Source: Lacticaseibacillus paracasei subsp. paracasei
GTDB taxonomy: Bacteria > Bacillota > Bacilli > Lactobacillales > Lactobacillaceae
DNA length: 64,000 bases
Assembly (NCBI RefSeq): GCF_000829035.1
Contig: NZ_AP012541.1
Span: 372,001 to 436,000 of the forward strand
Direction of reading: 5' to 3'
The notes beneath the pieces were generated by a model. That model searched no databases, was not told where the DNA came from, and saw only the letters and a program-made list of their open reading frames with translations. The translations under genes were made by a program, and so were the position numbers. Positions 1 through 64,000 of the stretch are shown piece after piece (position 1 is the first letter of the stretch; each line of letters opens with the position of its first letter).

Positions 1-522
1 ACGATGGTGGGTGACACTGACGATCATGTAACGCAAAAACAAGCAGCCGAAGAAACGGCAATAACGCTACAAGTTGCCGAGCAAGTGCTTGAAAAACCAC
101 TGTTTCCAGTTGAAAACATTGTTTTAGGGGCAAGTTTCCAAGATAAGAATGCGGCCATTTCAGCGTGTGCTGATATCCTGATCGAAGGTGGCTATGTGAA
201 GCCGTTTTACAAGCAGGAGATGTTTGCTCGTGAGGAAGATTTATCAGTTTATCTTGGCGATGGAGTTGCTATGCCACATGGGTTAACCCAGTCGGATTCC
301 ATTTTGCATTCAGGAATCTGTTTTGTGCAGGTTCCAGATGGTGTTGACTTCGATGGCAACACGGCATACCTTCTAGTTGGCGTCGCCGGCAAGGGAGAGG
401 AACATGTTCAGCTCCTTGGTCAAATCGCGCAGGCATTGACGGAGGATAACAATATCCAAAAACTTCGAGAGGCCAAGGACAAGCAAACGGTCCTCAGCAT
501 TTTGAAACTTAGTGAGCACTAA
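1..522 (+). CDS. PTS mannitol-class EIIA domain (5' end cut by window)
   Basis: This is the cytoplasmic EIIA phosphocarrier of a mannitol-class PTS, which passes phosphate from HPr to EIIB. The EIIA domain starts near residue 20 of the visible part and has the family's active-site motif GVAMPHG, where His is the phosphorylated residue, followed by the conserved GVAGKGEEH stretch. The reading frame is open to base 1, so the ATG at 4 may be the start of a free-standing EIIA (172 aa, about 25 longer than usual) or a Met inside the linker of a longer EIICBA protein. It is followed after 28 bases by mtlD, the normal order of a mannitol operon. Confidence 0.85.
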   Translation, partial: TMVGDTDDHVTQKQAAEETAITLQVAEQVLEKPLFPVENIVLGASFQDKNAAISACADILIEGGYVKPFYKQEMFAREEDLSVYLGDGVAMPHGLTQSDSILHSGICFVQVPDGVDFDGNTAYLLVGVAGKGEEHVQLLGQIAQALTEDNNIQKLREAKDKQTVLSILKLSEH

Positions 523-550
523 CAAGTTATCTTTTGAGAGGATGGAGATT

Positions 551-1735
551 ATGGCAACCGCAGTCCATTTTGGCGCAGGAAAAATAGGGTTAGGGTTCAT
601 TGGAGATTTGCTTCATCAAAGCGGCTATCACATTGTCTTTGCAGATGTTGTTGAGAAGACAGTGGCACAGTTGAGGAAAGAGAAACAGTATCGACTTTTT
701 CTAATTGATCACGATTATCAAGAACGGATAATCGACAATGTGGATGCTGTTTCTTCCATTCAAGATCCTACTGGTGTCGTTGAGGCGATAACACATGCTG
801 ACATAGTGACCACATCCGTCATGGCAAGTAACTTACCAAAAGTTGCGCCACTTATCGCGAAGGGTTTGAAGGCGCGGTTAGAAAAACATCTGCCTAAAAT
901 GACGGTTATGGCTTGTGAGAATGCCATTATGGGCACAGATATTCTAAAAAAGGCGATGCTTGATTCAGGCGAGATGACCAGTGAGCAGCTTGAACAAGCA
1001 GCGGTTTATCCAAATACGGCTGTTGATCGCGTTGTATTTGATGGTCATCATCAGGGGCAAGATGGTATTGAAGTGGGTGACGCGTATGAACTGGCGATCG
1101 AAAGAGAAAAGCTGTTAGATCCTAATAGCGAACCAATTAAAGGCGCAGAATACGTTGATAATTTGGGAATGTACCTGCAACGTAAGATTTATATCATTAA
1201 CTGTGGTCATGCGATCAGTGCTTATCTGGGTCAAGTTCACGGCTATCACACGGTTCAAGAAGTCTTACACAACGAGAGACTATTGCACCAAGTGAAGGCG
1301 GCTATGGCAGAATCGGCAGCAGCCCTTGAGGCGAAGTATCATTTTTCGAAACAGTCACTGCAAGATTATATTGAGACGATGTTCGTTAAGCGGATGACGA
1401 CACCTGGCTTATCTGATCCGGTGACGCGTGTTGGCCGAGAACCGATCCGCAAGCTTTCTCCCAATGACCGGATCATTGGTCCTGCGAATGAATGCGAGTC
1501 TTTTGGCTTAGATAATCAATATTTATTACGCGGTGCTGCGTGTGCCTTGCTTTTCCATAATCCTGATGATAAGCAAGCGGTCAAAATGCAGCAGTTTATC
1601 CAAACGCATGGAATTGAAAAGGCCATTGCTCAATATACGAAGATTCAACCGAATAGTGCAATGTTTGAGAAGTTGCTGAAGGCGTATTGGGAAGCGAAGG
1701 CGAAGTTGCCTGCCAATGTTGGCAATGCCAAATAG
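551..1735 (+). CDS. mtlD: Mannitol-1-phosphate 5-dehydrogenase
   Basis: This enzyme oxidises mannitol 1-phosphate, delivered by the PTS, to fructose 6-phosphate with NAD+. The N terminus has the Rossmann motif FGAGKIGLGF at residues 7-16, and the family signatures VDRVVFD and NCGHAISAYLG are present. The protein is 394 aa, normal for the family. I place the start at ATG 551 because a purine-rich ribosome site lies at 535-548 and the Rossmann fold begins right after it; an in-frame ATG at 512 would overlap the EIIA gene. It sits directly downstream of EIIA and upstream of a strong terminator, so it is probably the last gene of the mannitol operon. Confidence 0.95.
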   Translation: MATAVHFGAGKIGLGFIGDLLHQSGYHIVFADVVEKTVAQLRKEKQYRLFLIDHDYQERIIDNVDAVSSIQDPTGVVEAITHADIVTTSVMASNLPKVAPLIAKGLKARLEKHLPKMTVMACENAIMGTDILKKAMLDSGEMTSEQLEQAAVYPNTAVDRVVFDGHHQGQDGIEVGDAYELAIEREKLLDPNSEPIKGAEYVDNLGMYLQRKIYIINCGHAISAYLGQVHGYHTVQEVLHNERLLHQVKAAMAESAAALEAKYHFSKQSLQDYIETMFVKRMTTPGLSDPVTRVGREPIRKLSPNDRIIGPANECESFGLDNQYLLRGAACALLFHNPDDKQAVKMQQFIQTHGIEKAIAQYTKIQPNSAMFEKLLKAYWEAKAKLPANVGNAK

Positions 1736-1776
1736 GATTTCTTTGATTCACAACTTGTTAATGAAGACCGACAACT

Positions 1777-1820
1777 TAAAAATGCCTGCAATAGAGGATT
1801 CTCTGTTGGAGGCATTTTTA
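1777..1820 (+). terminator. Terminator after mtlD
   Basis: The 11-base arm TAAAAATGCCT (1777-1787) pairs with AGGCATTTTTA (1810-1820). The right arm itself supplies the T run. It ends the mannitol operon. Confidence 0.8.
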
Positions 1821-1970
1821 TATGGTGTCTGGATTTGATCCCAAGATATTAGGATTGAATTTCGAACATATACTTAATACTGTTTGTAAAGACTAAGGAT
1901 ATGCACAGCAACAATACATCAAACAACAACGAATTAGCCGAAAACTTTTTTGTGAAACTTGAAACTTTAT

Positions 1971-3020
1971 TTATGCTGACCCAGTTCCCTGAACTGCAGC
2001 AATTGTCTCAGCATTAATAAACCCGAGATCCGGTTCCGGCACCTGATCAAAAACAGCATGTGCAAACGCTGCTAGTTTCTCGCTGTAAGGCAGTGAAACA
2101 TCGAGGACTTCACCTAACTTAACCAGTGGATCGATGCCAAATGGTAAATCCTCGACGATGAACCGTGATTGCAAGCTGTCTGGAGCGGGCAGGTCGCGGT
2201 AGGTAGGTAGTCCATGAAACACCTCTCGTAGCGTGTCAAAGTCTGTTCCCCATTGTGTGGCAAGTTGATGCACAATGCTGCTGTATGGTATGTGCAAGGC
2301 ACTTGCTAGGTGTTTGCGTTCGTCGTCAATGTGCATGATGTAAGCTCTTGCGGCGGAACTTAAACCGTCTGTGAGGATGTGAAAAGACGCGGCGTGTTCG
2401 ATGCGAGAAAGATTGAAGAGGGAGACGGGTACGTGAATGATTGGGTTAAGCGCACTTAGACTTGCCTGCAGAATGTTAGGCGACTCGATCACTTGCGCAT
2501 ATAACTGCTTGAGCAAATTAATGCCTTTGATGCTGGCTTCTTTGGCGCCATAAGTCGAAACCGTTACTTTAGCCTTGATTTCGCTGATGTGCAATGAATG
2601 GTCCTGCCATTGAGCAACGTAAGGCATGCCTGATGTTTCCAAAATACTGCCCCTTTTTTCGGCGAGCCATGCTGGTTTGAAGGCCGCAACAGCTTGAAGC
2701 AGACCCCAATTACCATTGAGAAAAATAATGGCTTGACCTCGATGAATGAGCGGTCGCAAGGCATCAATAACGGTGGTGTGTACGTTGGCCCAAGTGGCAA
2801 CGATGATGACGTCGGCTGATTGAATGCTGGCGGCTAGGTCAGAGCTGACGTTTAAAGGCTGGGTAGTTGTGAAGCGGCCTGTGATGGCGAAGGGGTTTTC
2901 AGTTAGCTTGGCGGCTTTGGCAGGATCGCGTGAGTAAACCGTTGTCGTGATATGATGGCGAGCAAGATCTGCTGCACAAGCAAAACCGGTATTGCCGGCA
3001 CCAATAATCGTTGCTTTCAT
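1971..3020 (-). CDS. Opine (octopine/nopaline) dehydrogenase-like NAD(P)-dependent oxidoreductase
   Basis: This 349-aa protein has an N-terminal Rossmann motif (GAGNTG, residues 7-12) and the layout of the octopine/nopaline dehydrogenase family: a nucleotide-binding half, then a helical half with the NPIIHVP segment and a conserved His region near residues 195-215. Known members reductively join an amino acid to a 2-oxo acid, or do the reverse. The true substrate cannot be read from the sequence. Its ATG overlaps the TGA of the upstream ABC ATPase gene by four bases (ATGA), so the two are translationally coupled and it is the last gene of the T-box-controlled transporter operon. That suggests it acts on the imported amino acid or amino acid derivative. 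Confidence 0.75.
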   Translation of the reverse strand: MKATIIGAGNTGFACAADLARHHITTTVYSRDPAKAAKLTENPFAITGRFTTTQPLNVSSDLAASIQSADVIIVATWANVHTTVIDALRPLIHRGQAIIFLNGNWGLLQAVAAFKPAWLAEKRGSILETSGMPYVAQWQDHSLHISEIKAKVTVSTYGAKEASIKGINLLKQLYAQVIESPNILQASLSALNPIIHVPVSLFNLSRIEHAASFHILTDGLSSAARAYIMHIDDERKHLASALHIPYSSIVHQLATQWGTDFDTLREVFHGLPTYRDLPAPDSLQSRFIVEDLPFGIDPLVKLGEVLDVSLPYSEKLAAFAHAVFDQVPEPDLGFINAETIAAVQGTGSA

Positions 3021-3766
3021 GCCTCCGCCTCCTTTGCAGCATTCAGGAACGCAACTGTTTCCGGTTGGGCTGGGTGTGTAAAGAATTGGTCGGCAGGCGC
3101 GACTTCGACCAGATGGCCTTCATTTAGAAAAGCGCATTGCGTTGCGATCCGTTGGGCAAAATCCAGTTGATGCGTTACAACAATCATCGTCTGGCCTTTT
3201 TCGCGCAACGAAAGAATGTCACGACTGATCGTACCGACCAAGGCCGGATCTAGTGAACTAGTGGGTTCATCGAAAAGAATGATTGATGGTCGTAAGGCCT
3301 CTGCTCGGGCAATGCCAATGCGTTGCTGTTGACCACCAGATAATTCTGCAGGATATAAGTTTGCTTTGTCAGTTAGTTCTAATTGCTCAAGCAAGGTTTG
3401 AGCGGTCTTTTGCGCTTCGGCTTTTGTTTGATGCTGGCCGTAGATTAAAGGCTCGGTGATATTTTCCAAAGCGGTTTTGTTGTTGAATAAGGCGTAGTTT
3501 TGAAAAACCATAGCGAGTTGATCACGGATTGTCCGGATATCGCCTGCTGTGAGCCGACTGTAATCGTAAGTGTTGCCTCCCAGTGTGAGATTGCCGCTGG
3601 TCGGCCGTTCTAGCAGGTTCAGGCATCGTAGAAGGGTTGTTTTGCCCGCGCCACTTTTGCCTATAATGACTAAGGTTTCACCGGCATTAACGGTCAGATT
3701 AAGGTTGGCGAGAATTGTCTTCCCTTTGAATGTTTTGGTGAGATTTTTAACTTCTAACAAGCCCAT
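3017..3766 (-). CDS. Polar amino acid ABC transporter, ATP-binding subunit
   Basis: This 249-aa protein is the ATPase of a PAAT/HAAT-type amino acid importer. It has Walker A GKSGAGKT (residues 36-43), the signature LSGGQQQR, Walker B IILFDEPTSSLDP and a switch His in VVTHQLDFA. I choose ATG 3766 because AGGTGAT lies at the right distance upstream. An in-frame GTG at 3775 would begin immediately before the stop of the preceding gene and lacks a spaced ribosome site. The gene lies between the substrate-binding lipoprotein gene and the opine-dehydrogenase-like gene in a five-gene minus-strand operon. Confidence 0.92.
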   Translation of the reverse strand: MGLLEVKNLTKTFKGKTILANLNLTVNAGETLVIIGKSGAGKTTLLRCLNLLERPTSGNLTLGGNTYDYSRLTAGDIRTIRDQLAMVFQNYALFNNKTALENITEPLIYGQHQTKAEAQKTAQTLLEQLELTDKANLYPAELSGGQQQRIGIARAEALRPSIILFDEPTSSLDPALVGTISRDILSLREKGQTMIVVTHQLDFAQRIATQCAFLNEGHLVEVAPADQFFTHPAQPETVAFLNAAKEAEA

Positions 3767-3775
3767 CAAAATCAC

Positions 3776-4654
3776 CTACTTTTCTTGAGCGTAAGACTTG
3801 GTCACGTCAGTCACACGATCATTTTTTGCAGTAAAGGGATCACTACCAAGCCACTTTTGGGACAATTTGGCCAAGGTGCCATTTTTCCGCAGTTTGAGGA
3901 GTTCTTTGTCAATATCCTTACGTAGTTGTGTGCTGGTTGAACTCTTGTGATAGTAATAGACCACTGGGAAGACTGCGATTGACTTAGAAAGCTTGAGTGG
4001 TTCGTTGAGCTTCTTCTGTGCAGTATCAAAATTTGTCCGTGGGTAAAGAATGGCATCATATTGTTTGTTCACAATATCTTTGAACTGGTTAGCTGTATCA
4101 ACGAAACCGGATGATTTGAGTGTTACTTTCTGTTCGGGATGCTGCTTATTCCAGTTTTCAACGATACCATACCGCGGATCAGCCACATCAATCGGTTCCA
4201 ACTTACCATTTGTTTTCGCCAGCGATGCAAGGTCAGTGATTTTGTTATCATCTTTTCGTACAACCAAGCGCAAGTCACTCAGTAGGGTAGGGTTGCGTGA
4301 GTAGTCGTAGGTTTTAGCACGTTCAGTCGAGTAGTAGTAATTGCCCACTGCCAGATCGTATTTACCAGATTGTAAGCCCACAAAGACGGAGTTTGCTTCA
4401 GTGACTTGATACTGGAACTTATATTTGTTTTTGAGGTCTTTTTGAATAGCGGCAAGAATATCGCCATTATAGCCTGACATTTTATCTTTACTCTTATAAA
4501 TTTGGTAGGGTTGAGATGCTGACGGGCCAACGATTTGAACTGTCTTAACTTTTGAACTGCTGGTCGAACTGGCGGTGCCGGATTTGCCACAGGAGGCGAG
4601 AAACAATGCGAGAACGGCGGTGCCAGCAATGAGTGCAAGACGAGATTTTTTCAT
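3776..4654 (-). CDS. Amino acid ABC transporter substrate-binding lipoprotein
   Basis: This 292-aa protein captures the substrate outside the membrane for the importer encoded around it. It has a lipoprotein signal peptide with lipobox LASC and lipid-anchored Cys at residue 22, then a serine-rich linker and a type II periplasmic-binding fold (SBP_bac_3 family) with QPYQIY and GYNGDILAAIQKDL segments. The start at 4654 follows AAAAGGAGTTC; a longer in-frame start at 4750 would overlap the permease gene and precede the signal peptide. The family includes cystine, glutamine, arginine and methionine binders; the T-box upstream points to methionine or a sulfur amino acid, as an inference. Confidence 0.92.
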   Translation of the reverse strand: MKKSRLALIAGTAVLALFLASCGKSGTASSTSSSKVKTVQIVGPSASQPYQIYKSKDKMSGYNGDILAAIQKDLKNKYKFQYQVTEANSVFVGLQSGKYDLAVGNYYYSTERAKTYDYSRNPTLLSDLRLVVRKDDNKITDLASLAKTNGKLEPIDVADPRYGIVENWNKQHPEQKVTLKSSGFVDTANQFKDIVNKQYDAILYPRTNFDTAQKKLNEPLKLSKSIAVFPVVYYYHKSSTSTQLRKDIDKELLKLRKNGTLAKLSQKWLGSDPFTAKNDRVTDVTKSYAQEK

Positions 4655-4668
4655 GATAAGAACTCCTT

Positions 4669-5337
4669 TTAGTGTAAGTATGTGACTTGACGCTTGATGA
4701 GATGAAAGATAGCGCTGACGAGCCAATAAAGAACTAGGTAAATTGTCCAAGCTGCTAGGTAGGCTGGAATGAATTGGTACGTTTTGGAGCCAACAAGGAT
4801 GCTAGTGCCAGTGATCTCCAGCAGGCCGATGTTGTAAATAATGGCCGTACCTTTGACAATGTCCATGACACTATTGAAAACATTTGGCAGGGCAAGCGCG
4901 GCCGCTTGTGGTAGGACAATGCGTTTCATCGCCGTGCGCTTACTCAGTCCTGAGGCGAGTGCTGCTTCCAGTTGCGCCGGGTCGAGTGCTTGATAGGCCG
5001 CGCGGAAAGTTTCACCAAAGTAGGCGCTGGAGAATAGTGCGAGAGCAGCGACAGCAACCACAGTGGCGGGAATATGCAGTCCCTTACCGCCATTTAGCAC
5101 AGTCGTGAGGTTCGGCAACGCAAAGTACAGAATATAAAGGACAACGATCATCGGCACACTGCGAGCAAACGAGAGATAGATGCCGACTAATTGATTGAGG
5201 ATTGGCGGACGTTTGACACGGATCCAAGCGATGAGGCAACCAATCGGGATCCCAAAAAGAATTGCCAACAGTGCGATGTAAATGCTTGTCCAAACACTTG
5301 GGATGATTTGTTGCCAATCTTGCCAGAAAATCGTCAT
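4669..5337 (-). CDS. Amino acid ABC transporter permease (second)
   Basis: This 222-aa membrane protein has five or so hydrophobic segments and the EAA-loop region characteristic of the HisM/ArtM permease family (QLEAALASGLSKRTAMKRI). It starts at ATG 5337, which overlaps the TGA of the upstream permease by four bases (ATGA), with GGAGGTGC in front. It pairs with the other permease to form the membrane channel. The gap to the lipoprotein gene is only 14 bases. Confidence 0.9.
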   Translation of the reverse strand: MTIFWQDWQQIIPSVWTSIYIALLAILFGIPIGCLIAWIRVKRPPILNQLVGIYLSFARSVPMIVVLYILYFALPNLTTVLNGGKGLHIPATVVAVAALALFSSAYFGETFRAAYQALDPAQLEAALASGLSKRTAMKRIVLPQAAALALPNVFNSVMDIVKGTAIIYNIGLLEITGTSILVGSKTYQFIPAYLAAWTIYLVLYWLVSAIFHLIKRQVTYLH

Positions 5338-6020
5338 TTTGCACCTCCTGACCAAGACCGGCGGCGTTCAAGTTGGGTGAAAAATGCTTGGATAGCTGCA
5401 CATATTGCCCAGTAGATGAGTGACAAGACAATGAAAACGACCACTTGCTGTTTGCCAAATGATGCTTGGGCGATAATTTGGGCTTGCTCATATAGGTCGG
5501 TGATGCCGATGACATAGACGTAGGCTGAGTTTTTGACAATTGTGATAAGCGTATTCCCGATATTTGGCAGTGCGGCCGCAAAAACCTGCGGACCTAAAAT
5601 TCTGCGAATGGCTGCGATGCGACTGAAATGCAACGATGTACAGGCATCATATTGTGACTGTGGAATCGAGGCATAAGCACTACGCAGGTTTTCAGAGAAG
5701 TACGCACTGTTTTCCAATCCGATAGCAAGAATGGCGAAACTGGTTTTGGCCCACCACGAAATGTCAATGCCGACTAACTGGAATAGAAGAGGCATGCCGT
5801 AGAATACCAGCATTAATAGCAATAAAACTGGTGTTGCCCGCATGAGACTGACGAACCCGTTATAAAGCAATTCCAGAACGCGCGAATGGCTGAAATGGAC
5901 CAACGAGATTAATGAGCCGAATACAAGTACGAAAAGTGCTGATGCGCCAATGATCCAAAATGTGATGCCTAAGTATGGTGCTAAATGCTGCAAAACTTCG
6001 AACAATGTTGCAAACCCCAC
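5334..6020 (-). CDS. Amino acid ABC transporter permease (first)
   Basis: This 228-aa HisM-family permease has several membrane segments and an EAA-like loop (QSQYDACTSLHFSRIAAIRRI). It is the first gene after the T-box leader. No ATG is available near the start: I favour GTG 6020, preceded by AAAGGAG, over the TTG at 6050, which lies directly after the T tract of the leader terminator. Together with the second permease, ATPase and lipoprotein it forms a full importer. Confidence 0.85.
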   Translation of the reverse strand: MGFATLFEVLQHLAPYLGITFWIIGASALFVLVFGSLISLVHFSHSRVLELLYNGFVSLMRATPVLLLLMLVFYGMPLLFQLVGIDISWWAKTSFAILAIGLENSAYFSENLRSAYASIPQSQYDACTSLHFSRIAAIRRILGPQVFAAALPNIGNTLITIVKNSAYVYVIGITDLYEQAQIIAQASFGKQQVVVFIVLSLIYWAICAAIQAFFTQLERRRSWSGGAK

Positions 6021-6046
6021 CGCTACCAACTCCTTTGCCTGTTTAA

Positions 6047-6335
6047 TCAAAAAAAGATCTTCGCCCCTGTATGTTTAATACAGGGACGAAGACCTTCGTG
6101 GTACCACCCTAATTCTTGGCTGGGATTGCTCCCGCCAACTCAACAACACCGTCAAAACGATGTCTGGGACGGTATCGAGTCCTGACGCGGCGCCCGCTTT
6201 CACGGTTGCCGATGCTCAGAGCTCATCTTCAGTGCTTCACCGTTCCACCCTCACACCACCGGGTAGTCTCTTTAAACGGATTCACGCTTACTCTTCTCTT
6301 CAACGCATAAGTCAATATGATGTTTTGATTAGTTG
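6047..6335 (-). promoter_or_regulatory. T-box leader with probable methionine specifier
   Basis: The transcript contains the conserved T-box sequence AGGGTGGTACCACG (complement of 6097-6110), directly followed by a terminator hairpin: an 18-base arm (6079-6096) pairs with 6054-6071 and a T run follows. Upstream is a Stem I with the AGAGA loop and GGTGGTGTGA apical motif. The specifier region reads TGAAGATGAGCT. By alignment with the usual codon-A spacing before the closing TGAGC, the specifier is AUG (complement of 6224-6226), meaning uncharged tRNA-Met would allow read-through. Shifted readings (GAU, GAG) are less well placed but cannot be excluded. Confidence 0.9.
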
Positions 6336-6341
6336 ACAATG

Positions 6342-6370
6342 AGTATATGGTGTGTCGATTAGAAAGTCAA
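6342..6370 (-). promoter_or_regulatory. Sigma-A promoter of the T-box/ABC operon
   Basis: TTGACT (complement of 6365-6370) and TATACT (complement of 6342-6347) are separated by exactly 17 bases. Transcription would begin near 6335, at the 5' end of the T-box leader. Confidence 0.8.
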
Positions 6371-6687
6371 TGGATTAGTATGAGCAATATTTATTTTTGA
6401 TTGCGGAAGATCTTATTATCATTGAAAAAGTCGTCCTTTTTTGGCGGTTAATCCCACTCAGCATGCATCGTCTCAGTCATTCGCCAATAAACAATCAGAC
6501 TAATAAGCGCACATAGCGAAACATAAATGAAGAAGTAACTTTCGTGATGTGCTTGCTTGAACCATAGTGCGATGTACTCAGTTGTTCCGCCAAACAAGGC
6601 CACGGTCAGGCCGTACGGAAAACCAACACCGAGTGCACGAATTTCGGTTGGAAATAACTCCGCTTTCACAATCGCATTGATGCCTAG

Positions 6688-6693
6688 ATTGCA
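6688..6693. repeat. Target-site duplication of IS30 element, left copy
   Basis: ATTGCA flanks the element on this side and recurs at 7721-7726. Joining the two flanks restores the palindrome CCTAGATTGCAATCTAGG and the transporter reading frame. Confidence 0.65.
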
Positions 6694-7720
6694 TAATTAA
6701 AGTTACCACCCAGAAAATGTGAAAAAAGACCTGTCCGTTCTTGCTAAAATGGTGTTTGCATAACATACCATCTAGAGAGAAGGACAGGTCCCATGGCCAT
6801 TATAACCTTAATTGAACGATCTCAGATAGAACTGATGCAACACCACACGATTCAATACATCGCCGCGACCTTAGGCCGCTCTCGTATTTCTATTAGGCAT
6901 GAGCTTCACCGTTGCCCTGAAGGTGATTACTGCGCCATTATAGCTCAGGATCATGCCGATACTTGTCGGCATCGTTGTGGTCGGCACTCGATTTTAACGC
7001 CTAAGTTGAAGCGGATGGTAACTGAGAAGCTAAACCTAGGTTGGTCCCCTGAAATGGTCGGTTATGCCGTTCACTGTGCGCCACACACGATTTACCACTG
7101 GATTTATCAAAGACAAGTCGATTTTCAGCCAAGCCAACTCTTTGATCACGGTAAACGTCATAAAAGAAGACAAGACCTTCGGTCGCGCTATAACCAAGCA
7201 GTAGGCACCTCAATTGAGATTCGCAGTGAGTCAGCTAACCGGCGAACCGAAAAAGGACATTTAGAGATGGATACAGTTCGCGGTGGTCGCGGGTCAAAGG
7301 CTGCTGTTTTGACCATTGTCGATCGGGTGACACGTTTAATGGCGACAACTAAGCTTGAAAACTTATCACAAAATGCTGTTCTCAAGGGATTTGCAAGACT
7401 GATGGTGGACTTTCCGGGTCCGGTTCGATCAGTGACGGTTGATCACGGTAAAGAGTTTTCCTGCGATCAGGCGCTTACAAAGCGCTATCGGATACCGGTT
7501 TACTTTTGCCACGCCTATCACCCGAATGAACGGGGCACAAATGAACGGTTCAATCGAGAACTTCGCTACTATTTCCCGAAGGGAACACAGTTTGATCAGG
7601 TTTCAGAGACCGATATTCAACAAGCCACAGCGCTTATCAATAACAAACCTAGAAAATGTCTCCGTTGGCAAACCCCAGTTCAAGCAGTGAGCAAGCCTCT
7701 TTCTAGGTGGTAACTTTATT
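6694..7720 (+). mobile_element. IS30-family insertion sequence, about 1,027 bp
   Basis: The ends carry inverted repeats sharing the core AAAGTTACCACC (left 6699-6710; right, as complement, 7706-7717), extended by YAGAAA. The element encodes one full-length transposase on the plus strand. The exact outer boundary is uncertain by a few bases because the outermost three to five bases of the two ends do not match. It interrupts an MFS gene in the opposite orientation. Confidence 0.9.
6793..7713 (+). CDS. IS30-family transposase
   Basis: This 306-aa DDE transposase has an N-terminal helix-turn-helix (residues 18-40, HTIQYIAATLGRSRISIRHE), a second HTH-like region (LGWSPEMVGY), and an rve integrase core with catalytic residues in LEMDTV, TVDHGKEF and GTNERFNREL. 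The length and the C-terminal NNKPRKCLRWQTP motif match intact IS30 members. The start at 6793 follows AGAGAGAAGGACAGG. The frame is undamaged, so the element may still be able to move. Confidence 0.95.
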   Translation: MAIITLIERSQIELMQHHTIQYIAATLGRSRISIRHELHRCPEGDYCAIIAQDHADTCRHRCGRHSILTPKLKRMVTEKLNLGWSPEMVGYAVHCAPHTIYHWIYQRQVDFQPSQLFDHGKRHKRRQDLRSRYNQAVGTSIEIRSESANRRTEKGHLEMDTVRGGRGSKAAVLTIVDRVTRLMATTKLENLSQNAVLKGFARLMVDFPGPVRSVTVDHGKEFSCDQALTKRYRIPVYFCHAYHPNERGTNERFNRELRYYFPKGTQFDQVSETDIQQATALINNKPRKCLRWQTPVQAVSKPLSRW

Positions 7721-7726
7721 ATTGCA
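7721..7726. repeat. Target-site duplication of IS30 element, right copy
   Basis: Second copy of ATTGCA, directly outside the right end of the element; see 6688-6693. Confidence 0.65.
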
Positions 7727-8937
7727 ATCTAGGATGGAGGTATAGCCAGTGACAAGGATGAGACCGACTAACATTAGCAGGAATGCCATCAGTGGGGTTT
7801 TGGTGGTTTGCATCAGCCAAAATAGTGGGACCGTCAAGACCGTGCTGCTGATCCCGAAAAAGAAGAGCAAGGGGCGTCGGCCGATGTGATCGGATATGTA
7901 ACCCGCCAAAGGTTGAAGGCACATGAAGATGAAGAGGGCGGCGAAGTTGATTAACGCCACGGTTCCTTTGGGCAAGCCAACCGAATTGATCATGAATTTT
8001 TGCATGTAAGTTGTGTAAGTATAGAAGCAGATAGTGCCGCCGAGCGTCAGGCCAACCACGGTCAGGATTTGCTTGGGATACTTAAGTAAGGCGCGTATCG
8101 TGCCAGCTGATTGGCGTTGACTGGTGGACATGTGCTGAAACTGGTTTGACTCGTCCATCGATAGTCGCAGCCAGAGAACGAGTAGAGCACCGGCTGCACC
8201 GATGGCAAATGGGATGCGCCAACCTCAGGAGCTGAGTTCTGTTTCAGTCAAGTACATCTGCAGGATAATCTGAACCCCAAGTGCGATCAATTGGCCGCTG
8301 ACTAAGGTGACGTATTGAAAACTTGAATAAAAGCCGCGGCGTGAAGGCTCGGCCATTTCTGACAGGTAAGTAGCGCTTGTCCCGTATTCACCGCCAAGCG
8401 ACAGGCCTTGAAACAGCCGAATGACCACTAACAAAACAGGTGCCCAAATACCAACTGTCTGATAATTTGGCAATAAGGCAATTAACAGCGACCCGCTGGC
8501 CATGATTAGGATGGATAAGGTCAACCCGGCCCGGCGCCCGTGGCGATCAGCATACCGGCCCATCACAAGGCTACCAATCGGCCGCATCAGAAATCCAAGT
8601 GCGAATACTGCCGCAGCATCCAACAGTTCACTCGTTGGATCATGACTTGGAAAAAACGAGGGGCTGAAGTAGACAGCAAACGCGGCGTAAACGTACCAGT
8701 CGTACCACTCAATCATATTGCCGAGCGATCCTTTAAAAATATTGGATGCGATCTTGCGCGAAGGCTGCATGGTCAATCCCCCTATGATGTGAAGTTGCCG
8801 GACAAGCTATTTTTACTAATGGAAAAAATGTACGCTTTTTTCAAATGTTTATCTATCTCTTGTGTAACATTAATTAACAACTGTGAAATTTCGTGGTTTT
8901 CAGGCTGACTTGACGATCAATACGATACTGGTGGATG

Positions 8938-8971
8938 CGCGATAGGACGATTTTGGCCGATCGCGTTTTTT
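8938..8971 (+). terminator. Terminator-like hairpin upstream of the sigma-factor gene
   Basis: CGCGATAGG (8938-8946) pairs with CCGATCGCG (8957-8965) with one mismatch, followed by TTTTTT and, shortly after, a run of seven T. No plus-strand gene lies before it, so it may be an attenuator in the leader of the sigma-factor operon or the end of a small RNA. The remaining interval 8771-9171 shows nothing else that I can support. Confidence 0.5.
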
Positions 8972-9171
8972 GATGTTTTTTTCCTCCGCAATTATCGTGT
9001 CGCGCGCTAATGGTTAAGCGATCTTTTGGGGATTCTGCGCTAGTGCAGACATATCGCTTTGATTGGTCAGCGTTTTGGTTACTTGATTGCGATCACGACA
9101 ACTAACTCGCTGCCCGCATAAACTAAACCCATCGATATCGAAAGACACTAGGCGCCGGATGGGATTAGGAG

Positions 9172-9702
9172 ATGGCACAGGAGGAGGCAGGATTTGCATT
9201 GTATCTCGCACATCAAGGGGTGGTGTATGCAGCTTTGGCGCAGTTGGGGATTCGGCGTGATCGAAGTGATTTTCAGGATTGGCGTGATGATGGGATGTTG
9301 GTGTACCTCAACTACTTCAACCGATATCGCGATCCATTGACGGATGAGGCTGCCATTCGCAAGTTTAATAAGCTGGCATGGCATTTTGTTTATCTGACGT
9401 TGATGCAGCGAATGCAGAAAAACCGGCAGCGAAGCGTGATTGAGCGGTTGCCAAGCAATATCACTTTATTGCAGAAAACGACTTTTGCCAGCACTGTTTT
9501 GAATGTGCAGACATCGCTGGAATGGGATGGTCAGCTGCAACGACTCGCGGCTATTTTGACGCCTATGGAGCGAACAGTTTTGGGCTTGCGATTGGCTGAC
9601 TTGTCTGATGCTGGCATCGCAGGTCGATTACAGATTAGTCGGCAACGAGTTTTGAAGATACGTAAGCAGTTGCAGGCCAAGTATCGGCAGATTGTCGGCT
9701 GA
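9172..9702 (+). CDS. Sigma-70-like factor (ComX/SigO-like, distant)
   Basis: This protein of up to 176 aa resembles small alternative sigma factors of Firmicutes. Residues 10-95 look like region 2 (helical, aromatic-rich, LAWHFVYLTLMQRMQKNRQRS). Residues 120-174 form a clear region-4 helix-turn-helix (LTPMERTVLGLRLADLSDAG and ISRQRVLKIRKQL). An in-frame stop lies at 9166-9168, so translation begins at ATG 9172 or later. AGGAGGAGG lies inside the first codons (9178-9186), so TTG 9199 is a possible real start. Genes for a YvrJ-like peptide and a lysin follow in the same direction, probably in one operon. Whether it activates transcription, for example of competence or lysis genes, is not visible. 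Confidence 0.75.
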   Translation: MAQEEAGFALYLAHQGVVYAALAQLGIRRDRSDFQDWRDDGMLVYLNYFNRYRDPLTDEAAIRKFNKLAWHFVYLTLMQRMQKNRQRSVIERLPSNITLLQKTTFASTVLNVQTSLEWDGQLQRLAAILTPMERTVLGLRLADLSDAGIAGRLQISRQRVLKIRKQLQAKYRQIVG

Positions 9703-9776
9703 TGGCAGGATGGTTTCTATTGGATCGGTTCATGCTCACTTGAACATTTTTGGCGTAACGAAAAGAGGAATAAGAG

Positions 9777-9929
9777 ATGGATAAGGAATTATTGACGTAT
9801 GTCTTAGATCAGGCGGTTGGCGTTGTGATTGCCGTGTTTTTACTGACGCGGATCGAGCGGCGGTTGGATATCCTGATTACGAGTATTGAGAAATTCATGA
9901 CAAAGTTGGATGCAAAGGACAAGTTGTAG
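9777..9929 (+). CDS. YvrJ-family small membrane protein
   Basis: This 50-aa peptide begins with DKELLTYVLDQAVGVVIAV, has a single membrane span near residues 9-24, and then a charged amphipathic tail (TRIERRLDILITSIEKFMTKL). This layout matches the YvrJ family and is also shared by small phage holin-like BhlA proteins. A GAGGAATAAGAG ribosome site precedes ATG 9777. The next gene starts ten bases after its stop and encodes a lysin. The position between a sigma factor and a lysin suggests either a holin role or a SigO-regulon-like role; both are inference. Confidence 0.7.
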   Translation: MDKELLTYVLDQAVGVVIAVFLLTRIERRLDILITSIEKFMTKLDAKDKL

Positions 9930-9938
9930 GAGGCCGAG

Positions 9939-10706
9939 ATGGTGATATTAATGGCAGATGTGAGTAGCTGGCAGCCGGAATCGGACAGTTGGTTTCGTCA
10001 ACTGGCGGATGTTGGTGTAAAGGCAGTGGTGGTTAAGTTGACAGAAGGCACCACCTACCGCAATCCCAAAGCTGCGGCACAATTGGCAGCCGGTCGGCGA
10101 ATGGGGATGCAGGTGCATGGTTATCATTACGCGCATTATCACAACAGTGCTGATGCCGTGGCGGAAGGACGGTTTTTCGGAACTACGGCCAAGGCTTTGG
10201 GGATACCCACGGAATCGGTCATGGTGGCGGATGTGGAGGACCCAAGTTTAACCGGCGAGTTGACGGGCTTGACCAATGTTTTCCTTCAGACGGTCAAAGC
10301 GATTGGCTATCCCCACACGGATCTGTATACCATGACTAGTTGGCTGACCACGCGGCGCTTTGATCGGGTCGCCTTGATCCCGAAAAATCTGTGGCTTGCC
10401 AGTTACGGCGTGAATCAACCGGGCGTTGATAATGTTGGCACATGGCAGTTCACGAATAACTTTCAAGGGCTAGGTGTTGATATGAGTTACGACTTTTTTG
10501 GCCACTATACAACGCGTCTCACTGGCACACTCAACGATGGTGTCGCGCGCGTGCCAACGATTCGGTTTCATACCGTGCAGCCAGGGGAGAGCTGGTGGGC
10601 GATTGCGCACCAGTACGGACATGACATGGACAAGAAGCTGGCTGCATTGAATGGCAAGACGATTTTGAGTGTGATTCACCCTGGGGATCAGTTACGGGTG
10701 AATTGA
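9939..10706 (+). CDS. GH25 muramidase with C-terminal LysM domain (endolysin-like)
   Basis: This 255-aa enzyme should cleave the beta-1,4 bond between MurNAc and GlcNAc. Residues 5-195 form a GH25 barrel starting MADVSSWQPE, with the acidic active-site cluster in VMVADVEDPS and the C-terminal TWQFTNN strand. Residues 208-254 form one LysM repeat (HTVQPGESWWAIAHQYG ending HPGDQLRVN), which binds peptidoglycan. There is no signal peptide, so export would need a holin, a permeabilised membrane or cell lysis, as for phage endolysins. AGGAGGCCGAG precedes ATG 9939. The YvrJ-like peptide just upstream is the obvious candidate partner. Confidence 0.9.
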   Translation: MVILMADVSSWQPESDSWFRQLADVGVKAVVVKLTEGTTYRNPKAAAQLAAGRRMGMQVHGYHYAHYHNSADAVAEGRFFGTTAKALGIPTESVMVADVEDPSLTGELTGLTNVFLQTVKAIGYPHTDLYTMTSWLTTRRFDRVALIPKNLWLASYGVNQPGVDNVGTWQFTNNFQGLGVDMSYDFFGHYTTRLTGTLNDGVARVPTIRFHTVQPGESWWAIAHQYGHDMDKKLAALNGKTILSVIHPGDQLRVN

Positions 10707-10723
10707 TATCCCCGTGTTCAAAG

Positions 10724-10767
10724 AAAGCTGTTGACTGGTCAAGAAGACCGAACAGACAGCTTTTTTT
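10724..10767 (+). terminator. Terminator after the sigma/YvrJ/lysin operon
   Basis: AAAGCTGT near 10724 pairs with ACAGCTTT-like sequence ending in seven T at 10761-10767, with an inner pairing of GGTC with GACC. Confidence 0.75.
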
Positions 10768-10843
10768 CTAGGATATCAAGTTGTTTTAAAAGATGAAAAT
10801 AACAAATTCAATAAAAAATCACAAAAAGATTGCGTAAAACATG

Positions 10844-10902
10844 TTGACACGGTGTCACTTTCCGTATAAACTACGAATTATCAATTAGTGACACCGTGTC
10901 AC
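10844..10902 (+). promoter_or_regulatory. TetR-controlled promoter with two operator palindromes
   Basis: TTGACA at 10844-10849 is spaced 17 bases from TAAACT (10867-10872), with TATAAA at 10865 as the alternative. TGACACGGTGTCA (10845-10857) overlaps the -35 box and GTGACACCGTGTCAC (10888-10902) lies just past the start site. They are nearly identical palindromes, the typical arrangement for an autoregulated TetR repressor controlling the three following genes. Confidence 0.85.
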
Positions 10903-10916
10903 CACAGGGGGCAATC

Positions 10917-11420
10917 ATGGCATCTACTACTTTTCAACATCTAGATGCAGCTAAACAACAACGGGTCTTAGCTGCACTCATCACAGAATTTTCTCAATAT
11001 CCGTTAGCGCAGGCGCAGGTGGCGCGCATCGTGAAGCAGGCTGATATTGCCCGCGGTGCTTTTTATAAGTACTTCACGGATCTAGATGACGCCTATCGCT
11101 ATGCCTTTGGACAGGTGATCGGGCGGTTGCATGCGGGTATCACGGGTCCGACCATGCGGCAAGATCCATATACGGCAACAGCTGATTTTCTGCATGAGGC
11201 TAGTGAGAGTCGTGACCGGGATTTCATCCGCTTGCATTTCACTAAAAATAGCGGGCTGGTGAATGTGGCCCGGCCACAAGTTCCCGCAGATGCAACCGAC
11301 TGGGCTGTCGCGTCGTTATGCCACAGTGCGATTTCTGAGGTACTGGCTGATCCGGCTGACGCGACCTTGATTTTGGCACATTTGAAGGCAGCACTTTCTC
11401 AGCTGCAAGTTAAGGAGTGA
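10917..11420 (+). CDS. TetR-family transcriptional repressor
   Basis: This 167-aa regulator has an N-terminal HTH (residues 18-55, with VARIVKQADIARGAFYKYF) and a short ligand-binding domain. The start at 10917 is preceded by AGGGGGC; an in-frame GTG at 10896 lies inside the operator and has no ribosome site. Two matching palindromes in its own promoter indicate autorepression. The stop is four bases before the permease gene, so repressor, permease and ATPase form one operon. The inducer is unknown; the usual pattern would be a toxic small molecule or peptide handled by the transporter. Confidence 0.9.
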   Translation: MASTTFQHLDAAKQQRVLAALITEFSQYPLAQAQVARIVKQADIARGAFYKYFTDLDDAYRYAFGQVIGRLHAGITGPTMRQDPYTATADFLHEASESRDRDFIRLHFTKNSGLVNVARPQVPADATDWAVASLCHSAISEVLADPADATLILAHLKAALSQLQVKE

Positions 11421-11424
11421 AACA

Positions 11425-12486
11425 ATGTATCTTTCATTAAAAGAAATCTGGCATGAAAAATTACGCTATGGCTTGATCATCGGTATGATTTTGCTGGTGA
11501 CTTACCTTGTATTTATTCTCAGTGCGTTGGCTAATGGGCTTGCCCAGCAGAATACGCAAGCAATCGAGTCCTGGGACACATCGCGGGTGGTGTTGGCAAA
11601 GGACTCGGATATCAATTTGAGCCAGTCGCTGCTGACGTCGGAGCAGACAAAAGCGATTAAGCTAGGCAAGTCGCAAGCCTATGTCGGTACAATCGGCGCG
11701 GTTGCGACCAGCAGCAAGCACTCGGAAATTCGTTCGACGATGGTCGGGCTTGATTGGAATCAGTACATCGGCAAGGACATGCAGCTGGTGAGCGGTCATC
11801 GCGTGCAAAGTGACAATCAAATTGTCGTGGATACACAATTTAAAAATGAAGGCTACAAGCTTGGCGACAAGGTGCGGCTAACCACAAACGGCCAGCAGTA
11901 TACCATCGTCGGTTTCACGGAAAATGCCAAAATGAGTGTCGCCCCGGTTGTCTACGGCACCATGGCGACATGGCGAAAACTGCACAACTTGCCGGATACT
12001 TTTACGGCTAGCGGCATTATTTCCAAGTCGGCTGATTTTAAAGTTAACAACAGCGATCTGAAAACCTATACAGCGGATACATTTATCCAGAAGCTGCCGG
12101 GTTATTCAGCCCAAAATAGCACGTTTGCGTTCATGATTGGTTTTCTATTTGTGATTTCGCTGATTGTCATCGCGGTCTTCCTGTACATTTTGACCATGCA
12201 GAAGATTCCTAACTACGCCGTTTTACGGGCACAAGGTGTACCGGCGCGGACCCTCGTTAAAACGACCATTGCGCAAGCACTCATGCTTGTGTCATTCGGT
12301 CTGATCCTCGGTGGGGTGCTGACGGCAGTTACAGCGCGGTTCATGCCTCTGGGTGTGCCGATGATTTTCTCCGCCGGTTTAAGCATCGCAGTTGTTATTG
12401 GCATTTTGCTCACCGGCTTACTCGGTGCAATTGTCCCAGTCCGGACGATTCTTAAAGTTGATCCTGTCACAGCCATTGGAGGTTGA
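11425..12486 (+). CDS. FtsX-like ABC transporter permease
   Basis: This 353-aa membrane protein has the MacB/FtsX layout: one N-terminal membrane span (residues 13-33), a large extracellular domain (residues 40-225) and three C-terminal spans, with the coupling segment KIPNYAVLRAQGVPARTL between the first two of these. It partners with the LolD-like ATPase encoded four bases downstream. Such pairs export peptides or lipoproteins, or act as mechanotransmission devices for antimicrobial resistance. The substrate cannot be inferred. Confidence 0.9.
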   Translation: MYLSLKEIWHEKLRYGLIIGMILLVTYLVFILSALANGLAQQNTQAIESWDTSRVVLAKDSDINLSQSLLTSEQTKAIKLGKSQAYVGTIGAVATSSKHSEIRSTMVGLDWNQYIGKDMQLVSGHRVQSDNQIVVDTQFKNEGYKLGDKVRLTTNGQQYTIVGFTENAKMSVAPVVYGTMATWRKLHNLPDTFTASGIISKSADFKVNNSDLKTYTADTFIQKLPGYSAQNSTFAFMIGFLFVISLIVIAVFLYILTMQKIPNYAVLRAQGVPARTLVKTTIAQALMLVSFGLILGGVLTAVTARFMPLGVPMIFSAGLSIAVVIGILLTGLLGAIVPVRTILKVDPVTAIGG

Positions 12487-12490
12487 TTGT

Positions 12491-13180
12491 ATGTCAGCTA
12501 TCGAATTACAACACATCATTAAAAATTTTAAAACGCCAACCAGCGATGTCGAAGTCCTCAAAGATGTTAGCTTCAGTGCCGAACCCGGCAGTCTTTCGCT
12601 AGTGCTTGGGCCGTCTGGTTCAGGGAAAAGTACGTTTTTGACCATTGCAGGTGGCATTCAAACCCCAACATCAGGGGTCGTGACAACCGCTGGACAGGAG
12701 CTTGATAAGTTATCCGGCAAGGCGCGTGATGCATTGCGGTTGGATAAGATCGGATTTGTTCTTCAGTCATACAACCTCGTCCCATATTTGACGGTTGGCG
12801 AGCAGTTCACTTTAGTCGACAAGATTAAGCCAAAAAACAACCTCAGTCATGAGGAACTTGATCAATTGCTGGATGATCTCGGTATTGGTGACCTAGTTAA
12901 TCAATATCCGGCTTCCTTATCCGGCGGCCAAACACAACGGGTAGCAATTGCACGAGCCTTGTATCCCGATCCAGCCATCGTGTTGGCCGACGAACCAACC
13001 GCCGCATTGGATAGTCCGCGTGTGGCAGTTGTCGGACAGCTGCTAGCTGATCTGGCACATAAGCGTGATAAGGCAATTGTTGTTGTCACCCATGATGTTC
13101 GCTTAGAAAAGTTTGCGGATCGCACGTTTACTTTGTTGGATGGTCAGTTAAGCGAAGGTGACACTTCCAACGCAGCATAG
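12491..13180 (+). CDS. LolD/MacB-type ABC transporter ATPase
   Basis: This 229-aa ATPase has Walker A GPSGSGKST (residues 40-48), Q-loop FVLQSYNLVPYL, signature LSGGQTQRVAIARAL, Walker B IVLADEPTAALD and switch VVVTHDVR. The start is ATG 12491; a longer open frame from 12392 overlaps the permease gene and is not coding. It energises the preceding permease and closes the TetR operon, which ends in a perfect terminator. Confidence 0.93.
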   Translation: MSAIELQHIIKNFKTPTSDVEVLKDVSFSAEPGSLSLVLGPSGSGKSTFLTIAGGIQTPTSGVVTTAGQELDKLSGKARDALRLDKIGFVLQSYNLVPYLTVGEQFTLVDKIKPKNNLSHEELDQLLDDLGIGDLVNQYPASLSGGQTQRVAIARALYPDPAIVLADEPTAALDSPRVAVVGQLLADLAHKRDKAIVVVTHDVRLEKFADRTFTLLDGQLSEGDTSNAA

Positions 13181-13227
13181 TGAAAAAACAACCGTTTGCT
13201 TCGGGATGATTAACGTGGTAGATGCTT

Positions 13228-13273
13228 AAAGAGCCCTCTTGTGTCAGAATTCTGACACAAGAGGGCTCTTTTT
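13228..13273 (+). terminator. Perfect palindromic terminator after the TetR/ABC operon
   Basis: Twenty-base perfect arms centred on GAATTC (AAAGAGCCCTCTTGTGTCAG and its complement) end in a T run. It works in both directions and so may also stop transcripts from the facing NADH oxidase gene. Confidence 0.9.
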
Positions 13274-13341
13274 GAAGCTTAATCGTTTATCTGGCTGATT
13301 GAAATGAAGACATCATTTGCCTAATGTCTTTTTAAAAGTAA

Positions 13342-14712
13342 TTAGAATCGCGGTTCGCCTAAAGCGTGTTGCGCAGCCAAGTTCAGCAAGCTCCATTGAC
13401 GATCAAAACCTGGCTGGAAGAAGAAGTCGGCTTCGGCCAAGTCTTCAAGGCTTAATTGTTGTTGAACGGCGAGTGCCAAGACGTTGCCTTGTGCAGTCAC
13501 GTCGTAAGTGGACAATACTGCACCGCCTAACAGTCGATGAGTTTGCGGGTCAAAGACTAAGTTGACGCAAACCTGTGGATTGCCGTTAGCTTCTGGCACA
13601 TAGTCTGGCCGCAGTGAATCGGTGTAGAAAGCGGTATGCACGTTAACGTCAGCCCGTTTAGCTGTGAAGGTGTTCAGGCCGCTAGCTGCAAAATGGTAGT
13701 CGAAAACGCTCAACGCACTGGAACCAACGACGCCCTTGAATGGCCGTGCTGGATTTTCTGCAAAAATGTTTTCGGCAAGGTAACGGGCTTCACGTCGCGC
13801 AACGGTTGCCAAGGCAATCGGCACCTTTTGTTGTGCTGGAATTGAGTAAACCAAAGTGGCATCACCGATAGCATAAACGTCTGGCAAATTGGTCCGCAGA
13901 TAAGGATCGGTGTTGATGAAGCCGCGTTTATCAAGGTTAACGGTGCCCTTGAGCCATTCCGTTGCTGGCTTGATACCCGCTGCTTGAATCACGAGATCGG
14001 TTTTAACGTCACCGGCATCCGTTTTGACGGCGCTAACAGCTTCATCGCCTGTGAAGGCTTCGATCTTGACACCAAGCTTGAGCTCAACACCTTTATCAGT
14101 GAGTTCCTTGGCCAGAATGTCGGTCATTTCTGGATCCAGATAGGTACCCAGTGGGCGATCAATCATATCCAACAACGTTACTTGTTTACCAGCTTTACGA
14201 CTGGCTTCAGCCGCTTCAATCCCGATATAACCGGCACCGATGATGGTGACGTGCTTAACCGCCGGGTCTTCTAACTTGGCCTTGATGTTGGTGGCCCAAT
14301 CGTAGCCACGCATCAAGAAGACATTCTTCAAATCGTTGCCTGGCACTGGTAAGGAATTCGGGCGAACGCCTGAACTCAGAATTAATTTGTCATAAGGATA
14401 GTCCTGCGTCGTGCCGTTCTTCGTGTCGCGAACGGTGACGGATTTCACATCAGCATTGATTGCCGTCACTTCATGGTTGTTTAACACATGTGCGCCGCGC
14501 TTGATCAAATCGTCTGGACGAAAATTCCGAACATCATTCACATCGGTAACTTGATTTTCTAAGAATAGTTCCATCCCGCAGGACATGAACGAAACAAAAT
14601 CACCTGCTTCAAACATCGTAATGTCTGCATCGGGATAACGATGCAACAGTTCTAAGACGCTTTGGTGACCGCCGTGTGATGCCCCTACAACAATGATCTT
14701 TGGCTTGTCCAC
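13342..14712 (-). CDS. FAD-dependent NADH oxidase / peroxidase family enzyme
   Basis: This 456-aa flavoenzyme belongs to the NADH oxidase (Nox) / NADH peroxidase (Npx) group. It has an FAD-binding N terminus (IIVVGASHGGHQ), a redox-active Cys in SFMSCGMELF near residue 44, a central NAD-binding motif (VTIIGAGYIGIEAAEA) and the FAD motif DVYAIGDA. His in GASHGG is typical of peroxidase-type members, whereas water-forming oxidases have a similar His in the same place, so I leave the exact reaction open. It starts at GTG 14712 with AGGAGG upstream and has its own promoter. It would regenerate NAD+ and remove oxygen or peroxide. Confidence 0.88.
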   Translation of the reverse strand: MDKPKIIVVGASHGGHQSVLELLHRYPDADITMFEAGDFVSFMSCGMELFLENQVTDVNDVRNFRPDDLIKRGAHVLNNHEVTAINADVKSVTVRDTKNGTTQDYPYDKLILSSGVRPNSLPVPGNDLKNVFLMRGYDWATNIKAKLEDPAVKHVTIIGAGYIGIEAAEASRKAGKQVTLLDMIDRPLGTYLDPEMTDILAKELTDKGVELKLGVKIEAFTGDEAVSAVKTDAGDVKTDLVIQAAGIKPATEWLKGTVNLDKRGFINTDPYLRTNLPDVYAIGDATLVYSIPAQQKVPIALATVARREARYLAENIFAENPARPFKGVVGSSALSVFDYHFAASGLNTFTAKRADVNVHTAFYTDSLRPDYVPEANGNPQVCVNLVFDPQTHRLLGGAVLSTYDVTAQGNVLALAVQQQLSLEDLAEADFFFQPGFDRQWSLLNLAAQHALGEPRF

Positions 14713-14768
14713 AAAAATTCCTCCTAATTATGTAGTAACCGCGACTTTTCGTCATCGGCTCTATCTCT

Positions 14769-14797
14769 ATATTAGAATAGTTCCAATCTATAGTCAA
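14769..14797 (-). promoter_or_regulatory. Promoter of the NADH oxidase gene
   Basis: TTGACT (complement of 14792-14797) and TAATAT (complement of 14769-14774) have a 17-base spacer. The interval 14798-14992 shows no other feature I can support. Confidence 0.8.
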
Positions 14798-14992
14798 TGA
14801 TAGACGACAATTAATTATTGAACAATTTATTTTTAGAGACGGCTAACTTTATGCAGATGAGCTTTGGCCACGACGCTGCCTAACAGAGATCGTGGCAACT
14901 ATCATGTTCAAAAAGGTGGCATCGCGTATGTTTTTTTGTAGAACATTTTTACCCAGTCAAAAGCAATCTCGTTGATGGTTCACAAAAACATG

Positions 14993-15034
14993 AAAAAAGC
15001 CGCTGCACTAAGATTCAATATCTCAGTTGCAGCG
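14993..15034 (-). terminator. Terminator after the HAD phosphatase gene
   Basis: Read on the minus strand, CGCTGCAACTGAGAT pairs imperfectly with ATCTTAGTGCAGCG and is followed by CTTTTTTC. Confidence 0.8.
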
Positions 15035-15075
15035 ACCATTCATTTGCTTATTGAAATCTCATGGCGTCCTGACAG

Positions 15076-15894
15076 TTAGATAATCGCGAAGTGCTTAAGT
15101 GCCTTCACCACGCCATCTTCATCATTGCTTGCTGTAATAAAATCAGCACGTTTTTTGACAATGTCCTGGCCGTTAGCCATAGCAACACTTGTCCCGGCGA
15201 AATCGAACATATCGAGGTTGTTATGTTCATCGCCAAACGCAATGACATCGTCTGCTGAAAATCCGAGGTGTTGGGTGAGTTGCGCTAGGCCCCAGCCCTT
15301 ATCGACGCCATGAGGCATGATTTCCAGCATAAATGGCATACTGCGAATGACGGTAAAACGATTGCCAAATTCAGTTTCGGCTTGGGGTTGAATCGCGGCA
15401 AGCTTATCTGGTTCGCCCAGTAACATGCCCTTTGCAATCACGAAGTCTTCTGGCATTTCTTGCGGTTCGCGGACCTTAATACCGGCCGTATTTTCCCATG
15501 CTTGTAAAACGGTGTAACGACTGATATTGCGATCTGCCGTATAAACCTCTCCGGCTGGCGTCAAGACGTTGCTGTCAATGCCGTTGCTAGCGACCGAAGC
15601 CGCAAAAGTCGAAAAGTCTTGATAATCCTGATGATTCAGAAACTTTTCAGCAATGATTTTGCCGCTAGCACTTTGCACTACGCCGCCACCTTGAACAATG
15701 ACATATTGATCGTCGCCTTCTAGCCCCAAAGCCTCTAATGTGGCATGAACGCCGGGCAAAGGTCGTCCGGTACACGGCACAACCTTGATACCGGCAGCAA
15801 TGGCAGTCTTCAAACCGCTAATTGTAGCGGGTGACAGCTGCTTATGTGAATTTAATAATGTGTCATCCAAATCAACCGCAATCAAACGGTACAT
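15076..15894 (-). CDS. Cof-type HAD-family sugar phosphatase (YidA-like)
   Basis: This 272-aa hydrolase has HAD motif I DLDDTLLNS (nucleophile Asp8, Asp10), motif II PCTGRP, and motif III/IV region VIAFGDEHNNLDMF. The large C2B cap between residues 80 and 190 places it in the Cof/YidA branch, which dephosphorylates sugar phosphates and similar metabolites. ATG 15894 is preceded by AAAGGGGTG; an in-frame GTG at 15903 would sit on top of that site. The gene is monocistronic, with its own terminator. Confidence 0.9.
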   Translation of the reverse strand: MYRLIAVDLDDTLLNSHKQLSPATISGLKTAIAAGIKVVPCTGRPLPGVHATLEALGLEGDDQYVIVQGGGVVQSASGKIIAEKFLNHQDYQDFSTFAASVASNGIDSNVLTPAGEVYTADRNISRYTVLQAWENTAGIKVREPQEMPEDFVIAKGMLLGEPDKLAAIQPQAETEFGNRFTVIRSMPFMLEIMPHGVDKGWGLAQLTQHLGFSADDVIAFGDEHNNLDMFDFAGTSVAMANGQDIVKKRADFITASNDEDGVVKALKHFAII

Positions 15895-16005
15895 GGCAGT
15901 CACACCCCTTTCTCATGCCAGCTTAGCACAGCGGGGTGGGAGGGGACAATGTGGGAAATAAACGGTGAGAAATGGCCAATAAACGCTGCTGGTAATGGCC
16001 GGACA

Positions 16006-16036
16006 TAAAAACGACTTCCTGAACAAAGGAAGTCGC
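16006..16036 (-). terminator. Terminator downstream of the YafQ-like gene
   Basis: On the minus strand GCGACTTCCT pairs with AGGAAGTCGT around a six-base loop, followed by TTTT. The rest of 15895-16209 holds a small imperfect hairpin near 16061-16077 (GCGGA/TCCGC) and no gene. Confidence 0.75.
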
Positions 16037-16209
16037 TTCCGTTCGAATGACCTTCAATAACGCGGATGACCACTCCGCAGTGATCATCGAATGATATTTT
16101 GTGCTTTACTCCAAGCACATAGTAACATGAAAGATTGTCGTCTTGCCAATTGTTGTTGGTTGTCAAAAGAAGGCGCCTTAACTTTGGTCGACAGTAGACC
16201 AAAATAACG

Positions 16210-16479
16210 TTAAATGTCCCCATGACGCCCCACATCCAGCAACCGTACCGTCAAATCTTCTACCCGATAGATCAGCAACCAGCTGCCTTTAATGAACAAA
16301 GCGCGATCAGGTTTGCGACTTTTGATGACATGATCGTCGTATTTTTCCGGCAGCGGGTCGCCGGTTTTCAAGTAGTTGGTGACTTGTTCAAAGTCGTTCT
16401 GAGTAAAGCGTCCAGCTTGGAGGAGTTGCTTGAGGTGCTTTTTGAAGCGTGATTGTTGTGTGAGTTGGTAGTGGGGCAT
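16210..16479 (-). CDS. YafQ-family (RelE/ParE fold) toxin, orphan and degenerate
   Basis: This 89-aa protein matches the YafQ mRNA-interferase family, which cuts mRNA in the ribosome. The conserved blocks are YDDHVI, SWLLIYRVED and VGRHGDI. Aligned by eye with E. coli YafQ, the His of the first block, the Trp and the C-terminal His are kept. The catalytic His at position 63 corresponds to Phe, Asp67 to Ser, and the last aromatic residue (Phe91) is missing because translation stops at GDI. No DinJ/RelB-like antitoxin gene lies upstream within 240 bases or downstream. It is therefore an orphan, probably weak or inactive toxin. Confidence 0.8.
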   Translation of the reverse strand: MPHYQLTQQSRFKKHLKQLLQAGRFTQNDFEQVTNYLKTGDPLPEKYDDHVIKSRKPDRALFIKGSWLLIYRVEDLTVRLLDVGRHGDI

Positions 16480-16630
16480 GATGGACCTGCCTTTCTTGTT
16501 TTCTTAAGCGTACCGCAATGAACAACAATGGAAAAATATTTTTATCGAAGACAGTGGTGACTTGTGAAGGATTGGTTAACGTCATGTCACACTTTTAAAA
16601 AGAAATTCACAAAATTGATTTCGCTTGTTT

Positions 16631-16646
16631 TTGAAATCGATACCAA
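16631..16646 (+). promoter_or_regulatory. Operator O1 for the LacI-family regulator
   Basis: TTGAAATCGATACCAA shares the half-site ATACCAA and the general symmetry of the near-perfect palindrome at 17744-17759. It lies just upstream of the -35 box of the regulator gene, which suggests autoregulation. Confidence 0.65.
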
Positions 16647-16653
16647 AAAAGCG

Positions 16654-16681
16654 TTGACAAGAAATCTGAAAGCGCTATATT
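16654..16681 (+). promoter_or_regulatory. Promoter of the LacI/PTS/glucosidase cluster
   Basis: TTGACA (16654-16659) and TATATT (16676-16681) are separated by 16 bases, about 40 bases before the regulator's start codon. Confidence 0.75.
16667..16680 (+). promoter_or_regulatory. cre site (CcpA binding) overlapping the -10 box
   Basis: TGAAAGCGCTATAT matches the cre consensus TGWAANCGNTNWCA at 12 of 14 positions and overlaps the -10 region, where CcpA binding would repress. Carbon catabolite repression of the cluster is the expected effect. Confidence 0.65.
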
Positions 16682-16719
16682 ATTCATGTAATCAAGGAGA
16701 TGCGGAGGAGCGGTGAAAA

Positions 16720-17727
16720 ATGGCAACGATTTCAGAAGTGGCAAAGTTAGCCGGGGTTTCGGTTTCAACGGTATCACGGATCATTAACCACAAACCACAT
16801 GTTTCACCGCGCAAAGCGGCCCTGGTTGCCGATGCCATGGCGAAGTTGGGTTACACACCGCTTCAAGCTGCTCGACAAATGCGCGGTTCTGGCTCGCAGA
16901 CGATTGCCGTGACGGTTCCTTACATTACGAACCCGTTTTTTTCAGAACTCGTTGCAGCGATTGAACGCACTGCTGATGAGCGATCCTATAAGACAGTCAT
17001 TGTGCAAACATTCGGTCAGAAAAGTCACGAACTGAATGCCTTGGAATTTCTCAAGACGAACGAGGTTGATGCTGTGATTATGTGCGCAATTGAGAATGAC
17101 TGGGATTTGATTAAGCAGTATCGGCAATACGGTTTGATTGGTATTTGTAATGAATACGTTGCCGATCCTGAGGTTTTGATGGTGCGTGCCGATCAGGAAG
17201 GCGGTATGTATGCGGGTACTAAATATCTCTTGAATCGTGGTTATCGCAAGCTAGCATTTTGCACCGGGCAGCAAGCTATTCGATACAATGACAAACTTGA
17301 AGATTTGAATAGTGATCGTTATCGTGGCTATCTTCGGGCATTGCGTGAATTCGACTTGGAGCCAGCGGTGGAATGGCAATTTACAGATGTTGGAACCATT
17401 GCTGATGGTCAAGATGTTCTTCAGCGCATCATGGTCATGAAGCATCGTCCTGATGCTGTGATCGCCGGCTCGGATCAAGCAGCCGCTGGCATGATTGCTG
17501 AAGCGCAGACCATGCAATTGAAGGTGCCTGAAGAGCTTGCTGTTCTTGGCTTTGATGATCAACCGCTGAGTCAGGTGGTTGCGCGGCCGTTAACAACCAT
17601 TCATCAACCAGTACATGAGATCGGTGATCGTATTGCTAATATGGTCGCTGATGACTTGGAAGAAAAAACGGTTGAAGCCAGACAAGTCGTTTTACCGCTT
17701 TCTGTTGTTGTTCGTCAGTCGGTTTAA
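16720..17727 (+). CDS. LacI-family transcriptional regulator of the glucoside PTS cluster
   Basis: This 335-aa repressor has the LacI HTH and hinge (TISEVAKLAGVSVSTVSRII, residues 3-22, then the hinge near residues 48-58) and a periplasmic-binding-like effector domain with FDDQPLSQV and PLTTIHQP. It is most like MalR-type regulators. It is the first gene of the cluster, and candidate operators lie in front of it and in the gap before the EIIB gene, so it probably controls both itself and the PTS genes. The inducer is presumably a gluco-oligosaccharide or its phosphate. Confidence 0.92.
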   Translation: MATISEVAKLAGVSVSTVSRIINHKPHVSPRKAALVADAMAKLGYTPLQAARQMRGSGSQTIAVTVPYITNPFFSELVAAIERTADERSYKTVIVQTFGQKSHELNALEFLKTNEVDAVIMCAIENDWDLIKQYRQYGLIGICNEYVADPEVLMVRADQEGGMYAGTKYLLNRGYRKLAFCTGQQAIRYNDKLEDLNSDRYRGYLRALREFDLEPAVEWQFTDVGTIADGQDVLQRIMVMKHRPDAVIAGSDQAAAGMIAEAQTMQLKVPEELAVLGFDDQPLSQVVARPLTTIHQPVHEIGDRIANMVADDLEEKTVEARQVVLPLSVVVRQSV

Positions 17728-17743
17728 TCTTTTTTGAGCAAAA

Positions 17744-17759
17744 TTGGTATCAATACCAA
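17744..17759 (+). promoter_or_regulatory. Operator O2, near-perfect palindrome before the EIIB gene
   Basis: TTGGTATCAATACCAA is symmetric except for the two central bases. It lies 20 bases before the EIIB start codon and overlaps no gene. Binding by the LacI regulator encoded just upstream is inferred from the shared half-site with 16631-16646. Confidence 0.75.
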
Positions 17760-17778
17760 AAATATGGAGGAAATTAAT

Positions 17779-18270
17779 ATGACAGTCGTATTAGCACGAG
17801 TAGATCAACGTTTAGTTCATGGCATCGTTGTCAATCAATGGGCTGCTGAGGTGCAGCCGAAGCGCTATATGGTCATTGATGATGCTGTTAGTCAGGATGA
17901 AGACGTGAAAGCTAGCATGCGGTTGAGCAAACCAGCCGGCACAGGGATGTCCATCATCGACACTGAAAAAGCTTTGACGAATTTTAAAGCTGGTAAGTAT
18001 GACGCCCAACGGGTATTCGTTATCGCAAAGGAGCCCAGCACCATGTTGAAATTGTTGGACGCTGGCATCGAAATTCCGCGTGTCGATATCGGTATCATTT
18101 TTGCAGAAGACGGACGGACACAGATCAGCAAATTTGTTTCCGTTAATCAACAAGAAGTTGCTGATTTTAAAGAACTCGAAAAACGCGGCGTCCCTGTGAA
18201 CATTCGTTATGTACCCGCTGATTCACCCGAACCATTTGATAAGGCCATTGCAGGCAAAGACATTAAATAA
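17779..18270 (+). CDS. PTS mannose-class EIIB
   Basis: This 163-aa cytoplasmic protein passes phosphate from EIIA to the incoming sugar. It starts RVDQRLVHGIVVNQW, with phosphorylated His14, the hallmark of the mannose/sorbose/N-acetylgalactosamine EIIB family. The start at ATG 17779 has GGAGG at 17766-17770; the open frame extends back to 17734, but that upstream part overlaps the operator. EIIC, EIID and EIIA of the same class follow. Confidence 0.95.
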   Translation: MTVVLARVDQRLVHGIVVNQWAAEVQPKRYMVIDDAVSQDEDVKASMRLSKPAGTGMSIIDTEKALTNFKAGKYDAQRVFVIAKEPSTMLKLLDAGIEIPRVDIGIIFAEDGRTQISKFVSVNQQEVADFKELEKRGVPVNIRYVPADSPEPFDKAIAGKDIK

Positions 18271-18312
18271 TCAGCGAGTTCTTGGCTGAAGAACGCGCGA
18301 GGAGGAAACATC

Positions 18313-19122
18313 ATGCCACATATTTTGCAAGATATCCTGATCATTTTCTTGGCATCATACGCAACGCTTGATAATCAAGGTATCACGATTATGAACTACT
18401 GGCCGGTGACGGTCGGACTTTTTGCCGGATTGATTATGGGTGATTTACCGACAGCCATGACCATTGCCGGGACTTTCCAATTAATGAGTTTAGGGGTTGC
18501 CGGCCTAGGTGGCGCATCTGTGCCTGACTACGGCTTAGCTACCATCGTTGGGATCTATTTGTCAGCACGGACAGGCGCAGGATTGGGAGCCGCGGTTGCC
18601 GTTGGACTGCCAGTCGGGCTGTTGACGATTCAACTGGATGTTTTAATTAAAATCGTCAACAACTTCATTGCTCACAAGGCACAAGCATATGCGCATGCCA
18701 AAGAATTTAATAAAATGCGGATGATTAACTGGCTTGGACCGTTGTTCTTCGCCCTCAAGAACTTTATTCCCATGATCTTGATTGTCACAGTTGGACCTTC
18801 TGCCATCAGTGCCTTGCTCAAGATCATTCCTAAGTGGCTTACAAATGGCTTGACAATCGCAGGTAGCATGTTGCCAGTTGTTGGTATTGGGATGCTGATG
18901 CATTACATGCCTTTGAAGAAGTATATCTGGGTTCTTATGATCGGTTTCGTTATGTCAGCTTATCTGAAAGTGCCGATTCTTGGCGTTGCGATCATTGGTT
19001 TGGCACTAGCAATTTACACCTATCAGAACCTGATCAGTGCTTCTAAGAAGAAGGAAGCGGCGACAGCTAATGGTGCTGATGCTTCAGATGATGATGACGA
19101 AGGAGACGATTACGATGAGTGA
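18313..19122 (+). CDS. PTS mannose-class EIIC with acidic C-terminal tail
   Basis: This 269-aa membrane protein forms the sugar channel together with EIID. The GTFQLMSLGVAGLGGASVPD region (near residues 56-75) is the family signature and several membrane helices follow. The last 13 residues are almost all Asp/Glu (SDDDDEGDDYDE). The DNA for that tail contains the ribosome site of the EIID gene (AAGGAGA) and overlaps its start codon by eight bases. Confidence 0.93.
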   Translation: MPHILQDILIIFLASYATLDNQGITIMNYWPVTVGLFAGLIMGDLPTAMTIAGTFQLMSLGVAGLGGASVPDYGLATIVGIYLSARTGAGLGAAVAVGLPVGLLTIQLDVLIKIVNNFIAHKAQAYAHAKEFNKMRMINWLGPLFFALKNFIPMILIVTVGPSAISALLKIIPKWLTNGLTIAGSMLPVVGIGMLMHYMPLKKYIWVLMIGFVMSAYLKVPILGVAIIGLALAIYTYQNLISASKKKEAATANGADASDDDDEGDDYDE

Positions 19123-19966
19123 TGTACAGCAAACAACCAACCAGCCGAGTGCGACACAACCTAAGCTGACTAAAAAAGAACGACACAGTGCCATCCTTCG
19201 TTACATGGCCATGGGCGTCAACAATTTTAACTACGAAACGCAGCAGGGGCCATCCGTTGTTTGGGCATTTTCAAAGGTTCTGCGGAAAATTTATCCCGAT
19301 GATGATGAGTATGTCGCTGCTTTGGACAATCATTTTAAATACTTCAATACGACCACTGCAATGGCTGGCATGATCTTAGGGGCAACGCTGGCCATGGAAG
19401 AACGTGATGGCATTAAGTCCAAAGATGCGGTTCAGGCGTTGAAGACATCGCTGATGGGCCCATTTGCCGGCGTTGGTGACACGATCATCTGGATTCTGTT
19501 ACCGACGATCATGGGTTCTATTGCCGGTTATATGGCCCTCCAAGGCAATCCACTAGGTGCAATTATCTGGATTCTCGTTGATATTTTGCTGTTCTGGGTT
19601 CGAATTAAGCTGTTTGATATCGGTTATGATTCTGGGGTTAAGCTGGTTACGACCATGGCTAACCAATTGAGTGCTTTCACAGAAGCTGCTTCCGTGATGG
19701 GGATTACCGTTGTCGGTACATTGATTGCAACGGTTGTTAAAGTTTACACACCACTACAATTCCAGTTTGGCAAAGTTAAGTTAGCGATGCAGACAGGTAT
19801 TCTTGACAAAATCATGCCTGCCTTGCTGCCTGCCTTGGTTGCCTGGATGGTTTACAAATTGCTCGGTTCGAAAAAATGGACGCCTAATCGTGTCATTGTC
19901 CTGATTTTAGCCATTGCACTCGCAGGTTCCTTCTTTGGTATTCTCGGGATTGAACCAACAAAGTAA
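19115..19966 (+). CDS. PTS mannose-class EIID
   Basis: This 283-aa membrane component has the EIID signature blocks NNFNYETQQGPSVVWAF near residue 35 and KTSLMGPFAGVGDTIIW near residue 117, with hydrophobic segments in the second half. The start is ATG 19115, inside the end of the EIIC gene; an open frame from 19037 lies in the acidic-tail DNA and is not coding. With EIIC it makes the sugar translocator. Confidence 0.95.
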   Translation: MSDVQQTTNQPSATQPKLTKKERHSAILRYMAMGVNNFNYETQQGPSVVWAFSKVLRKIYPDDDEYVAALDNHFKYFNTTTAMAGMILGATLAMEERDGIKSKDAVQALKTSLMGPFAGVGDTIIWILLPTIMGSIAGYMALQGNPLGAIIWILVDILLFWVRIKLFDIGYDSGVKLVTTMANQLSAFTEAASVMGITVVGTLIATVVKVYTPLQFQFGKVKLAMQTGILDKIMPALLPALVAWMVYKLLGSKKWTPNRVIVLILAIALAGSFFGILGIEPTK

Positions 19967-19995
19967 TCATGATGAAAGATTGAGAGGTTGATATT

Positions 19996-22239
19996 TTGAA
20001 TCAGAAAAATCAAGTCAGCGGGGATCATTATCGGTTTACCGTCATTACAAATAAGATGATCCGCATGGAATATCAATCTGCCGGTCAGTTTGAAGATGCA
20101 ACGACGCAAACAGTGGTTAATCGCGATTTTGGCAAGCCGGATTTTCAGGTGACCCGTGATCAAGAAGGTTTTGCTGTCCAAATCGAGACAGATTCATTTC
20201 ACCTCTATTATCGCGGTGGTGAATTCAACGGGGCCAACTTGTTCATTGATACAAAATACAATTTTCAGACGCACTATCCGCGTTGGCATTACGGTGATCC
20301 CGATGTCAAGAACTTGCTTGGAACGGCCCGAACGTTAGATGGCGCAGATGGTGCTGTATCGCTGGATTCAGGGATTATGTCCAAAGACGGTTTTACTATT
20401 TTGGATGACTCAAACAGTATGCTGCAAGCCGGCACATCGATCAGGAATCGGCCTGTTGAGGAAATTGATCTTTATGGCTTTGCATACGGTCACGACTATC
20501 GCAAGGCTTTGTATGATTATTATCAGCTCACTGGATTTCCGCCGATGGTACCACGGTTTGCGTTAGGTAATTGGTGGAGTCGCTTCTATCCTTATACGCA
20601 AGAAAGTTACCTTGCGCTCATGGATCGTTTCCAAAAAGCCGGTATTCCAATAGCGGTCGCTGTCTTGGATATGAACTGGCATGTCACAGATATTCCGACA
20701 ACGTATGGCAGCGGTTGGACTGGATATACTTGGAATAAAAAGCTGTTCCCGGAACCAGAAAAATTATTGGCAACCTTACACGCACAAGGCAAACATGTCA
20801 CGCTCAATGTGCACCCAGCTGCTGGTATCCGCCCTTCTGAAGTGCAATATCCAGAAGTTGCTAAGGCTGTCGGCATTGATCCAGCCTCTAAGCAGCCAGT
20901 GTTGTTTGATTTAAACAATCGAAAATTTGTTCAAGCCTACTTTAACTTGGTTCATCATCCGCTTGAAAAACAGGGGATTGATTTCTGGTGGCTTGATTGG
21001 CAGCAGGGCGCTGCACGATCACGTGCGCAGATTGATCCATTATGGTCGCTTAACGTGCTGCATTTTCTGGATCAGGTGAAAGAAAAGAAGGATCAAGCGC
21101 TGATCTTGTCACGCTATGCTGGACCTGGCAGTCACCGGTATCCGATTGGGTTTTCTGGTGATTCCGTTGCCAGTTGGCGATCATTAACTTTCCAACCGTA
21201 CTTCACAGCAACGGCCACGAATATTGGCTACACTTGGTGGAGTCATGATATTGGCGGGCATATGCACGGCAGCTATGATCCTGAATTGTCACTACGCTGG
21301 CTGCAGTTCGGTGTTTTCAGTCCGATTATGCGGTTGCACAGTTCGGACAATCCGTTTATGGGCAAGGAACCATGGCAATATGATCTGGAAACGGATAAGA
21401 GCATGACACGTTTCGTGCGATTGCGCGCTCAGCTTGTCCCTTATCTGGCGACGGCGGATGTGTTGACACATCAGCAAGGCATGCCATTGATTGAACCTGT
21501 TTATTATCGATATCCAGAAGTAAAAGAAGCTTATCAGTTCAAAAATGAGTACTTCTTCGGGTCAGAAATGCTGGTCGTACCGATCACAGCGCCTAGTGAT
21601 GACACAACGGGCTTAGCCAGTGCAGAAGGTTATGTGCCAGCCGGTACCTGGACCGATTTATTTACCCATCAGCAATATACTGGTCCGGCAGTTGTTAAGT
21701 TCTATCGCAACAAGTTTCAGTATCCGGTTCTTGTGCGCTCAGGCGGCATCGTGCCATTAGCTGATGACGCTATGGCGGCCATTGATGATCTGCCCGAAGC
21801 TATGACCGTTACGCTTTTCCCTGGCAAGCAACATGCCTATGTATTACATGAACAGACAGCGGCTGGGAAAGCGCAAACCAAATTTTCTTGGGATCCCGTG
21901 GCCGGTACATTTGGGATGACCGTTACTGATCCTAATCACATCATACCCGAGAAGCGGACCTATCAATTACAAATTGTGGGCGTTAAAACCACAATGAAAC
22001 CATTCTCGGGACGATTTGATCAGCGACTGACACTTGATTTAGAAGCCGAAGATCAACAGGCAATTAAACTGCAGCATATCTTTGCAATTCTGCAACATGC
22101 TAAAGTTGCGTTTGATCTGAAAAAGCAGTTGTGGCAAAGCGTTAACGATATGCCAGCAAGTAGAGCAGCATTAACTGTTGCCAGTCTCGCACCAGCAACA
22201 CTGAGCGATGCACTTTTGGAGATACTTTTGAATGATTAG
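19996..22239 (+). CDS. GH31 family alpha-glucosidase
   Basis: This 747-aa intracellular glycosidase has the GH31 core: LGNWWSRFYPY near residue 193, catalytic nucleophile Asp334 in WWLDWQQG, and acid/base Asp389 in GFSGDSVASW, followed by the C-terminal beta domains. The best start is TTG 19996 with GAGAGGTTGAT upstream; no ATG fits. It lies between the EIID and EIIA genes, so it is cotranscribed with the PTS. It probably hydrolyses alpha-glucosidic bonds in the sugar (or sugar phosphate) brought in by this transporter. There is no signal peptide. Confidence 0.92.
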   Translation: MNQKNQVSGDHYRFTVITNKMIRMEYQSAGQFEDATTQTVVNRDFGKPDFQVTRDQEGFAVQIETDSFHLYYRGGEFNGANLFIDTKYNFQTHYPRWHYGDPDVKNLLGTARTLDGADGAVSLDSGIMSKDGFTILDDSNSMLQAGTSIRNRPVEEIDLYGFAYGHDYRKALYDYYQLTGFPPMVPRFALGNWWSRFYPYTQESYLALMDRFQKAGIPIAVAVLDMNWHVTDIPTTYGSGWTGYTWNKKLFPEPEKLLATLHAQGKHVTLNVHPAAGIRPSEVQYPEVAKAVGIDPASKQPVLFDLNNRKFVQAYFNLVHHPLEKQGIDFWWLDWQQGAARSRAQIDPLWSLNVLHFLDQVKEKKDQALILSRYAGPGSHRYPIGFSGDSVASWRSLTFQPYFTATATNIGYTWWSHDIGGHMHGSYDPELSLRWLQFGVFSPIMRLHSSDNPFMGKEPWQYDLETDKSMTRFVRLRAQLVPYLATADVLTHQQGMPLIEPVYYRYPEVKEAYQFKNEYFFGSEMLVVPITAPSDDTTGLASAEGYVPAGTWTDLFTHQQYTGPAVVKFYRNKFQYPVLVRSGGIVPLADDAMAAIDDLPEAMTVTLFPGKQHAYVLHEQTAAGKAQTKFSWDPVAGTFGMTVTDPNHIIPEKRTYQLQIVGVKTTMKPFSGRFDQRLTLDLEAEDQQAIKLQHIFAILQHAKVAFDLKKQLWQSVNDMPASRAALTVASLAPATLSDALLEILLND

Positions 22240-22328
22240 GCCTGAAATGACCGTCCTTTGGTCATTGCGGATAAGGTCATTAGGTGCAGGTTTCTGGTCT
22301 GGTAAACGTGGTTAGAGGAGGAAGATTC

Positions 22329-22745
22329 ATGAAACGCACAATCGTATTGGCGTCACATCATCGGCTCGCTGAAGGGTTGAAAGACACATTGGATTTCATT
22401 AGTGGCGGCGGTCAAGACATCGTGACGCTGGCAGCGTATTTGGACAATCAGCCGGTTGAAAAGCAAGTCGATGAGGTTATGACTGCTTTCCCAGCTGATC
22501 GTGATGTTGTGGTATTGACGGATATGACGGCAGGGAGCGTTAATCAAAAGTTCTTCAAATATCGCACACGTCCGCATACACATATCATCAGCGGCATGAA
22601 TCTGCCACTTGCACTTGGCGTTGCGATGGAACCGGCCGATCAGTATATTAGCGATGCTCGAATTGATGCGCTGATTCAAGAGGCCAAAGATGCAATCGTC
22701 AATGTCAACAAGATTCAAGTTGAGGAAGATGACGATGATGAATGA
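22329..22745 (+). CDS. PTS mannose-class EIIA
   Basis: This 138-aa phosphocarrier has the motif TIVLASHHRLAEGL with phosphorylated His10 (His11 follows) and the LTDMTAGSVN block. ATG 22329 is preceded by AGAGGAGGA; the open frame from 22284 extends into the non-coding gap. It is displaced from the other EII genes by the GH31 gene. Its C terminus is acidic (EEDDDDE), and that DNA overlaps the start of the GH13 gene by 11 bases. Confidence 0.93.
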   Translation: MKRTIVLASHHRLAEGLKDTLDFISGGGQDIVTLAAYLDNQPVEKQVDEVMTAFPADRDVVVLTDMTAGSVNQKFFKYRTRPHTHIISGMNLPLALGVAMEPADQYISDARIDALIQEAKDAIVNVNKIQVEEDDDDE

Positions 22746-24423
22746 AATACCATGGTGGAAAAAGAGCGTTGTCTATCAGGTTTATCCGAAAAGCTTCAAT
22801 GATAGTAACGGTGATGGCATTGGAGACTTAAATGGTATCACTGAAAAATTGGATTATTTAGCCGATTTGGGCGTAGATGTGCTCTGGCTGAATCCGATTT
22901 ACCGATCACCACAGGTTGATAACGGCTACGATATTTCGAATTATCGCGATGTTGAACCACAATTAGGGACAATGGCCGATTTTGAACGCTTGTTGCAGGC
23001 AGCACATGATCGACATCTAAAGATTATTTTGGACTTGGTTGTGAATCACACGTCTGATCAACATCCGTGGTTCAAAGCCGCCAAATCATCAGTGAGCGAT
23101 CCGCATCACGATTACTACATCTGGAAGAAGCCAGTTGACGATCATGAGCCTAATAATTGGGGCTCAAGCTTTGGCGGTTCAGCTTGGGAATACAAAAAAG
23201 ATCTGGGCGAGTATTACCTGCATCTTTTTGCCAAGCAACAACCGGATCTCAACTGGGAAAATCCTAAGGTACGCCAAGAAGTTTATGATCTCATGCGCTT
23301 TTGGCTAGATAAGGGAGTTGATGGCTTCCGGATGGATGTCATATCACTGATTTCTAAAGATCCGGCTTATCCAGATGGCCCGCTCATTCAAGGCAAGGCA
23401 TACGGTAGTTATTATGCCGGAGCGGCAAATGGCCCAAAGGTTCATGATTACCTGCAGGAAATGCACGAGCAAGTGTTGTCGCACTACAATATCATGACGG
23501 TTGGCGAGACGCCCCATACAACGGCACAGCAGGCGCAATTATACACGGCGGCAGATCGTCACGAGTTGGATATGGTTTTTCATTTTGACCATATGCATCT
23601 TGACTATGGCCAATATGGCAAGTTCTCGACAAATCGATTTAAATTAGTTGATCTCAAAGAAGTCTTGGCACGTTGGGAGAACACATTAGCGCAAGTCGAT
23701 GGCTGGAACAGCCTCTACTGGAGCAACCACGATCAGCCACGGCCTGTGACACGATTTGGAGATGAAGGCCAGTATCGAATTCGATCAGCCAAAATGCTGG
23801 GGACTGTGCTGCACATGTTGCAGGGAACACCTTATATTTTTGAGGGAGAAGAACTCGGTCTGAAGAATGTTCATTTTGATCAATTAAGCGATTATAACGA
23901 TCTTGAGACCAAGAACATTTTCAAAGAACTCACCCAACAGTATCATGAAAGTCCTGAAGCGGCCATGAAGGCCATTTATCTGCATTCGCGCGATAATGCT
24001 CGCACGCCGATGCCTTGGGACGGCAGTGAAAAAGGTGGCTTTACCACCGGGCAACCATGGCTGGGGCTGAATCCAGATCACAAGCAGATTAATGCGGCTA
24101 AGGATCTGGCAGATAGTGACGGTGTTTACCACTATTATCAACACCTGATTAAATTACGACATGAAGAGCCATTGATTACCACTGGTGTATTTGAGCTACT
24201 TGCTCCTGATGATCCGAACTTGTTTATTTACCTGCGCAAGGGGGAACATGAGACCTTGCTGGTGGCAGGTAACTTCTCAAGTGAGGAACGCACATGGTCA
24301 GTGCCGGATGACTTGCAAGCTAAGGATGTGGATGTGTTGATTCGGAATAGTGAAATTTCCGATTCACTAGAGAAAACACTGACATTACCACCATTTGGCG
24401 CAGTGGTGTACAAGCTTCAATAG
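22735..24423 (+). CDS. GH13 oligo-1,6-/alpha-glucosidase
   Basis: This 562-aa enzyme has the full GH13 set: region I DLVVNHTSDQH, nucleophile Asp201 in GFRMDVISL, acid Glu258 in TVGETPH, and the third acid in SNHDQPR. The QVYPKSFNDSNGDGIGDL opening and the DVISL region place it with oligo-1,6-glucosidases and trehalose-6-phosphate hydrolases. Three ATG codons are possible (22729, 22735, 22738); I prefer 22735 from spacing to GAGGA. It ends the operon and probably completes the breakdown of alpha-glucosides such as isomaltose or panose. Confidence 0.92.
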   Translation: MMNEIPWWKKSVVYQVYPKSFNDSNGDGIGDLNGITEKLDYLADLGVDVLWLNPIYRSPQVDNGYDISNYRDVEPQLGTMADFERLLQAAHDRHLKIILDLVVNHTSDQHPWFKAAKSSVSDPHHDYYIWKKPVDDHEPNNWGSSFGGSAWEYKKDLGEYYLHLFAKQQPDLNWENPKVRQEVYDLMRFWLDKGVDGFRMDVISLISKDPAYPDGPLIQGKAYGSYYAGAANGPKVHDYLQEMHEQVLSHYNIMTVGETPHTTAQQAQLYTAADRHELDMVFHFDHMHLDYGQYGKFSTNRFKLVDLKEVLARWENTLAQVDGWNSLYWSNHDQPRPVTRFGDEGQYRIRSAKMLGTVLHMLQGTPYIFEGEELGLKNVHFDQLSDYNDLETKNIFKELTQQYHESPEAAMKAIYLHSRDNARTPMPWDGSEKGGFTTGQPWLGLNPDHKQINAAKDLADSDGVYHYYQHLIKLRHEEPLITTGVFELLAPDDPNLFIYLRKGEHETLLVAGNFSSEERTWSVPDDLQAKDVDVLIRNSEISDSLEKTLTLPPFGAVVYKLQ

Positions 24424-24448
24424 TAATACGAGTGAGTTCGAATTCACG

Positions 24449-24493
24449 AAAAATGCTCATCTTCTAGTTTGGCTTAGAGGATGAGCATTTTTG
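24449..24493 (+). terminator. Terminator of the glucoside PTS cluster
   Basis: AAAAATGCTCATC pairs with GATGAGCATTTTT; the right arm ends in five T. Confidence 0.85.
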
Positions 24494-24605
24494 TGTTATA
24501 TCGTGTCTTTGCCAGAAAATTTCCATCAATAGATTTTGTTACTGGAGTGTTTTTGACTTAAGCTGTTTTATTGAAGCAGCATTAAGTTCTAGAACGCAAG
24601 CTTGT

Positions 24606-26417
24606 TTATCGTTTCATCTTATCCATATCCGCCAGCGGACTATTGTACAACTTAGCATAGAACCCACCAGCCGCCAGCAGTTGCTCATGGGTACCAGATT
24701 CGATGAGTTTGCCTTGGTCAATAACGAGGATTTTGCTTGCATTGCGAATCGTGGATAGGCGGTGCGCGATCACGAAGCTGGTGCGCTGTTGCATGAGGCG
24801 GTTCATGGCATGCTGGACATCAGTTTCGGTGTTGGAGTCGATGGAGGCGGTCGCTTCATCAAGAACGAGAACGGGTGCTTGGGCTGCAAAGGCGCGGGCA
24901 ATGCTGAGGAGCTGCCGCTGGCCTTGCGAGAGGCGGCTAGCGTTTTCGCTGAGCATGGTATCGTACCCGCCTGGCAGTTGGTTAATGAAGCCGTCAGCAT
25001 TTGCGGCTTTGGCGGCCGTTTCGACTTCGGCGTCAGTGGCGTCTGGCCGACCCATGCGAATATTTTCGCGAATGGTTGCGGTAAAAAGGAACGATTCTTG
25101 CTGAACAACTGTGACGAGCCGCCGCAAACTAGCAAAGGTAATTTGGGTGACATCGTGATCATCAAGGGTAATGCTGCCGCTGGTGAGTGGGTATAGATCG
25201 GTGAGCAGGTTCATAATGGTTGTTTTCCCTGCACCAGTCGGACCGACAATGGCGACGACTTCCCCTTGATGAGCAGTGAAACTAATATCGTGTAGCACCT
25301 CGGTTTTACCGTCATAGGCGAAGGAGACGTGATCGAACTTAACATTGCCCGCTGTGTGATCTAACTCGACGGCATTCGGGGCATCTTTTTCAGGGTCAGC
25401 ATCGACGACTTGGAAAACGCGTTCGGCCGAGGCTAAGGAAAGTTGCAAGGTGTTGATAAGGTTCAAAATATTGTTGATCGGCCCAGTAAAGTTGCGCAGA
25501 TAGATCAGGAAGGTGAAAATGACGCCGACTGTGATGCTGGTGCCACCGCGAAGAATGGCAACTGCACCGGCAAACGTGATCAGCAAGTAGGCGAAGTTAT
25601 TGGTCATGTTATTGAAGGGACCGATGACCCCGGAGAAGAGTTGCGCGCGATAAGCCGCAGCGGTATAGCGGGCATTGGTTTCATTGAAGCGATCAATGGT
25701 ATCTTGTTGATGATCGAAAAGCTGGACCAACTGTTTACCAGAAACATTTTCTTCAATTTGGGTGTTCAAGCTGCCCAATTCTTGTTGCTGAATCGTGAAG
25801 GCTTTTTGGGTGATGCGTGCTGCGGTTCGCGAGTAAAAGAAAGTCGCGACAGACGCCAGAACGACAATACCGGTTAGTAGCGGACTGAGTAGTAACATGG
25901 CAATACCCATACCGACAACACTGATAATGCCGGTATAAAGCTGTACAAAAGTTTGCATCAGTGCGGTGTTGATGTTGTCGACATCGTTGGTCAATCGGCT
26001 CATGATATCGCCGTTATCATGCGTATCAAAATACCGCATCGGTAAACGCTGCATTTTGGCAAACAGGTCGTGACGAATCGCAGCACTAGTGCGTTGTGCG
26101 ACTTTGGTAGTGATACTTGTTTGAAAATACGTGAAGATACTGCTCAGAAAATACATCCCAGCCAACAAACCGCTGACAATGAACAATTCGCGCAGACGGC
26201 CTTTGGTGATAAACTGGTCGACCACGATCCCATTGACCCGGTTGCCAACAATGGTGGCCAACGTTGTGAATAATGTGAGGCCAAAAACGATAAGCAACTT
26301 GCGGCGATCTGTATCGAGATAGCCCCAAATCCTTCGCACGGTTTGTTTCCAATCAACTAAGGTGACTTTTTCGGGGTGCAAATTACGTGGCCCGCGTCTG
26401 CCGTTGAGATTAATCAA
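24606..26417 (-). CDS. Heterodimeric multidrug ABC exporter, canonical-site half (LmrD/YheH-like)
   Basis: This 603-aa half-transporter has an N-terminal membrane domain (residues 35-320) and an NBD with Walker A GPTGAGKTT, signature RLSQGQRQ and Walker B VLVLDEATASID. The catalytic Glu is present, so its ATP site is active. I start it at TTG 26417, preceded by GGAGG and overlapping the upstream stop by eight bases; the longer frame (to 26699) reads through the neighbour's C-terminal region in another frame. It pairs with the protein encoded just upstream. Substrates of LmrCD relatives are drugs and bile acids; the actual substrate here is unknown. Confidence 0.92.
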   Translation of the reverse strand: MINLNGRRGPRNLHPEKVTLVDWKQTVRRIWGYLDTDRRKLLIVFGLTLFTTLATIVGNRVNGIVVDQFITKGRLRELFIVSGLLAGMYFLSSIFTYFQTSITTKVAQRTSAAIRHDLFAKMQRLPMRYFDTHDNGDIMSRLTNDVDNINTALMQTFVQLYTGIISVVGMGIAMLLLSPLLTGIVVLASVATFFYSRTAARITQKAFTIQQQELGSLNTQIEENVSGKQLVQLFDHQQDTIDRFNETNARYTAAAYRAQLFSGVIGPFNNMTNNFAYLLITFAGAVAILRGGTSITVGVIFTFLIYLRNFTGPINNILNLINTLQLSLASAERVFQVVDADPEKDAPNAVELDHTAGNVKFDHVSFAYDGKTEVLHDISFTAHQGEVVAIVGPTGAGKTTIMNLLTDLYPLTSGSITLDDHDVTQITFASLRRLVTVVQQESFLFTATIRENIRMGRPDATDAEVETAAKAANADGFINQLPGGYDTMLSENASRLSQGQRQLLSIARAFAAQAPVLVLDEATASIDSNTETDVQHAMNRLMQQRTSFVIAHRLSTIRNASKILVIDQGKLIESGTHEQLLAAGGFYAKLYNSPLADMDKMKR

Positions 26418-28119
26418 TGTAGTCACCTCCCAGTTGGGTTTGAACCAGTTGCGCGTAAAATGGCGAACTTTTGACCAACTCGGTATGCGTTCCGCGAGCC
26501 GTAATTTGCCCGTTTTGCATGACGATGATTTGATCACAGTCCATGATGTTCGGGACGCGTTGCGAAATGATGATGGTTGTACGGTTGCGGCGGGCCTTAA
26601 CCAAGGCATCTTGAATCTCAGTGTTGGTTTCCTGATCCACAGCACTGGTAGCGTCATCCATGACCAGAATATCAGGATCGGGGATGATGGCGCGGGCAAG
26701 ATTCAGACGTTGCCGTTGACCGCCAGAAAAGTTTTTCCCAGCTTCTTCGACGGGGGCATCATAATTAGTCCCGACAAACTCAGTTGCCTCAGCGATAGCA
26801 ACGCCGCTGGCTAATTGTGTCGGCGTGGCTTGCGGCGCGCCATAACTCAGATTATGCGCGACAGTTCCAGAAAAAAGCAGTGAGTCCTGTAAGGCGACCG
26901 TGATCTTTTTGTGTAAAGCCGGTAAGGTAATTTGTTGGATATCGGTGCCACCGACCGTGATTTTCCCTTGATAATGCTCATAAAGTCGGGTTAATAAGGC
27001 GATCAGCGTGGTTTTGCCGGAACCAGTAGAACCGATAATGCCCAACCACTGCCCACTTGGCACGGTCAGATTGATATCGTCAAGGATTGGCCGACTTTGC
27101 GAAAACCCAAAGTTCACGTGCTCAAACTGGATGGTACTATCAGCTGGGGCAGGTAATGTCCCACTGGCCTCAGTGCCTGCTTCTTCGGCCAAAACGGCGT
27201 TGACGCGTGCACTAGAAGTGATCGCCCGCGAAAAGGTCGTGATGAGGTTAACGGTATTGGTCATCGCCGTCGTAATTTGAATCATGTAATTGACGAACGC
27301 CATGATTTCGCCAGTGGTGATGGTGCGGCTGATGGCTAGATTACCGCCATAAGCTAGCGCGGCAACGACTGCCAGATTAAGTACCAGCATGATCAGTGGC
27401 GCCAAAGTGACTGTTGCCAAGACGGCACGCTGACTAATCGTTTGCAGGTTGCGATTTTCAGTGTTGAATTGAGTCAGTTGGTGGTCTTCCAGTACGTACG
27501 CCTTGATCGTTTTGGCGCCAGTCAAGTTTTCACTCATAATCCGGTTCATGACGTCAACTTGTCCTTGCATCGCCGTGTAAAGTGGCAGCGACCGGCGCAC
27601 GATGACGTAGATGTAGATGGCAAGAATAGGCAAGGCAATCAAAATGATCCATGACAGCCGCGGCGACACAATAATCGACATAACAATGCCGCCAAATAGC
27701 AGCATAGGCGAGCGGACGAGTCCGCGCGTCAGCATGCTTACCAGCGTCTGCATTTGCGTAACATCGTTTGTGATGCGGGTGATGAGTGTTTCGGGTTTGA
27801 GTGCTTGGGGATCGCGATCGGCCAGTGAAATAGCCAGCAGATGAGTCCGCAGGTTTTGGCCCATTTTCAAGGCTGCATAGGAGGAGAAGGCGTTACAGAT
27901 AGCACCTAAAGCGAACGCAGCAATAGCAATCACTGCCATGAGAATAGCGGTATGCCAAACATAAGTCATATCTTTCTTAGCCAATCCCACGTCCACGATG
28001 CTAGCCATCAAGGTCGGTTGTTGCAGGTCAAGCAATGCTTCGCCCATGATCGCTAGCGGCGCGAGAAAAAAACTTACCCGTGCCCAGCCGTGCATATGGT
28101 CGAACAAAATTTTCAGCAT
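26410..28119 (-). CDS. Heterodimeric multidrug ABC exporter, degenerate-site half (LmrC/YheI-like)
   Basis: This 569-aa half-transporter has a six-helix membrane domain and an NBD with Walker A GSTGSGKTT, signature NFSGGQRQRLNLARA and Walker B ILVMDDATSAVD. Asp replaces the catalytic Glu after Walker B, the known mark of the inactive ATP site in heterodimeric exporters. The start ATG 28119 follows GGAGGCAACTGAC. The gene overlaps its partner by eight bases, so both halves are made together. Confidence 0.92.
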   Translation of the reverse strand: MLKILFDHMHGWARVSFFLAPLAIMGEALLDLQQPTLMASIVDVGLAKKDMTYVWHTAILMAVIAIAAFALGAICNAFSSYAALKMGQNLRTHLLAISLADRDPQALKPETLITRITNDVTQMQTLVSMLTRGLVRSPMLLFGGIVMSIIVSPRLSWIILIALPILAIYIYVIVRRSLPLYTAMQGQVDVMNRIMSENLTGAKTIKAYVLEDHQLTQFNTENRNLQTISQRAVLATVTLAPLIMLVLNLAVVAALAYGGNLAISRTITTGEIMAFVNYMIQITTAMTNTVNLITTFSRAITSSARVNAVLAEEAGTEASGTLPAPADSTIQFEHVNFGFSQSRPILDDINLTVPSGQWLGIIGSTGSGKTTLIALLTRLYEHYQGKITVGGTDIQQITLPALHKKITVALQDSLLFSGTVAHNLSYGAPQATPTQLASGVAIAEATEFVGTNYDAPVEEAGKNFSGGQRQRLNLARAIIPDPDILVMDDATSAVDQETNTEIQDALVKARRNRTTIIISQRVPNIMDCDQIIVMQNGQITARGTHTELVKSSPFYAQLVQTQLGGDYID

Positions 28120-28283
28120 GTCAGTTGCCTCCGTTTTGGTTATTGAGCTCATTCTACGGCTGGATTGAAAAAGATGCATGTGATCAGCTTGTTGAACGGG
28201 TAGACAAACGATGCTTCGGTGCTTTTTGAAGATGAAGAAGTTTCCAGAGAAGTTGGAGGTTGATGTAGGTAGATAGACATAAA

Positions 28284-28440
28284 TAAGCCGCCACGGAAAG
28301 CTTGTACAGCTCCGTGACGGCTTATCTTTAAACTGGGTTGCTGCTTGCTCGGCTCGTGACGACTTAGTTCAATAAACGAGCTGCCGTTAAGTAGCATTGT
28401 TGAGCCATAGCGCTTGCTCCCACCAGCAACGCTTTTGGTA
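28284..28440 (-). ncRNA. Candidate antisense RNA, second copy without a toxin gene
   Basis: Read on the minus strand, this stretch repeats the layout of the antisense RNA at 28767-28887: a hairpin with CAAGCG/GCTTG-type arms, the block CAACAATGCTACTTAACGGC, a TAAGTCGTCACGA segment and a terminal hairpin TAAGCCGTCACGGA/TCCGTGGCGGCTTA (28284-28324). A possible promoter (TTGATT, 17-18 bases, ATAGCA) lies upstream. No 30-aa toxin frame can be found on the plus strand next to it. It may be a relic or a spare antitoxin acting in trans. The RNA ends are estimates. Confidence 0.55.
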
Positions 28441-28616
28441 CGCTCAAATGCTATCATGTCTTGCTGATATGAATCAACGGATTAGTATGTTTCATATGAG
28501 TGTCTCTTTTTAATATATAACAAATGGTATATATGGCGTGAGCTAATAGCAACTGATAGACTGGAAACGACAATGCTACGCGACGGTGGCTCTTTCTTAA
28601 GAAGGAGGTGGTGGCT

Positions 28617-28634
28617 ATGGTTTTAGAACTGTAG
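28617..28634 (+). CDS. Five-codon leader ORF before the type I toxin
   Basis: ATG GTT TTA GAA CTG TAG (MVLEL) follows an unusually strong ribosome site, AAGAAGGAGG, at 28599-28608. It ends 32 bases before the toxin start codon. It could keep ribosomes on the leader or act in translation control of the toxin. Whether it is translated is unknown. Confidence 0.4.
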   Translation: MVLEL

Positions 28635-28666
28635 AGATCACAAAATTCTTTGAAAGGAGGAGCACG

Positions 28667-28759
28667 ATGTCGATCTATGAAGCTTTGAGCCTTATGATCA
28701 TGTTCGGGTTGTTTATTCTCGGACTGATTACCTTGGTTCTGAAGCTGAATGATCGGTGA
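28667..28759 (+). CDS. Holin-like type I toxin peptide, 30 aa
   Basis: The peptide starts MSIYEALSLMIMFGLFILGL, with one membrane span covering about residues 6-25 and a charged end (KLNDR). This matches the putative holin-like toxin family (Hol_Tox) of Firmicutes type I toxin-antitoxin systems, which damage the membrane when overproduced. AAAGGAGG lies ten bases upstream of ATG 28667. The mRNA would end at the terminator 28853-28883 and so overlap the antisense RNA made from the other strand. It was too short for routine gene calling. Confidence 0.8.
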   Translation: MSIYEALSLMIMFGLFILGLITLVLKLNDR

Positions 28760-28766
28760 TACCAAA

Positions 28767-28887
28767 AAGCCGTCACGAGCTAGCTGGGTAGGCTTATCGT
28801 GACGGCTTAATTTTACTATAGGCCACCGGTTAAGCAGCATTGTTGAATCATGGAGTCGCTGGTTCCCGCCAGCGGCTCTTTTTCGTT
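28767..28887 (-). ncRNA. Antisense RNA antitoxin of the type I system
   Basis: A minus-strand promoter, TTACAA (28916-28921) with a 16-base spacer and TATA-rich TAATAT (28894-28899), faces the toxin gene. Its transcript would run from about 28887 to the hairpin AAGCCGTCACGA/TCGTGACGGCTT (28767-28808), which is followed by TTTTT on the minus strand. The transcript overlaps the 3' end of the toxin mRNA for about 100 bases. This convergent overlap is the standard plan of txpA/RatA- and Fst-type systems. Both RNA ends are estimates. From 28922 to 29084 I see nothing else. Confidence 0.7.
28853..28883 (+). terminator. Terminator of the toxin mRNA
   Basis: GAGTCGCTGG (28853-28862) pairs with CCAGCGGCTC (28869-28878) with one G-U pair, followed by TTTTT. 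The same DNA forms the first hairpin of the antisense RNA. Confidence 0.75.
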
Positions 28888-29084
28888 ACATATATATTAA
28901 ACCATGACAAGGCCTTTGTAACAATCTGTCAACACCATGTTTTGCAAAAAGATTTTCTTACACTTGATTGATAAAGGCGTGGTGGCTTGAAACAGTCCCT
29001 AATCATGGATAAAAGATTATCAACAGTTGCCCAAATACAAGGTGTAAGCAGATTGTTACAGCTCAACTGACGCAGCTTTCTACG

Positions 29085-31817
29085 TTATTCAATAATCTTA
29101 GACTTCCGCGTGATATGGTGCATTTTCTCGATCCACGGGCGAATTGGTTCTTTTAGGAAAAGCCCCAGAAGGAAGAACGCGACGCCGAATGCCACGAGGA
29201 TGATGAGATCTTGCCACAGATTTGGCCAGTAGATCCCGCCAACGGTTTCGCGCAGCAAGTTGACGGCATAGGTGAATGGCAGCCATGGGTTAATGGCTTG
29301 GAAGAACTTACCTGAGAGTACAACGGGGAAGTTGCCACCTGCGCCGGAGATGGATAGGACTAAAATAATGATTCCCAGGCCCTTACCGATATTGCCGAAC
29401 AGGGAAATCAACATGTATAGAATTGAGACGAAGACTAGGCTTAGCAACATCGCAAACAGCAAATACAGCGGCTTGTCGACAACGTACGTCCCGATTAGGA
29501 AGAGATTACCGAGTGCGGCGATGAGGCCTTGTAGCATCCCCAGTCCTGCAAACGTTAACCAGCGAGCGGTGTACATCTGTTTGACGGTCGCATGAGCCAA
29601 CGATTCCGGCAGCTGATATTCGGTAATGAGAATGGCGCCGAGCAGCAAGGCACCGACCCAAATACATAAGGCTAGATAAAATGGCGCACTTTGCGAGCCA
29701 TAGGTTGGGATATGATAGAAACTCGTTTGCTTGAGCTCTACCGGCTTAGCCAGAAAACCGGCTTCTTTCGTGGCATCACGTCTCAGCAGTTTGATCAACT
29801 GCGACAGATCAACGGATTTCTCGCCTTTTTTGATTGCCGTTGCGCCTTTTTGAATGGCATCTTTCAATGTTGGCCAGTCATCTTTGATTAAGGTTTGTGC
29901 ATCATCCAGCCCGCTTTGTAGTTGCGGCATTTTTTCGTTGGCTAAAGCGAGCGTTGATGTCAGGTCGCTTTCCACACCGGGTAGATCTTGATTGATAAAA
30001 TTTGTTGCCTTGGTCAATTTCGTTTTAAGACTTGGGAAGTCATTTTGATATAAGTCAGCGACTGTCGTGATACCACTGGTGATCAAATTCATATGACCGT
30101 TCAGCAGCGTATTGGCATCAGTGAGTTCCTGCTTCAAGGCTGGTAACTGTTTTTGGGTTTTAACCAAAAAAGTGTTGGCTTGTGTCAGTAAGTCCTTTGT
30201 TCCGCTGAGTAAACTCGGCAGTTCCGGCAATACTTGATCGTTGATTTTAGTCAGCGTTGTGGCAGCATCTGCAAGCGCAGTCTTGAAAGCGTTCAGTACT
30301 TGCTTCACACTCGTGCCGAGATCCAGATCCTTGAGTGTATTGGCATCACTTGCAAATTTCTGAGCGACATCATTGAGTGTCGCCAAACGACTTTGTAACT
30401 CATTGGTACTTAAATTTGGCACGTCTTTGGCGAGATCGCTGGCGGCCGTCTGAACAGCAGTAGCGGTAGTCGCAACATCACGCAGTCGCGTAATGGCACC
30501 GGCCAACGGTTGATCGTCCTTACCGGTCAGCTTGTTAAGACTGGTTTGCAGGCGGGTTAATGTATCGGCCAGACTGGTGGCATTGGCTGCCACTTTGCCT
30601 TGGCGATCAGCTAAAGCGGTTAATCGGGCCACCATTGCCTGTTTGATAGCGGCGGTATCACTGCTAGTGTCCAACTGCTGCAACTGATTTTGCAAGGTAG
30701 TTAAGTCAGCACTCAAACTAGTATTCGCGGCGGCTATCAATGTCAGACCAGCATCGACCGCATTTTGAACCACATCAAGTGCTGTGCTGACTTTTGGCAG
30801 GACTTCATCTTTGGTCGTGCCAATCGCTGCTTGGGCGTTTTTGCCAAAGTCGGTCAGAGCAGGCAAAGTGCCGTCAACTTGATTGACGACGGTAATGCCC
30901 TGACTGGTGACCCCCACGGCCTTCGTAACCGCTGATTCTAGTTGGCCAAAGTTGGTGGTCACTGTATTAAGCTGCGCACCGGCTTGTTGCACTTCAGGCA
31001 ACTTGCTGCGAACATCGACCGCCAACTGACCGGCATCGGATACCATTGGTAAATACCCGTTGGCTGCCGTTAATTTTTGGGCCATTTGATTGACTTCAGG
31101 CAAATAGGTGGCCATTTCGTTGGCGGCCGCCAGTTTTTCTCGGATGGCCGGCATTTTACTCTGCAAAACCCCGACTTCCGCGATGTATTTTTCAATTGTC
31201 GGTAATTGATCGTTTGTATTGGTTACCAGACTTGCAAAGCGCCGAATCATCGGCAGATTGTCATCCAGCTTAATGCCTGCCTGATTGAAGACGGTCACCA
31301 AGGTTTTGGCAACGGTTGACACAAATTCGTCTGAAATGGTGTTTTGCAGCGTGGACGCCCCGCTTGCAGTAATTTTAGGGGCGATGGCATTAATTTTTTC
31401 ATTCACGTAATAATCTAGCTTTGGTTTGCGAATCTTACCATCGACAAAACTAAGCAAGTCCGTTGAGAAATCTTTGGGAACAATGACACCTGCGTAATAT
31501 TTGCCGCTTTTGACCCCTTCCTGAACCGCCTTTTTGGAGTCCACAAAACGCCAGCCGAGTTGCTTGTTATGCTTTAGTTGGGTGACCAGCTCATCGCCAA
31601 TGGCAATTTTTTTGTCACGGAATTCGGTTGATTTATCCGCTGAATACACGGCAACAGTAAGATCTTGGGTATTGCTGTAAGGATCCCATAGCGCCCAGAC
31701 ATTGAACCAACAATAGAGACTGGGGATCACAACCAGCGCCAAAATGAGTAAGAAAGCGAATGGGCTTTTAACAATTCGCTTCCAGTCCAGTGCAACTAAT
31801 TTTCCTATGTTTCGCAT
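29085..31817 (-). CDS. YhgE/Pip-type membrane protein
   Basis: This 910-aa protein has one N-terminal membrane helix (residues 20-40) followed by the Pip/YhgE N-terminal domain (WALWDPYSNTQDL, AVYSADKS). A long helical, Thr/Ala/Leu-rich extracellular region (about residues 170-690) follows, rich in coiled-coil-like repeats. Five or six C-terminal membrane helices (residues 700-900) of the ABC-2 permease type end the protein. Family members include Lactococcus Pip, a phage receptor, and YueB-like exported-protein receptors; others belong to type VII secretion. ATG 31817 follows GGAGGAGCACA. No ESX/WXG genes are nearby, so its role here is open. Confidence 0.88.
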   Translation of the reverse strand: MRNIGKLVALDWKRIVKSPFAFLLILALVVIPSLYCWFNVWALWDPYSNTQDLTVAVYSADKSTEFRDKKIAIGDELVTQLKHNKQLGWRFVDSKKAVQEGVKSGKYYAGVIVPKDFSTDLLSFVDGKIRKPKLDYYVNEKINAIAPKITASGASTLQNTISDEFVSTVAKTLVTVFNQAGIKLDDNLPMIRRFASLVTNTNDQLPTIEKYIAEVGVLQSKMPAIREKLAAANEMATYLPEVNQMAQKLTAANGYLPMVSDAGQLAVDVRSKLPEVQQAGAQLNTVTTNFGQLESAVTKAVGVTSQGITVVNQVDGTLPALTDFGKNAQAAIGTTKDEVLPKVSTALDVVQNAVDAGLTLIAAANTSLSADLTTLQNQLQQLDTSSDTAAIKQAMVARLTALADRQGKVAANATSLADTLTRLQTSLNKLTGKDDQPLAGAITRLRDVATTATAVQTAASDLAKDVPNLSTNELQSRLATLNDVAQKFASDANTLKDLDLGTSVKQVLNAFKTALADAATTLTKINDQVLPELPSLLSGTKDLLTQANTFLVKTQKQLPALKQELTDANTLLNGHMNLITSGITTVADLYQNDFPSLKTKLTKATNFINQDLPGVESDLTSTLALANEKMPQLQSGLDDAQTLIKDDWPTLKDAIQKGATAIKKGEKSVDLSQLIKLLRRDATKEAGFLAKPVELKQTSFYHIPTYGSQSAPFYLALCIWVGALLLGAILITEYQLPESLAHATVKQMYTARWLTFAGLGMLQGLIAALGNLFLIGTYVVDKPLYLLFAMLLSLVFVSILYMLISLFGNIGKGLGIIILVLSISGAGGNFPVVLSGKFFQAINPWLPFTYAVNLLRETVGGIYWPNLWQDLIILVAFGVAFFLLGLFLKEPIRPWIEKMHHITRKSKIIE

Positions 31818-31927
31818 TGTGCTCCTCCAGTGATTTTCAAATTTGTATTTGTAGATTATAACATGCGAATATTGAAAAGTTTTTTAATGCCTAAACTGTT
31901 CCCCAATCATCTTTTCAAACCTTTGTC

Positions 31928-31956
31928 TTGACATTCACAAGCACGGGCCGTATAGT
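31928..31956 (+). promoter_or_regulatory. Promoter of the T-box/metQ transcript
   Basis: TTGACA (31928-31933) and TATAGT (31951-31956) are 17 bases apart. The transcript would start near 31963. Confidence 0.85.
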
Positions 31957-31962
31957 CCTTCC

Positions 31963-32281
31963 AACAAGACTTTAGTGTTACTCAGCACAACTTTCAAAGC
32001 GAGCTGAATGACATTTATAAAAACAACACTTTGAGAAGAAGAGTAACCTTGGCGCAGACGCTGTAGAAAGCCCGGTTGATGGAAAAGGGTCATCTGCAAG
32101 AAGGTGAAGATGAGCTTCGAATAGTTATTCGTGCGGTTAACGCTCACGAGTCGGTTACGGCCGTTATGCTGTCAGGTATCAACAGGTACTGGAGACGATG
32201 TATCAACATCGTGAATAAGGGTGGTAACGCGACACTGTCGCCCCTTGACTACAACAAAAGTAGTTAAGGGGCGTTTTTTTG
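31963..32281 (+). promoter_or_regulatory. T-box leader with methionine specifier
   Basis: The T-box core AAGGGTGGTAACGCGAC lies at 32218-32233. It is followed by a strong terminator whose 14-base arms (32240-32253 and 32261-32274) end in seven T. Stem I begins near 32035 (AGAAGAGTAACC). The specifier region TGAAGATGAGCT places AUG at 32110-32112, the same motif as in the T-box at 6047-6335. The gene downstream is a MetQ-like methionine-binding lipoprotein, which supports the methionine assignment. Confidence 0.93.
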
Positions 32282-32373
32282 TGGCAGCGCAAGGTTATCT
32301 AAAATAAATCAAAGTTGTTTAACGAGATGGTCTTGATAGTTTGCTGGTGGAAATGTTTGGAGGAGGATCTCTT

Positions 32374-33240
32374 ATGAGTCGTTGGGAAAAAGCTATCTTC
32401 ACAGGGATTGCATTGGTTTCATTATTAACACTAACAGCGTGTGGCAAAGCAGCTAGTAGCAATAGCAGTCATACTAGTTCAAAAAGTGAGTCAATCATCA
32501 TCGGCAGTAGTGGCTCGGATTATCAAATTTGGCAACATATTGCTAGATCACCGCAGGCCAAGAAGGCTGGTCTGAGGATCAAAGTCAAGCAAGTTTCAGA
32601 TGGCAACGTCACTAACTCAGCTACTGCCGAGGGACAATTGGATGTTAATGCATTCCAGTCATATGCTTACTTTCAGCAATATAACAAATTAAATCCGAGC
32701 GAAAAATTAGCAGCATTAGGCACAACCTACCTGGAACCAATGGGACTGTATTCTAAAAAATATAAACAGCTGCGAGAGATTCCAGATGGTGCAACGATTG
32801 GCATCTCAAACGATCCTGCTAATGCGACACGAGGGTTACTTTTGCTAGCAACGGCCAAGCTTGTCACCCTTAAGTCTGACTTCAATGCTTTAAGTACCGT
32901 GAAGGACATTCAAGCCAATCCGAAGCACTTAAAGTTTAAAGAGGTCGACCCATCGGTGCAAATGCTGCCCGATTTGGACGCAGAACTGATTTCGAATACG
33001 CGGGCACTTGATGGTGGGCTGAATGTTTTGAAAGATTCATTGGTGCATGAGAAGTTGAACCAAACGACGCGCGCCAACGTCAATATAGTAGTGACCGCAG
33101 TGAAAAATGAAAAAAAGGAAGAATTTAAAAAGTTAGTGCCGCTTTACCATGACCCTACGATTCAGAGTTGGATTAAAAAGACTTTTTCTGGCACGAAACT
33201 TGATGTGAATAAGCCGATCAGTTATCTCCAACAAAAATAA
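32374..33240 (+). CDS. MetQ/NlpA-family substrate-binding lipoprotein (methionine), stand-alone
   Basis: This 288-aa lipoprotein has a signal peptide with lipobox LTAC (lipidated Cys23) and the NlpA fold: IIIGSSGSDYQIWQHI, DVNAFQSYAYFQQYN, IGISNDPANATRGL and the LDAELISNTRALDGG block. Members bind L- or D-methionine for a MetNI importer. The start ATG 32374 has AGGAGGA upstream; an in-frame TTG at 32341 lies before the signal peptide. No metN or metI gene is adjacent, so it must use a transporter encoded elsewhere. Its expression is controlled by the Met T-box. Confidence 0.93.
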   Translation: MSRWEKAIFTGIALVSLLTLTACGKAASSNSSHTSSKSESIIIGSSGSDYQIWQHIARSPQAKKAGLRIKVKQVSDGNVTNSATAEGQLDVNAFQSYAYFQQYNKLNPSEKLAALGTTYLEPMGLYSKKYKQLREIPDGATIGISNDPANATRGLLLLATAKLVTLKSDFNALSTVKDIQANPKHLKFKEVDPSVQMLPDLDAELISNTRALDGGLNVLKDSLVHEKLNQTTRANVNIVVTAVKNEKKEEFKKLVPLYHDPTIQSWIKKTFSGTKLDVNKPISYLQQK

Positions 33241-33396
33241 TAATAACGAGATCGCTGTGAAACCAGTACTTATGGGGCTGTAGAGCAGCTTTTTGTTGAA
33301 GGGGATCGAGCCATTAAGCAATTCGGGTTATAATGACAGTAATCGTAAGAATTAAGCTTTAAACACTGACATTTATTTTCGAAAGGGGTCGTTGCT

Positions 33397-34413
33397 ATGT
33401 GTTCTTCAATGACAATTAAATCGCTACAAGGTGATATTTTCTGGGGCCGGACCATGGATTACAACACCAGTTTCTTTCATGAATCACCAGTCGGCGGGGT
33501 TCCTGGTAAAATTGTCAGTTTGCCAGGAAACAAGGCATTACCAACACAAAGTGCCAAATGGACCACAAAGTATGCAGCGGTTGGCGTCGGTATTGATCAA
33601 AGTACGGCACTTTTCGACGGCGTCAATAGCGAAGGCTTGGCTGGCGACTTGCAGGTTTTGGTAGAGTGCAGCTGGGCGAGTGCGGATTCTTTGAAACAGC
33701 GTGGGCTGAAAGCTATTAAAGGCGAGGAGTTTGTGACCTTGGCCTTGACGACATGCAAAAATGTTGACGAAGTACGCGCTTTGGCGGGTGAGTATGGCCT
33801 GCTGGATGAACCTTATGAGTTTGGCGGCCAAGGAGTGAAAATCCCATTACATTACACATTTGTTGATCCATCAGGTAAAGGGATTGTTGTCGAACCAACC
33901 GATCACGGCGCCTTTAAGCTGTATGATAGTATCGGCGCTATGACGAATAGTCCTGAATACGGGTGGCATGAAACCAATTTGCGCAATTATGTCAGTCTGA
34001 ATGACAATAACTATCCTAAGGGGTCCGAATTAGGCGACTACCATATTGAGCCGATTGAGTTAGGCACAGGCTACGGGATGTTCGGTTTGCCAGGCGATTA
34101 CACATCACCATCGCGGTTCCTGCGGGCAATGTTTGTTTCGCGTAATCTTGATCCCTTCAACAGCAAAGACGGCATTCGCGTGTTATACAATGCTTTAAAG
34201 ACTGTCTTGATTCCGCAGGGGCTAGGTCGCGACCCACAACATCAGGTTTTAACGGATTACACGCAGTACTGGTCTGGCTATGACCTGACGAAAAAGACGA
34301 TTTTCGTGCAAGATTCAGACACTTTGACAATGACAACGAAAACACTTGATCCGACTATTACTGACGTCACTTATGAAGATTTGGCTAAAACTGAACAGTT
34401 CAATCAACTGTAG
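33397..34413 (+). CDS. Choloylglycine hydrolase / penicillin V acylase family amide hydrolase
   Basis: This 338-aa Ntn hydrolase has the nucleophile Cys2 exposed after Met removal (MCSSMTIKSLQGDIFWGRTMDYN), with Arg18 and Asp21 in the family positions. The later conserved blocks are MTNSPEYGWHETNLRNY (Asn) and SPSRFLRAMF (Arg). Members cleave bile salts, penicillin V or N-acyl homoserine lactones. The residues that separate bile salt hydrolase from penicillin acylase cannot be judged reliably here. ATG 33397 follows AAAGGGGTCG. It is a single-gene unit. Confidence 0.88.
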   Translation: MCSSMTIKSLQGDIFWGRTMDYNTSFFHESPVGGVPGKIVSLPGNKALPTQSAKWTTKYAAVGVGIDQSTALFDGVNSEGLAGDLQVLVECSWASADSLKQRGLKAIKGEEFVTLALTTCKNVDEVRALAGEYGLLDEPYEFGGQGVKIPLHYTFVDPSGKGIVVEPTDHGAFKLYDSIGAMTNSPEYGWHETNLRNYVSLNDNNYPKGSELGDYHIEPIELGTGYGMFGLPGDYTSPSRFLRAMFVSRNLDPFNSKDGIRVLYNALKTVLIPQGLGRDPQHQVLTDYTQYWSGYDLTKKTIFVQDSDTLTMTTKTLDPTITDVTYEDLAKTEQFNQL

Positions 34414-34435
34414 ACTGACATCATTGATATGAAAA

Positions 34436-34494
34436 AAGCCAACACTGAACGAGAGACCAATCATTGGTTTTGGGGTTCAGTGTTGTCTTTTTGA
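34436..34494. terminator. Bidirectional terminator between convergent genes
   Basis: AACACTGAAC (34441-34450) pairs with GTTCAGTGTT (34475-34484), with A runs on the left and T runs on the right, so it serves both the plus-strand amide hydrolase and the minus-strand gene at 34533. Confidence 0.8.
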
Positions 34495-34532
34495 TTTGTC
34501 ATCTAACGAGCCGGAGTGGTGACTTGGTATCG

Positions 34533-35513
34533 TTATTTGTCGTGTTTGTGCTTTTGCCACCCAGCGATCGGAACAACTCGATTATTCGTTGTCGTTTCTG
34601 TTGGGTTACTAGTAGGTTGTTGGGGTGCTGGTTTGGCGGCAACAAGTTCTTGAACGCGACTTTCGGCAGCTGTAGCAAGTGCCTGTCGCTGGGTTGGTGT
34701 CCACAGGTGGGAGGTTGTTGTAGATCGAATGAAAATAGCGACCATTTGTCCAATGACTGCGCGCTGATCAGGACCAATGGTTTTTTTGTCATATAGTAGC
34801 ATGGACATGGCAGCCTTAATGTCCTGAGCGGTCCAATTCTTTGGATCGTGGCCGAACAAACTCTGAATCGTGTGGGCAAGGAACAACGTGGTGGCACCAA
34901 AGAGTTCCTGATTCTGAACTGGCTTAGGAACCTGCAGCCACGTTTTGGATTCTAAAAAGGTCATCGTCAATTGAAATAACTCAGCCATATTTTCGGAATC
35001 AAAGTCAACGTCATTATCGGGGTCACTGAAGGCATCATCAACACCAGGAAGATCAAAATCATCATTGCCGAATGGTGATGTGAGGGCCTCCTCTTCCGTC
35101 AAACCGAGCAGATAGGTGGCAGTGACGAACACGTTCATTAAGGCATCAACAAATTCAAGGATAGTCAATTTAATCTCATTTGTTGCAATCAACCAGATCA
35201 TAAATGTTTTTAACAGTTCCGCCGCGATCGCTAACGACTCGCTGCGATCCAATGCATCATCATGATAAGTCTGTAAGGTCTCCTGCAAACCAGCTGCAAC
35301 GTGTTCAGTATCAAGTGCTTGAATGGTTGAACGAAGGTTATCAAAGGCATGCACGAAAAAGGTGACGAGGATTAATCGAATTTCATCTGGTGGCACCTGG
35401 CTAAAGCCGGGAACTGTCAGCAGGTGTTGATAACTTGTGCTTTTCTGGAAATTTTCCCAGTATTTATCGATTTCGCGACTGGCATGGCGTCGCAGTTTTA
35501 ATTCGTAGTCCAT
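34533..35513 (-). CDS. Conserved-looking protein of unknown function, 326 aa
   Basis: I do not recognise this protein. It begins MDYELKLRRHASREIDKYW and is mostly alpha-helical and acidic, with no signal peptide or clear membrane helix. A strongly acidic stretch rich in Asp lies at residues 148-175 (NDDFDLPGVDDAFSDPDNDV), and the C terminus is a Pro/Thr/Gln-rich, basic, probably disordered tail (residues 290-326). Two helical halves of similar length flank the acidic segment. ATG 35513 has GGAGGCAGATC upstream, and codon use looks like that of its neighbours, so it is very likely a real gene. Confidence 0.75.
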   Translation of the reverse strand: MDYELKLRRHASREIDKYWENFQKSTSYQHLLTVPGFSQVPPDEIRLILVTFFVHAFDNLRSTIQALDTEHVAAGLQETLQTYHDDALDRSESLAIAAELLKTFMIWLIATNEIKLTILEFVDALMNVFVTATYLLGLTEEEALTSPFGNDDFDLPGVDDAFSDPDNDVDFDSENMAELFQLTMTFLESKTWLQVPKPVQNQELFGATTLFLAHTIQSLFGHDPKNWTAQDIKAAMSMLLYDKKTIGPDQRAVIGQMVAIFIRSTTTSHLWTPTQRQALATAAESRVQELVAAKPAPQQPTSNPTETTTNNRVVPIAGWQKHKHDK

Positions 35514-35613
35514 GATCTGCCTCCATTAAAATTGGTTGGATTCACTAAGAACAGTTTAACAGTAACAAGCTTGAGCTGATAGCTGTTAGCATTATTTTTA
35601 GTGCACAAAAAGG

Positions 35614-35645
35614 AAAAGCGTTGCCCATGCACGGACAACGCTTTT
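35614..35645 (-). terminator. Terminator after oleate hydratase
   Basis: Read on the minus strand, AAAAGCGTTGTCC pairs with GGCAACGCTTTT around a seven-base loop and is followed by CCTTTTTG. Confidence 0.8.
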
Positions 35646-35659
35646 GATATTGAACGTTA

Positions 35660-37354
35660 TTATTCAAACATTTTTTTCGTGGCACGCATCAATGTCTTGA
35701 TGTCTTTATCATACCGCGGTGTTTTAACTAAATGACTCATTGGAATGCCGGTGAAATGATAAGCGGCAATCTCACCTGAACGAACAGCACTTTGCTCAGT
35801 GAAGACCATTTGGAATGGTTGTTCAGCGAATTCACCGGTAAAGGCAAGGTTTGTTGAATGTGCTGGAATCACGTCTGGCCGATCAACCTTGGCGCGATTG
35901 TTGAAGAGTGCCGAAGCATATGGCATATAAACAGGGATGTTGTTGATGATGCTTGCCATAATCTCATCTTGATGATCACGAATATTACCAGGACCGGGAT
36001 CAACTTTAGCAAGCTGACCAATCAATTCAAGGGCCATCTCTTTACCCGTCATTTCGATATACGGCTTGTTGACAAATTCACCGTAGCGCCGTGGATAAAG
36101 GAAGTAGCCCCACAAGACGGTCTCGTTTGGTTTCTGGGTGGTAAAGTGCGGCTGATGATGTACCACGATTGACATCATGACATCTTTTTGCCCAAGTACC
36201 GTGATTGGTTGGGTTGACATGAACGAATTCAGGGCGTTACCAGGGACTTGCGTTGTAATACGTTCGATTTCGTTAAGCAACAAATGATCTTTGGTCGTCA
36301 AGGTGAAGCTGACCCACTCGCTGGCTGACCGATCCGCAAAGAACTTATCAGGATTACCAAGGTTATAAAAATGCTCAGTCGCTTGTTTCCACAGACTAGC
36401 GGCAGCACCGTAGTCCATGTTTTCGACTGCTGCATGATCAAAGTCACCTTGAGTTGCGGAGTCGGTGATCGATCCATTCGTGAAGAAAACGGCGGTATCA
36501 TCATCAACGGTAACATGTTCTTCGTCATCAGTCTCTGTGTTCAGAATGGTGAGGCCCGTAACTGTAATTTCATCGGTCATGGCCGTGTCTTTAAATTCAA
36601 ACGCGGTGACACGCCGGTTCAAAATGATCTTGCAGCCTTGCTCCTTCAGGTAATTAATCAGTGGCAGCATAATGCTTTCAAATTGATTATAGCGGGTCCG
36701 GTTAACCCCGACTAAATGCTCAATTTGAGTAAATTCATAAATCATCATGTGCATGTACCGCCGCAATTCCTGCGCAGAACTTTGTGTGCGGAAGGCAAAG
36801 GTGGTTTCCCACATATACCAGAAATTGGTTTGGAACATGTGCGGATCATCCTTGAAGTAGTCGGCGATGCTAACATTGTCGAGCTTTTCTTCTTCGGAAT
36901 CAGGCATCATGATTAACTTCGTCAGCAAAAGGCGATCCGTGTTATTCAGGCCCAAGTGTCCTGCTTGGATGATGCCAATACCGCCTTCCATCAACCGAGC
37001 TTTATCAAACGTCCGATGTTGGGCATCGAATTGGCGCGTGTCTTCTTCAGCTGTTAGTCCCGGTTCCGTTGCCGATGGAATCCGACTAAGCAAATCCATC
37101 AAATCGACATACGTCCGGTAATTCAACATCCGACCGCCCCGAGCAACATAGCCCTTCGTGTTTTCCATGGGATGATTTTTGTTCCAATATTCATCCACAG
37201 TATCGACTGTTGGGGCACCATCATTTGAACCATGGTCATCCAGTGAATAGAAGGTGATTTGATCACCTTGCCAATGAGCTTCCTGAATGAGATAAACAGC
37301 TGCAGCCATATTGGCCAGCCCTGCACCGATCATGATCGCCTTATGCTTGATCAT
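35660..37354 (-). CDS. ohyA: Oleate hydratase (MCRA family)
   Basis: This 564-aa FAD enzyme hydrates the cis-9 double bond of oleic or linoleic acid to 10-hydroxy fatty acids, which detoxifies unsaturated fatty acids. It has the N-terminal FAD motif MIGAGLANMAAAVYL, the ARGGRMLNYR motif, the EGGIGIIQAGHLGL and MWETTFAFR blocks and the C-terminal NLAFTGEFAEQPFQMVFTEQ segment. Length is typical. ATG 37354 follows AGGAGGCGGGAAA. A 42-aa membrane peptide gene lies 11 bases upstream and a TetR gene beyond it, both on the same strand. Confidence 0.93.
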   Translation of the reverse strand: MIKHKAIMIGAGLANMAAAVYLIQEAHWQGDQITFYSLDDHGSNDGAPTVDTVDEYWNKNHPMENTKGYVARGGRMLNYRTYVDLMDLLSRIPSATEPGLTAEEDTRQFDAQHRTFDKARLMEGGIGIIQAGHLGLNNTDRLLLTKLIMMPDSEEEKLDNVSIADYFKDDPHMFQTNFWYMWETTFAFRTQSSAQELRRYMHMMIYEFTQIEHLVGVNRTRYNQFESIMLPLINYLKEQGCKIILNRRVTAFEFKDTAMTDEITVTGLTILNTETDDEEHVTVDDDTAVFFTNGSITDSATQGDFDHAAVENMDYGAAASLWKQATEHFYNLGNPDKFFADRSASEWVSFTLTTKDHLLLNEIERITTQVPGNALNSFMSTQPITVLGQKDVMMSIVVHHQPHFTTQKPNETVLWGYFLYPRRYGEFVNKPYIEMTGKEMALELIGQLAKVDPGPGNIRDHQDEIMASIINNIPVYMPYASALFNNRAKVDRPDVIPAHSTNLAFTGEFAEQPFQMVFTEQSAVRSGEIAAYHFTGIPMSHLVKTPRYDKDIKTLMRATKKMFE

Positions 37355-37365
37355 TTTCCCGCCTC

Positions 37366-37494
37366 CTAGCGACTTTCGAACTTGTTGTATGCGTCAGCGT
37401 CATCTTTAAACAGCTCCATTTTGTTTGCGAAGTAGCATGCGGTGCCGCCAGCAACCAGCGCAACGCCTAGCGCTGTCAATAAGAATTTCTTCAT
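37366..37494 (-). CDS. Small membrane peptide, 42 aa, upstream of oleate hydratase
   Basis: The frame encodes MKKFLLTALGVALVAGGTAC then YFANKMELFKDDADAYNKFE and a short end. One membrane helix or signal anchor spans residues 4-21, and the rest is polar and acidic. I do not recognise a family. GAAAGGAAG precedes ATG 37494 at a slightly long distance. The stop lies 11 bases before the oleate hydratase start, so the two are cotranscribed; it may link the enzyme to the membrane, but that is only a guess from position. Confidence 0.6.
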   Translation of the reverse strand: MKKFLLTALGVALVAGGTACYFANKMELFKDDADAYNKFESR

Positions 37495-37589
37495 CTAAAA
37501 ACGCTTCCTTTCTAATGTCACCTATATTATAGGCACAAGTAAAAGAAGCGTCTTTAGTCAAATTGTGATGTTTGTTCGAAAATTAACTT

Positions 37590-38153
37590 TTATTGTGGGC
37601 CAAGTGACCGCTTGCGGACAATGAAAGCAATCGACCCGTTTAACATCAAATCAGCCCGCTTGATCAGATTGCGTTCCGGTTCTTTCAAGGACTGCGCTAA
37701 CCACAGCAGCACTTGCCCGACGATGGCTGCACCATAAAAGTTGCAGATATCGGCAACGGTTTGGGCTGGTGTTGCTGGGTCAATGTCCAAAACGACTGGT
37801 TTCACCATGTCGGTGGCTGACTGAAATAAGAATTCTTCCAGCATGTCACGGCCAACTGAATGAAACGCATTCAGACAAAAGATCTGATTAGCCACGATAT
37901 AGTCAAGCACCAGCTGATACTTTGTTTCCCATGTGGCTGCGCCTAAGTCCTGCATCACTTTACGGCCAATGTCAGCCTCTAAGGTCCATTTCAGTAAGGC
38001 ATAGATGTCATCAAAATGGTAATAAAACGTGTTGCGGTTGACATGTGCAGCTGCGCTTAACTCGGCAATCGTGATGCGATCTAATGGTTTGTGCTGCATT
38101 TGTACTTTGAGAACCTTGGCAAGATGCGCCTTAGTTTGATCAGATGTGGACAT
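37590..38153 (-). CDS. TetR-family regulator (DhaS/TetR_C_8-like)
   Basis: This 187-aa protein has a TetR HTH (ITIAELSAAAHVNRNTFYYHF, residues 27-47) and a C-terminal domain resembling those of dihydroxyacetone-kinase-linked TetR proteins such as Lactococcus DhaS. ATG 38153 is preceded by AGGAGA. It lies between the dha genes and oleate hydratase. A terminator separates it from dhaM. It could act on the dha operon, which its domain type suggests, or on the oleate hydratase gene downstream. Confidence 0.85.
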   Translation of the reverse strand: MSTSDQTKAHLAKVLKVQMQHKPLDRITIAELSAAAHVNRNTFYYHFDDIYALLKWTLEADIGRKVMQDLGAATWETKYQLVLDYIVANQIFCLNAFHSVGRDMLEEFLFQSATDMVKPVVLDIDPATPAQTVADICNFYGAAIVGQVLLWLAQSLKEPERNLIKRADLMLNGSIAFIVRKRSLGPQ

Positions 38154-38193
38154 ATGCAATCTCTCCTGTAGCCATGGTCAACATTTTTGGCAT

Positions 38194-38230
38194 GAAAAAC
38201 CGCTTGTCAGTTGTTCAAGCCGACAAGCGG
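38194..38230 (-). terminator. Terminator after dhaM
   Basis: On the minus strand CCGCTTGTC (complement of 38222-38230) pairs with GACAAGCGG (complement of 38200-38208), followed by TTTTTC. Confidence 0.85.
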
Positions 38231-38237
38231 CGATGAC

Positions 38238-38606
38238 TTACTTTACTTTGAGTGGTTTCAATTGCGCTTCGATTTTGTCGAGGGTGACGTTGGCTTCTAG
38301 CAATGCTGCGGCTGCATAAGCCCCTTCAACAAACGCGACATCATAAACATGCATCTGTTTATCGCTGACTTCTTCGGCAATGTCCAAATTCATTTTCGCA
38401 CTGCCGAGGTCGTAGAAAACAAGCAGTTCAGAAGCTGGATTATCGCCAATTGCTTTTTGAATATGGTCGAGATCCGTGCCGATTTTGCCGTCGCTAGTAC
38501 CGCCAGCTGTGGTGATGGGAACATCTTTAGCGACTTGTTTGATTAAAGTTTCAACACCATTGGCGATCGCCGGAACGTGTGAAACAAGTAAAATGCCTAG
38601 TGCCAT
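38238..38606 (-). CDS. dhaM: Dihydroxyacetone kinase phosphotransfer subunit DhaM (EIIA-like)
   Basis: This 122-aa protein has the mannose-EIIA-like fold of DhaM, with phosphorylated His10 in GILLVSHVPAIANGV and the TTAGGTSDGKIGTDL block. It carries phosphate from HPr to DhaL-ADP. It lacks the extra HPr and EI domains found in E. coli DhaM, as is usual in Gram-positive bacteria. It is the last of dhaK-dhaL-dhaM. Confidence 0.93.
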   Translation of the reverse strand: MALGILLVSHVPAIANGVETLIKQVAKDVPITTAGGTSDGKIGTDLDHIQKAIGDNPASELLVFYDLGSAKMNLDIAEEVSDKQMHVYDVAFVEGAYAAAALLEANVTLDKIEAQLKPLKVK

Positions 38607-38655
38607 AGGATCACTCCTTTACAAGTATTTGCCTTCATAGTTTGTCGGTTGTCGA

Positions 38656-39237
38656 TCAAGCGGTCGCATCTAAATAGGCTTTCAGCAATTCGCCAGTTGA
38701 AGCGGCGCCGGGATCAATGTGGCCGACACTCTTCTCACCAAGATAAGACGCCCGGCCGCGTTTAGCGATCATTGGCTCGGTGGAAGCAACCAACTTGTCA
38801 ATGGCGGCGTCATCGAGCTTGCCTTGTTTAATTAAATCAGCTGCAGGTGCCCAGACATCGAGCATTGTTTTATCACCGGTTTTTGCCTGGCCGCGCTTAG
38901 CAATACCCTTTGCCGCAGCATTGACGAGGTCGCCAAAATCGGTGTCGGTTTTGGCAAGCTTAGCCATTTCGAGAAAGGCTGTACCATATAAAGGACCGCT
39001 GGCACCGCCGACTTTGCTCAGCATGGCCATCGCAATTGTCTTGAAGTCTTGAGCCAGATCGGTAGTCGGTGGGGTTTTTTCGAAGGCTGCTTTGATCGCT
39101 TCGACGCCGCGCTCCATGTTGTTGCCGTGGTCAGAATCGCCAATCACGCGATCAAGTTCGGTGAGATGGTCTTTTTCCTTGGTAATGCGGGTTTCAAAAT
39201 TCGTCATCCATTTGGTTAATGTATCAGCGTTTAACAT
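38656..39237 (-). CDS. dhaL: Dihydroxyacetone kinase ADP-binding subunit DhaL
   Basis: This 193-aa helical barrel protein holds ADP as a cofactor that DhaM rephosphorylates. Family motifs are DRVIGDSDHGNNMERG (Asp ligands of Mg2+), VGGASGPLYGT and KTMLDVWAPA. The start at ATG 39237 overlaps the 3' end of dhaK by 14 bases; a longer frame to 39273 would extend the overlap further. It works with DhaK and DhaM to make dihydroxyacetone phosphate. Confidence 0.94.
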   Translation of the reverse strand: MLNADTLTKWMTNFETRITKEKDHLTELDRVIGDSDHGNNMERGVEAIKAAFEKTPPTTDLAQDFKTIAMAMLSKVGGASGPLYGTAFLEMAKLAKTDTDFGDLVNAAAKGIAKRGQAKTGDKTMLDVWAPAADLIKQGKLDDAAIDKLVASTEPMIAKRGRASYLGEKSVGHIDPGAASTGELLKAYLDATA

Positions 39238-40243
39238 CGGTATCCCCCCAACCAACAGTGTGGGCTGACGCATTCAGGTAGGTCAGCCATTGCGGATCGT
39301 CTAAAGCCAACATGGTCAATGAGATGCCAGCCATGTCGAGTGATGTGACATAGTTGCCAGCTTTGGTGAAGCTGACAGGTAACTTTTCAGTCTTCAGTTC
39401 ATTCAGCACATCGCCCATGAAAATGTATTGTTCAGACAACGGGGTAGCACCCATGCCGTTAACCAAGACGGCATACTTGTGGGCTTGTGGATCTTTGAAC
39501 TCCGCCGTCAACTTGCTAATCAGTTGCTTAGCCAATTGTTTAGAGGTCGGCAGTTTTTCCTGACCGGTGCCAGGTTCGTTATGAATGCCAACACCGAATT
39601 CAATTTCATCAGGTTTTAAATCAAACCCGGGTTTGCCGACTTCAGGAACCGTTGCAGCGTGCAATGCTACGGCAAAGGACTTGGTGTTCTTAACGACGGC
39701 ATCGCCTAACTTCTTCAGGTCATCTAGACTTAAACCAGCTTCAGCAGCCGCACCGATAATTTTTTCGGCAAAAATAGTACCAGCGACACCGCGCCGTCCT
39801 TGCGTGTACAGTGAATCTTTGACAGCAACATCGTCATCAACGACTACGGATTCGACGGTGATATCGTCAACACTGGCAAGGTCTTTGGCCATGTCGAAGT
39901 TCATCACATCGCCTGAATAGTTCTTGACGATCATCAAAACGCCCGCACCTTGGTCAACTTCTTTAATAGCAGCGTAAATTTGATCCGGGGTCGGGGATGT
40001 GAAGACTTGGCCCGCCACCGCAGCATCAAGCATGCCTTGACCGACATAGCCGGCATGCAGCGGTTCATGACCGGAACCGCCACCAGAGATGACGCCGACC
40101 TTCTTATGTTGTTTGAACGCGGCATCATTTCTGACGACCGCCGTTGTATCAGGAATCTGTTTCAAATATTGCGGATAGCTGGCAGCGAGTCCAGCAATCA
40201 TTTCCGGGACAATATCGCCCGGTGCATTGATGATTTTCTTCAT
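39224..40243 (-). CDS. dhaK: Dihydroxyacetone kinase substrate-binding subunit DhaK
   Basis: This 339-aa subunit binds dihydroxyacetone covalently through a His; the family site is seen in FGVGIHNEPGTG. The GVISGGGSGHEPLHAGYVG block near residue 50 is the substrate pocket. It starts at ATG 40243 with AGAAGGGAGTTGC upstream and is the first gene of the PTS-dependent dha operon, feeding glycerol-derived dihydroxyacetone into glycolysis. Confidence 0.95.
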   Translation of the reverse strand: MKKIINAPGDIVPEMIAGLAASYPQYLKQIPDTTAVVRNDAAFKQHKKVGVISGGGSGHEPLHAGYVGQGMLDAAVAGQVFTSPTPDQIYAAIKEVDQGAGVLMIVKNYSGDVMNFDMAKDLASVDDITVESVVVDDDVAVKDSLYTQGRRGVAGTIFAEKIIGAAAEAGLSLDDLKKLGDAVVKNTKSFAVALHAATVPEVGKPGFDLKPDEIEFGVGIHNEPGTGQEKLPTSKQLAKQLISKLTAEFKDPQAHKYAVLVNGMGATPLSEQYIFMGDVLNELKTEKLPVSFTKAGNYVTSLDMAGISLTMLALDDPQWLTYLNASAHTVGWGDTDVKR

Positions 40244-40633
40244 ATTTGCAACTCCCTTCTAGTTATCAGTGTAACCCTAACAATGCTAAAATACAGTGAT
40301 TTTCTAGCAGATATTGATGTTCAGATTGCCTTAAAAACGGTGATGGTGCAAGTCATGCTGAGGTGGGTGGGTATCCAGCAAAATCAAATAGATGGCAATG
40401 CTTTGCTGCAGAAGGACGCATAACAAAACCCGTTTTGCTGATAGCAGTCGGCAAGCGGGTGGGAAAAACTTTTAAGGGTGCATGGTTGATCAACTTATCT
40501 TAATCATAAAGTAAGTCTAAAATCTTTGCAATCGCTTACACAAAAAGACACAACAAATTTGACTTTGTTGCGTACGCGCCTGGCAGAAGACGCATCTAAA
40601 GGAATCAGGCTTCGATCATTGGCCTCGGGCAGT
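40244..40633. other. Non-coding interval with one cre-like site
   Basis: This 390-base gap holds the dhaK leader and the region beyond the OsmC-family gene. TGCAATCGCTTACA at 40527-40540 matches the cre consensus at 13 of 14 positions but lies 284 bases from dhaK, so its target is unclear. A weak hairpin (ACCCG with CGGGT) lies at about 40427-40462. I see no gene. Confidence 0.45.
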
Positions 40634-41062
40634 TTAGTCTTTAAAATCAGTCACTGTTTCGATCGTATAATTGCCACTATTTTTGAGCAACTTCGAAACG
40701 GGACAGCGATTTTCGATTTCGTTGGTGAAAGTCTTAGCAGTATCGAAATCAACGCCTTTGACCATGACCTGAGCGTGCACCAAAAATTGATATTCAGCAC
40801 GGGTGCCAATGAAAGCGACCTTCACCCGCACCGCTCCTGTATGCGGCAAACCGTGCTCCTTTTCAACCGCTTCCAGCGTGGCTTCTAGACATGTGCTTAA
40901 TGATAGCCCCAAAAGTTGCTCTGGGTTGGTTCCGGGATGATCATTCATCGGATTGCTGGTTTGCACTTTAAGTCCGCCGGGAATATAAGCGTGGCCCTCC
41001 AGCCCTTCGTCATTAATAGCCGTCGTTGTGTATAGCGGGTGGTTCCAGCGTTCATCTTGCAT
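40634..41062 (-). CDS. OsmC/Ohr-family peroxide reductase
   Basis: This 142-aa protein reduces organic hydroperoxides with two Cys: one in LSLSTCLEATLEA near residue 58 and one in ENRCPVSKLL near residue 122, the standard OsmC/Ohr pair. The NPEQLLGLSLSTC block is the family signature. ATG 41062 follows GAGGCGTCACC. It is a single gene; a cre-like site lies about 125 bases upstream. Confidence 0.9.
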   Translation of the reverse strand: MQDERWNHPLYTTTAINDEGLEGHAYIPGGLKVQTSNPMNDHPGTNPEQLLGLSLSTCLEATLEAVEKEHGLPHTGAVRVKVAFIGTRAEYQFLVHAQVMVKGVDFDTAKTFTNEIENRCPVSKLLKNSGNYTIETVTDFKD

Positions 41063-41186
41063 GGTGACGCCTCCTCATATAGGTCATTGCGGTAATTCAA
41101 GTTTTGGTGCGTGGATGTTAAACCGAGTTTTTCTTGAAGCTATTGAAATTGAACAGACTTTTGCCTAAGTTGATAACTCTATTCAG

Positions 41187-41200
41187 TATAAGCGCTTACA
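41187..41200 (-). promoter_or_regulatory. cre-like site upstream of the OsmC-family gene
   Basis: TGTAAGCGCTTATA on the minus strand matches the cre consensus TGWAANCGNTNWCA at 13 of 14 positions, 125 bases before the start codon. Confidence 0.55.
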
Positions 41201-41247
41201 TGATCTTCGCAAACAGTTAATTTTTCATGGCACGAATTTTTCGATGT

Positions 41248-41442
41248 TCATGATTTAAAAATATTAGAAATCATTTTATAAGCGATCACGATCAGAATGA
41301 AAAAGCTGCTCAACCCAGAAGCTATTGAGGTCAGCAAAAGAATTTCTGCGCCGATACGCTCATAGAGGATTCCTACGATTAAGGCGATAATGAACGTTGC
41401 CAGATCAAGAAGCCACAATTTTTGCTGTAGTTTATACCTCAC
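41248..41442 (-). CDS. Possible small two-span membrane protein
   Basis: From GTG 41442 the frame encodes 64 aa with two clear hydrophobic helices (LLDLATFIIALIVGILY and LLLTSIASGLSSFFILIVIA) and a short basic end. The frame is open further upstream, but that part overlaps the Rgg-like gene's 5' region and looks non-coding. No convincing ribosome site precedes it, so it may not be expressed. No family recognised. Confidence 0.35.
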   Translation of the reverse strand: MRYKLQQKLWLLDLATFIIALIVGILYERIGAEILLLTSIASGLSSFFILIVIAYKMISNIFKS

Positions 41443-41634
41443 TATTAGATTTACACGATTTTTATTGTTCAATGATTGAGTGCGAAAAATGACACGACGA
41501 CCATGCTGTGGCAGATGCCAAACTATATGAGGCAACTTCAGATGCTGCTTTTTTTAGCTTACGCTTCTATTCTTGGCGTTCATGTTAATATGAAATCATT
41601 CATATTTTGGCAAAAAATCAAACGAGGTGTTCAT

Positions 41635-42507
41635 GTGTTGGATTATTCGGCAGGGGCTATTTACCACGAGGTGCGTCGGCGACGGGACTTGCGAATCAAG
41701 GAAGTTAAGGGTGATTTACATCAATCCACGATTTCTCACCTTGAGCATGATCAAAGTGATATGACGCTACGCACTATGGTAAAGATACTTCGCCCGATTT
41801 TTATGTCTGCTGAAGAGTTTTGCCGTCTGATAGACAACGGAAGTGAAACATCAACTGCAATTTTTAAACAGATTGCTCATTATTATGATTCGACTGACTT
41901 GGCGGGTTTATACGACTTGCTAGCGTCTTATAAAGAGCAAAACATTCTGACAACGCCAAATAAAATGGTTATTTTGATGATTCAAAGTTGTATTGATGAA
42001 CTATCTCAACATGAAACTTTATTTTCGAAAGAGGATTGTGATTTCGTGCAAGACTATCTTCTCAGACCGGGACGGTGGTTTAGTTTTGAGTACATCGTTT
42101 TTGCCAATCTTGCATTCTCAATGCCAGCCAAGATCAATTTGAGAATTTCCAAGAAGATGTTTCATGCTTATCAGCAATTTCATTTACCTAGTTACGATGA
42201 ATTGATAGTGAATGCTCTATACAATTTATCAATTTCTTTTCTTGAGCAAGATGATCCTTCTTCGGCCATTCAATTTTTAAGTTTTCTTGATTTGAAAAAA
42301 TTGGATCATCATGTTCTCTATATGCGGCATCACGTGACTTTTTTGAAACTCATCATTCAATTTAAGTTGAATCCCTTAGACGTAAAAAACGCAAACGAAT
42401 TGAGAACATTTTTAGAGGCAACGAAGCTGATTGATGATGTACTTTTTGAGAAAAATATTGATTGGATCAAATCTTTGAAAATTAACCCAAAAACTATTTT
42501 GAAATGA
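41635..42507 (+). CDS. Rgg/GadR/MutR-like transcriptional regulator
   Basis: This 290-aa protein has an N-terminal XRE-type HTH (residues 4-60; GAIYHEVRRRRDLRIKEV, STISHLEHDQSDMTLRTM) and a long helical C-terminal domain typical of Rgg regulators, which often sense short peptides. I choose GTG 41635, with GAGGTG upstream; the open frame to 41476 encodes hydrophobic residues that do not belong to this family. Lower GC than its neighbours hints at transfer. I found no convincing signal-peptide gene beside it. Confidence 0.75.
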   Translation: MLDYSAGAIYHEVRRRRDLRIKEVKGDLHQSTISHLEHDQSDMTLRTMVKILRPIFMSAEEFCRLIDNGSETSTAIFKQIAHYYDSTDLAGLYDLLASYKEQNILTTPNKMVILMIQSCIDELSQHETLFSKEDCDFVQDYLLRPGRWFSFEYIVFANLAFSMPAKINLRISKKMFHAYQQFHLPSYDELIVNALYNLSISFLEQDDPSSAIQFLSFLDLKKLDHHVLYMRHHVTFLKLIIQFKLNPLDVKNANELRTFLEATKLIDDVLFEKNIDWIKSLKINPKTILK

Positions 42508-42535
42508 GATTTGACCATCATTCACAGTCACCAAG

Positions 42536-42583
42536 AAAAGGCAAACAGTTTCCGCTACAAAGACGGAAACTGTTTGCCTTTTC
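42536..42583 (+). terminator. Terminator after the Rgg-like gene
   Basis: A near-perfect 19-base stem (AAAAGGCAAACAGTTTCCG with its complement) around a short loop ends in CTTTTC. Confidence 0.85.
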
Positions 42584-42615
42584 ATATGGGTGATTTATTG
42601 CAATTTTAAAGATCT

Positions 42616-42722
42616 CAGTGCCAAGGCGGAGCAATCGTTGGCCAGATGGGGCTCGAAGCGCCGTCTCCGCTCTAGCTTCGCATTGCCATTCCATCTGGCC
42701 GGAGATTGCGGAGTTTGGCATG
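42616..42722. repeat. Imperfect palindromic element (about 107 bp)
   Basis: The outer arms pair GGCCAGATGG (42640-42649) with CCATCTGGCC (42691-42700), GCAATC with GATTGC, and TGCCAA with TTGGCA; an inner stem pairs GAAGC with GCTTC. It lies between the Rgg terminator and the end of the exonuclease gene and has no coding potential I trust. It resembles a dispersed REP- or MITE-like element, but copy number needs a genome search. Confidence 0.5.
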
Positions 42723-42843
42723 GCAAGGAATTCTTAAGCCTAGATCCTTCTCTGACTATTCGGAACCTAATGAATCACCAGTTCACTGCGAGAATTATGA
42801 CCCATCCTCTAGATAATGGCTCGATAATTGAATGGTGGAACAG

Positions 42844-44256
42844 TTAGCTGGTACTTGGATCAGGTTTCTGATAAGGTTCCGGGTCATTGGCGTGCTCAGG
42901 TGGCCGTTGTTCAAAGCCAATGTCTTTAGTGATGAGTGGACTGCCTTCCCAGATGAGATGTTCCAACAACGCCATTGTGGTTTGCGCATCACTCAAGGCG
43001 GTGTGGGAAGGCAAATCAACCCCAAGCGCCTCTTTGTAATGTTGCAACGACGGGGTGTGCTTTTTGCCAATACCGAATGTTTTACGTGCCAAGGCAGCAA
43101 CATCGAAGGCTTGCAGTGGGGTGATATCGACATTCAGTCCCGCTCGTAGCGCACGCAGGTCGTTACTTAAGGCAAAACCCACAACGAGTTCATGCTTCAA
43201 CAATTGTTCAACGGCAGCTTTGGCAAGTGGCAACGGCTGACCATATTGGGACAACAGATCATCGGTGATGCCTGTGATTTTGACTGAAAATGGCATGACG
43301 TGGTGGTCCTCAGGTAATTGGGTAAAAATATCGAAGGCCCCATCAACTTGGTGATGGCGTACCCGGAGTAAACTGATTTCTGTCAGATCAAGTTGGTTGC
43401 GATCGGCGACGAACTCAGTATCGATGACAATGTAATCACCGCGAGCCAGCCGATCAACAACATCCTTTTGCGACCGCATTGGGGCTTGATCTGAAGCTAA
43501 CATGGCCATGGTGGCTGCATCAAGTTGAATTGACTTAGCAGCGCGATCATTAGCTGCTTGGACCAACGGCGCTTCTTCAATGGCAAACTTGGCCGCAAGT
43601 CGCGTTGTCAAACGGTCGGCCTGCTCTTGCCGTTGACGACGCAGATCAGCTAAAGACTGGTCTGGATTGCCTAACGAAATGCCGAAGAGTCTGGCCAGCC
43701 AAGTCGCAGGAGCAGTTGGCATGCTGGTCAAAACATAGGCGCCGTTAAGATCGGCTAAAGAGAAAACGACCTGACCATTTTCAAGCCAATTTTGTAAGCC
43801 AATTGCAAGGAGGTGCACCCAGTCGCTAAAAGGTTGCATGATCAACGGCAATTTGTTGGCGGCTTTCATTTGATCTAACTGGTGAGCCGCCCCAGCGACA
43901 GCTAGAGCGAGGCCGCGCGTCAGACTTTTGCGATGATTACCAAAGTCTTGAACAGTGAATGCGATTGGGAGTAAGGCGCCACGCGGTCGTAAGGTATAGC
44001 GTAGGCGACCGCCTTCAGGATACCAGCGCGCGAGGTCAAACTGAACCTGCCCATGTGTATTGACTTGATTGGTTGAACTTGGCTGCTCTGGACGGTACTC
44101 GCGATGTTGGAGAATCGCCATCATCTCATCTAAGCGAATGCGAACTGCGGCGGCATTGTGGGGTTTTACGATGGGGTCACGCAACAATTTATTCAATTGT
44201 CGGCGAGCCTGCCGCGGTGAGCGTGTATTTCTTTGCCGATCAGTTGTACGAGCCAT
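42844..44256 (-). CDS. DEDDh 3'-5' exonuclease (DnaQ/epsilon-like) with long N-terminal extension
   Basis: The last 170 of 470 aa form a DnaQ-type exonuclease: ExoI YIVIDTEFVAD (Asp and Glu), ExoII around GFALSNDLRALR (Asp), ExoIII HTALSDAQTTMALL (His and Asp). About 300 residues precede it, with a basic start (TTDRQRNTRSPRQARRQLNK) and a domain I do not recognise. ATG 44256 follows AAAGGAGGTG; a longer frame to 44313 lacks a site. Activity on DNA or RNA is expected; the role of the long N-terminal part is unknown. Confidence 0.85.
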   Translation of the reverse strand: MARTTDRQRNTRSPRQARRQLNKLLRDPIVKPHNAAAVRIRLDEMMAILQHREYRPEQPSSTNQVNTHGQVQFDLARWYPEGGRLRYTLRPRGALLPIAFTVQDFGNHRKSLTRGLALAVAGAAHQLDQMKAANKLPLIMQPFSDWVHLLAIGLQNWLENGQVVFSLADLNGAYVLTSMPTAPATWLARLFGISLGNPDQSLADLRRQRQEQADRLTTRLAAKFAIEEAPLVQAANDRAAKSIQLDAATMAMLASDQAPMRSQKDVVDRLARGDYIVIDTEFVADRNQLDLTEISLLRVRHHQVDGAFDIFTQLPEDHHVMPFSVKITGITDDLLSQYGQPLPLAKAAVEQLLKHELVVGFALSNDLRALRAGLNVDITPLQAFDVAALARKTFGIGKKHTPSLQHYKEALGVDLPSHTALSDAQTTMALLEHLIWEGSPLITKDIGFEQRPPEHANDPEPYQKPDPSTS

Positions 44257-44488
44257 GGTGACACCTCCTTTGAGTGAAATTTTGAACACAGGAATAGTAT
44301 ACCAAGTGGACACGAGATTTCACATTTTTGCCATGATTATTCGAGACTAGCAGGTAAAAGGGGCCTTTACCCATGAATGTGGGTTAAAAACTTATTTACC
44401 CAAAACATGAACCGTCTATGGAGAATTGAAAAGCTTATTTTTTCAAAGAAAGTTTGCTTACAGATTAAGTTTGTGGCATAACTGTTGT

Positions 44489-44782
44489 ATGGATATCAAA
44501 CAATCAACAGACGCAACTGCCTTCAAACAACGAATTTTCTTTGCTTTGTCTGAACCGGGTCGTTATACGATTGTCCGCATGCTTTACCACGTCGGTCATG
44601 AGATGGGCTGCAACGAGCTGAACCAGCACGTGGAGATTGACAAATCAACGATGTCATATCATTTGCGAACGCTTCGGGAAATTAGCATGATTACCACGCG
44701 TACCCAAGGACGACAAAAATTTGTTACGCTGAATACAGGGAAAATTGAATCGGTTTTCCCGGGTTTACTTGAGAAGCTATAA
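44489..44782 (+). CDS. ArsR-family winged-helix regulator
   Basis: This 97-aa protein has the ArsR winged HTH (SEPGRYTIVRMLYH, NELNQHVEIDKSTMSYHLRTL, TRTQGRQKFVTLN). No cysteine metal site is obvious apart from Cys35. The start ATG 44489 has no recognisable ribosome site; TTGCTT at 44455 and CATAAC at about 44477 suggest the transcript may begin at or near the start codon. It lies 78 bases before an MFS efflux gene in the same direction and probably controls it. Confidence 0.85.
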   Translation: MDIKQSTDATAFKQRIFFALSEPGRYTIVRMLYHVGHEMGCNELNQHVEIDKSTMSYHLRTLREISMITTRTQGRQKFVTLNTGKIESVFPGLLEKL

Positions 44783-44860
44783 ATAAGCACATGGTTGCTT
44801 ATTTTTTAGCACTGATTGTTTGATAATTTTAAAACCGTAAAACTGATTGGAGACTTTCTG

Positions 44861-46024
44861 ATGAAAGAACGTAGACTTTCGTTTCTATTCTTCTTAGTGA
44901 TGTTTGTGATTGGCACCGATACCTTTTTGGTTTCACCGTTGTTACCGACATTGACGCAATACTATGGCATTTCGACTAGTCTATCTGGTTTTATTGTCAG
45001 CGCTTATGCAGTGGGCTACATGATATCGGCATTATTGATTGGTCCGATTTCTGACCGGCACGACCGCAAACGTATTTTGATCATCGGGTTAATGGTTTTC
45101 ACGTTGGCGACTGCCGGGTGCGGGCTGGCGAATACGTTTGCGATGATGCTTGTCACCAGATTCGTCGCTGGTGTCGCGGCGGCCACGGCCGGACCGCAAA
45201 TCTGGGCGGCTATCCCGGTATTGTTTCCAGAGACGCAAGTTGTCAAAGTGATGGGTTATGCCACAGCTGGTCTGGCGGTTGCTCAAATCGTTGGGGTACC
45301 ATTGGGGAGTTACTTAGCGGTATGGTCATGGCGATTTCCGTTCTTCTTCGTTGGCGTCATTGCCTTGATGTTGACGATGTTGGTCGTGCGTTTCATGCCC
45401 AGTCTTAACGAGGCGATAACTTCACGTCTTGCAACTGGTATCTATCGCAAACTTTTTCAGAACAAAACCGTGCTTAAACTGCTAGGGGCATACTTATTGT
45501 TTCAAACTGCAAATTTTTGCGGTTTCGCCTTTATCGGCACTTGGTTTGCGAAAAGCTTCCATTTATCAGTTGGTGCCATTGGCAGCTTCATTCTTTTAAT
45601 CGGCGTTGGTCAGTTTGTTGGCAGTTTGCTAGGCAACCGATTAGTCACTTGGTTGGGTCAGCCGCATGCGTTTCTGCTTGAGTTCTTACTTTTCATTGCT
45701 GGGTATCTGGTTTTGCCTTTCACCAATTCGCCACTGACGGCAACGGTCATTCTGGCATTTATCTATACAATAGGTGGCGCACTGCTGCCATTGTTTATGA
45801 GTACCTTGCAAGAACACGCGGGGTCAGCCCGCAGCACAATTTCAGCGTTGGCTAATGCCGTCATGTACTTAGGTGAGGCCATCGGTGGTGTAATCGGCGG
45901 TATCTTGATTAAACAGTTTACTGGCTTCTCGGGGATTGCCGTTTTTACAGCGATTGGCGCAAGCTTGGCGATGTTGTTATATGCCCAGCAGGGATATTTT
46001 AAGCAATTGCAGACGAGTCGTTAA
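44861..46024 (+). CDS. MFS multidrug efflux transporter (DHA1 type)
   Basis: This 387-aa membrane protein has twelve predicted spans, motif A (GPISDRHDRKRILI, near residues 60-73) and motif C-like glycine-rich helix five (GLAVAQIVGVPLGSYLA), typical of drug:H+ antiporters such as the AraJ/PbuE/Bmr group. ATG 44861 follows GGAGACTTTCTG. The ArsR gene just upstream is the likely regulator. Confidence 0.9.
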   Translation: MKERRLSFLFFLVMFVIGTDTFLVSPLLPTLTQYYGISTSLSGFIVSAYAVGYMISALLIGPISDRHDRKRILIIGLMVFTLATAGCGLANTFAMMLVTRFVAGVAAATAGPQIWAAIPVLFPETQVVKVMGYATAGLAVAQIVGVPLGSYLAVWSWRFPFFFVGVIALMLTMLVVRFMPSLNEAITSRLATGIYRKLFQNKTVLKLLGAYLLFQTANFCGFAFIGTWFAKSFHLSVGAIGSFILLIGVGQFVGSLLGNRLVTWLGQPHAFLLEFLLFIAGYLVLPFTNSPLTATVILAFIYTIGGALLPLFMSTLQEHAGSARSTISALANAVMYLGEAIGGVIGGILIKQFTGFSGIAVFTAIGASLAMLLYAQQGYFKQLQTSR

Positions 46025-46206
46025 ACACATACAGTACGGCTCAATGAAGCTAGTACTGGAAGGCTGAATTTTTTTGCTAATTCAGTTATGTGGCCGCCCC
46101 ACAGCATCCAAGCCATTTACAACGAAGACACTATTGTTCTTGAAGAATGAGAAAGGTATACTCGAGATGAGAACGTATGTTTGCTATTTGGGAAGAAGGT
46201 ACCAGC

Positions 46207-46817
46207 ATGCAAGAAAATTTATCTCAGAAGATCTTAGACTTGTTAGACAGTGGCCGGTTCTTGACACTTAAGGAAATAGCTAAGTTATTGAAGATGCCAG
46301 AGAAGCCGGTTGAGGAAACTTTATTACACTTAGTACGATTACAGAAAATGAACCGACGTCACTTTGCAGGGCGCGATTATTTTCAGACCACTCAGCCGCA
46401 ACAGGCGACCAGCAAATTAAGTGCAGTTGCAGATGATTACTTAGATCAACGACAGGCAGCCCATGCGCTTGGAGTAGGCGAACTTGCTACCACCATTTGG
46501 CTGGGAAAGCTGGTGTTGCCTTATTTGACCAGCTGTTAGCCAAAAAGATGCTTGTGCTGACGGCACCAAATGTGTATCAGCTTACTGAAAAAGGCCGCCA
46601 CGCATTTGCGCAATTCTTCGGGCGTCCAGTGCATCAGCTGAACATTCAGACTTGCATTGTTTTTTCGGAACGCCGGGTTCATTTGGCTGGCAAGCTAGGC
46701 AATGATGTCATGGCTAAACTTGTCGCTGAGCATCAACTTGCTTTGACGCAGAATCGACGCGTGCAAGTGACCCAGCCGATTAAGATACAACCGCTGGAGG
46801 TACGATATGCTGGCTGA
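46207..46817 (+). pseudogene. ArsR-type winged-helix regulator, frameshifted
   Basis: The first frame (46207-46539) starts at ATG 46207 with AAGAAGG upstream and carries an ArsR HTH (LTLKEIAKLLKMPEKPVEET). The second frame (to 46817) continues with the family's second domain (LAGKAGVALFDQLLAKKM). Near 46478 the other frame reads TGC TAC CAC CAT TTG GCT GGG (CYHHLAG), matching the family's CY-HLAG motif, so one base is missing around GGAGTAGGCG (46471-46480). The result is a truncated protein of about 110 aa unless the base loss is a sequencing error. Confidence 0.75.
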
Positions 46818-47382
46818 AAAACACCGTTGCGCATGGGGACAAACCAGTAATGACTTGATGCGCGAGTATCATGATGAAGAATGGGGGCGGCCCAGCCATG
46901 ACAGTCGCCACTTATTTGAGCTTTTGTCGCTTGAAATCATGCAAGCAGGTTTGAGCTGGCAAACTGTTTTGAATAAACGTGCTGCTTTCAAACAGGCTTT
47001 TGTTAACTTTGACTATCGGCAGGTGCAGCAGATGGCACCGAAGATTCCGGTGCTCTTAGAAAATACGCAAATTATTCGGAATCGGCTGAAAGTGACGGCG
47101 ATCATTAACAATGCGCGCGTGATCGCACAGTTAGCTGCCAAAGGCGAGGACTTTGATCATTACGTGTGGGCCTTTGTCAACAATCAGCCGATTCGGCATC
47201 ATATTACCAGTCATGATCAGGTACCTAACACAACCGACTTGGCCAAGCACATGAGCAAGCAAATGAAGGCAGATGGCTTTGCATTTACTGGTCCCGTCGT
47301 TATCTACTCATTTATGCAGGCTGCAGGGTTGGTCAATGATCATGAAGCCGACTGTTTTGTTAATCAAATACTTGATGAGTAA
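46807..47382 (+). CDS. tag: DNA-3-methyladenine glycosylase I
   Basis: This 191-aa base-excision enzyme removes 3-methyladenine from DNA. It has the Tag zinc ligands: Cys in RCAWG, His in YHDEEWG, and His and Cys in NDHEADCF, plus the HhH-like SLEIMQAGLSWQTVLNKR block. It overlaps the end of the frameshifted ArsR-type gene by 11 bases, so they were an operon. Confidence 0.94.
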   Translation: MLAEKHRCAWGQTSNDLMREYHDEEWGRPSHDSRHLFELLSLEIMQAGLSWQTVLNKRAAFKQAFVNFDYRQVQQMAPKIPVLLENTQIIRNRLKVTAIINNARVIAQLAAKGEDFDHYVWAFVNNQPIRHHITSHDQVPNTTDLAKHMSKQMKADGFAFTGPVVIYSFMQAAGLVNDHEADCFVNQILDE

Positions 47383-47396
47383 CGAAATATGTATGA

Positions 47397-47434
47397 AAAA
47401 GCCCACTCGCTGAAATTTGCGAGTGGGCTTTTGA
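47397..47434. terminator. Bidirectional terminator between tag and fba
   Basis: AAGCCCACTCGC pairs with GCGAGTGGGCTT around eight bases, with A and T runs on the two sides. Confidence 0.85.
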
Positions 47435-47453
47435 ATAGCACTTAATGAAAAAA

Positions 47454-48335
47454 TTAAAGTGCTTCTGGAACCATCTTAACTGGTTTGTTGCCAATCCAGC
47501 CGGTGATTTCTTTGAAGGTATCGGTGATAGCATCGGTGCCTGGCTTGAGCAGCTTGCGAGGGTCGAAGCCCTTGCCTTGCTGATCCTTACCAGCTTCGAT
47601 GTATTCACGCGTTGCCTTAGCAAAGGCAAGCTGGCATTCGGTGTTGATGTTCAACTTGGAAATACCCATGGTGATTGCCTTTTGAACTTGTTCTTGAGGG
47701 ATACCAGAACCGCCGTGAAGAACGAGCGGCATCTTAACAGCGTCGTTCAATTCTTGCAGACGATCGAAGTGCAGGCCCTTCCAGTTGTCTGGATATTGAC
47801 CGTGGATATTGCCGATACCAGCAGCCAGGAAGTCGATCCCGGTAGCGGCTAATGTCTTGGCTTCTTCAACGTCAGCTAATTCGCCTTCGCCGACAACACC
47901 GTCTTCTTCACCGCCGATAGAACCAACTTCGGCTTCAACAGAAATGCCCTTGGCGTGAGCCAACTTAACGATTTCCTTGGTCTTTTCCAAGTTATCTTCA
48001 AAGTCGAGGTCGTGGCCGTCGAACATAACGGAGTTGTAGCCGGCAGCAATAGCTTCCTTGGCAGCTTCGTAGTTACCGTGATCCAAATGAATCACAACAG
48101 GAACGGTGATGCCCATGGCCTTAACCGTTGCTTCGATCATGGTCTGGCAGAATTCATAGCCGCCCATGTACTTAGCAGCACCCATGGATGTCTGGATGAT
48201 AACCGGAACGTTCAATTCTTGCGCACCGGCAAGGATGGCGCGTGTCCATTCCAAGTTATTGGTGTTGAAGGCACCGATACAGTAGTGACCTTTATGTGCA
48301 GCTTTTACAAGCTCTGCAGCGTTAACTAATGGCAT
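47454..48335 (-). CDS. fba: Class II fructose-bisphosphate aldolase
   Basis: This 293-aa zinc enzyme splits fructose 1,6-bisphosphate in glycolysis. Conserved blocks are VVIHLDHGNYE (Zn ligand His), EAEVGSIGGEEDG, LHGGSGIP and KLNINTECQ. ATG 48335 has TAGGAGGATATCTAC upstream. Codon use is strongly biased toward frequent codons, as expected for a highly expressed gene. It stands alone between terminators. Confidence 0.96.
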   Translation of the reverse strand: MPLVNAAELVKAAHKGHYCIGAFNTNNLEWTRAILAGAQELNVPVIIQTSMGAAKYMGGYEFCQTMIEATVKAMGITVPVVIHLDHGNYEAAKEAIAAGYNSVMFDGHDLDFEDNLEKTKEIVKLAHAKGISVEAEVGSIGGEEDGVVGEGELADVEEAKTLAATGIDFLAAGIGNIHGQYPDNWKGLHFDRLQELNDAVKMPLVLHGGSGIPQEQVQKAITMGISKLNINTECQLAFAKATREYIEAGKDQQGKGFDPRKLLKPGTDAITDTFKEITGWIGNKPVKMVPEAL

Positions 48336-48921
48336 GTAGATATCCTCCTAGGAAATAAACAATTCACAACCGTTGTATTTTATCATATGTTGCGGGAGAA
48401 AAGGGCGAGAAAATGATGAGAGCTACTCGACCGGCGTGACGGCTTTTTATAACACCCGTCATACATATGTCTGTGTGTACGCAAAGTCACTTTGAATGTA
48501 CCCCGTAATCAGGGAAAATGCTACTGATTTGCTCACTTTTTGCCGACAAAATAAAAAATGACCATCAAATTGAAATTTGTTTGAAACTGGTAGTTGTGTG
48601 ACCGCAATCGGATATTTAGTCAAGATTAAATGAGATTACTCTCATAAAAAGAAGGCGGAAATTTGTTTATAAGTGGCACATTTCACAATTTAAAATGCTA
48701 ACTAATAGAAAAGCAAATCGCAATAAGTGGGTATTTCTTAAATTGGGTTAGTTGTTGTATGGTTTGAAAAAATCTGAATTCACAAAGTCTGATCTCTTTG
48801 ATAAATGAGATCACACTAAGAGCAGTTGACCATGCCGTTGAAAGAACTAAGGTGGAGTTGTCAATAAATTGATAACAATTGAGTTGTTTGCATGACGAAA
48901 TGCAATAAAGGAGATTTTGAT
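48336..48921. other. Non-coding interval upstream of fba and pox genes
   Basis: This 586-base gap must hold divergent promoters for the aldolase and pyruvate oxidase genes. I see a TTATAA-like -10 for fba near 48451-48457 inside a hairpin whose arms are GTGACGG and CCGTCA. I could not pick a convincing -35 for either gene. No coding frame with a ribosome site is seen. Confidence 0.4.
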
Positions 48922-50655
48922 ATGGCAACAAAAGCAGCAGATCAGTTAGTCAGTGTTTTGATGGATTGGCAAGTTAAACACGTTTTTGGATTGCCTGGTG
49001 ATTCAATCGATACCACAGTTGATGCCTTACGTCGACATCAGGATAAGATCAAGTTTGTGCAGGTGCGGCATGAGGAAGTCGCCGCTTTGTCCGCAGCGGC
49101 AACTGCTAAGTTAACAGGCGGTTTGGGTGTTTGTCTCTCCATTGGCGGCCCTGGCGCCATTCATCTATTAAATGGTTTGTATGATGCCAAAATGGATCAT
49201 GTCCCGGTTCTGGCCCTGCTCGGTCAGGTGACGACGAGCAACATGAATGAAGGCTTTTTCCAAGAAGTGAATACACCGAAGCTTTTTGACGATGTGGCGG
49301 TTTATAACAAAACTGTCATGGCATCGGATAACTTAGGACAAATTGTCGATACGGCGATTCGCACAGCCTTTACAGAAAAAGGTGTGGCAGTTTTAACCAT
49401 TCCAGATGATTTGCCAGCTCAAAAAGAAACTGCTAGTTATCAGGACAGCGCTGCTGCTTTTGCCTTGAATGTGCCGAAAGTTGATCCTAAACAGTTAGAG
49501 GACGTTGCTTCGATGCTGCAACAGGCACAAAAACCACTTGCGTTGATCGGTCGCGGTGCTGAGCATGCAGGTGCGTTGGTTCAAAAGTTTGTCGAGGCCA
49601 ATCACATACCGTTTATTCAAACGATGCCAGCAAAAGGCACTATCGCCGATGATCATCCCAATAGTTTGGGCAATGTCGGTAAACTAGGTACGAAGCCGGC
49701 ATATGAGGCGATGAAAGCGACTGATCTCCTCTTCATGATCGGGACGAATTATCCATATACGCCTTATTTGCCAGCCGAAGGTCAAGCTAAGTGCGTTCAA
49801 ATCGACACGCGCCCAGAAAACTTGGGCAAACGTTATTCAGTTGATGTTGCTGTTGACGGCGATGTTGGCACCTTTTTCACCGAACTGAATGCGAAGGGCT
49901 CCTTGCGTGATGATGATCGTTTTCTGAAAGCTTGCCAGAAGAATATGGAGAGCTGGAATAAGTGGATGAGCGAAAAGCGCTTGCTGGCTACTAATCCGGC
50001 ATCGCCTGAAGCAGTCTTCGCGACGATTGATCAAACCGCGCCAAAAGATGCGATTTACTCGATTGATGTCGGTACGTCCACATCATGGGGTGCCCGTTTC
50101 TTGAACGTTCAGCCAACGCAAAAGTATACAATTTCCGCATGGCTGGGAACCATGGGCTGTGGCTTGCCAGGCGCGATTGCGGGTGCTGAGGCTTTTCCAA
50201 AGCGGCAAAATATCAGTGTCGCAGGGGATGGTGCCTTCGCGATGGTCATGCAAGACTTTGTCACAGCAGTCAAGTACAAGTTTCCGATCATCATGGTTGT
50301 CATGAATAATCAGAAGTTGGCATTTATTGAATATGAGCAGCAAAGTGCCGGTCAGCTGAACTATGAAATTGATTTGGCTGATATGGACTATGCCAAAATT
50401 GCTGAAGCAGCAGGCGGTATTGGCTACACCGCTCGCAGCAATGACGAATTCAAAAATGCATTAGCCAAGGCATACAAAGAGACCGATAAACCGGTTCTGA
50501 TCAATACCTACGTCCAAGACGATGCACCGCTTCCAGGCAAAATCGTTGGTGATGAAGCAAAGGGTTACATGAAGTACGGTTCCGAATATCTTGAGAATTA
50601 TTGGAAGATTCCGTCCATGCCGCCATTGAAGGATATTATGCGGCAATTCTTCTGA
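48922..50655 (+). CDS. pox: Pyruvate oxidase (TPP- and FAD-dependent)
   Basis: This 577-aa enzyme converts pyruvate, phosphate and O2 to acetyl phosphate, CO2 and H2O2. It has the TPP-activating Glu in VRHEEVAALSAAA, the PP-domain motif GDGAFAMVMQDFVTAVKYKFP ending near VVMNN and a central FAD-binding domain. ATG 48922 follows AAAGGAGATTTTGAT; the in-frame ATG at 48892 has no site. Expected to act in aerobic growth, and its peroxide output fits with the peroxide-handling OsmC and Nox-type genes in the window. Confidence 0.92.
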   Translation: MATKAADQLVSVLMDWQVKHVFGLPGDSIDTTVDALRRHQDKIKFVQVRHEEVAALSAAATAKLTGGLGVCLSIGGPGAIHLLNGLYDAKMDHVPVLALLGQVTTSNMNEGFFQEVNTPKLFDDVAVYNKTVMASDNLGQIVDTAIRTAFTEKGVAVLTIPDDLPAQKETASYQDSAAAFALNVPKVDPKQLEDVASMLQQAQKPLALIGRGAEHAGALVQKFVEANHIPFIQTMPAKGTIADDHPNSLGNVGKLGTKPAYEAMKATDLLFMIGTNYPYTPYLPAEGQAKCVQIDTRPENLGKRYSVDVAVDGDVGTFFTELNAKGSLRDDDRFLKACQKNMESWNKWMSEKRLLATNPASPEAVFATIDQTAPKDAIYSIDVGTSTSWGARFLNVQPTQKYTISAWLGTMGCGLPGAIAGAEAFPKRQNISVAGDGAFAMVMQDFVTAVKYKFPIIMVVMNNQKLAFIEYEQQSAGQLNYEIDLADMDYAKIAEAAGGIGYTARSNDEFKNALAKAYKETDKPVLINTYVQDDAPLPGKIVGDEAKGYMKYGSEYLENYWKIPSMPPLKDIMRQFF

Positions 50656-50696
50656 TTTTCGATTAGCTTGTATCAAAAATAAATGGCTTCAATAAA

Positions 50697-50738
50697 AAAT
50701 TCTCACTCCGAGTCATGTCCGAAGTGAGGATTTTTTTT
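50697..50738. terminator. Terminator after the pyruvate oxidase gene
   Basis: AATTCTCACTCCGA pairs imperfectly with TCCGAAGTGAGGATT, ending in eight T on the plus strand and an A-rich flank on the left, so it can also serve the convergent gene. Confidence 0.8.
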
Positions 50739-50740
50739 AC

Positions 50741-51755
50741 TTAGAGGGTCTCCCGCCAAGCCGCCATCTCTGTTTGCCATGTCTTGCGAGCCTCATCGCC
50801 AGGGGACATGTTGTTAAGTGTCACTTGCGCCAGCTGCTTGTCGAACGAAACATCGAAATAGGTCCAATAGCCGAAAACGTGACCGGCATGGCTGAACCAA
50901 TTTGGCGTTTTCGAATGCATCCACCCCATACCGTAGAAGTCGTGGGTGAGGGTCAGTGCCTCGTGCCAATCTTTTTCAGACAGAATATCGTGGCGCAACA
51001 CGGCCTGCGCCCATTTGGCAAGATCGATTAAGGAGCTGACAACGGCCCCCGTCCCCACCTTGGTAGGCACCTCGGCCAAGCACGACAGGTTTACCAGCCG
51101 TAACGTCTAGGTCATCATAACTGTTGGCCTCAGCATATTGTGTCCCAAGTCGTGTCTGAGTCATCGCCAGCGGTTCAAAGAAATGTTCCTCAAAAAAGCG
51201 TGCTAACGAATCGCCAGTAATTTTTGAGATGATGAAACCAAGCAATAAGTAATTACTGTTGGAGTAAACGCCTTTTTCACCCGGTGTAAAATCCAGTGGA
51301 TGTTGATTTAGCAACGAAATGACCTCGGTAATCTCATCGCCATGACCAAGATCTTCCAAAATAGGGTAGCTAAGATGGGATTCACTGGCACCAGGCATGC
51401 GTTTGGCATAATCAGTTAGTAAAAGCTCGGTGTAATCAGGAATGCCACTGGCCATATTCAACATCTGACGCAAGGTGACTTGATCGGCATAGCGATAGTT
51501 CGGCACATAATCTACTAAGGATGCCTCTATGTCGAGCTTGTCAGCCGCGTTCAGGAGTAACACGCTATCAGCGGTGAATTGTTTACTTAGCGAACCTAAG
51601 CCACTAGTTGTTTGAAGGGTAAACGGCCGTTTCATTGAAAAATCGGCGGCACCATTTTGCCAACTTGAAAGTATTTCAGTCGGATTCACGATGATGGTCG
51701 CCCCATTGAGATGGTACTTTTCATTAATCTTTTGATAGCCTTGCCAATCAGTCAA
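50741..51755 (-). pseudogene. Beta-lactamase-fold serine hydrolase, frameshifted
   Basis: The first frame starts at TTG 51755 (AGGAGG upstream). It contains the SxxK motif in GLGSLSKQFTA (Ser, Lys) and the YxN motif in GVYSNSNYLL. It goes out of frame near 51050-51065, in a G-rich run (GGTGGGGACGGGGG). The second frame (TGAVVSSLIDLAKWAQAVL, with the HAG third motif in FSHAGHVFGYW) runs to 50741. Removing one G joins both parts into a normal class C beta-lactamase-like / D-Ala esterase type protein of about 337 aa. A homopolymer error in the sequence is possible. Confidence 0.85.
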
Positions 51756-51793
51756 TTGATTTCCTCCTAACCGCGCCAGCTCAGGCTCTTAAA

Positions 51794-51829
51794 CGCGTTC
51801 ACCAGCCCGGTTTCTGGGCTGGTGAACGC
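51794..51829. terminator. Perfect hairpin after the epimerase gene, sharing sequence with the 57.6-57.8 kb repeats
   Basis: GCGTTCACCAGCCC pairs with GGGCTGGTGAACGC around a short loop. The block GGTTTCTGGGCTGG followed by GAACGC is shared with the hairpin tails at 57647-57800 with few differences. Confidence 0.7.
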
Positions 51830-51833
51830 TCTC

Positions 51834-52901
51834 TTAAAGTCGGACGTCAACGCCGAGGCCTGGTCGATCTGATAAGGTTAAGGTCGGACCGTCTGCGGTG
51901 AAGCCGCCGCTAAGCCAGTCAGTTTCTGCCAGCAACATGAAACTGTCGATATCGCCGTAGTGCACATTCTCGTGTGCGGCGATGAAGTGAGCGGATGCGG
52001 CTGTTCCTAGGCGAGTTTCGGCATTGCAACCGACCATGCAAGGTACGCCGGCAGCTGCGGCAGTCGCGTCAATCGCCGCGGCGCCGAACAGCCCGCCCGA
52101 TTTAGCCAACTTGATGTTGATCAAATCGGCGGCGTTCAGGCGAATAGCATCGGCAGCATCATGGGCGTTGTGGATACTTTCATCAAGCATCAAGGCAACG
52201 GGTGACTGTGCGCGTAACAAAGGTAGAGACAGCAACTGCCAATCAGGCACCGGCTGTTCTATGGCAATTAAATTGGGGGCCCTGAGTTGGGCTGCAATTC
52301 TTAACGTTTGCGATACAGTCCAAGCTTGATTAGCATCCACTTTTACCGAGATGGTGGGGCCGACTGCAGCACACACCGCGTTAATGGCGGCGATATCGGC
52401 AGCTTCGTTGTCCCCAGCTTTTAACTTTAATGCCGTGAAACCAGCGGCCACATATGTCCGCGCTGAAGCCACCATTTGAGCCGGAGTGCCAATCGGAATC
52501 GTGATATCCGTGGTGACGATATGGCTATGACCACCAAGCAGTTGCCATAGCGGCAAGCTGGCTGCTTTACCTAAAATGTCGCTACAGGCGGTGTCAATCC
52601 CACATTTTAATGCTGTATGACCAGCCATCACGACATCCATGCGTGCATGCACCTGTTCAAGATTGCGCGGATCGCAGCCAGTTAAAGCATTGACGAAAAC
52701 TGGCAGAGCAGCTTGTTCGGTTTCATTGGTTTCGCCATTTACCGGTGCGTAAGGCGAGGCTTCACCATAGCCGGTGACGCCATCATCAGTCTCGATTTTG
52801 ATGATCAGTGTGGTGATGTCCCGCAACTCGCCCAAGGCTAACTTAAAAGGCGTTTTAAGTTTTACCTGCCGAGGGAACGCCGTGATTGCTGTGATTTCCA
52901 T
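51834..52901 (-). CDS. Enolase-superfamily epimerase (L-Ala-D/L-Glu epimerase-like)
   Basis: This 355-aa enzyme has the muconate-lactonising/epimerase layout: capping domain (residues 1-120), then a barrel with the KxK catalytic pair in FTALKLKAGD, metal ligands in VKVDANQAW, IAIEQPVPD and LMLDESIH, and the second catalytic Lys in INIKLAKSGGL. Most relatives epimerise L-Ala-Glu dipeptides from peptidoglycan. ATG 52901 lies behind AAGGAGTAAGCG. The upstream neighbour is divergent. Confidence 0.85.
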   Translation of the reverse strand: MEITAITAFPRQVKLKTPFKLALGELRDITTLIIKIETDDGVTGYGEASPYAPVNGETNETEQAALPVFVNALTGCDPRNLEQVHARMDVVMAGHTALKCGIDTACSDILGKAASLPLWQLLGGHSHIVTTDITIPIGTPAQMVASARTYVAAGFTALKLKAGDNEAADIAAINAVCAAVGPTISVKVDANQAWTVSQTLRIAAQLRAPNLIAIEQPVPDWQLLSLPLLRAQSPVALMLDESIHNAHDAADAIRLNAADLINIKLAKSGGLFGAAAIDATAAAAGVPCMVGCNAETRLGTAASAHFIAAHENVHYGDIDSFMLLAETDWLSGGFTADGPTLTLSDRPGLGVDVRL

Positions 52902-53113
52902 CGCTTACTCCTTCATTTTAGACGTGGTGTCTGTACCTGAACCTGACAGACAAGATTCAAAAAGTATGAAGCAACTGTAGCATCGCTTGCCACCGAATTC
53001 AAATCAAAATCTCATTTTGCCAATCTGTTTGTTTTGCGTCATATGCACAATGGTTGCACATGCTAGCGGTGACTGCGATGATGGACTTATATTCTTAGAA
53101 GGAGCGTTATGTC

Positions 53114-53863
53114 ATGTCAGATATATACGATGATCCCGCATTTTTTAAAGCATACAGCCAGATGGATCGGTCCAAAAAGGGACTAGCAGGTGCCGGTGAG
53201 TGGCATGAATTAAAAACAGTTCTGCCAGATTTTTCTGGTAAACGGGTATTGGATTTAGGCTGTGGCTATGGTTGGCATTGCCGCTATGCTGCTGAGCATG
53301 GCGCCAAAAGTGTCCTCGGCATTGATACCTCCGCTAAAATGTTGGCTGAGGCAGCAGCAAAGACGACCGACCAGCGGATCACTTATCGCCGGATGGACAT
53401 GCAGGCGATTGATCAATTGCCGGATCAGTTTGACATTATCTTGAGCTCGCTGGCCATTCACTACATTGAGGATTACGCCCAGCTTGTGAAAAAAATCAGT
53501 GATAAGCTGCCAGTTGGCGGTCATTTTGTCATGTCGGTTGAACATCCAATTTTTACAGCCCAAGGCAAAGAAGAGTGGGTCACGGATGATCAAGGTCACA
53601 ACCTTTACTGGCCAGTTGATCGCTATTTCGATGAAAGCCAGCGGAAGACTGATTTTCTGGGGCACCAGATTAAAAAATACCATCGTACTTTGACGACTTA
53701 TCTCAATACCGTGCTTGATCATCAGTTACGGTTGAATCGCGTGATTGAGCCGACACCGACAGATGAAATGGTTAAAACCATTCCGGGGATGGCAGATGAA
53801 TTGCGACGGCCGATGATGCTCATTGTGGCGACTACCAAAACGGCGTATACTCATGAAAAATAA
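53114..53863 (+). CDS. Class I SAM-dependent methyltransferase
   Basis: This 249-aa protein has the SAM-binding motif VLDLGCGYGWHCRYAAEHGA near residues 46-65, acidic loop VLGIDTSAKML and motif IV-like FDIILSSLAIHYIED. The substrate is not recognisable. AGAAGGAGCG precedes two close ATG codons (53109 and 53114, different frames); the frame fits 53114. A class I amidotransferase-type hydrolase gene follows after 29 bases. Confidence 0.9.
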   Translation: MSDIYDDPAFFKAYSQMDRSKKGLAGAGEWHELKTVLPDFSGKRVLDLGCGYGWHCRYAAEHGAKSVLGIDTSAKMLAEAAAKTTDQRITYRRMDMQAIDQLPDQFDIILSSLAIHYIEDYAQLVKKISDKLPVGGHFVMSVEHPIFTAQGKEEWVTDDQGHNLYWPVDRYFDESQRKTDFLGHQIKKYHRTLTTYLNTVLDHQLRLNRVIEPTPTDEMVKTIPGMADELRRPMMLIVATTKTAYTHEK

Positions 53864-53892
53864 ATCCTAAATAGAATAGAAGGAAATAAATC

Positions 53893-54645
53893 GTGAAGCC
53901 AAAAATTGGGATTCCCACAGATGAACTGATCGAAGTTAACCCAGTGATGCCAAACAACCATCCTGCCTATGCGCCGCATGATTTGAAAGAGGCTTTTATT
54001 AAACTTGATGCTTTGCCGCTGATCATTGCGTTTCCTGATGATGTCAGCCAGACTGAGCAGCTTGCGCAAGATTATGTGCAGCTGATTGATGGTCTCATGT
54101 TGCCTGGTGGTCCGGATGTTGATCCCACATTCTATGGAGAAGAACCGCATCCCAAGATTGGCATGACGCTTTATCAGAAAGATCTTTTCGAAATTGCATT
54201 GATCAAAGCGGCACTGGCGGCAAATAAACCGATCTTTGGTATCTGCCGTGGCATTCAGATCATGAATGTGGCGATGGGCGGTACGTTGTATCAGGATTTG
54301 GAAAGTCAATACCCTGATTTGAAAATTCAGCATCCCCAAGCCACACTGGGCCAATTTGCGACCCACCATGTTGATTTGACACCTGATAGCCGATTGGCTG
54401 CTTTGTATGGGAAGACCACGATTAAAGTGAACTCGCGGCATCATCAGGCAGTTAAAACTGTCGGCAAGGGCATGCGGGTGACAGCGGTGGCTCCTGATAG
54501 CGTTGTTGAGGGGATGGAGTCAATTGACAATGATCTTTTTCTCGGGGTGCAATGGCATCCAGAAAACATGTGGCAACAAGAAGATCCGCAACAATTAGTG
54601 GTTTTTCAAGACTTTTTAGATCGGATTGCTACACATCAAAAATAA
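53893..54645 (+). CDS. Class I glutamine amidotransferase-like hydrolase (PuuD-like)
   Basis: This 250-aa protein belongs to the peptidase C26 / gamma-glutamyl-GABA hydrolase family: catalytic Cys in GICRGIQIMNV, and His and Glu in GVQWHPENM. Relatives remove the gamma-glutamyl group from gamma-Glu-GABA in putrescine breakdown. The start is GTG 53893 with GAAGGAAA upstream. A glutamine-synthetase-like gene lies 327 bases downstream, which supports a role in gamma-glutamylated amines, although a terminator separates them. Confidence 0.85.
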   Translation: MKPKIGIPTDELIEVNPVMPNNHPAYAPHDLKEAFIKLDALPLIIAFPDDVSQTEQLAQDYVQLIDGLMLPGGPDVDPTFYGEEPHPKIGMTLYQKDLFEIALIKAALAANKPIFGICRGIQIMNVAMGGTLYQDLESQYPDLKIQHPQATLGQFATHHVDLTPDSRLAALYGKTTIKVNSRHHQAVKTVGKGMRVTAVAPDSVVEGMESIDNDLFLGVQWHPENMWQQEDPQQLVVFQDFLDRIATHQK

Positions 54646-54672
54646 GGATGTTACGATTAGCTCGAATAACAG

Positions 54673-54726
54673 AACAAGCACCTGATCAGCTCAAAAATTC
54701 TTTGAGATTGGTCGGGTGCTTGTTTT
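54673..54726 (+). terminator. Terminator after the PuuD-like gene
   Basis: AACAAGCACCTGATC pairs with GGTCGGGTGCTTGTT, with a long inner loop, ending in TTTT. From 54727 to 54972 only the leader of the next gene is present; I see no clear -35/-10 pair. Confidence 0.75.
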
Positions 54727-54972
54727 ATTTCGATGAAGGCCTTGGTGCTTCATGATTGTCGATAGTTTTTCGGGACAAGGACATGGTAGCTGCTGTAAAA
54801 CCTGCCAAATTAGTGACGCTATTTGCAAATTCCCCCGCAACAATTTTTAGACAATCTTTCCTTTTATTTAAAATCATGTAACATTAGGGCCGAACGATAC
54901 ATATGTAACGGTGTTTTTTAACCGGGTGTATCTGAATAATTGGCGAGGGCATTCTAAGAGGAGGAAATCAAC

Positions 54973-56316
54973 ATGGGCGATGAAGCTGTCATCGAGCAGC
55001 TGACAGAGAAGCAAACTGAGCTGATCGAGTTTCTGTATGTGGATTATAACGGGTTAACGCGTGGTAAGGTGATTCCGCTTGCCAGCTTGAAGGCCAAGCT
55101 GGCTGATGGGATTGGGTTGACCAAAGCAACCTTGAATGTCAGTGAACGTGATACGATTTTGCCGGTGGCGGACATGACGCCAATTGGCGAACTGCGCCTT
55201 GTTGGTGATCCGGCGTCGGCACATGTCCTACCCTATATGCCGCAAGTCGCCACCTTAATGGGGGATATTTACAATCTTGATAAAACCCCGTACGCATCTG
55301 ATCCGCGGTCCATTTTGAAAAAAGTCGTCAAGCAGCTTGCTGATGCTGGCTTCACGGTCAAAATGGCCTATGAAAATGAATTCGAGTTATATACTGGAAA
55401 TAAAGATCATCGCGAACCGGCAATGCCACATGTCGCCTTTTCCACCGAGTCGATGGATTTTGCGTATCCATTCATTCTGAAGGCGATCGATCAACTGCAA
55501 AAAGTCGGCATTATGCCGAACGCTTATTACCCAGAAGGTGGCATTGGTCAGCATGAGCTGAGCATGTTGCCGAGTGATCCGGTGACTGCTGCGGACAATG
55601 AGGTGATTTACAAACGGATCATCAAAAATACTGCGAAGGATTTTGACCTGTATGCCTCATTCGCGCCAAAGCCGCTAGTTGATTCAGCCGGGTCAGGAGC
55701 ACACATTCACTTGTCACTTTGGCAAGATAAAGAGGATGCTTTCTTTGATGACAAGGCAGCGATGCAACTATCCACGATTGGGCAGTATTTTGTCGGCGGT
55801 GTTTTGAAACATATTCAAGGTTTGCTGGCATTGACCTGTCCATCGGCTAATTCATATCAGCGCTTGGCACCTGGTCATTGGAGCAGTGCATACGCCACAT
55901 ATGGTCAAGACAATCGTGAGGCGGCAATTCGCATTCCGTCAACCAGTTGGGGTGATCCGGCCAGCTCGATGAACATCGAACTCAAGGCAAGTGATGCGAC
56001 GGCTAATCCTTATTTGGCTTTTGCTGGTTTGCTGGCGGCAGGACTTGACGGCATCACAAATCACATGCAACCGGATGGCTATTGCGATGTTGATCCAGCC
56101 AGTCTCAGTCAAGCTGAGCGCGATGCCAAAGGGATTCAGCTTCTGCCACGCACACTGAGCCAAGCGGTTGACGCTTTTGAGGCAGATTCGCTATTCCAGC
56201 AAGTATTTGGCAAGCAATTGGTCGATGCCTACGCGAAAATCAAGCGCGAGGACGATCAGTATTATGCCAAATTGGCATTGGAAAAAATTGCTGCCTTGCA
56301 TCGCGAATTGTATTAA
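54973..56316 (+). CDS. Glutamine-synthetase-family ligase (gamma-glutamylation of an amine)
   Basis: This 447-aa enzyme has the GS beta-grasp N-terminal part (residues 8-105, with DYNGLTRGKVIPL) and catalytic domain: AYENEFELYTG (metal Glu), GGIGQHELSM, GSGAHIHLSLW and NREAAIRIPS. These motifs fit the PuuA/FluG-type ligase branch better than housekeeping GlnA. AGAGGAGGAAATC precedes ATG 54973. An amidohydrolase gene follows, the same pair that forms eukaryotic FluG as one protein. Likely reaction: L-Glu + ATP + amine giving gamma-glutamylamide; the amine is unknown. Confidence 0.88.
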   Translation: MGDEAVIEQLTEKQTELIEFLYVDYNGLTRGKVIPLASLKAKLADGIGLTKATLNVSERDTILPVADMTPIGELRLVGDPASAHVLPYMPQVATLMGDIYNLDKTPYASDPRSILKKVVKQLADAGFTVKMAYENEFELYTGNKDHREPAMPHVAFSTESMDFAYPFILKAIDQLQKVGIMPNAYYPEGGIGQHELSMLPSDPVTAADNEVIYKRIIKNTAKDFDLYASFAPKPLVDSAGSGAHIHLSLWQDKEDAFFDDKAAMQLSTIGQYFVGGVLKHIQGLLALTCPSANSYQRLAPGHWSSAYATYGQDNREAAIRIPSTSWGDPASSMNIELKASDATANPYLAFAGLLAAGLDGITNHMQPDGYCDVDPASLSQAERDAKGIQLLPRTLSQAVDAFEADSLFQQVFGKQLVDAYAKIKREDDQYYAKLALEKIAALHRELY

Positions 56317-56445
56317 ACTATTTTGACATGATCGTTGTCATGAAGGCTGGCAGCGATCACGTTGTATGAAGGCACTTCGCTTTAAAACTTCTAGGAAAGC
56401 GTGAGCTTGTCATTGCACCAGCAAACGTGTGAAGGAGGAAGTATT

Positions 56446-57573
56446 TTGGACGACTTATCTGAGTTTGTCGACCAAGTCCCATTGTTGGATCATCATTGCC
56501 ATTTTTTGATTGACGGCAAGGTACCGAATCGTGACGACCGGCTCGCGCAGGTATCAACGGAAGCAGACAAAGATTATCCGATTGCCGATACCAAAAATCG
56601 ACTGGCTTATCACGGCTTTTTAGCCTTGGCTAAGGAGTTTGCGCTTGACGCAAACAATCCATTAGCGGCCATGAATGATCCCGGCTATGCGACCTACAAC
56701 CATCGGATTTTCGGCCATTTTCACTTTAAGGAGCTACTTATTGACACTGGGTTTGTGCCGGATGATCCGATTCTTGATCTTGATCAGACGGCAGAGCTCG
56801 TTGGTATACCAGTGAAGGCGATCTATCGGCTTGAAACGCACGCCGAAGACTTCATGCTGGAACATGATAATTTTGCGGCTTGGTGGCAGGCGTTCAGTAA
56901 CGATGTGAAGCAGGCCAAGGCCCACGGGTTCGTTGGGTTCAAATCCATTGCTGCTTATCGGGTTGGACTGCACCTTGAACCGGTCAACGTGATTGAGGCA
57001 GCAGCTGGATTCGATACGTGGAAGCATTCAGGCGAAAAGAGACTGACTTCCAAGCCGTTGATTGACTACATGTTGTATCACGTTGCGCCGCTCATAATCG
57101 CGCAAGATATGCCGTTGCAATTTCATGTTGGTTACGGTGATGCTGATACCGATATGTATCTTGGCAATCCGCTGCTCATGCGCGACTACTTGAAAGCTTT
57201 TACCAAAAAAGGCTTGAAAGTGGTGCTGTTACATTGTTATCCATACCATCGCGAAGCCGGATATCTTGCCAGCGTGTTTCCTAATCTGTACTTTGATATT
57301 TCACTGTTGGATAACTTAGGGCCAAGTGGGGCCAGTCGGGTTTTCAATGAAGCTGTCGAATTGGCACCATATACGCGCATCCTATTTGCCTCCGACGCCA
57401 GCACCTACCCAGAAATGTACGGGTTGGCAGCACGGCAGTTCAAGCAAGCCTTGGTGGCACATTTTAACCAATTGCCATTCGTTGACCTCGCCCAGAAAAA
57501 GGAATGGATCAATGCCATCTGCTGGCAAACCAGTGCCAAGCTCTATCATCAAGAGCGTGAACTGCGCGTTTAG
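56446..57573 (+). CDS. FluG-N-terminal-like amidohydrolase
   Basis: This 375-aa metallo-hydrolase has the N-terminal metal motif LLDHHCHFL (HxH) and a TIM-barrel layout with His in LQFHVGYGD and VVLLHCYPYHREAG and metal-binding Asp in ILFASDASTYPE. It corresponds to the amidohydrolase half of FluG-like proteins. I place the start at TTG 56446, seven bases after AAGGAGG; the frame is open to GTG 56401, which has no site. It is cotranscribed with the GS-like gene. Together they suggest making and cleaving a gamma-glutamyl amide or related compound. Confidence 0.8.
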   Translation: MDDLSEFVDQVPLLDHHCHFLIDGKVPNRDDRLAQVSTEADKDYPIADTKNRLAYHGFLALAKEFALDANNPLAAMNDPGYATYNHRIFGHFHFKELLIDTGFVPDDPILDLDQTAELVGIPVKAIYRLETHAEDFMLEHDNFAAWWQAFSNDVKQAKAHGFVGFKSIAAYRVGLHLEPVNVIEAAAGFDTWKHSGEKRLTSKPLIDYMLYHVAPLIIAQDMPLQFHVGYGDADTDMYLGNPLLMRDYLKAFTKKGLKVVLLHCYPYHREAGYLASVFPNLYFDISLLDNLGPSGASRVFNEAVELAPYTRILFASDASTYPEMYGLAARQFKQALVAHFNQLPFVDLAQKKEWINAICWQTSAKLYHQERELRV

Positions 57574-57681
57574 AAACCGGAGCATAAGCGGCCTTAAGCC
57601 TAAATGGCCGGGTTTTGGCCATTTAGGCTTAAGGTCCTTATGTGGAGGTTTCTGCGCAAGTGAACGCGTTTAAAAGAGAGC
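57572..57681 (+). repeat. Tandem structured element, unit A
   Basis: AGAAACC (57572-57578) pairs with GGTTTCT (57647-57653), CATAAG pairs with CTTATG, and an inner 18-base perfect stem (CCTTAAGCCTAAATGGCC with its complement) closes on a short loop. The tail GTGAACGCGTTTAAAAGAG follows. Unit B repeats the outer parts with a different but still self-complementary inner stem. There is no T run, so it is not an ordinary terminator. Confidence 0.75.
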
Positions 57682-57697
57682 GCGATTCAGCTCGGTT

Positions 57698-57803
57698 AGA
57701 AACCAGAGCATAAGTGGGCACAAGTGCGATGGCCGTTCTTTGGCCATTGTGTTTGTGGTCCTTATGTGGAGGTTTCTGGGCTGGAGAACGCGTTTAAAGA
57801 GGA
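57698..57803 (+). repeat. Tandem structured element, unit B
   Basis: AGAAACC (57698-57704) pairs with GGTTTCT (57771-57777), CATAAG with CTTATG, and the inner arms (CACAAGTGCGATGGCC region) pair with GGCCATTGTGTTTGTG. The tail GAGAACGCGTTTAAAGAGGAG includes the only ribosome-site-like sequence for the next gene. Compared with unit A, the inner stem differs on both strands, keeping pairing. Confidence 0.75.
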
Positions 57804-57818
57804 GTTCCTTCACTAATC

Positions 57819-59174
57819 ATGCAAAAACGTAAAAAATTAACCTTACTCGAGGTATTCGGTCTCTCGATAGCCATGGTTGCCCCAACTGGCGCCATGTCCT
57901 TCAACACGGCAAGTGCCGCCGCCAATGCAGGCATCAATATGCCCATTGCTTTCTTGCTTGGTGGGATCGGCGTGTTATTCGTTGCGATTTCTTTTGTCGA
58001 ACTTGGCAAGCGCATTCCCGGTGATGGGTCAGCCTATGCTTATAATGCCAAAGCGCTTGGCGAAAAGGCGGGCTTCATTTCCGGCTGGCTGCTCGTGTTG
58101 ACGTACGTGACCTTTGTTTTCAGTTCGGGCGCCATTGTCGGCAATTTCGCTGACGTGTTTTTAAGTCATTTTGGTATTCATTTACCAGTCAACTTGTACA
58201 ACATCATTGTGCTGCTGCTTGGCGGCTGGCTTAGCCATAAAGGCATCGAATTCTCGACAAGGCTAACGCTGGTGCTTGAGCTGTTGGCGGTTTTGGTGCT
58301 GAGTGTCCTGACTGTCGTGATCATTTTCTCAGGTGGTCGCAGCGGCAATTCAGTTCAGCCGTTTATTCCACAACCGCATATGGCGACCGGCCTGGGGATG
58401 GGCATGGTATTTGCTTTGATGTCTTTTGCCGGCTTTGAAGGCTCGGCGACGATTGCGCCACGGGCTACCCATCCGCGCAAAGCGATTAGTATTGCTTTGC
58501 TGGGTGCCGTTAGCTTTGCAGCAATTTTCTATTTTCTTGTCAGTTACGCCGAAGTCATCGGTTTTGGTTCCGCCCACATCGGCGATCTTGCGAAAAGTAC
58601 CGCGCCAATGAACTTTCTTGCGACCCATTATCTAGGCACGAACGCCGCAATTTTCATGGACTTTGCGGCGATGGTTAGTTATTTTGCCTGCTACTTCGGT
58701 GCGCTCAACGCCGGCGCTTTCATGCTGGAAGCTTTAGGCAAAAGTGGCTATCTGCATCCTTGGCTGGCAGGACTATCAGGTGACAAGCAGACCCCGACGC
58801 ACGCGCTGGATGGCATCACTGGCTTAGCGTTAATCGTTTATGCGATTTTTGCAATCGGCTTAGGTGTGAGCGCCAGCGACATGTACAACTGGTTCGGAAC
58901 GATTGGCATGCTCGGCTTGCTAACGGTTTACGTGCTGGTCAACATTGGCGCCATTGTTTACTTCCGCAAAGACAAGGGGCGATCAATGTTTAAACATGTG
59001 TTGGCACCAGTCATCGGCATTCTCGTGCTCATTTACCCAATTTACACCAGTCTTTGGCCGATTCCGGCATTCCCGATGAACACCTTCCCATACATTGCGA
59101 TCATCTGGTTCCTGATCGGTCTATGGGTCGCAACCAAGCGGCGCAATGTTGAAACGAGTTTAGAAGATTTTTAA
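57819..59174 (+). CDS. APC-superfamily amino acid/amine permease
   Basis: This 451-aa protein has about twelve membrane spans and the APC start KKLTLLEVFGLSIAMVAPTG, with the GDGSAYAY segment after helix two. It probably imports an amino acid or amine for the GS-like/amidohydrolase pair. The nearest ribosome site, AGAGGAG (57799-57805), lies 13 bases upstream, longer than usual, and belongs to the tail of hairpin unit B. Confidence 0.88.
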   Translation: MQKRKKLTLLEVFGLSIAMVAPTGAMSFNTASAAANAGINMPIAFLLGGIGVLFVAISFVELGKRIPGDGSAYAYNAKALGEKAGFISGWLLVLTYVTFVFSSGAIVGNFADVFLSHFGIHLPVNLYNIIVLLLGGWLSHKGIEFSTRLTLVLELLAVLVLSVLTVVIIFSGGRSGNSVQPFIPQPHMATGLGMGMVFALMSFAGFEGSATIAPRATHPRKAISIALLGAVSFAAIFYFLVSYAEVIGFGSAHIGDLAKSTAPMNFLATHYLGTNAAIFMDFAAMVSYFACYFGALNAGAFMLEALGKSGYLHPWLAGLSGDKQTPTHALDGITGLALIVYAIFAIGLGVSASDMYNWFGTIGMLGLLTVYVLVNIGAIVYFRKDKGRSMFKHVLAPVIGILVLIYPIYTSLWPIPAFPMNTFPYIAIIWFLIGLWVATKRRNVETSLEDF

Positions 59175-59185
59175 AGTTATGACCC

Positions 59186-59221
59186 AAAAAAGCTCATCAT
59201 TTTTGATGGTGGGCTTTTTGA
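59186..59221. terminator. Terminator between the permease and the MerR gene
   Basis: AAAAAGCTCATCA pairs with GATGGTGGGCTTTTT (with wobble pairs); it can serve both converging genes. Confidence 0.75.
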
Positions 59222-59238
59222 TTGGACGTAGGTTGCGA

Positions 59239-59667
59239 CTATCGGTCGGTCGCTACAACTTGCGAATGTCTAATGCCGGCCTTGAAATACTTCTCCGTAC
59301 CATCAGCCACGGCTTGGCGATAGTAACCTTGCTTGTACTCGATTTTATCGAGGGTTCGTTGTAGGTCAGCCATTTGGGCGAGCACCGTGACGTGTAACTG
59401 GTCAAAAAAGTCACGGCGTTTCTTTAAGGTTGTATCGCCTTCAAGATTCCACTGCATGAACGTTTTGATATCCTTGATCGACATACCTGCTGTTTTCAGA
59501 CACTCGATCATTTCGAGAGCGCCAAGATTCTGGTCATCAAAACAACGGGCACCAGAAGCGTCTTTTTTGAGTTCAGGGATGAGTCCTTCCTTGTCGTAGT
59601 AACGAATGGTGGGGATCGATAGCTTTGTCATCGTGGCAACTTCACCAATTGAATAAGATTTGGACAT
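59239..59667 (-). CDS. MerR-family regulator
   Basis: This 142-aa regulator has the MerR HTH (YSIGEVATMTKLSIPTIRYYD, residues 5-25, then the wing) and a coiled-coil dimerisation helix (residues 80-118). No metal-binding cysteines are placed as in metal sensors; the only Cys are Cys42 and Cys56. ATG 59667 follows TGGAGGTCATC. It is divergent from an aldo/keto reductase gene, and a MerR-type operator lies between them, so it probably activates that gene in response to an aldehyde, quinone or similar stress. Confidence 0.9.
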   Translation of the reverse strand: MSKSYSIGEVATMTKLSIPTIRYYDKEGLIPELKKDASGARCFDDQNLGALEMIECLKTAGMSIKDIKTFMQWNLEGDTTLKKRRDFFDQLHVTVLAQMADLQRTLDKIEYKQGYYRQAVADGTEKYFKAGIRHSQVVATDR

Positions 59668-59697
59668 ATGATGACCTCCAATTTTTTAAATAATCGC

Positions 59698-59728
59698 TTG
59701 ACCTAAAGCTAACTTTAGGGGTTAGGGT
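59698..59728 (+). promoter_or_regulatory. MerR-type promoter with 19-bp spacer and operator palindrome
   Basis: TTGACC (59698-59703) and TAGGGT (59723-59728) are 19 bases apart, the long spacing typical of MerR-activated promoters. CCTAAAG-CTAA-CTTTAGG (59702-59719) is a perfect inverted repeat within it. Confidence 0.8.
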
Positions 59729-59838
59729 GAGTGTAGCACTTGATCAAGCGTAAGGAAAATCCACTCGGTCACGAACGTTTGGTAGTGATGACTGGGATGA
59801 AAGATCAAGGCAGCATTATTTGTCGAGGAGGGACTATT

Positions 59839-60651
59839 ATGTTAGAAGCAACTTATACATTAGCAAATGGCGTACAGATTCCTAAAATCGGGTTTGGCAC
59901 ATGGATGATTGATGCCGATGCTGATGCTGCGAAAGCTGTTCATGAAGCCATTGACGCCGGTTATCGCCATATTGATACCGCGGAGGCATATGGTAATGAA
60001 GTCGGTGTTGGTGAAGGTGTGCGTGCGTCTGGGATCGATCGCAAAGACATTTTTGTGAATACAAAACTGGCTGCCGAAATCAAAAACCATGATGAAGCGG
60101 TAAAAGCGATTGATGACTCATTGCAGAAGCTGAACTTGGACTACATTGACATGATGATTATTCATGCACCGAAACCCTGGGCTAAGTACGATGAACCCAA
60201 TCGTTATTTTGAGGGCAATTTAGAAGCGTGGCGCGCCTTGGAGGAGGCATACAAAGCAGGCAAACTCCGCGCAATCGGCGTTTCTAACTTTGCCCCGACT
60301 GATTTGGAAAATATCATCAAGCATGCCAAAATCGCGCCAATGGTGGATCAAGTTTTGGCCCACATCACGCAGACGCCATTCAAAACGATTGATTATGCTA
60401 AGGCACACAACATTTTGGTTGAAGCTTACTCACCATTTGGTCATGGCGAAATGTTCAAAAACACCGCAATTCAAGCCATGGCTGCTAAGCACCACGTTTC
60501 GGTTGCTCAGCTTGGTATGCGGTATCTGTTGCAACTGGGCCTGCTACCATTGCCAAAAACGGTCAACCCAGAACATATGAAGGCGAATGCTGATGTCGAT
60601 TTTTCAATTGACGATGCTGACATGACCACACTCAAGCAGATGAGCCTTTGA
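59839..60651 (+). CDS. Aldo/keto reductase
   Basis: This 270-aa NADPH-dependent reductase has the AKR tetrad: Asp and Tyr in HIDTAEAYGNE, Lys in VNTKLA and His in MMIIHAPKP. The cofactor region GVSNFAP and the C-terminal LPLPKTVNPEHMKAN block follow. It reduces aldehydes or ketones. ATG 59839 has GAGGAGGGA upstream; the frame is open from 59740, but that part contains the promoter leader. Confidence 0.92.
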   Translation: MLEATYTLANGVQIPKIGFGTWMIDADADAAKAVHEAIDAGYRHIDTAEAYGNEVGVGEGVRASGIDRKDIFVNTKLAAEIKNHDEAVKAIDDSLQKLNLDYIDMMIIHAPKPWAKYDEPNRYFEGNLEAWRALEEAYKAGKLRAIGVSNFAPTDLENIIKHAKIAPMVDQVLAHITQTPFKTIDYAKAHNILVEAYSPFGHGEMFKNTAIQAMAAKHHVSVAQLGMRYLLQLGLLPLPKTVNPEHMKANADVDFSIDDADMTTLKQMSL

Positions 60652-60744
60652 CAGATTATGGTCAGTTTCAGAAGTTCCCGGTTTACAGTGATCGTTTGAG
60701 TTAGTGCCGACACACTGCTGGTAATATCAGAAAATTGATACGAC

Positions 60745-60779
60745 AAAATGAGGTGCTGATAAAAAGCGCCTCATTTTTG
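60745..60779 (+). terminator. Terminator after the aldo/keto reductase gene
   Basis: AAAATGAGGTGC pairs with GCGCCTCATTTT around nine bases, followed by TT. Confidence 0.75.
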
Positions 60780-60825
60780 CTATCCTTGGGGGGATTTATC
60801 AAAACTGCTCAGTTGATTGCCGATA

Positions 60826-61848
60826 TTAAGCCCAAGGCCCATCAACCACGACTTTACCAATCATATGTCCTGACTCAACCAATGCGTGGGCTTGGCGCAG
60901 ATTTTCGGCATTCAATGGCTGCAGGGTTTTGGTTAGCGTGCATTGAATAGTACCGTCATCAAGCAGCTTAGCCACCTGGTCGAGAATGTGACCTTGTGAG
61001 GCAAGGTCATAACCATACCAAGACTTAGAAAACATCCATTCCCAGGCGAACGTCGCTCGTTTTTTAGTGAGTTTCTGCAAGTCAATGCCGCGCCGATTTT
61101 CGGTAATCGCTGCAACCCAGCCATCAGGACGAATCATCTCCGCGATCTCGTTCCAATGGTCATCAAGATGGGAGAGATTTAAAATATAATCGACGTTCTT
61201 GAAACCAGCCGCTTTTAACTGTGGTGGCAATGGCTGCCGATGATTGAGAACGAAATCGGCACCGTGGTCCTTGATCCATTTTTGCGAATCAGGCCGTGAA
61301 GCAGTGGCGAGTACCTGCAGGCCGGCCCAATGTGCAAGCTGCGTCGCGACTGAACCGACCCCACCGGAGCCATTGATGATTAGAATGGTGTGCTCAGCGT
61401 TCGTGGCTCGATCATGCAGTGGTATGTGCAACTTTTCGAATAAAGCTTCCCAAGCGGTTAAACTGGTTAATGGCATTGCGGCGGCTTGCGGATCACTTAA
61501 AGATGCCGGGGCATGCCCGACAATGCGTTCATCAACTAGCTGATATTCAGCATCACTGCCAGACCGCTTGTAACTGCCAGCGTAAAAGACGCGATCACCA
61601 ATCTTAAAGCGGGTAACATCGCGACCAATACCGGCAACGGTTCCGACTGCGTCCCAGCCGATCACTTTTGGATGAGCTAAGCGACCATGACCAGCGCCAC
61701 GCGTACCGGTATCGACAGGATTGACTGAGACAGCATGAACGTTAATCAAAAGATCATGGCCCTCAGGTGTTGGTGTCGGTAACGTTATATTTTCAAGACT
61801 ATGTTCATCAGTAATCGGCAAATGCTGGGTGAATCCAATTGCTTTCAT
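60826..61848 (-). CDS. Quinone-oxidoreductase-type medium-chain dehydrogenase/reductase
   Basis: This 340-aa protein has a GroES-like N-terminal domain (residues 25-130, with VNPVDTGTRGAG) and a nucleotide-binding motif (INGSGGVGSVATQLA, near residue 165). It lacks the structural-zinc Cys cluster, so it is a zinc-free quinone/enone reductase. ATG 61848 follows GAAAGGAAGTC; the open frame to 61923 runs into the operator. It is divergent from an HxlR gene that probably represses it. Confidence 0.9.
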   Translation of the reverse strand: MKAIGFTQHLPITDEHSLENITLPTPTPEGHDLLINVHAVSVNPVDTGTRGAGHGRLAHPKVIGWDAVGTVAGIGRDVTRFKIGDRVFYAGSYKRSGSDAEYQLVDERIVGHAPASLSDPQAAAMPLTSLTAWEALFEKLHIPLHDRATNAEHTILIINGSGGVGSVATQLAHWAGLQVLATASRPDSQKWIKDHGADFVLNHRQPLPPQLKAAGFKNVDYILNLSHLDDHWNEIAEMIRPDGWVAAITENRRGIDLQKLTKKRATFAWEWMFSKSWYGYDLASQGHILDQVAKLLDDGTIQCTLTKTLQPLNAENLRQAHALVESGHMIGKVVVDGPWA

Positions 61849-61901
61849 GACGAGACTTCCTTTCAATGACTTAAGCTTCACCTTGTATGTTAACTGGAAG
61901 G

Positions 61902-61918
61902 CACTATCATAGTAAGTG
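61902..61918. promoter_or_regulatory. Candidate HxlR-type operator
   Basis: CACTATCATAGTAAGTG contains the symmetric ACTAT-C-ATAGT and resembles the published YodB/HxlR box type (TACT-n-AGTA). It lies between the two divergent genes. Confidence 0.55.
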
Positions 61919-61993
61919 AACAAATTGTAAGTGAAAACGATGTGGAAGTCAGCTTCTGCATCAGCAAATGTGTTTTTAAGGGAAGTCCTATTG

Positions 61994-62338
61994 ATGTCAC
62001 GAGAAATTTACGATTGTGCTGCAGGCTGTCCCGTCCAAAATACGGTTGACGTGATTGCCGGTAAATGGAAGAGCGTCATTCTCTATCATCTTTTTCAAGG
62101 CGATGCGACTCGGTTCAGTACACTCAACAAAGCCATTCCATCTATTACCGAGCGCATGCTGGCATTACAGTTGGCGCAACTCGAGGCCGATAATATTATT
62201 GTCAAGAAAGCTGGTTATGCAGACGGACGGGCTACAGAATACCAATTAACCGCACTAGGCCAGACCCTAGCACCTGTCATTCAGGCTATGGCAGCTTGGG
62301 GTGAAGCATATAAAGTGCGGCGAAAAGCATTAGTTTAA
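61994..62338 (+). CDS. HxlR-family redox-sensing regulator
   Basis: This 114-aa winged-helix protein has the HxlR pattern: CPVQNTVDVIAGKWKSVILY, RFSTLNKAIPSITERML and YADGRATEYQLTALG. It has two Cys close together in YDCAAGCPV (residues 7 and 11), as in redox- and quinone-sensing YodB/CatR/HypR relatives. ATG 61994 follows AAGGGAAG. It is divergent from the quinone oxidoreductase gene, its probable target. Confidence 0.9.
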   Translation: MSREIYDCAAGCPVQNTVDVIAGKWKSVILYHLFQGDATRFSTLNKAIPSITERMLALQLAQLEADNIIVKKAGYADGRATEYQLTALGQTLAPVIQAMAAWGEAYKVRRKALV

Positions 62339-62363
62339 TTAAGAATAGTCTTTATGACGGCAA

Positions 62364-62396
62364 AAAACTCGCAGCCAGACACTGCGAGTTTTTTTG
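62364..62396 (+). terminator. Terminator after the HxlR gene
   Basis: AAACTCGCAG pairs with CTGCGAGTTT around seven bases, followed by a T run. Confidence 0.85.
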
Positions 62397-62401
62397 TTTA
62401 G

Positions 62402-63004
62402 TCATTCATTAAGTACCCGTGAAAATTTAAGTTCACAAAATGCCAGCGTTCTTTTGAAGACTGTGCCAATCAAGAGAATACCGATGATCGGTCCGATCAT
62501 GATTTTGCCGCCAAGCAACATGCCACTCAAAAAACAGACAAGATCCATCCCCATACGTGTCTTAGCAACATCAATGGCACATTTTTCCGCTAGGGCCAAG
62601 CTTAAAGCAATATACCCTTCTTTACCGGTACTGGCTGCTGCGGCGATGCCGGAGCCGATGGCGATTAAGGCAACCCCCAAGACTAGCATGCTGACACGTA
62701 TGCCCATATGGCTATCGACTAAAAGATAGCGAATAACAAGATCGGTGACAAGACTGGTAACGATTGGATTGATAATCGTTCCTAATCCTAAGTGGCGACG
62801 ATTGATCCCAGCCACCAAACCGATGCATGCGACGGTTACCACGAGTGAGGCTTGACCGACTGTAATGGCTAATCTGGTTGCGATGCCTTCCCAAAGAACG
62901 CCTAACGCATCCGCGCCAAGTCCAGTCGTGACACACGTGCCCACACCAAGACCGACGATGGCGGCACCAATGGCAGCAATGATTTGTCGTTTGATTGCTG
63001 TCAT
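62402..63004 (-). CDS. YczE-type integral membrane protein
   Basis: This 200-aa protein has five or six membrane spans and Gly/Ala-rich helices (IIAAIGAAIVGLGVGTCVTT, LGADALGVLWEGI), as in the YczE/YitT-like family of unknown transporters. ATG 63004 shares one base with the TGA of the upstream GH1 gene (TGATG), so they are translationally coupled. A possible link to glucoside uptake is inferred only from this coupling. Confidence 0.8.
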   Translation of the reverse strand: MTAIKRQIIAAIGAAIVGLGVGTCVTTGLGADALGVLWEGIATRLAITVGQASLVVTVACIGLVAGINRRHLGLGTIINPIVTSLVTDLVIRYLLVDSHMGIRVSMLVLGVALIAIGSGIAAAASTGKEGYIALSLALAEKCAIDVAKTRMGMDLVCFLSGMLLGGKIMIGPIIGILLIGTVFKRTLAFCELKFSRVLNE

Positions 63005-64000
63005 CAACTGAGATCAGTACCATTTGAGGCGATTACTTTTTTGTACCAGTTGAAGGAATCTTTCTTAATGCGCTGGCATGTCTTAGGATCGCCATCGGTT
63101 CGATCAACATAAATCAAGCCGTAACGTTTGTTGTAGCCATTGCTTGTAGAAAGCAAATCTAAAGCCGACCATGGCATGTAGCCTAAAACCTGCACACCGA
63201 GACCCATGGCGCGTTGCGTGGCGGCAATATGCTCGCGTAAGTAAGCAATCCGATAGTCATCATGCACTTTGCCATCACTTGTGAGCTCATCGCGTGCACC
63301 TAGCCCGTTTTCGGTAATCATGAACGGGATGCGGTAGCGAGTATAAAGATCGCGATAGACAATCTCCAACCCAATGGGATCAATGGCCCAGTCCCAATCA
63401 GTTGTCCGCAGTTCGGGATTAGGACACATTTGGTAAAAACCAGGATGCGTTTCAAATCCTGACATGTCACCTTTTTTGCCAGTTAAGTTATACCCTGACC
63501 AAGCATGATCAGCACCTTCAGGACAAGCGTGAGCGCACTGACTGTCATAATAGTTGACAGCAAGAAAATCGGAGATATTTTGTGAAAAGAGGGTTTCATC
63601 GTCGTCAAAGATTTCGGGTGCCAACTGATGTTGCTTCAAATAATTGAAGGCAGCATCGGTGTAATAACCTTTAAAATACACGTCAAGATAATAGAAATTT
63701 CGGAGGTCGTTGGCATTCAAGGCCGCCAGCTGATCCTCAGGCTTGCAGGTGCGAGCGTAAACTGGCGCGTAGCCTAATGCTGGGCCTGCCAAACCACCGA
63801 CCTCGTGGATATATTTCACGGCTAATGCCTGGGCGAGGTTCATATGATGATTGATCTGATAACGCAATTGGTTTTGATTTTGATACTTTTCGGGTACATA
63901 ACACTTCTGGGTCCAATATTGGACGATGATGCTCTGTTCATTGATTGTGATCCAGTACTTCACATCATTTTTGAACTCATTGACCACAAACTTGGCAAAA
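63004..64000 (-). CDS. GH1 6-phospho-beta-glucosidase (5' part outside window)
   Basis: The visible 331 aa are the C-terminal two-thirds of a GH1 enzyme. The acid/base Glu lies in WITINEQ and the nucleophile Glu in PFMITENGLG. The segment FNWYKKVIASNGTDLS near the end, with the conserved KKDSFNWYKKV, fits 6-phospho-beta-glucosidases of the PTS type. The open frame reaches base 64000 (FAKFVVNEF), and about 150 N-terminal residues are missing. It is followed by the coupled YczE-type gene. Confidence 0.92.
   Translation of the reverse strand, partial: FAKFVVNEFKNDVKYWITINEQSIIVQYWTQKCYVPEKYQNQNQLRYQINHHMNLAQALAVKYIHEVGGLAGPALGYAPVYARTCKPEDQLAALNANDLRNFYYLDVYFKGYYTDAAFNYLKQHQLAPEIFDDDETLFSQNISDFLAVNYYDSQCAHACPEGADHAWSGYNLTGKKGDMSGFETHPGFYQMCPNPELRTTDWDWAIDPIGLEIVYRDLYTRYRIPFMITENGLGARDELTSDGKVHDDYRIAYLREHIAATQRAMGLGVQVLGYMPWSALDLLSTSNGYNKRYGLIYVDRTDGDPKTCQRIKKDSFNWYKKVIASNGTDLS

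What the first reader, a model, noticed from the sequence alone, without database searches (positions are those of the whole stretch)
57572..57803. Two tandem hairpin elements with compensatory inner stems between a GS/amidohydrolase pair and an APC permease
Units A and B share outer arms (AGAAACC/GGTTTCT, CATAAG/CTTATG) and the tail GAACGCGTTTAAAGAG, but their inner stems differ in sequence on both sides and stay self-complementary (A: CCTTAAGCCTAAATGGCC type; B: CACAAGTGCGATGGCC type). Changing both strands while keeping pairing is the classical sign of selection for RNA or DNA structure. Neither ends in a T run, so they are not plain terminators. Unit B's tail supplies the only ribosome site of the permease. 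A related tail is fused to the hairpin at 51794-51829. This may be an undescribed leader RNA, a tandem regulatory element or a mobile palindromic repeat.
Basis: partly seen in the sequence, partly recalled or inferred. Interest (0 to 1): 0.72.

Follow-up and report, generated by a model that had tools for sequence, protein, structure and literature searches.

The report
Widespread hairpin repeats inserted between genes
The two hairpins are two head-to-tail copies of a roughly 120-letter structured repeat that occurs at least 150 times in this lactic-acid bacterium and recurs in relatives, so they are most likely an insertion between the two genes rather than a switch that evolved for the transporter gene.

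Summary
Units A (57552-57671) and B (57677-57795) are 119-120 nt imperfect hairpins of one architecture; their inner stems differ on both sides and still pair. They are not private to this locus: a covariance model finds at least 150 copies in the genome (capped), and hits in 61 of 201 sampled Lactobacillaceae genomes and 7 sampled genomes outside the family. Across 40 copies, 32 of 35 pairs show both-side changes, while a G·A mismatch and a bulged G stay. In own-genome stems G·U exceeds A·C 569 to 135: one strand folds. Three relatives have an empty site here and a fourth lacks the element; the permease's Shine-Dalgarno is there without it, and the upstream gene's last codons differ. Copies sit at RNA boundaries: beside a Shine-Dalgarno (21 of 119 clusters; 2% at random positions), at stop codons, after T-tracts, and after 23S rRNA in 19 of 19 rRNA operon copies found in five genomes. 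RAYT-type transposase and reverse transcriptase are missing from three high-copy genomes; the engine is unknown. Most likely: an undescribed family of non-autonomous hairpin repeats that acts, if at all, through RNA processing or stability. Not a locus-specific leader RNA.

The parts
57552..57671 (+). Unit A of the hairpin repeat (120 nt, full length)
   Evidence: R1 covariance model 121.8 bits, E 3.4e-30 (A is one of the 39 sequences the model was built from); fold -56.2 kcal/mol, z -11.2 for 57571-57653
57672..57676 (+). 5-nt linker between tandem units; 29 of 31 tandem junctions in the genome have 3-6 nt (the others -1 and 0)
57677..57795 (+). Unit B of the hairpin repeat (119 nt, full length)
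   Evidence: R1 118.8 bits, E 2.1e-29 (B is also in the model); fold -43.6 kcal/mol, z -8.2 for 57697-57777
57572..57578 (+). Unit A middle helix 5' arm AGAAACC, pairs with 57647-57653; preceded by the conserved 4-nt bulge
57592..57634 (+). Unit A inner hairpin, 18-nt perfect arms
57571..57573 (+). Stop codon TAG of the upstream gene, lying inside unit A (unit position 20-22); the gene's last codons differ from those in element-free relatives
   Evidence: empty-site comparison
57799..57804 (+). Shine-Dalgarno GAGGAG of the permease, outside the unit and present in element-free relatives
51791..51832 (-). Short form of the repeat: outer stem plus AGAAACC loop, inner hairpin missing
   Evidence: R1 30.2 bits, E 1.2e-5
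22202..22313 (+). Degenerate copy of the repeat (weak)
   Evidence: R1 22 bits, E 0.0019; 74% direct-repeat match at 22275-22316
56401..57573 (+).
   Evidence: ORF list
57819..59174 (+).
   Evidence: ORF list; matches at 96-97% amino-acid identity in 4 relatives, in three of them over part of the protein

Best explanation
A and B are two head-to-tail copies of a family of small, non-coding, dispersed hairpin repeats that I found no description of, present across Lactobacillaceae and, sparsely, in other families of the order. SHOWN: the copies fold on one strand into a long imperfect hairpin with fixed irregularities (a G·A mismatch near the base, a 4-nt bulge beginning with G, a 3x3 internal loop); the fold is kept by changes on both sides across copies and genera; the doublet is absent from the same site in four relatives; copies are enriched at the edges of RNA segments (stop codon, just before a Shine-Dalgarno, after T-tracts, directly after 23S rRNA). 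INFERRED: the doublet arrived by insertion (loss in the relatives is less likely but not excluded); the units spread as non-autonomous elements mobilised in trans by a machinery not identified here; insertions survive where they leave a stop codon and a Shine-Dalgarno working; once co-transcribed, the hairpin acts locally on RNA, most plausibly as a cut site or barrier for ribonucleases, separating the stability of the upstream and downstream messages. At this locus the expected effect is a change in the relative levels of the two flanking cistrons, not ligand sensing.
For: Copy number: 150 R1 matches in the own genome (all 150 candidates that the call scored), E <= 1.5e-14, in 119 clusters, none of mixed strand. 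Distribution: 25 of 30 Lacticaseibacillus at E <= 0.001, 61 of 201 Lactobacillaceae genomes and 20 of 40 genera at E <= 1e-6, 18 of 295 order genomes at E <= 1e-9, 7 of them outside the family. Fold: 22 of 43 pairs with both-side changes among 39 own copies found by sequence alone; 32 of 35 across 40 copies; 91.6% of cells paired against 35-46% when slid, covariation 0.784 against 0.11-0.25. Fixed G·A 35 of 40 and bulge G 39 of 40. Strand: G·U 569 against A·C 135 in 150 copies. Site: empty in G005, G006, G028 and no element in G019; 8 further sites without a copy in L. zeae or L. chiayiensis loci. Placement: 3' end next to Shine-Dalgarno plus ORF in 21 of 119 against 287 of 14196 random flank positions; 19 of 19 23S ends found in five genomes are followed by a full (13) or short (6) form.
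Against: No clean target duplication was seen and no parent transposon or engine was found, so mobility rests on empty sites and copy number; an empty site alone does not tell insertion from loss. No transcript data: processing or stability effects are inference. Copies at matching loci of two species are only 69-87% identical (63 compensated, 37 wobble, 40 broken pair changes) and sometimes of another subtype, and at 754894 the sister locus holds an opposite-strand copy, so replacement or gene conversion may mimic covariation at a locus. Orientation bias is moderate: same-direction neighbours 54 sense against 26 antisense (rough ORF calls), so a transcribed role cannot hold for every copy. 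The random-position background for the Shine-Dalgarno count includes coding sequence; tolerance of insertions between tightly spaced genes could give part of the enrichment. The copies from other genera were found with a structure model, which leans towards paired copies. Excluding positions where G·U is common, the G·U excess shrinks to 182 against 125.
Confidence: 0.7

Rival explanations
1. Plain selfish repeat: the fold is needed only for the element's own copying (recognition of a DNA or RNA hairpin by an unknown mobilising enzyme), and copies have no effect that the host selects. This works like REP/RAYT hairpins but with another engine.
For: Copies of one species resemble each other while keeping the common architecture (by eye), scattered contexts, empty sites, further repeat material within 150 nt after the array in 40 of 119 clusters against 7 before it, copies on Lacticaseibacillus and Pediococcus plasmids.
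Against: 19 of 19 23S ends found in five genomes keep a hairpin at one site; among 21 variable pairs of the 6 distinct full copies 14 are compensated and 5 include breaks. Stems are 94% paired in own copies that average 74% identity, which I judge more than decaying copies would keep; no neutral simulation was run.
Confidence: 0.35
2. Quasi-palindrome correction: template switching copies one arm onto the other, so arms change together without any selection.
For: Long, near-perfect inner stems are the substrate such correction needs; most of the varying pairs lie in helix 4, the inner stem (17 of its 18 pairs have both-side changes).
Against: The correction would erase internal mismatches, yet the G·A pair (35 of 40) and bulge G (39 of 40) persist across genera and the GGA/GCA loop in 27 of 39 own copies; G·U is tolerated more than A·C on one strand, which a DNA copying process does not predict.
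Confidence: 0.08
3. A locus-specific leader RNA or tandem riboswitch controlling the permease.
For: Position between two genes and directly before the permease Shine-Dalgarno; tandem arrangement resembles tandem aptamers.
Against: At least 150 copies in 119 places, absent from the same site in four relatives that keep the gene pair, no Rfam match at gathering score.
Confidence: 0.02
4. MITE of an ordinary DDE insertion sequence: short terminal inverted repeats recognised by a resident transposase.
For: First and last bases covary (A..T 114, T..A 30 of 150 copies), about 120 nt, mostly between ORF calls, empty sites.
Against: No clear target-site duplication at the sites read; conserved internal irregularities and inner-stem covariation are not expected of a MITE. 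A resident transposon with these ends was not searched for.
Confidence: 0.2

Closest known systems
REP / BIME elements of Enterobacteria with RAYT transposase
   Same: Dispersed, mostly intergenic, imperfect hairpins in many copies, in groups (REP features recalled)
   Different: Units are 119-120 nt, not 20-40 (recalled); no Y1_Tnp protein in the own genome or in high-copy G005 and G019
ERIC (127 bp, recalled) of Enterobacteria and NEMIS of Neisseria
   Same: Hairpin fold and size class; PMC1590033 (passages read) describes them as intergenic repeats cotranscribed with flanking genes
   Different: Sequence not aligned here; other phylum; here covariation reaches across genera and copies also sit in rRNA operons
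BOX, RUP and SPRITE repeats of Streptococcus pneumoniae
   Same: Small interspersed repeats with secondary structure, BOX with repeated modules, slow mobility (PMC3049150, abstract and one section read)
   Different: Those are over-represented between convergent genes; here 4 of 119 clusters are in convergent gaps and Shine-Dalgarno neighbourhoods are enriched
Efa elements of Enterococcus faecalis
   Same: Stem-loop repeats larger than REP, found near genes (PMC1590033, passages read)
Rfam families including Ref68 (Lacto-3 RNA)
   Same: Ref68 lies near one array in L228
   Different: The Ref68 match (L228:1824-1929) does not overlap the repeat; no Rfam family reached its gathering score on a copy in the sequences scanned

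Membership tests
REP/BIME-RAYT | Resident Y1 (HUH) REP-associated transposase | tested here: not met
   PF01797: 0 matches in own genome, G005 and G019, each with at least 121 copies; present in high-copy G006 and G028; the control rings in 5 of 14 genomes
REP/BIME-RAYT | Imperfect palindrome dispersed mostly in intergenic space | tested here: met
   (9 of 119 clusters inside rough ORF calls)
MITE of a DDE insertion sequence | Terminal inverted repeats | tested here: met
   AGAGCG..GCGTTT or TGAGCG..GCGTTA, imperfect, end bases covary
MITE of a DDE insertion sequence | Target-site duplication | tested here: inconclusive
   None clear at the empty sites read; divergence of relatives blurs 3-5 nt repeats
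MITE of a DDE insertion sequence | Parent transposon with the same ends | not tested
   No search for transposases flanked by these ends was run
Retro-element / group II intron derivative | Reverse transcriptase in the genome | tested here: not met
   PF00078: 0 matches in own genome, G005, G019; present in G006 and G028
Riboswitch or leader RNA of this operon | Tied to one locus or gene class | tested here: not met
   150 copies in 119 places in several gene contexts, three of them in rRNA operons; neighbouring genes were not annotated by function
Intrinsic terminator | T-run directly after the hairpin | tested here: not met
   Sequence after A and B
CRISPR array | Repeats separated by unique spacers of about 30 nt | tested here: not met
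   Linkers are 3-6 nt in 29 of 31 junctions
Known Rfam family | Score above gathering threshold | tested here: not met
   Window 0 matches; the matches do not overlap a copy
BOX/RUP/SPRITE class (parasitic small interspersed repeats) | Over-representation between convergent genes | tested here: not met
   4 of 119 clusters (rough ORF calls, no genome background counted); comparison from PMC3049150

The most novel reading that the evidence does not exclude
A bacterial mobile element whose folded RNA is itself the unit that is copied and placed: neither HUH hairpin transposase nor reverse transcriptase is found in three high-copy genomes, one strand's fold is conserved across genera, two end subtypes sit beside opposite-strand versions of a purine tract or Shine-Dalgarno, 3'-truncated extra units follow arrays, and each 23S rRNA end found in five genomes is followed by a copy. 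That would point to an unknown, transcript-coupled insertion route that targets RNA boundaries.
Probability: 0.12. Interest if true: 0.88.

Novelty: new variant of a known kind. Interest (0 to 1): 0.6.

Why it matters
A repeat with 150 or more copies in this genome, and hits in 61 of 201 sampled genomes of its family, matched no Rfam family, and in one published L. casei genome what look like its pieces appear in the CRISPR table as low-evidence arrays. It offers a natural series of one hairpin placed between many gene pairs and in rRNA operons, so its effect on RNA processing can be tested directly, and its engine is an open question because two usual ones are missing from three high-copy genomes.

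Tried and rejected
Locus-specific leader RNA: rejected by copy number and empty sites. Rfam identity: no family at gathering score on a copy; with loose thresholds only weak hairpin-like hits far below their cut-offs, mostly microRNA families; Ref68/Lacto-3 lies beside, not on, the repeat. RAYT and reverse transcriptase engines: families absent from G000, G005, G019; G006 and G028, also high-copy, do carry both. Phages: no match at E 1e-5. Plasmids with a copy from outside the family as query: no match. tRNA genes in five outside-family loci: none called. A target-site duplication: looked for at the empty sites, none convincing. The first regex for short forms found 0 because its length limits were wrong; corrected (3 found in the mapped 14% of the genome). 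The stretch for L139 was cut wrongly and read correctly. Not followed: a search for transposons whose ends match the unit; self-cleaving ribozyme motifs and kink-turns were considered from memory only. Paper searches: by topic, by sequence strings and for Lacto-3/Ref68; listings only, at most 20 rows each, no title pointed to a description of this repeat, but led to PMC11464305. The library misses most subscription journals. PMC2267715 and PMC1590033 were seen in passages; each names one Lactobacillus, L. johnsonii.

Full report
WHAT IS THERE. Units A and B are at 57552-57671 and 57677-57795, 119-120 nt each with a 5-nt linker. Both fold far better than shuffles. They share outer arms and tail, and their inner stems differ yet pair. 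The related short element is 51791-51832 on the minus strand: the outer stem with an AGAAACC loop and no inner hairpin. A degenerate copy lies at 22202-22313 (E 0.0019).

NOT LOCAL. BLAST of A+B in the own genome gave 62 matches, some of them the reverse strand of the same place, since the unit is near-palindromic. A sequence-only profile of A and B run on the 30 loci gave 51 distinct units; 7 lost their end in trimming and 44 remained; I left out 2 of odd length and 3 near-duplicates, which gives 39 in alignment A1. A covariance model R1 built from A1 gave 150 matches, the number of candidates scored, so 150 is a lower bound. They form 119 clusters with 31 tandem junctions (29 of 3-6 nt, the others -1 and 0) and no mixed-strand cluster. 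R1 hits occur in 25 of 30 Lacticaseibacillus genomes, five of them at the ceiling of 121, in 61 of 201 Lactobacillaceae genomes (20 of 40 genera) at E <= 1e-6 and in 18 of 295 order genomes at E <= 1e-9, 7 of them outside the family. Of 12 copies read from those calls, 11 begin AGAG and end CGTTT or CGTCT; the one from G323 (L280) does not (by eye). Named carriers from an exact-pattern scan: L. chiayiensis, L. zeae, L. suilingensis; records near the window's own genome may be left out. Fourteen plasmid records match (9 Pediococcus, 5 Lacticaseibacillus; 15 places), no phage record. No tool named the window's species; I call the five high-copy genomes the casei clade by inference.

THE FOLD. 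In A1, 22 of 43 predicted pairs have at least one both-side change. For a wider test I chose 40 copies (5 own; 35 from other genomes, out of the 70 R1 matches, leaving out antisense duplicates, weak and near-identical ones) and aligned them without structure (A3). 32 of 35 predicted pairs have both-side changes; 91.6% of cells pair against 35.3-46.0% when partners are slid, covariation is 0.784 against 0.112-0.252, and 0 of 500 shuffles reach any of the five measures. Helices 1-3 are 98-99% paired, helix 4 84.7%. Conserved unpaired features: G8·A127 in 35 of 40, bulge G18 in 39 of 40. In 150 own copies stems are 94.1% paired; G·U cells 569, A·C cells 135; outside positions where G·U is common 182 against 125, p 0.0014. 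This asymmetry says that the strand given is the one that folds. Own copies average 74% identity, so most look old. Caveat: the copies from other genera were found with a structure model; A1 was not.

THE SITE WITHOUT IT. The permease has matches in four close relatives at 96-97% identity, over the whole protein in G028 and over parts in G019, G005 and G006. DNA across the junction shows flanks meeting directly in G005, G006 and G028; G019 has about 66 nt of other sequence and no element. The empty site already has GAGGAG before the permease start. The upstream gene ends differently: its stop codon now lies inside unit A. Insertion is the simplest reading; loss in the relatives is not excluded. 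Of 41 flank-matching pairs between own clusters and the 64 fetched loci of L. zeae, L. chiayiensis and L. suilingensis, I read 9 as candidate empty sites and accept 8 (657154, 552914, 739946, 1502268, 2655330, 2994118, 2917924, 872362; alignments, no R1 hit there at E <= 1e-9); 2739141 was ambiguous. By hand I paired nine own loci with a sister copy at the matching place (10 sister copies); these are 69-87% identical, with 63 compensated, 37 wobble and 40 broken pair changes; some are another subtype, so replacement or conversion occurs. The other pairs were one-sided or unclear, or not taken further.

WHERE COPIES SIT. With rough ORF calls, flanking genes relative to the element are same-direction 54, opposite 26, divergent 21, convergent 4, inside an ORF, unresolved 5 of 119. 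The three rRNA copies are among the inside-ORF calls. The 3' end is 0-8 nt before a Shine-Dalgarno with an ORF in 21 of 119 clusters, and the 5' end is 4-10 nt from one on the other strand in 10 of 119, against 287 of 14196 random flank positions (2.0%). The window's own doublet is not among the 21, because its 14-nt spacing to the start codon exceeds the limit I set. Subtype matters: of 89 A-type clusters 20 are sense and 0 antisense; of 30 T/G-type 1 and 10 (Fisher p 2.8e-7 for antisense); left flanks carry a run of five T in 18 of 30 T/G-type against 11 of 89 A-type. In 34 of 119 clusters a long upstream ORF (at least 100 codons) ends within -30 to +60 of the unit; in 17 the stop lies inside the unit, 8 of them at the TGA at position 7-9. 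Further repeat material lies within 150 nt after the array in 40 of 119 and before it in 7; of the 40, 17 are 3'-truncated units that begin at unit position 1-3 and end by position 73, others are degenerate or nearly whole units. In L274, L279 and L283, from two genera outside the family, the copy lies directly after a gene end (the names glutamine synthetase, IMP dehydrogenase and glutathione reductase are my recognition, from no call).

RIBOSOMAL RNA OPERONS. Rfam places the end of 23S rRNA at 1497 and the start of 5S at 1696 in L151, with a copy at 1501. A 19-base pattern of the 23S end found 19 places in five high-copy genomes (5 in G000, 5 in G005, 3 in G006, 5 in G019, 1 in G028; G006 and G028 are in over 100 contigs). 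All 19 carry the repeat directly after it: 13 full, 6 short forms that fold to a hairpin. Among the 6 distinct full copies, 22 pairs are constant and 21 vary: 14 compensated, 5 changed on one side only; 5 pairs include breaks. This is the best single-site sign that the hairpin is kept in place, though exchange among operons or with other copies could also produce it.

ENGINE. Y1_Tnp and RVT_1 are absent from G000, G005 and G019, which have at least 121 copies; G006 and G028, also high-copy, have some. So neither is required for carrying many copies; past presence cannot be excluded.

MECHANISM. Shown: a one-strand-folding repeat, absent from this site in relatives, enriched at RNA boundaries. 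Inferred: mobilised in trans; surviving insertions leave stop codon and Shine-Dalgarno working; the hairpin is cut by, or blocks, ribonucleases. A known precedent for an intercistronic stem-loop that separates message stability is the B. subtilis cggR-gapA operon (recalled, from no call).

KNOWN OR NOT. No Rfam family reached its cut-off on a copy in the sequences scanned. The paper searches showed no title that points to this repeat (listings of at most 20 rows). In PMC11464305 (passages read) Table 7 lists single-spacer CRISPR entries of evidence level 1, a level that the authors say they disregarded, and several of these look like pieces of this repeat (by eye). Comparison with BOX, RUP and SPRITE uses PMC3049150 (abstract and one section); with ERIC, NEMIS and Efa PMC1590033 (passages). 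The kind is known; the family, its covariation across genera, its rRNA location and its subtype-dependent placement appear new within those searches.

Noticed in passing
L286-L304 (23S-5S spacers; own genome full copies at 261824, 822165, 2608764): All 19 23S ends found in five high-copy genomes have a full (13) or short (6) form of the repeat directly after 23S rRNA.
   Followed up: yes
PMC11464305 Table 7 (L. casei KACC92338): Several evidence-level-1 CRISPR entries look like pieces of this repeat (by eye), i.e. a likely CRISPR-finder artefact.
   Followed up: partly
G000:C1:754894 versus L087:6340-6456: The sister locus holds a copy on the opposite strand at about the same site, suggesting repeated insertion or inversion.
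   Followed up: no
G000:C1:354830 versus L107 (L. suilingensis): Flanks of 600 nt on each side are 99.3 and 100% identical, unlike other loci: recent transfer or shared mobile DNA.
   Followed up: no
Plasmids of Pediococcus and Lacticaseibacillus: Copies on 14 plasmid records (15 places), a possible route between genera.
   Followed up: no
51791-51832 minus strand; also 663606 and 2782196 in the own genome: Short forms with the outer stem only; six rRNA operons also carry short forms, so absence of the inner hairpin recurs.
   Followed up: partly
Right flanks of arrays: Some 3'-truncated units that begin at unit position 1-3 stop at about positions 16-29, before the inner hairpin; cause unknown.
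   Followed up: partly
L281, left of the copy at 1501-1619: By eye the flank looks like the 3' end of a tRNA gene, but ARAGORN called no tRNA in this locus; group II intron pieces lie nearby.
   Followed up: partly
L244:1802-2059 and 2229-2327: A T-box-like leader just below threshold and a purine riboswitch near repeat copies in another Lacticaseibacillus.
   Followed up: no
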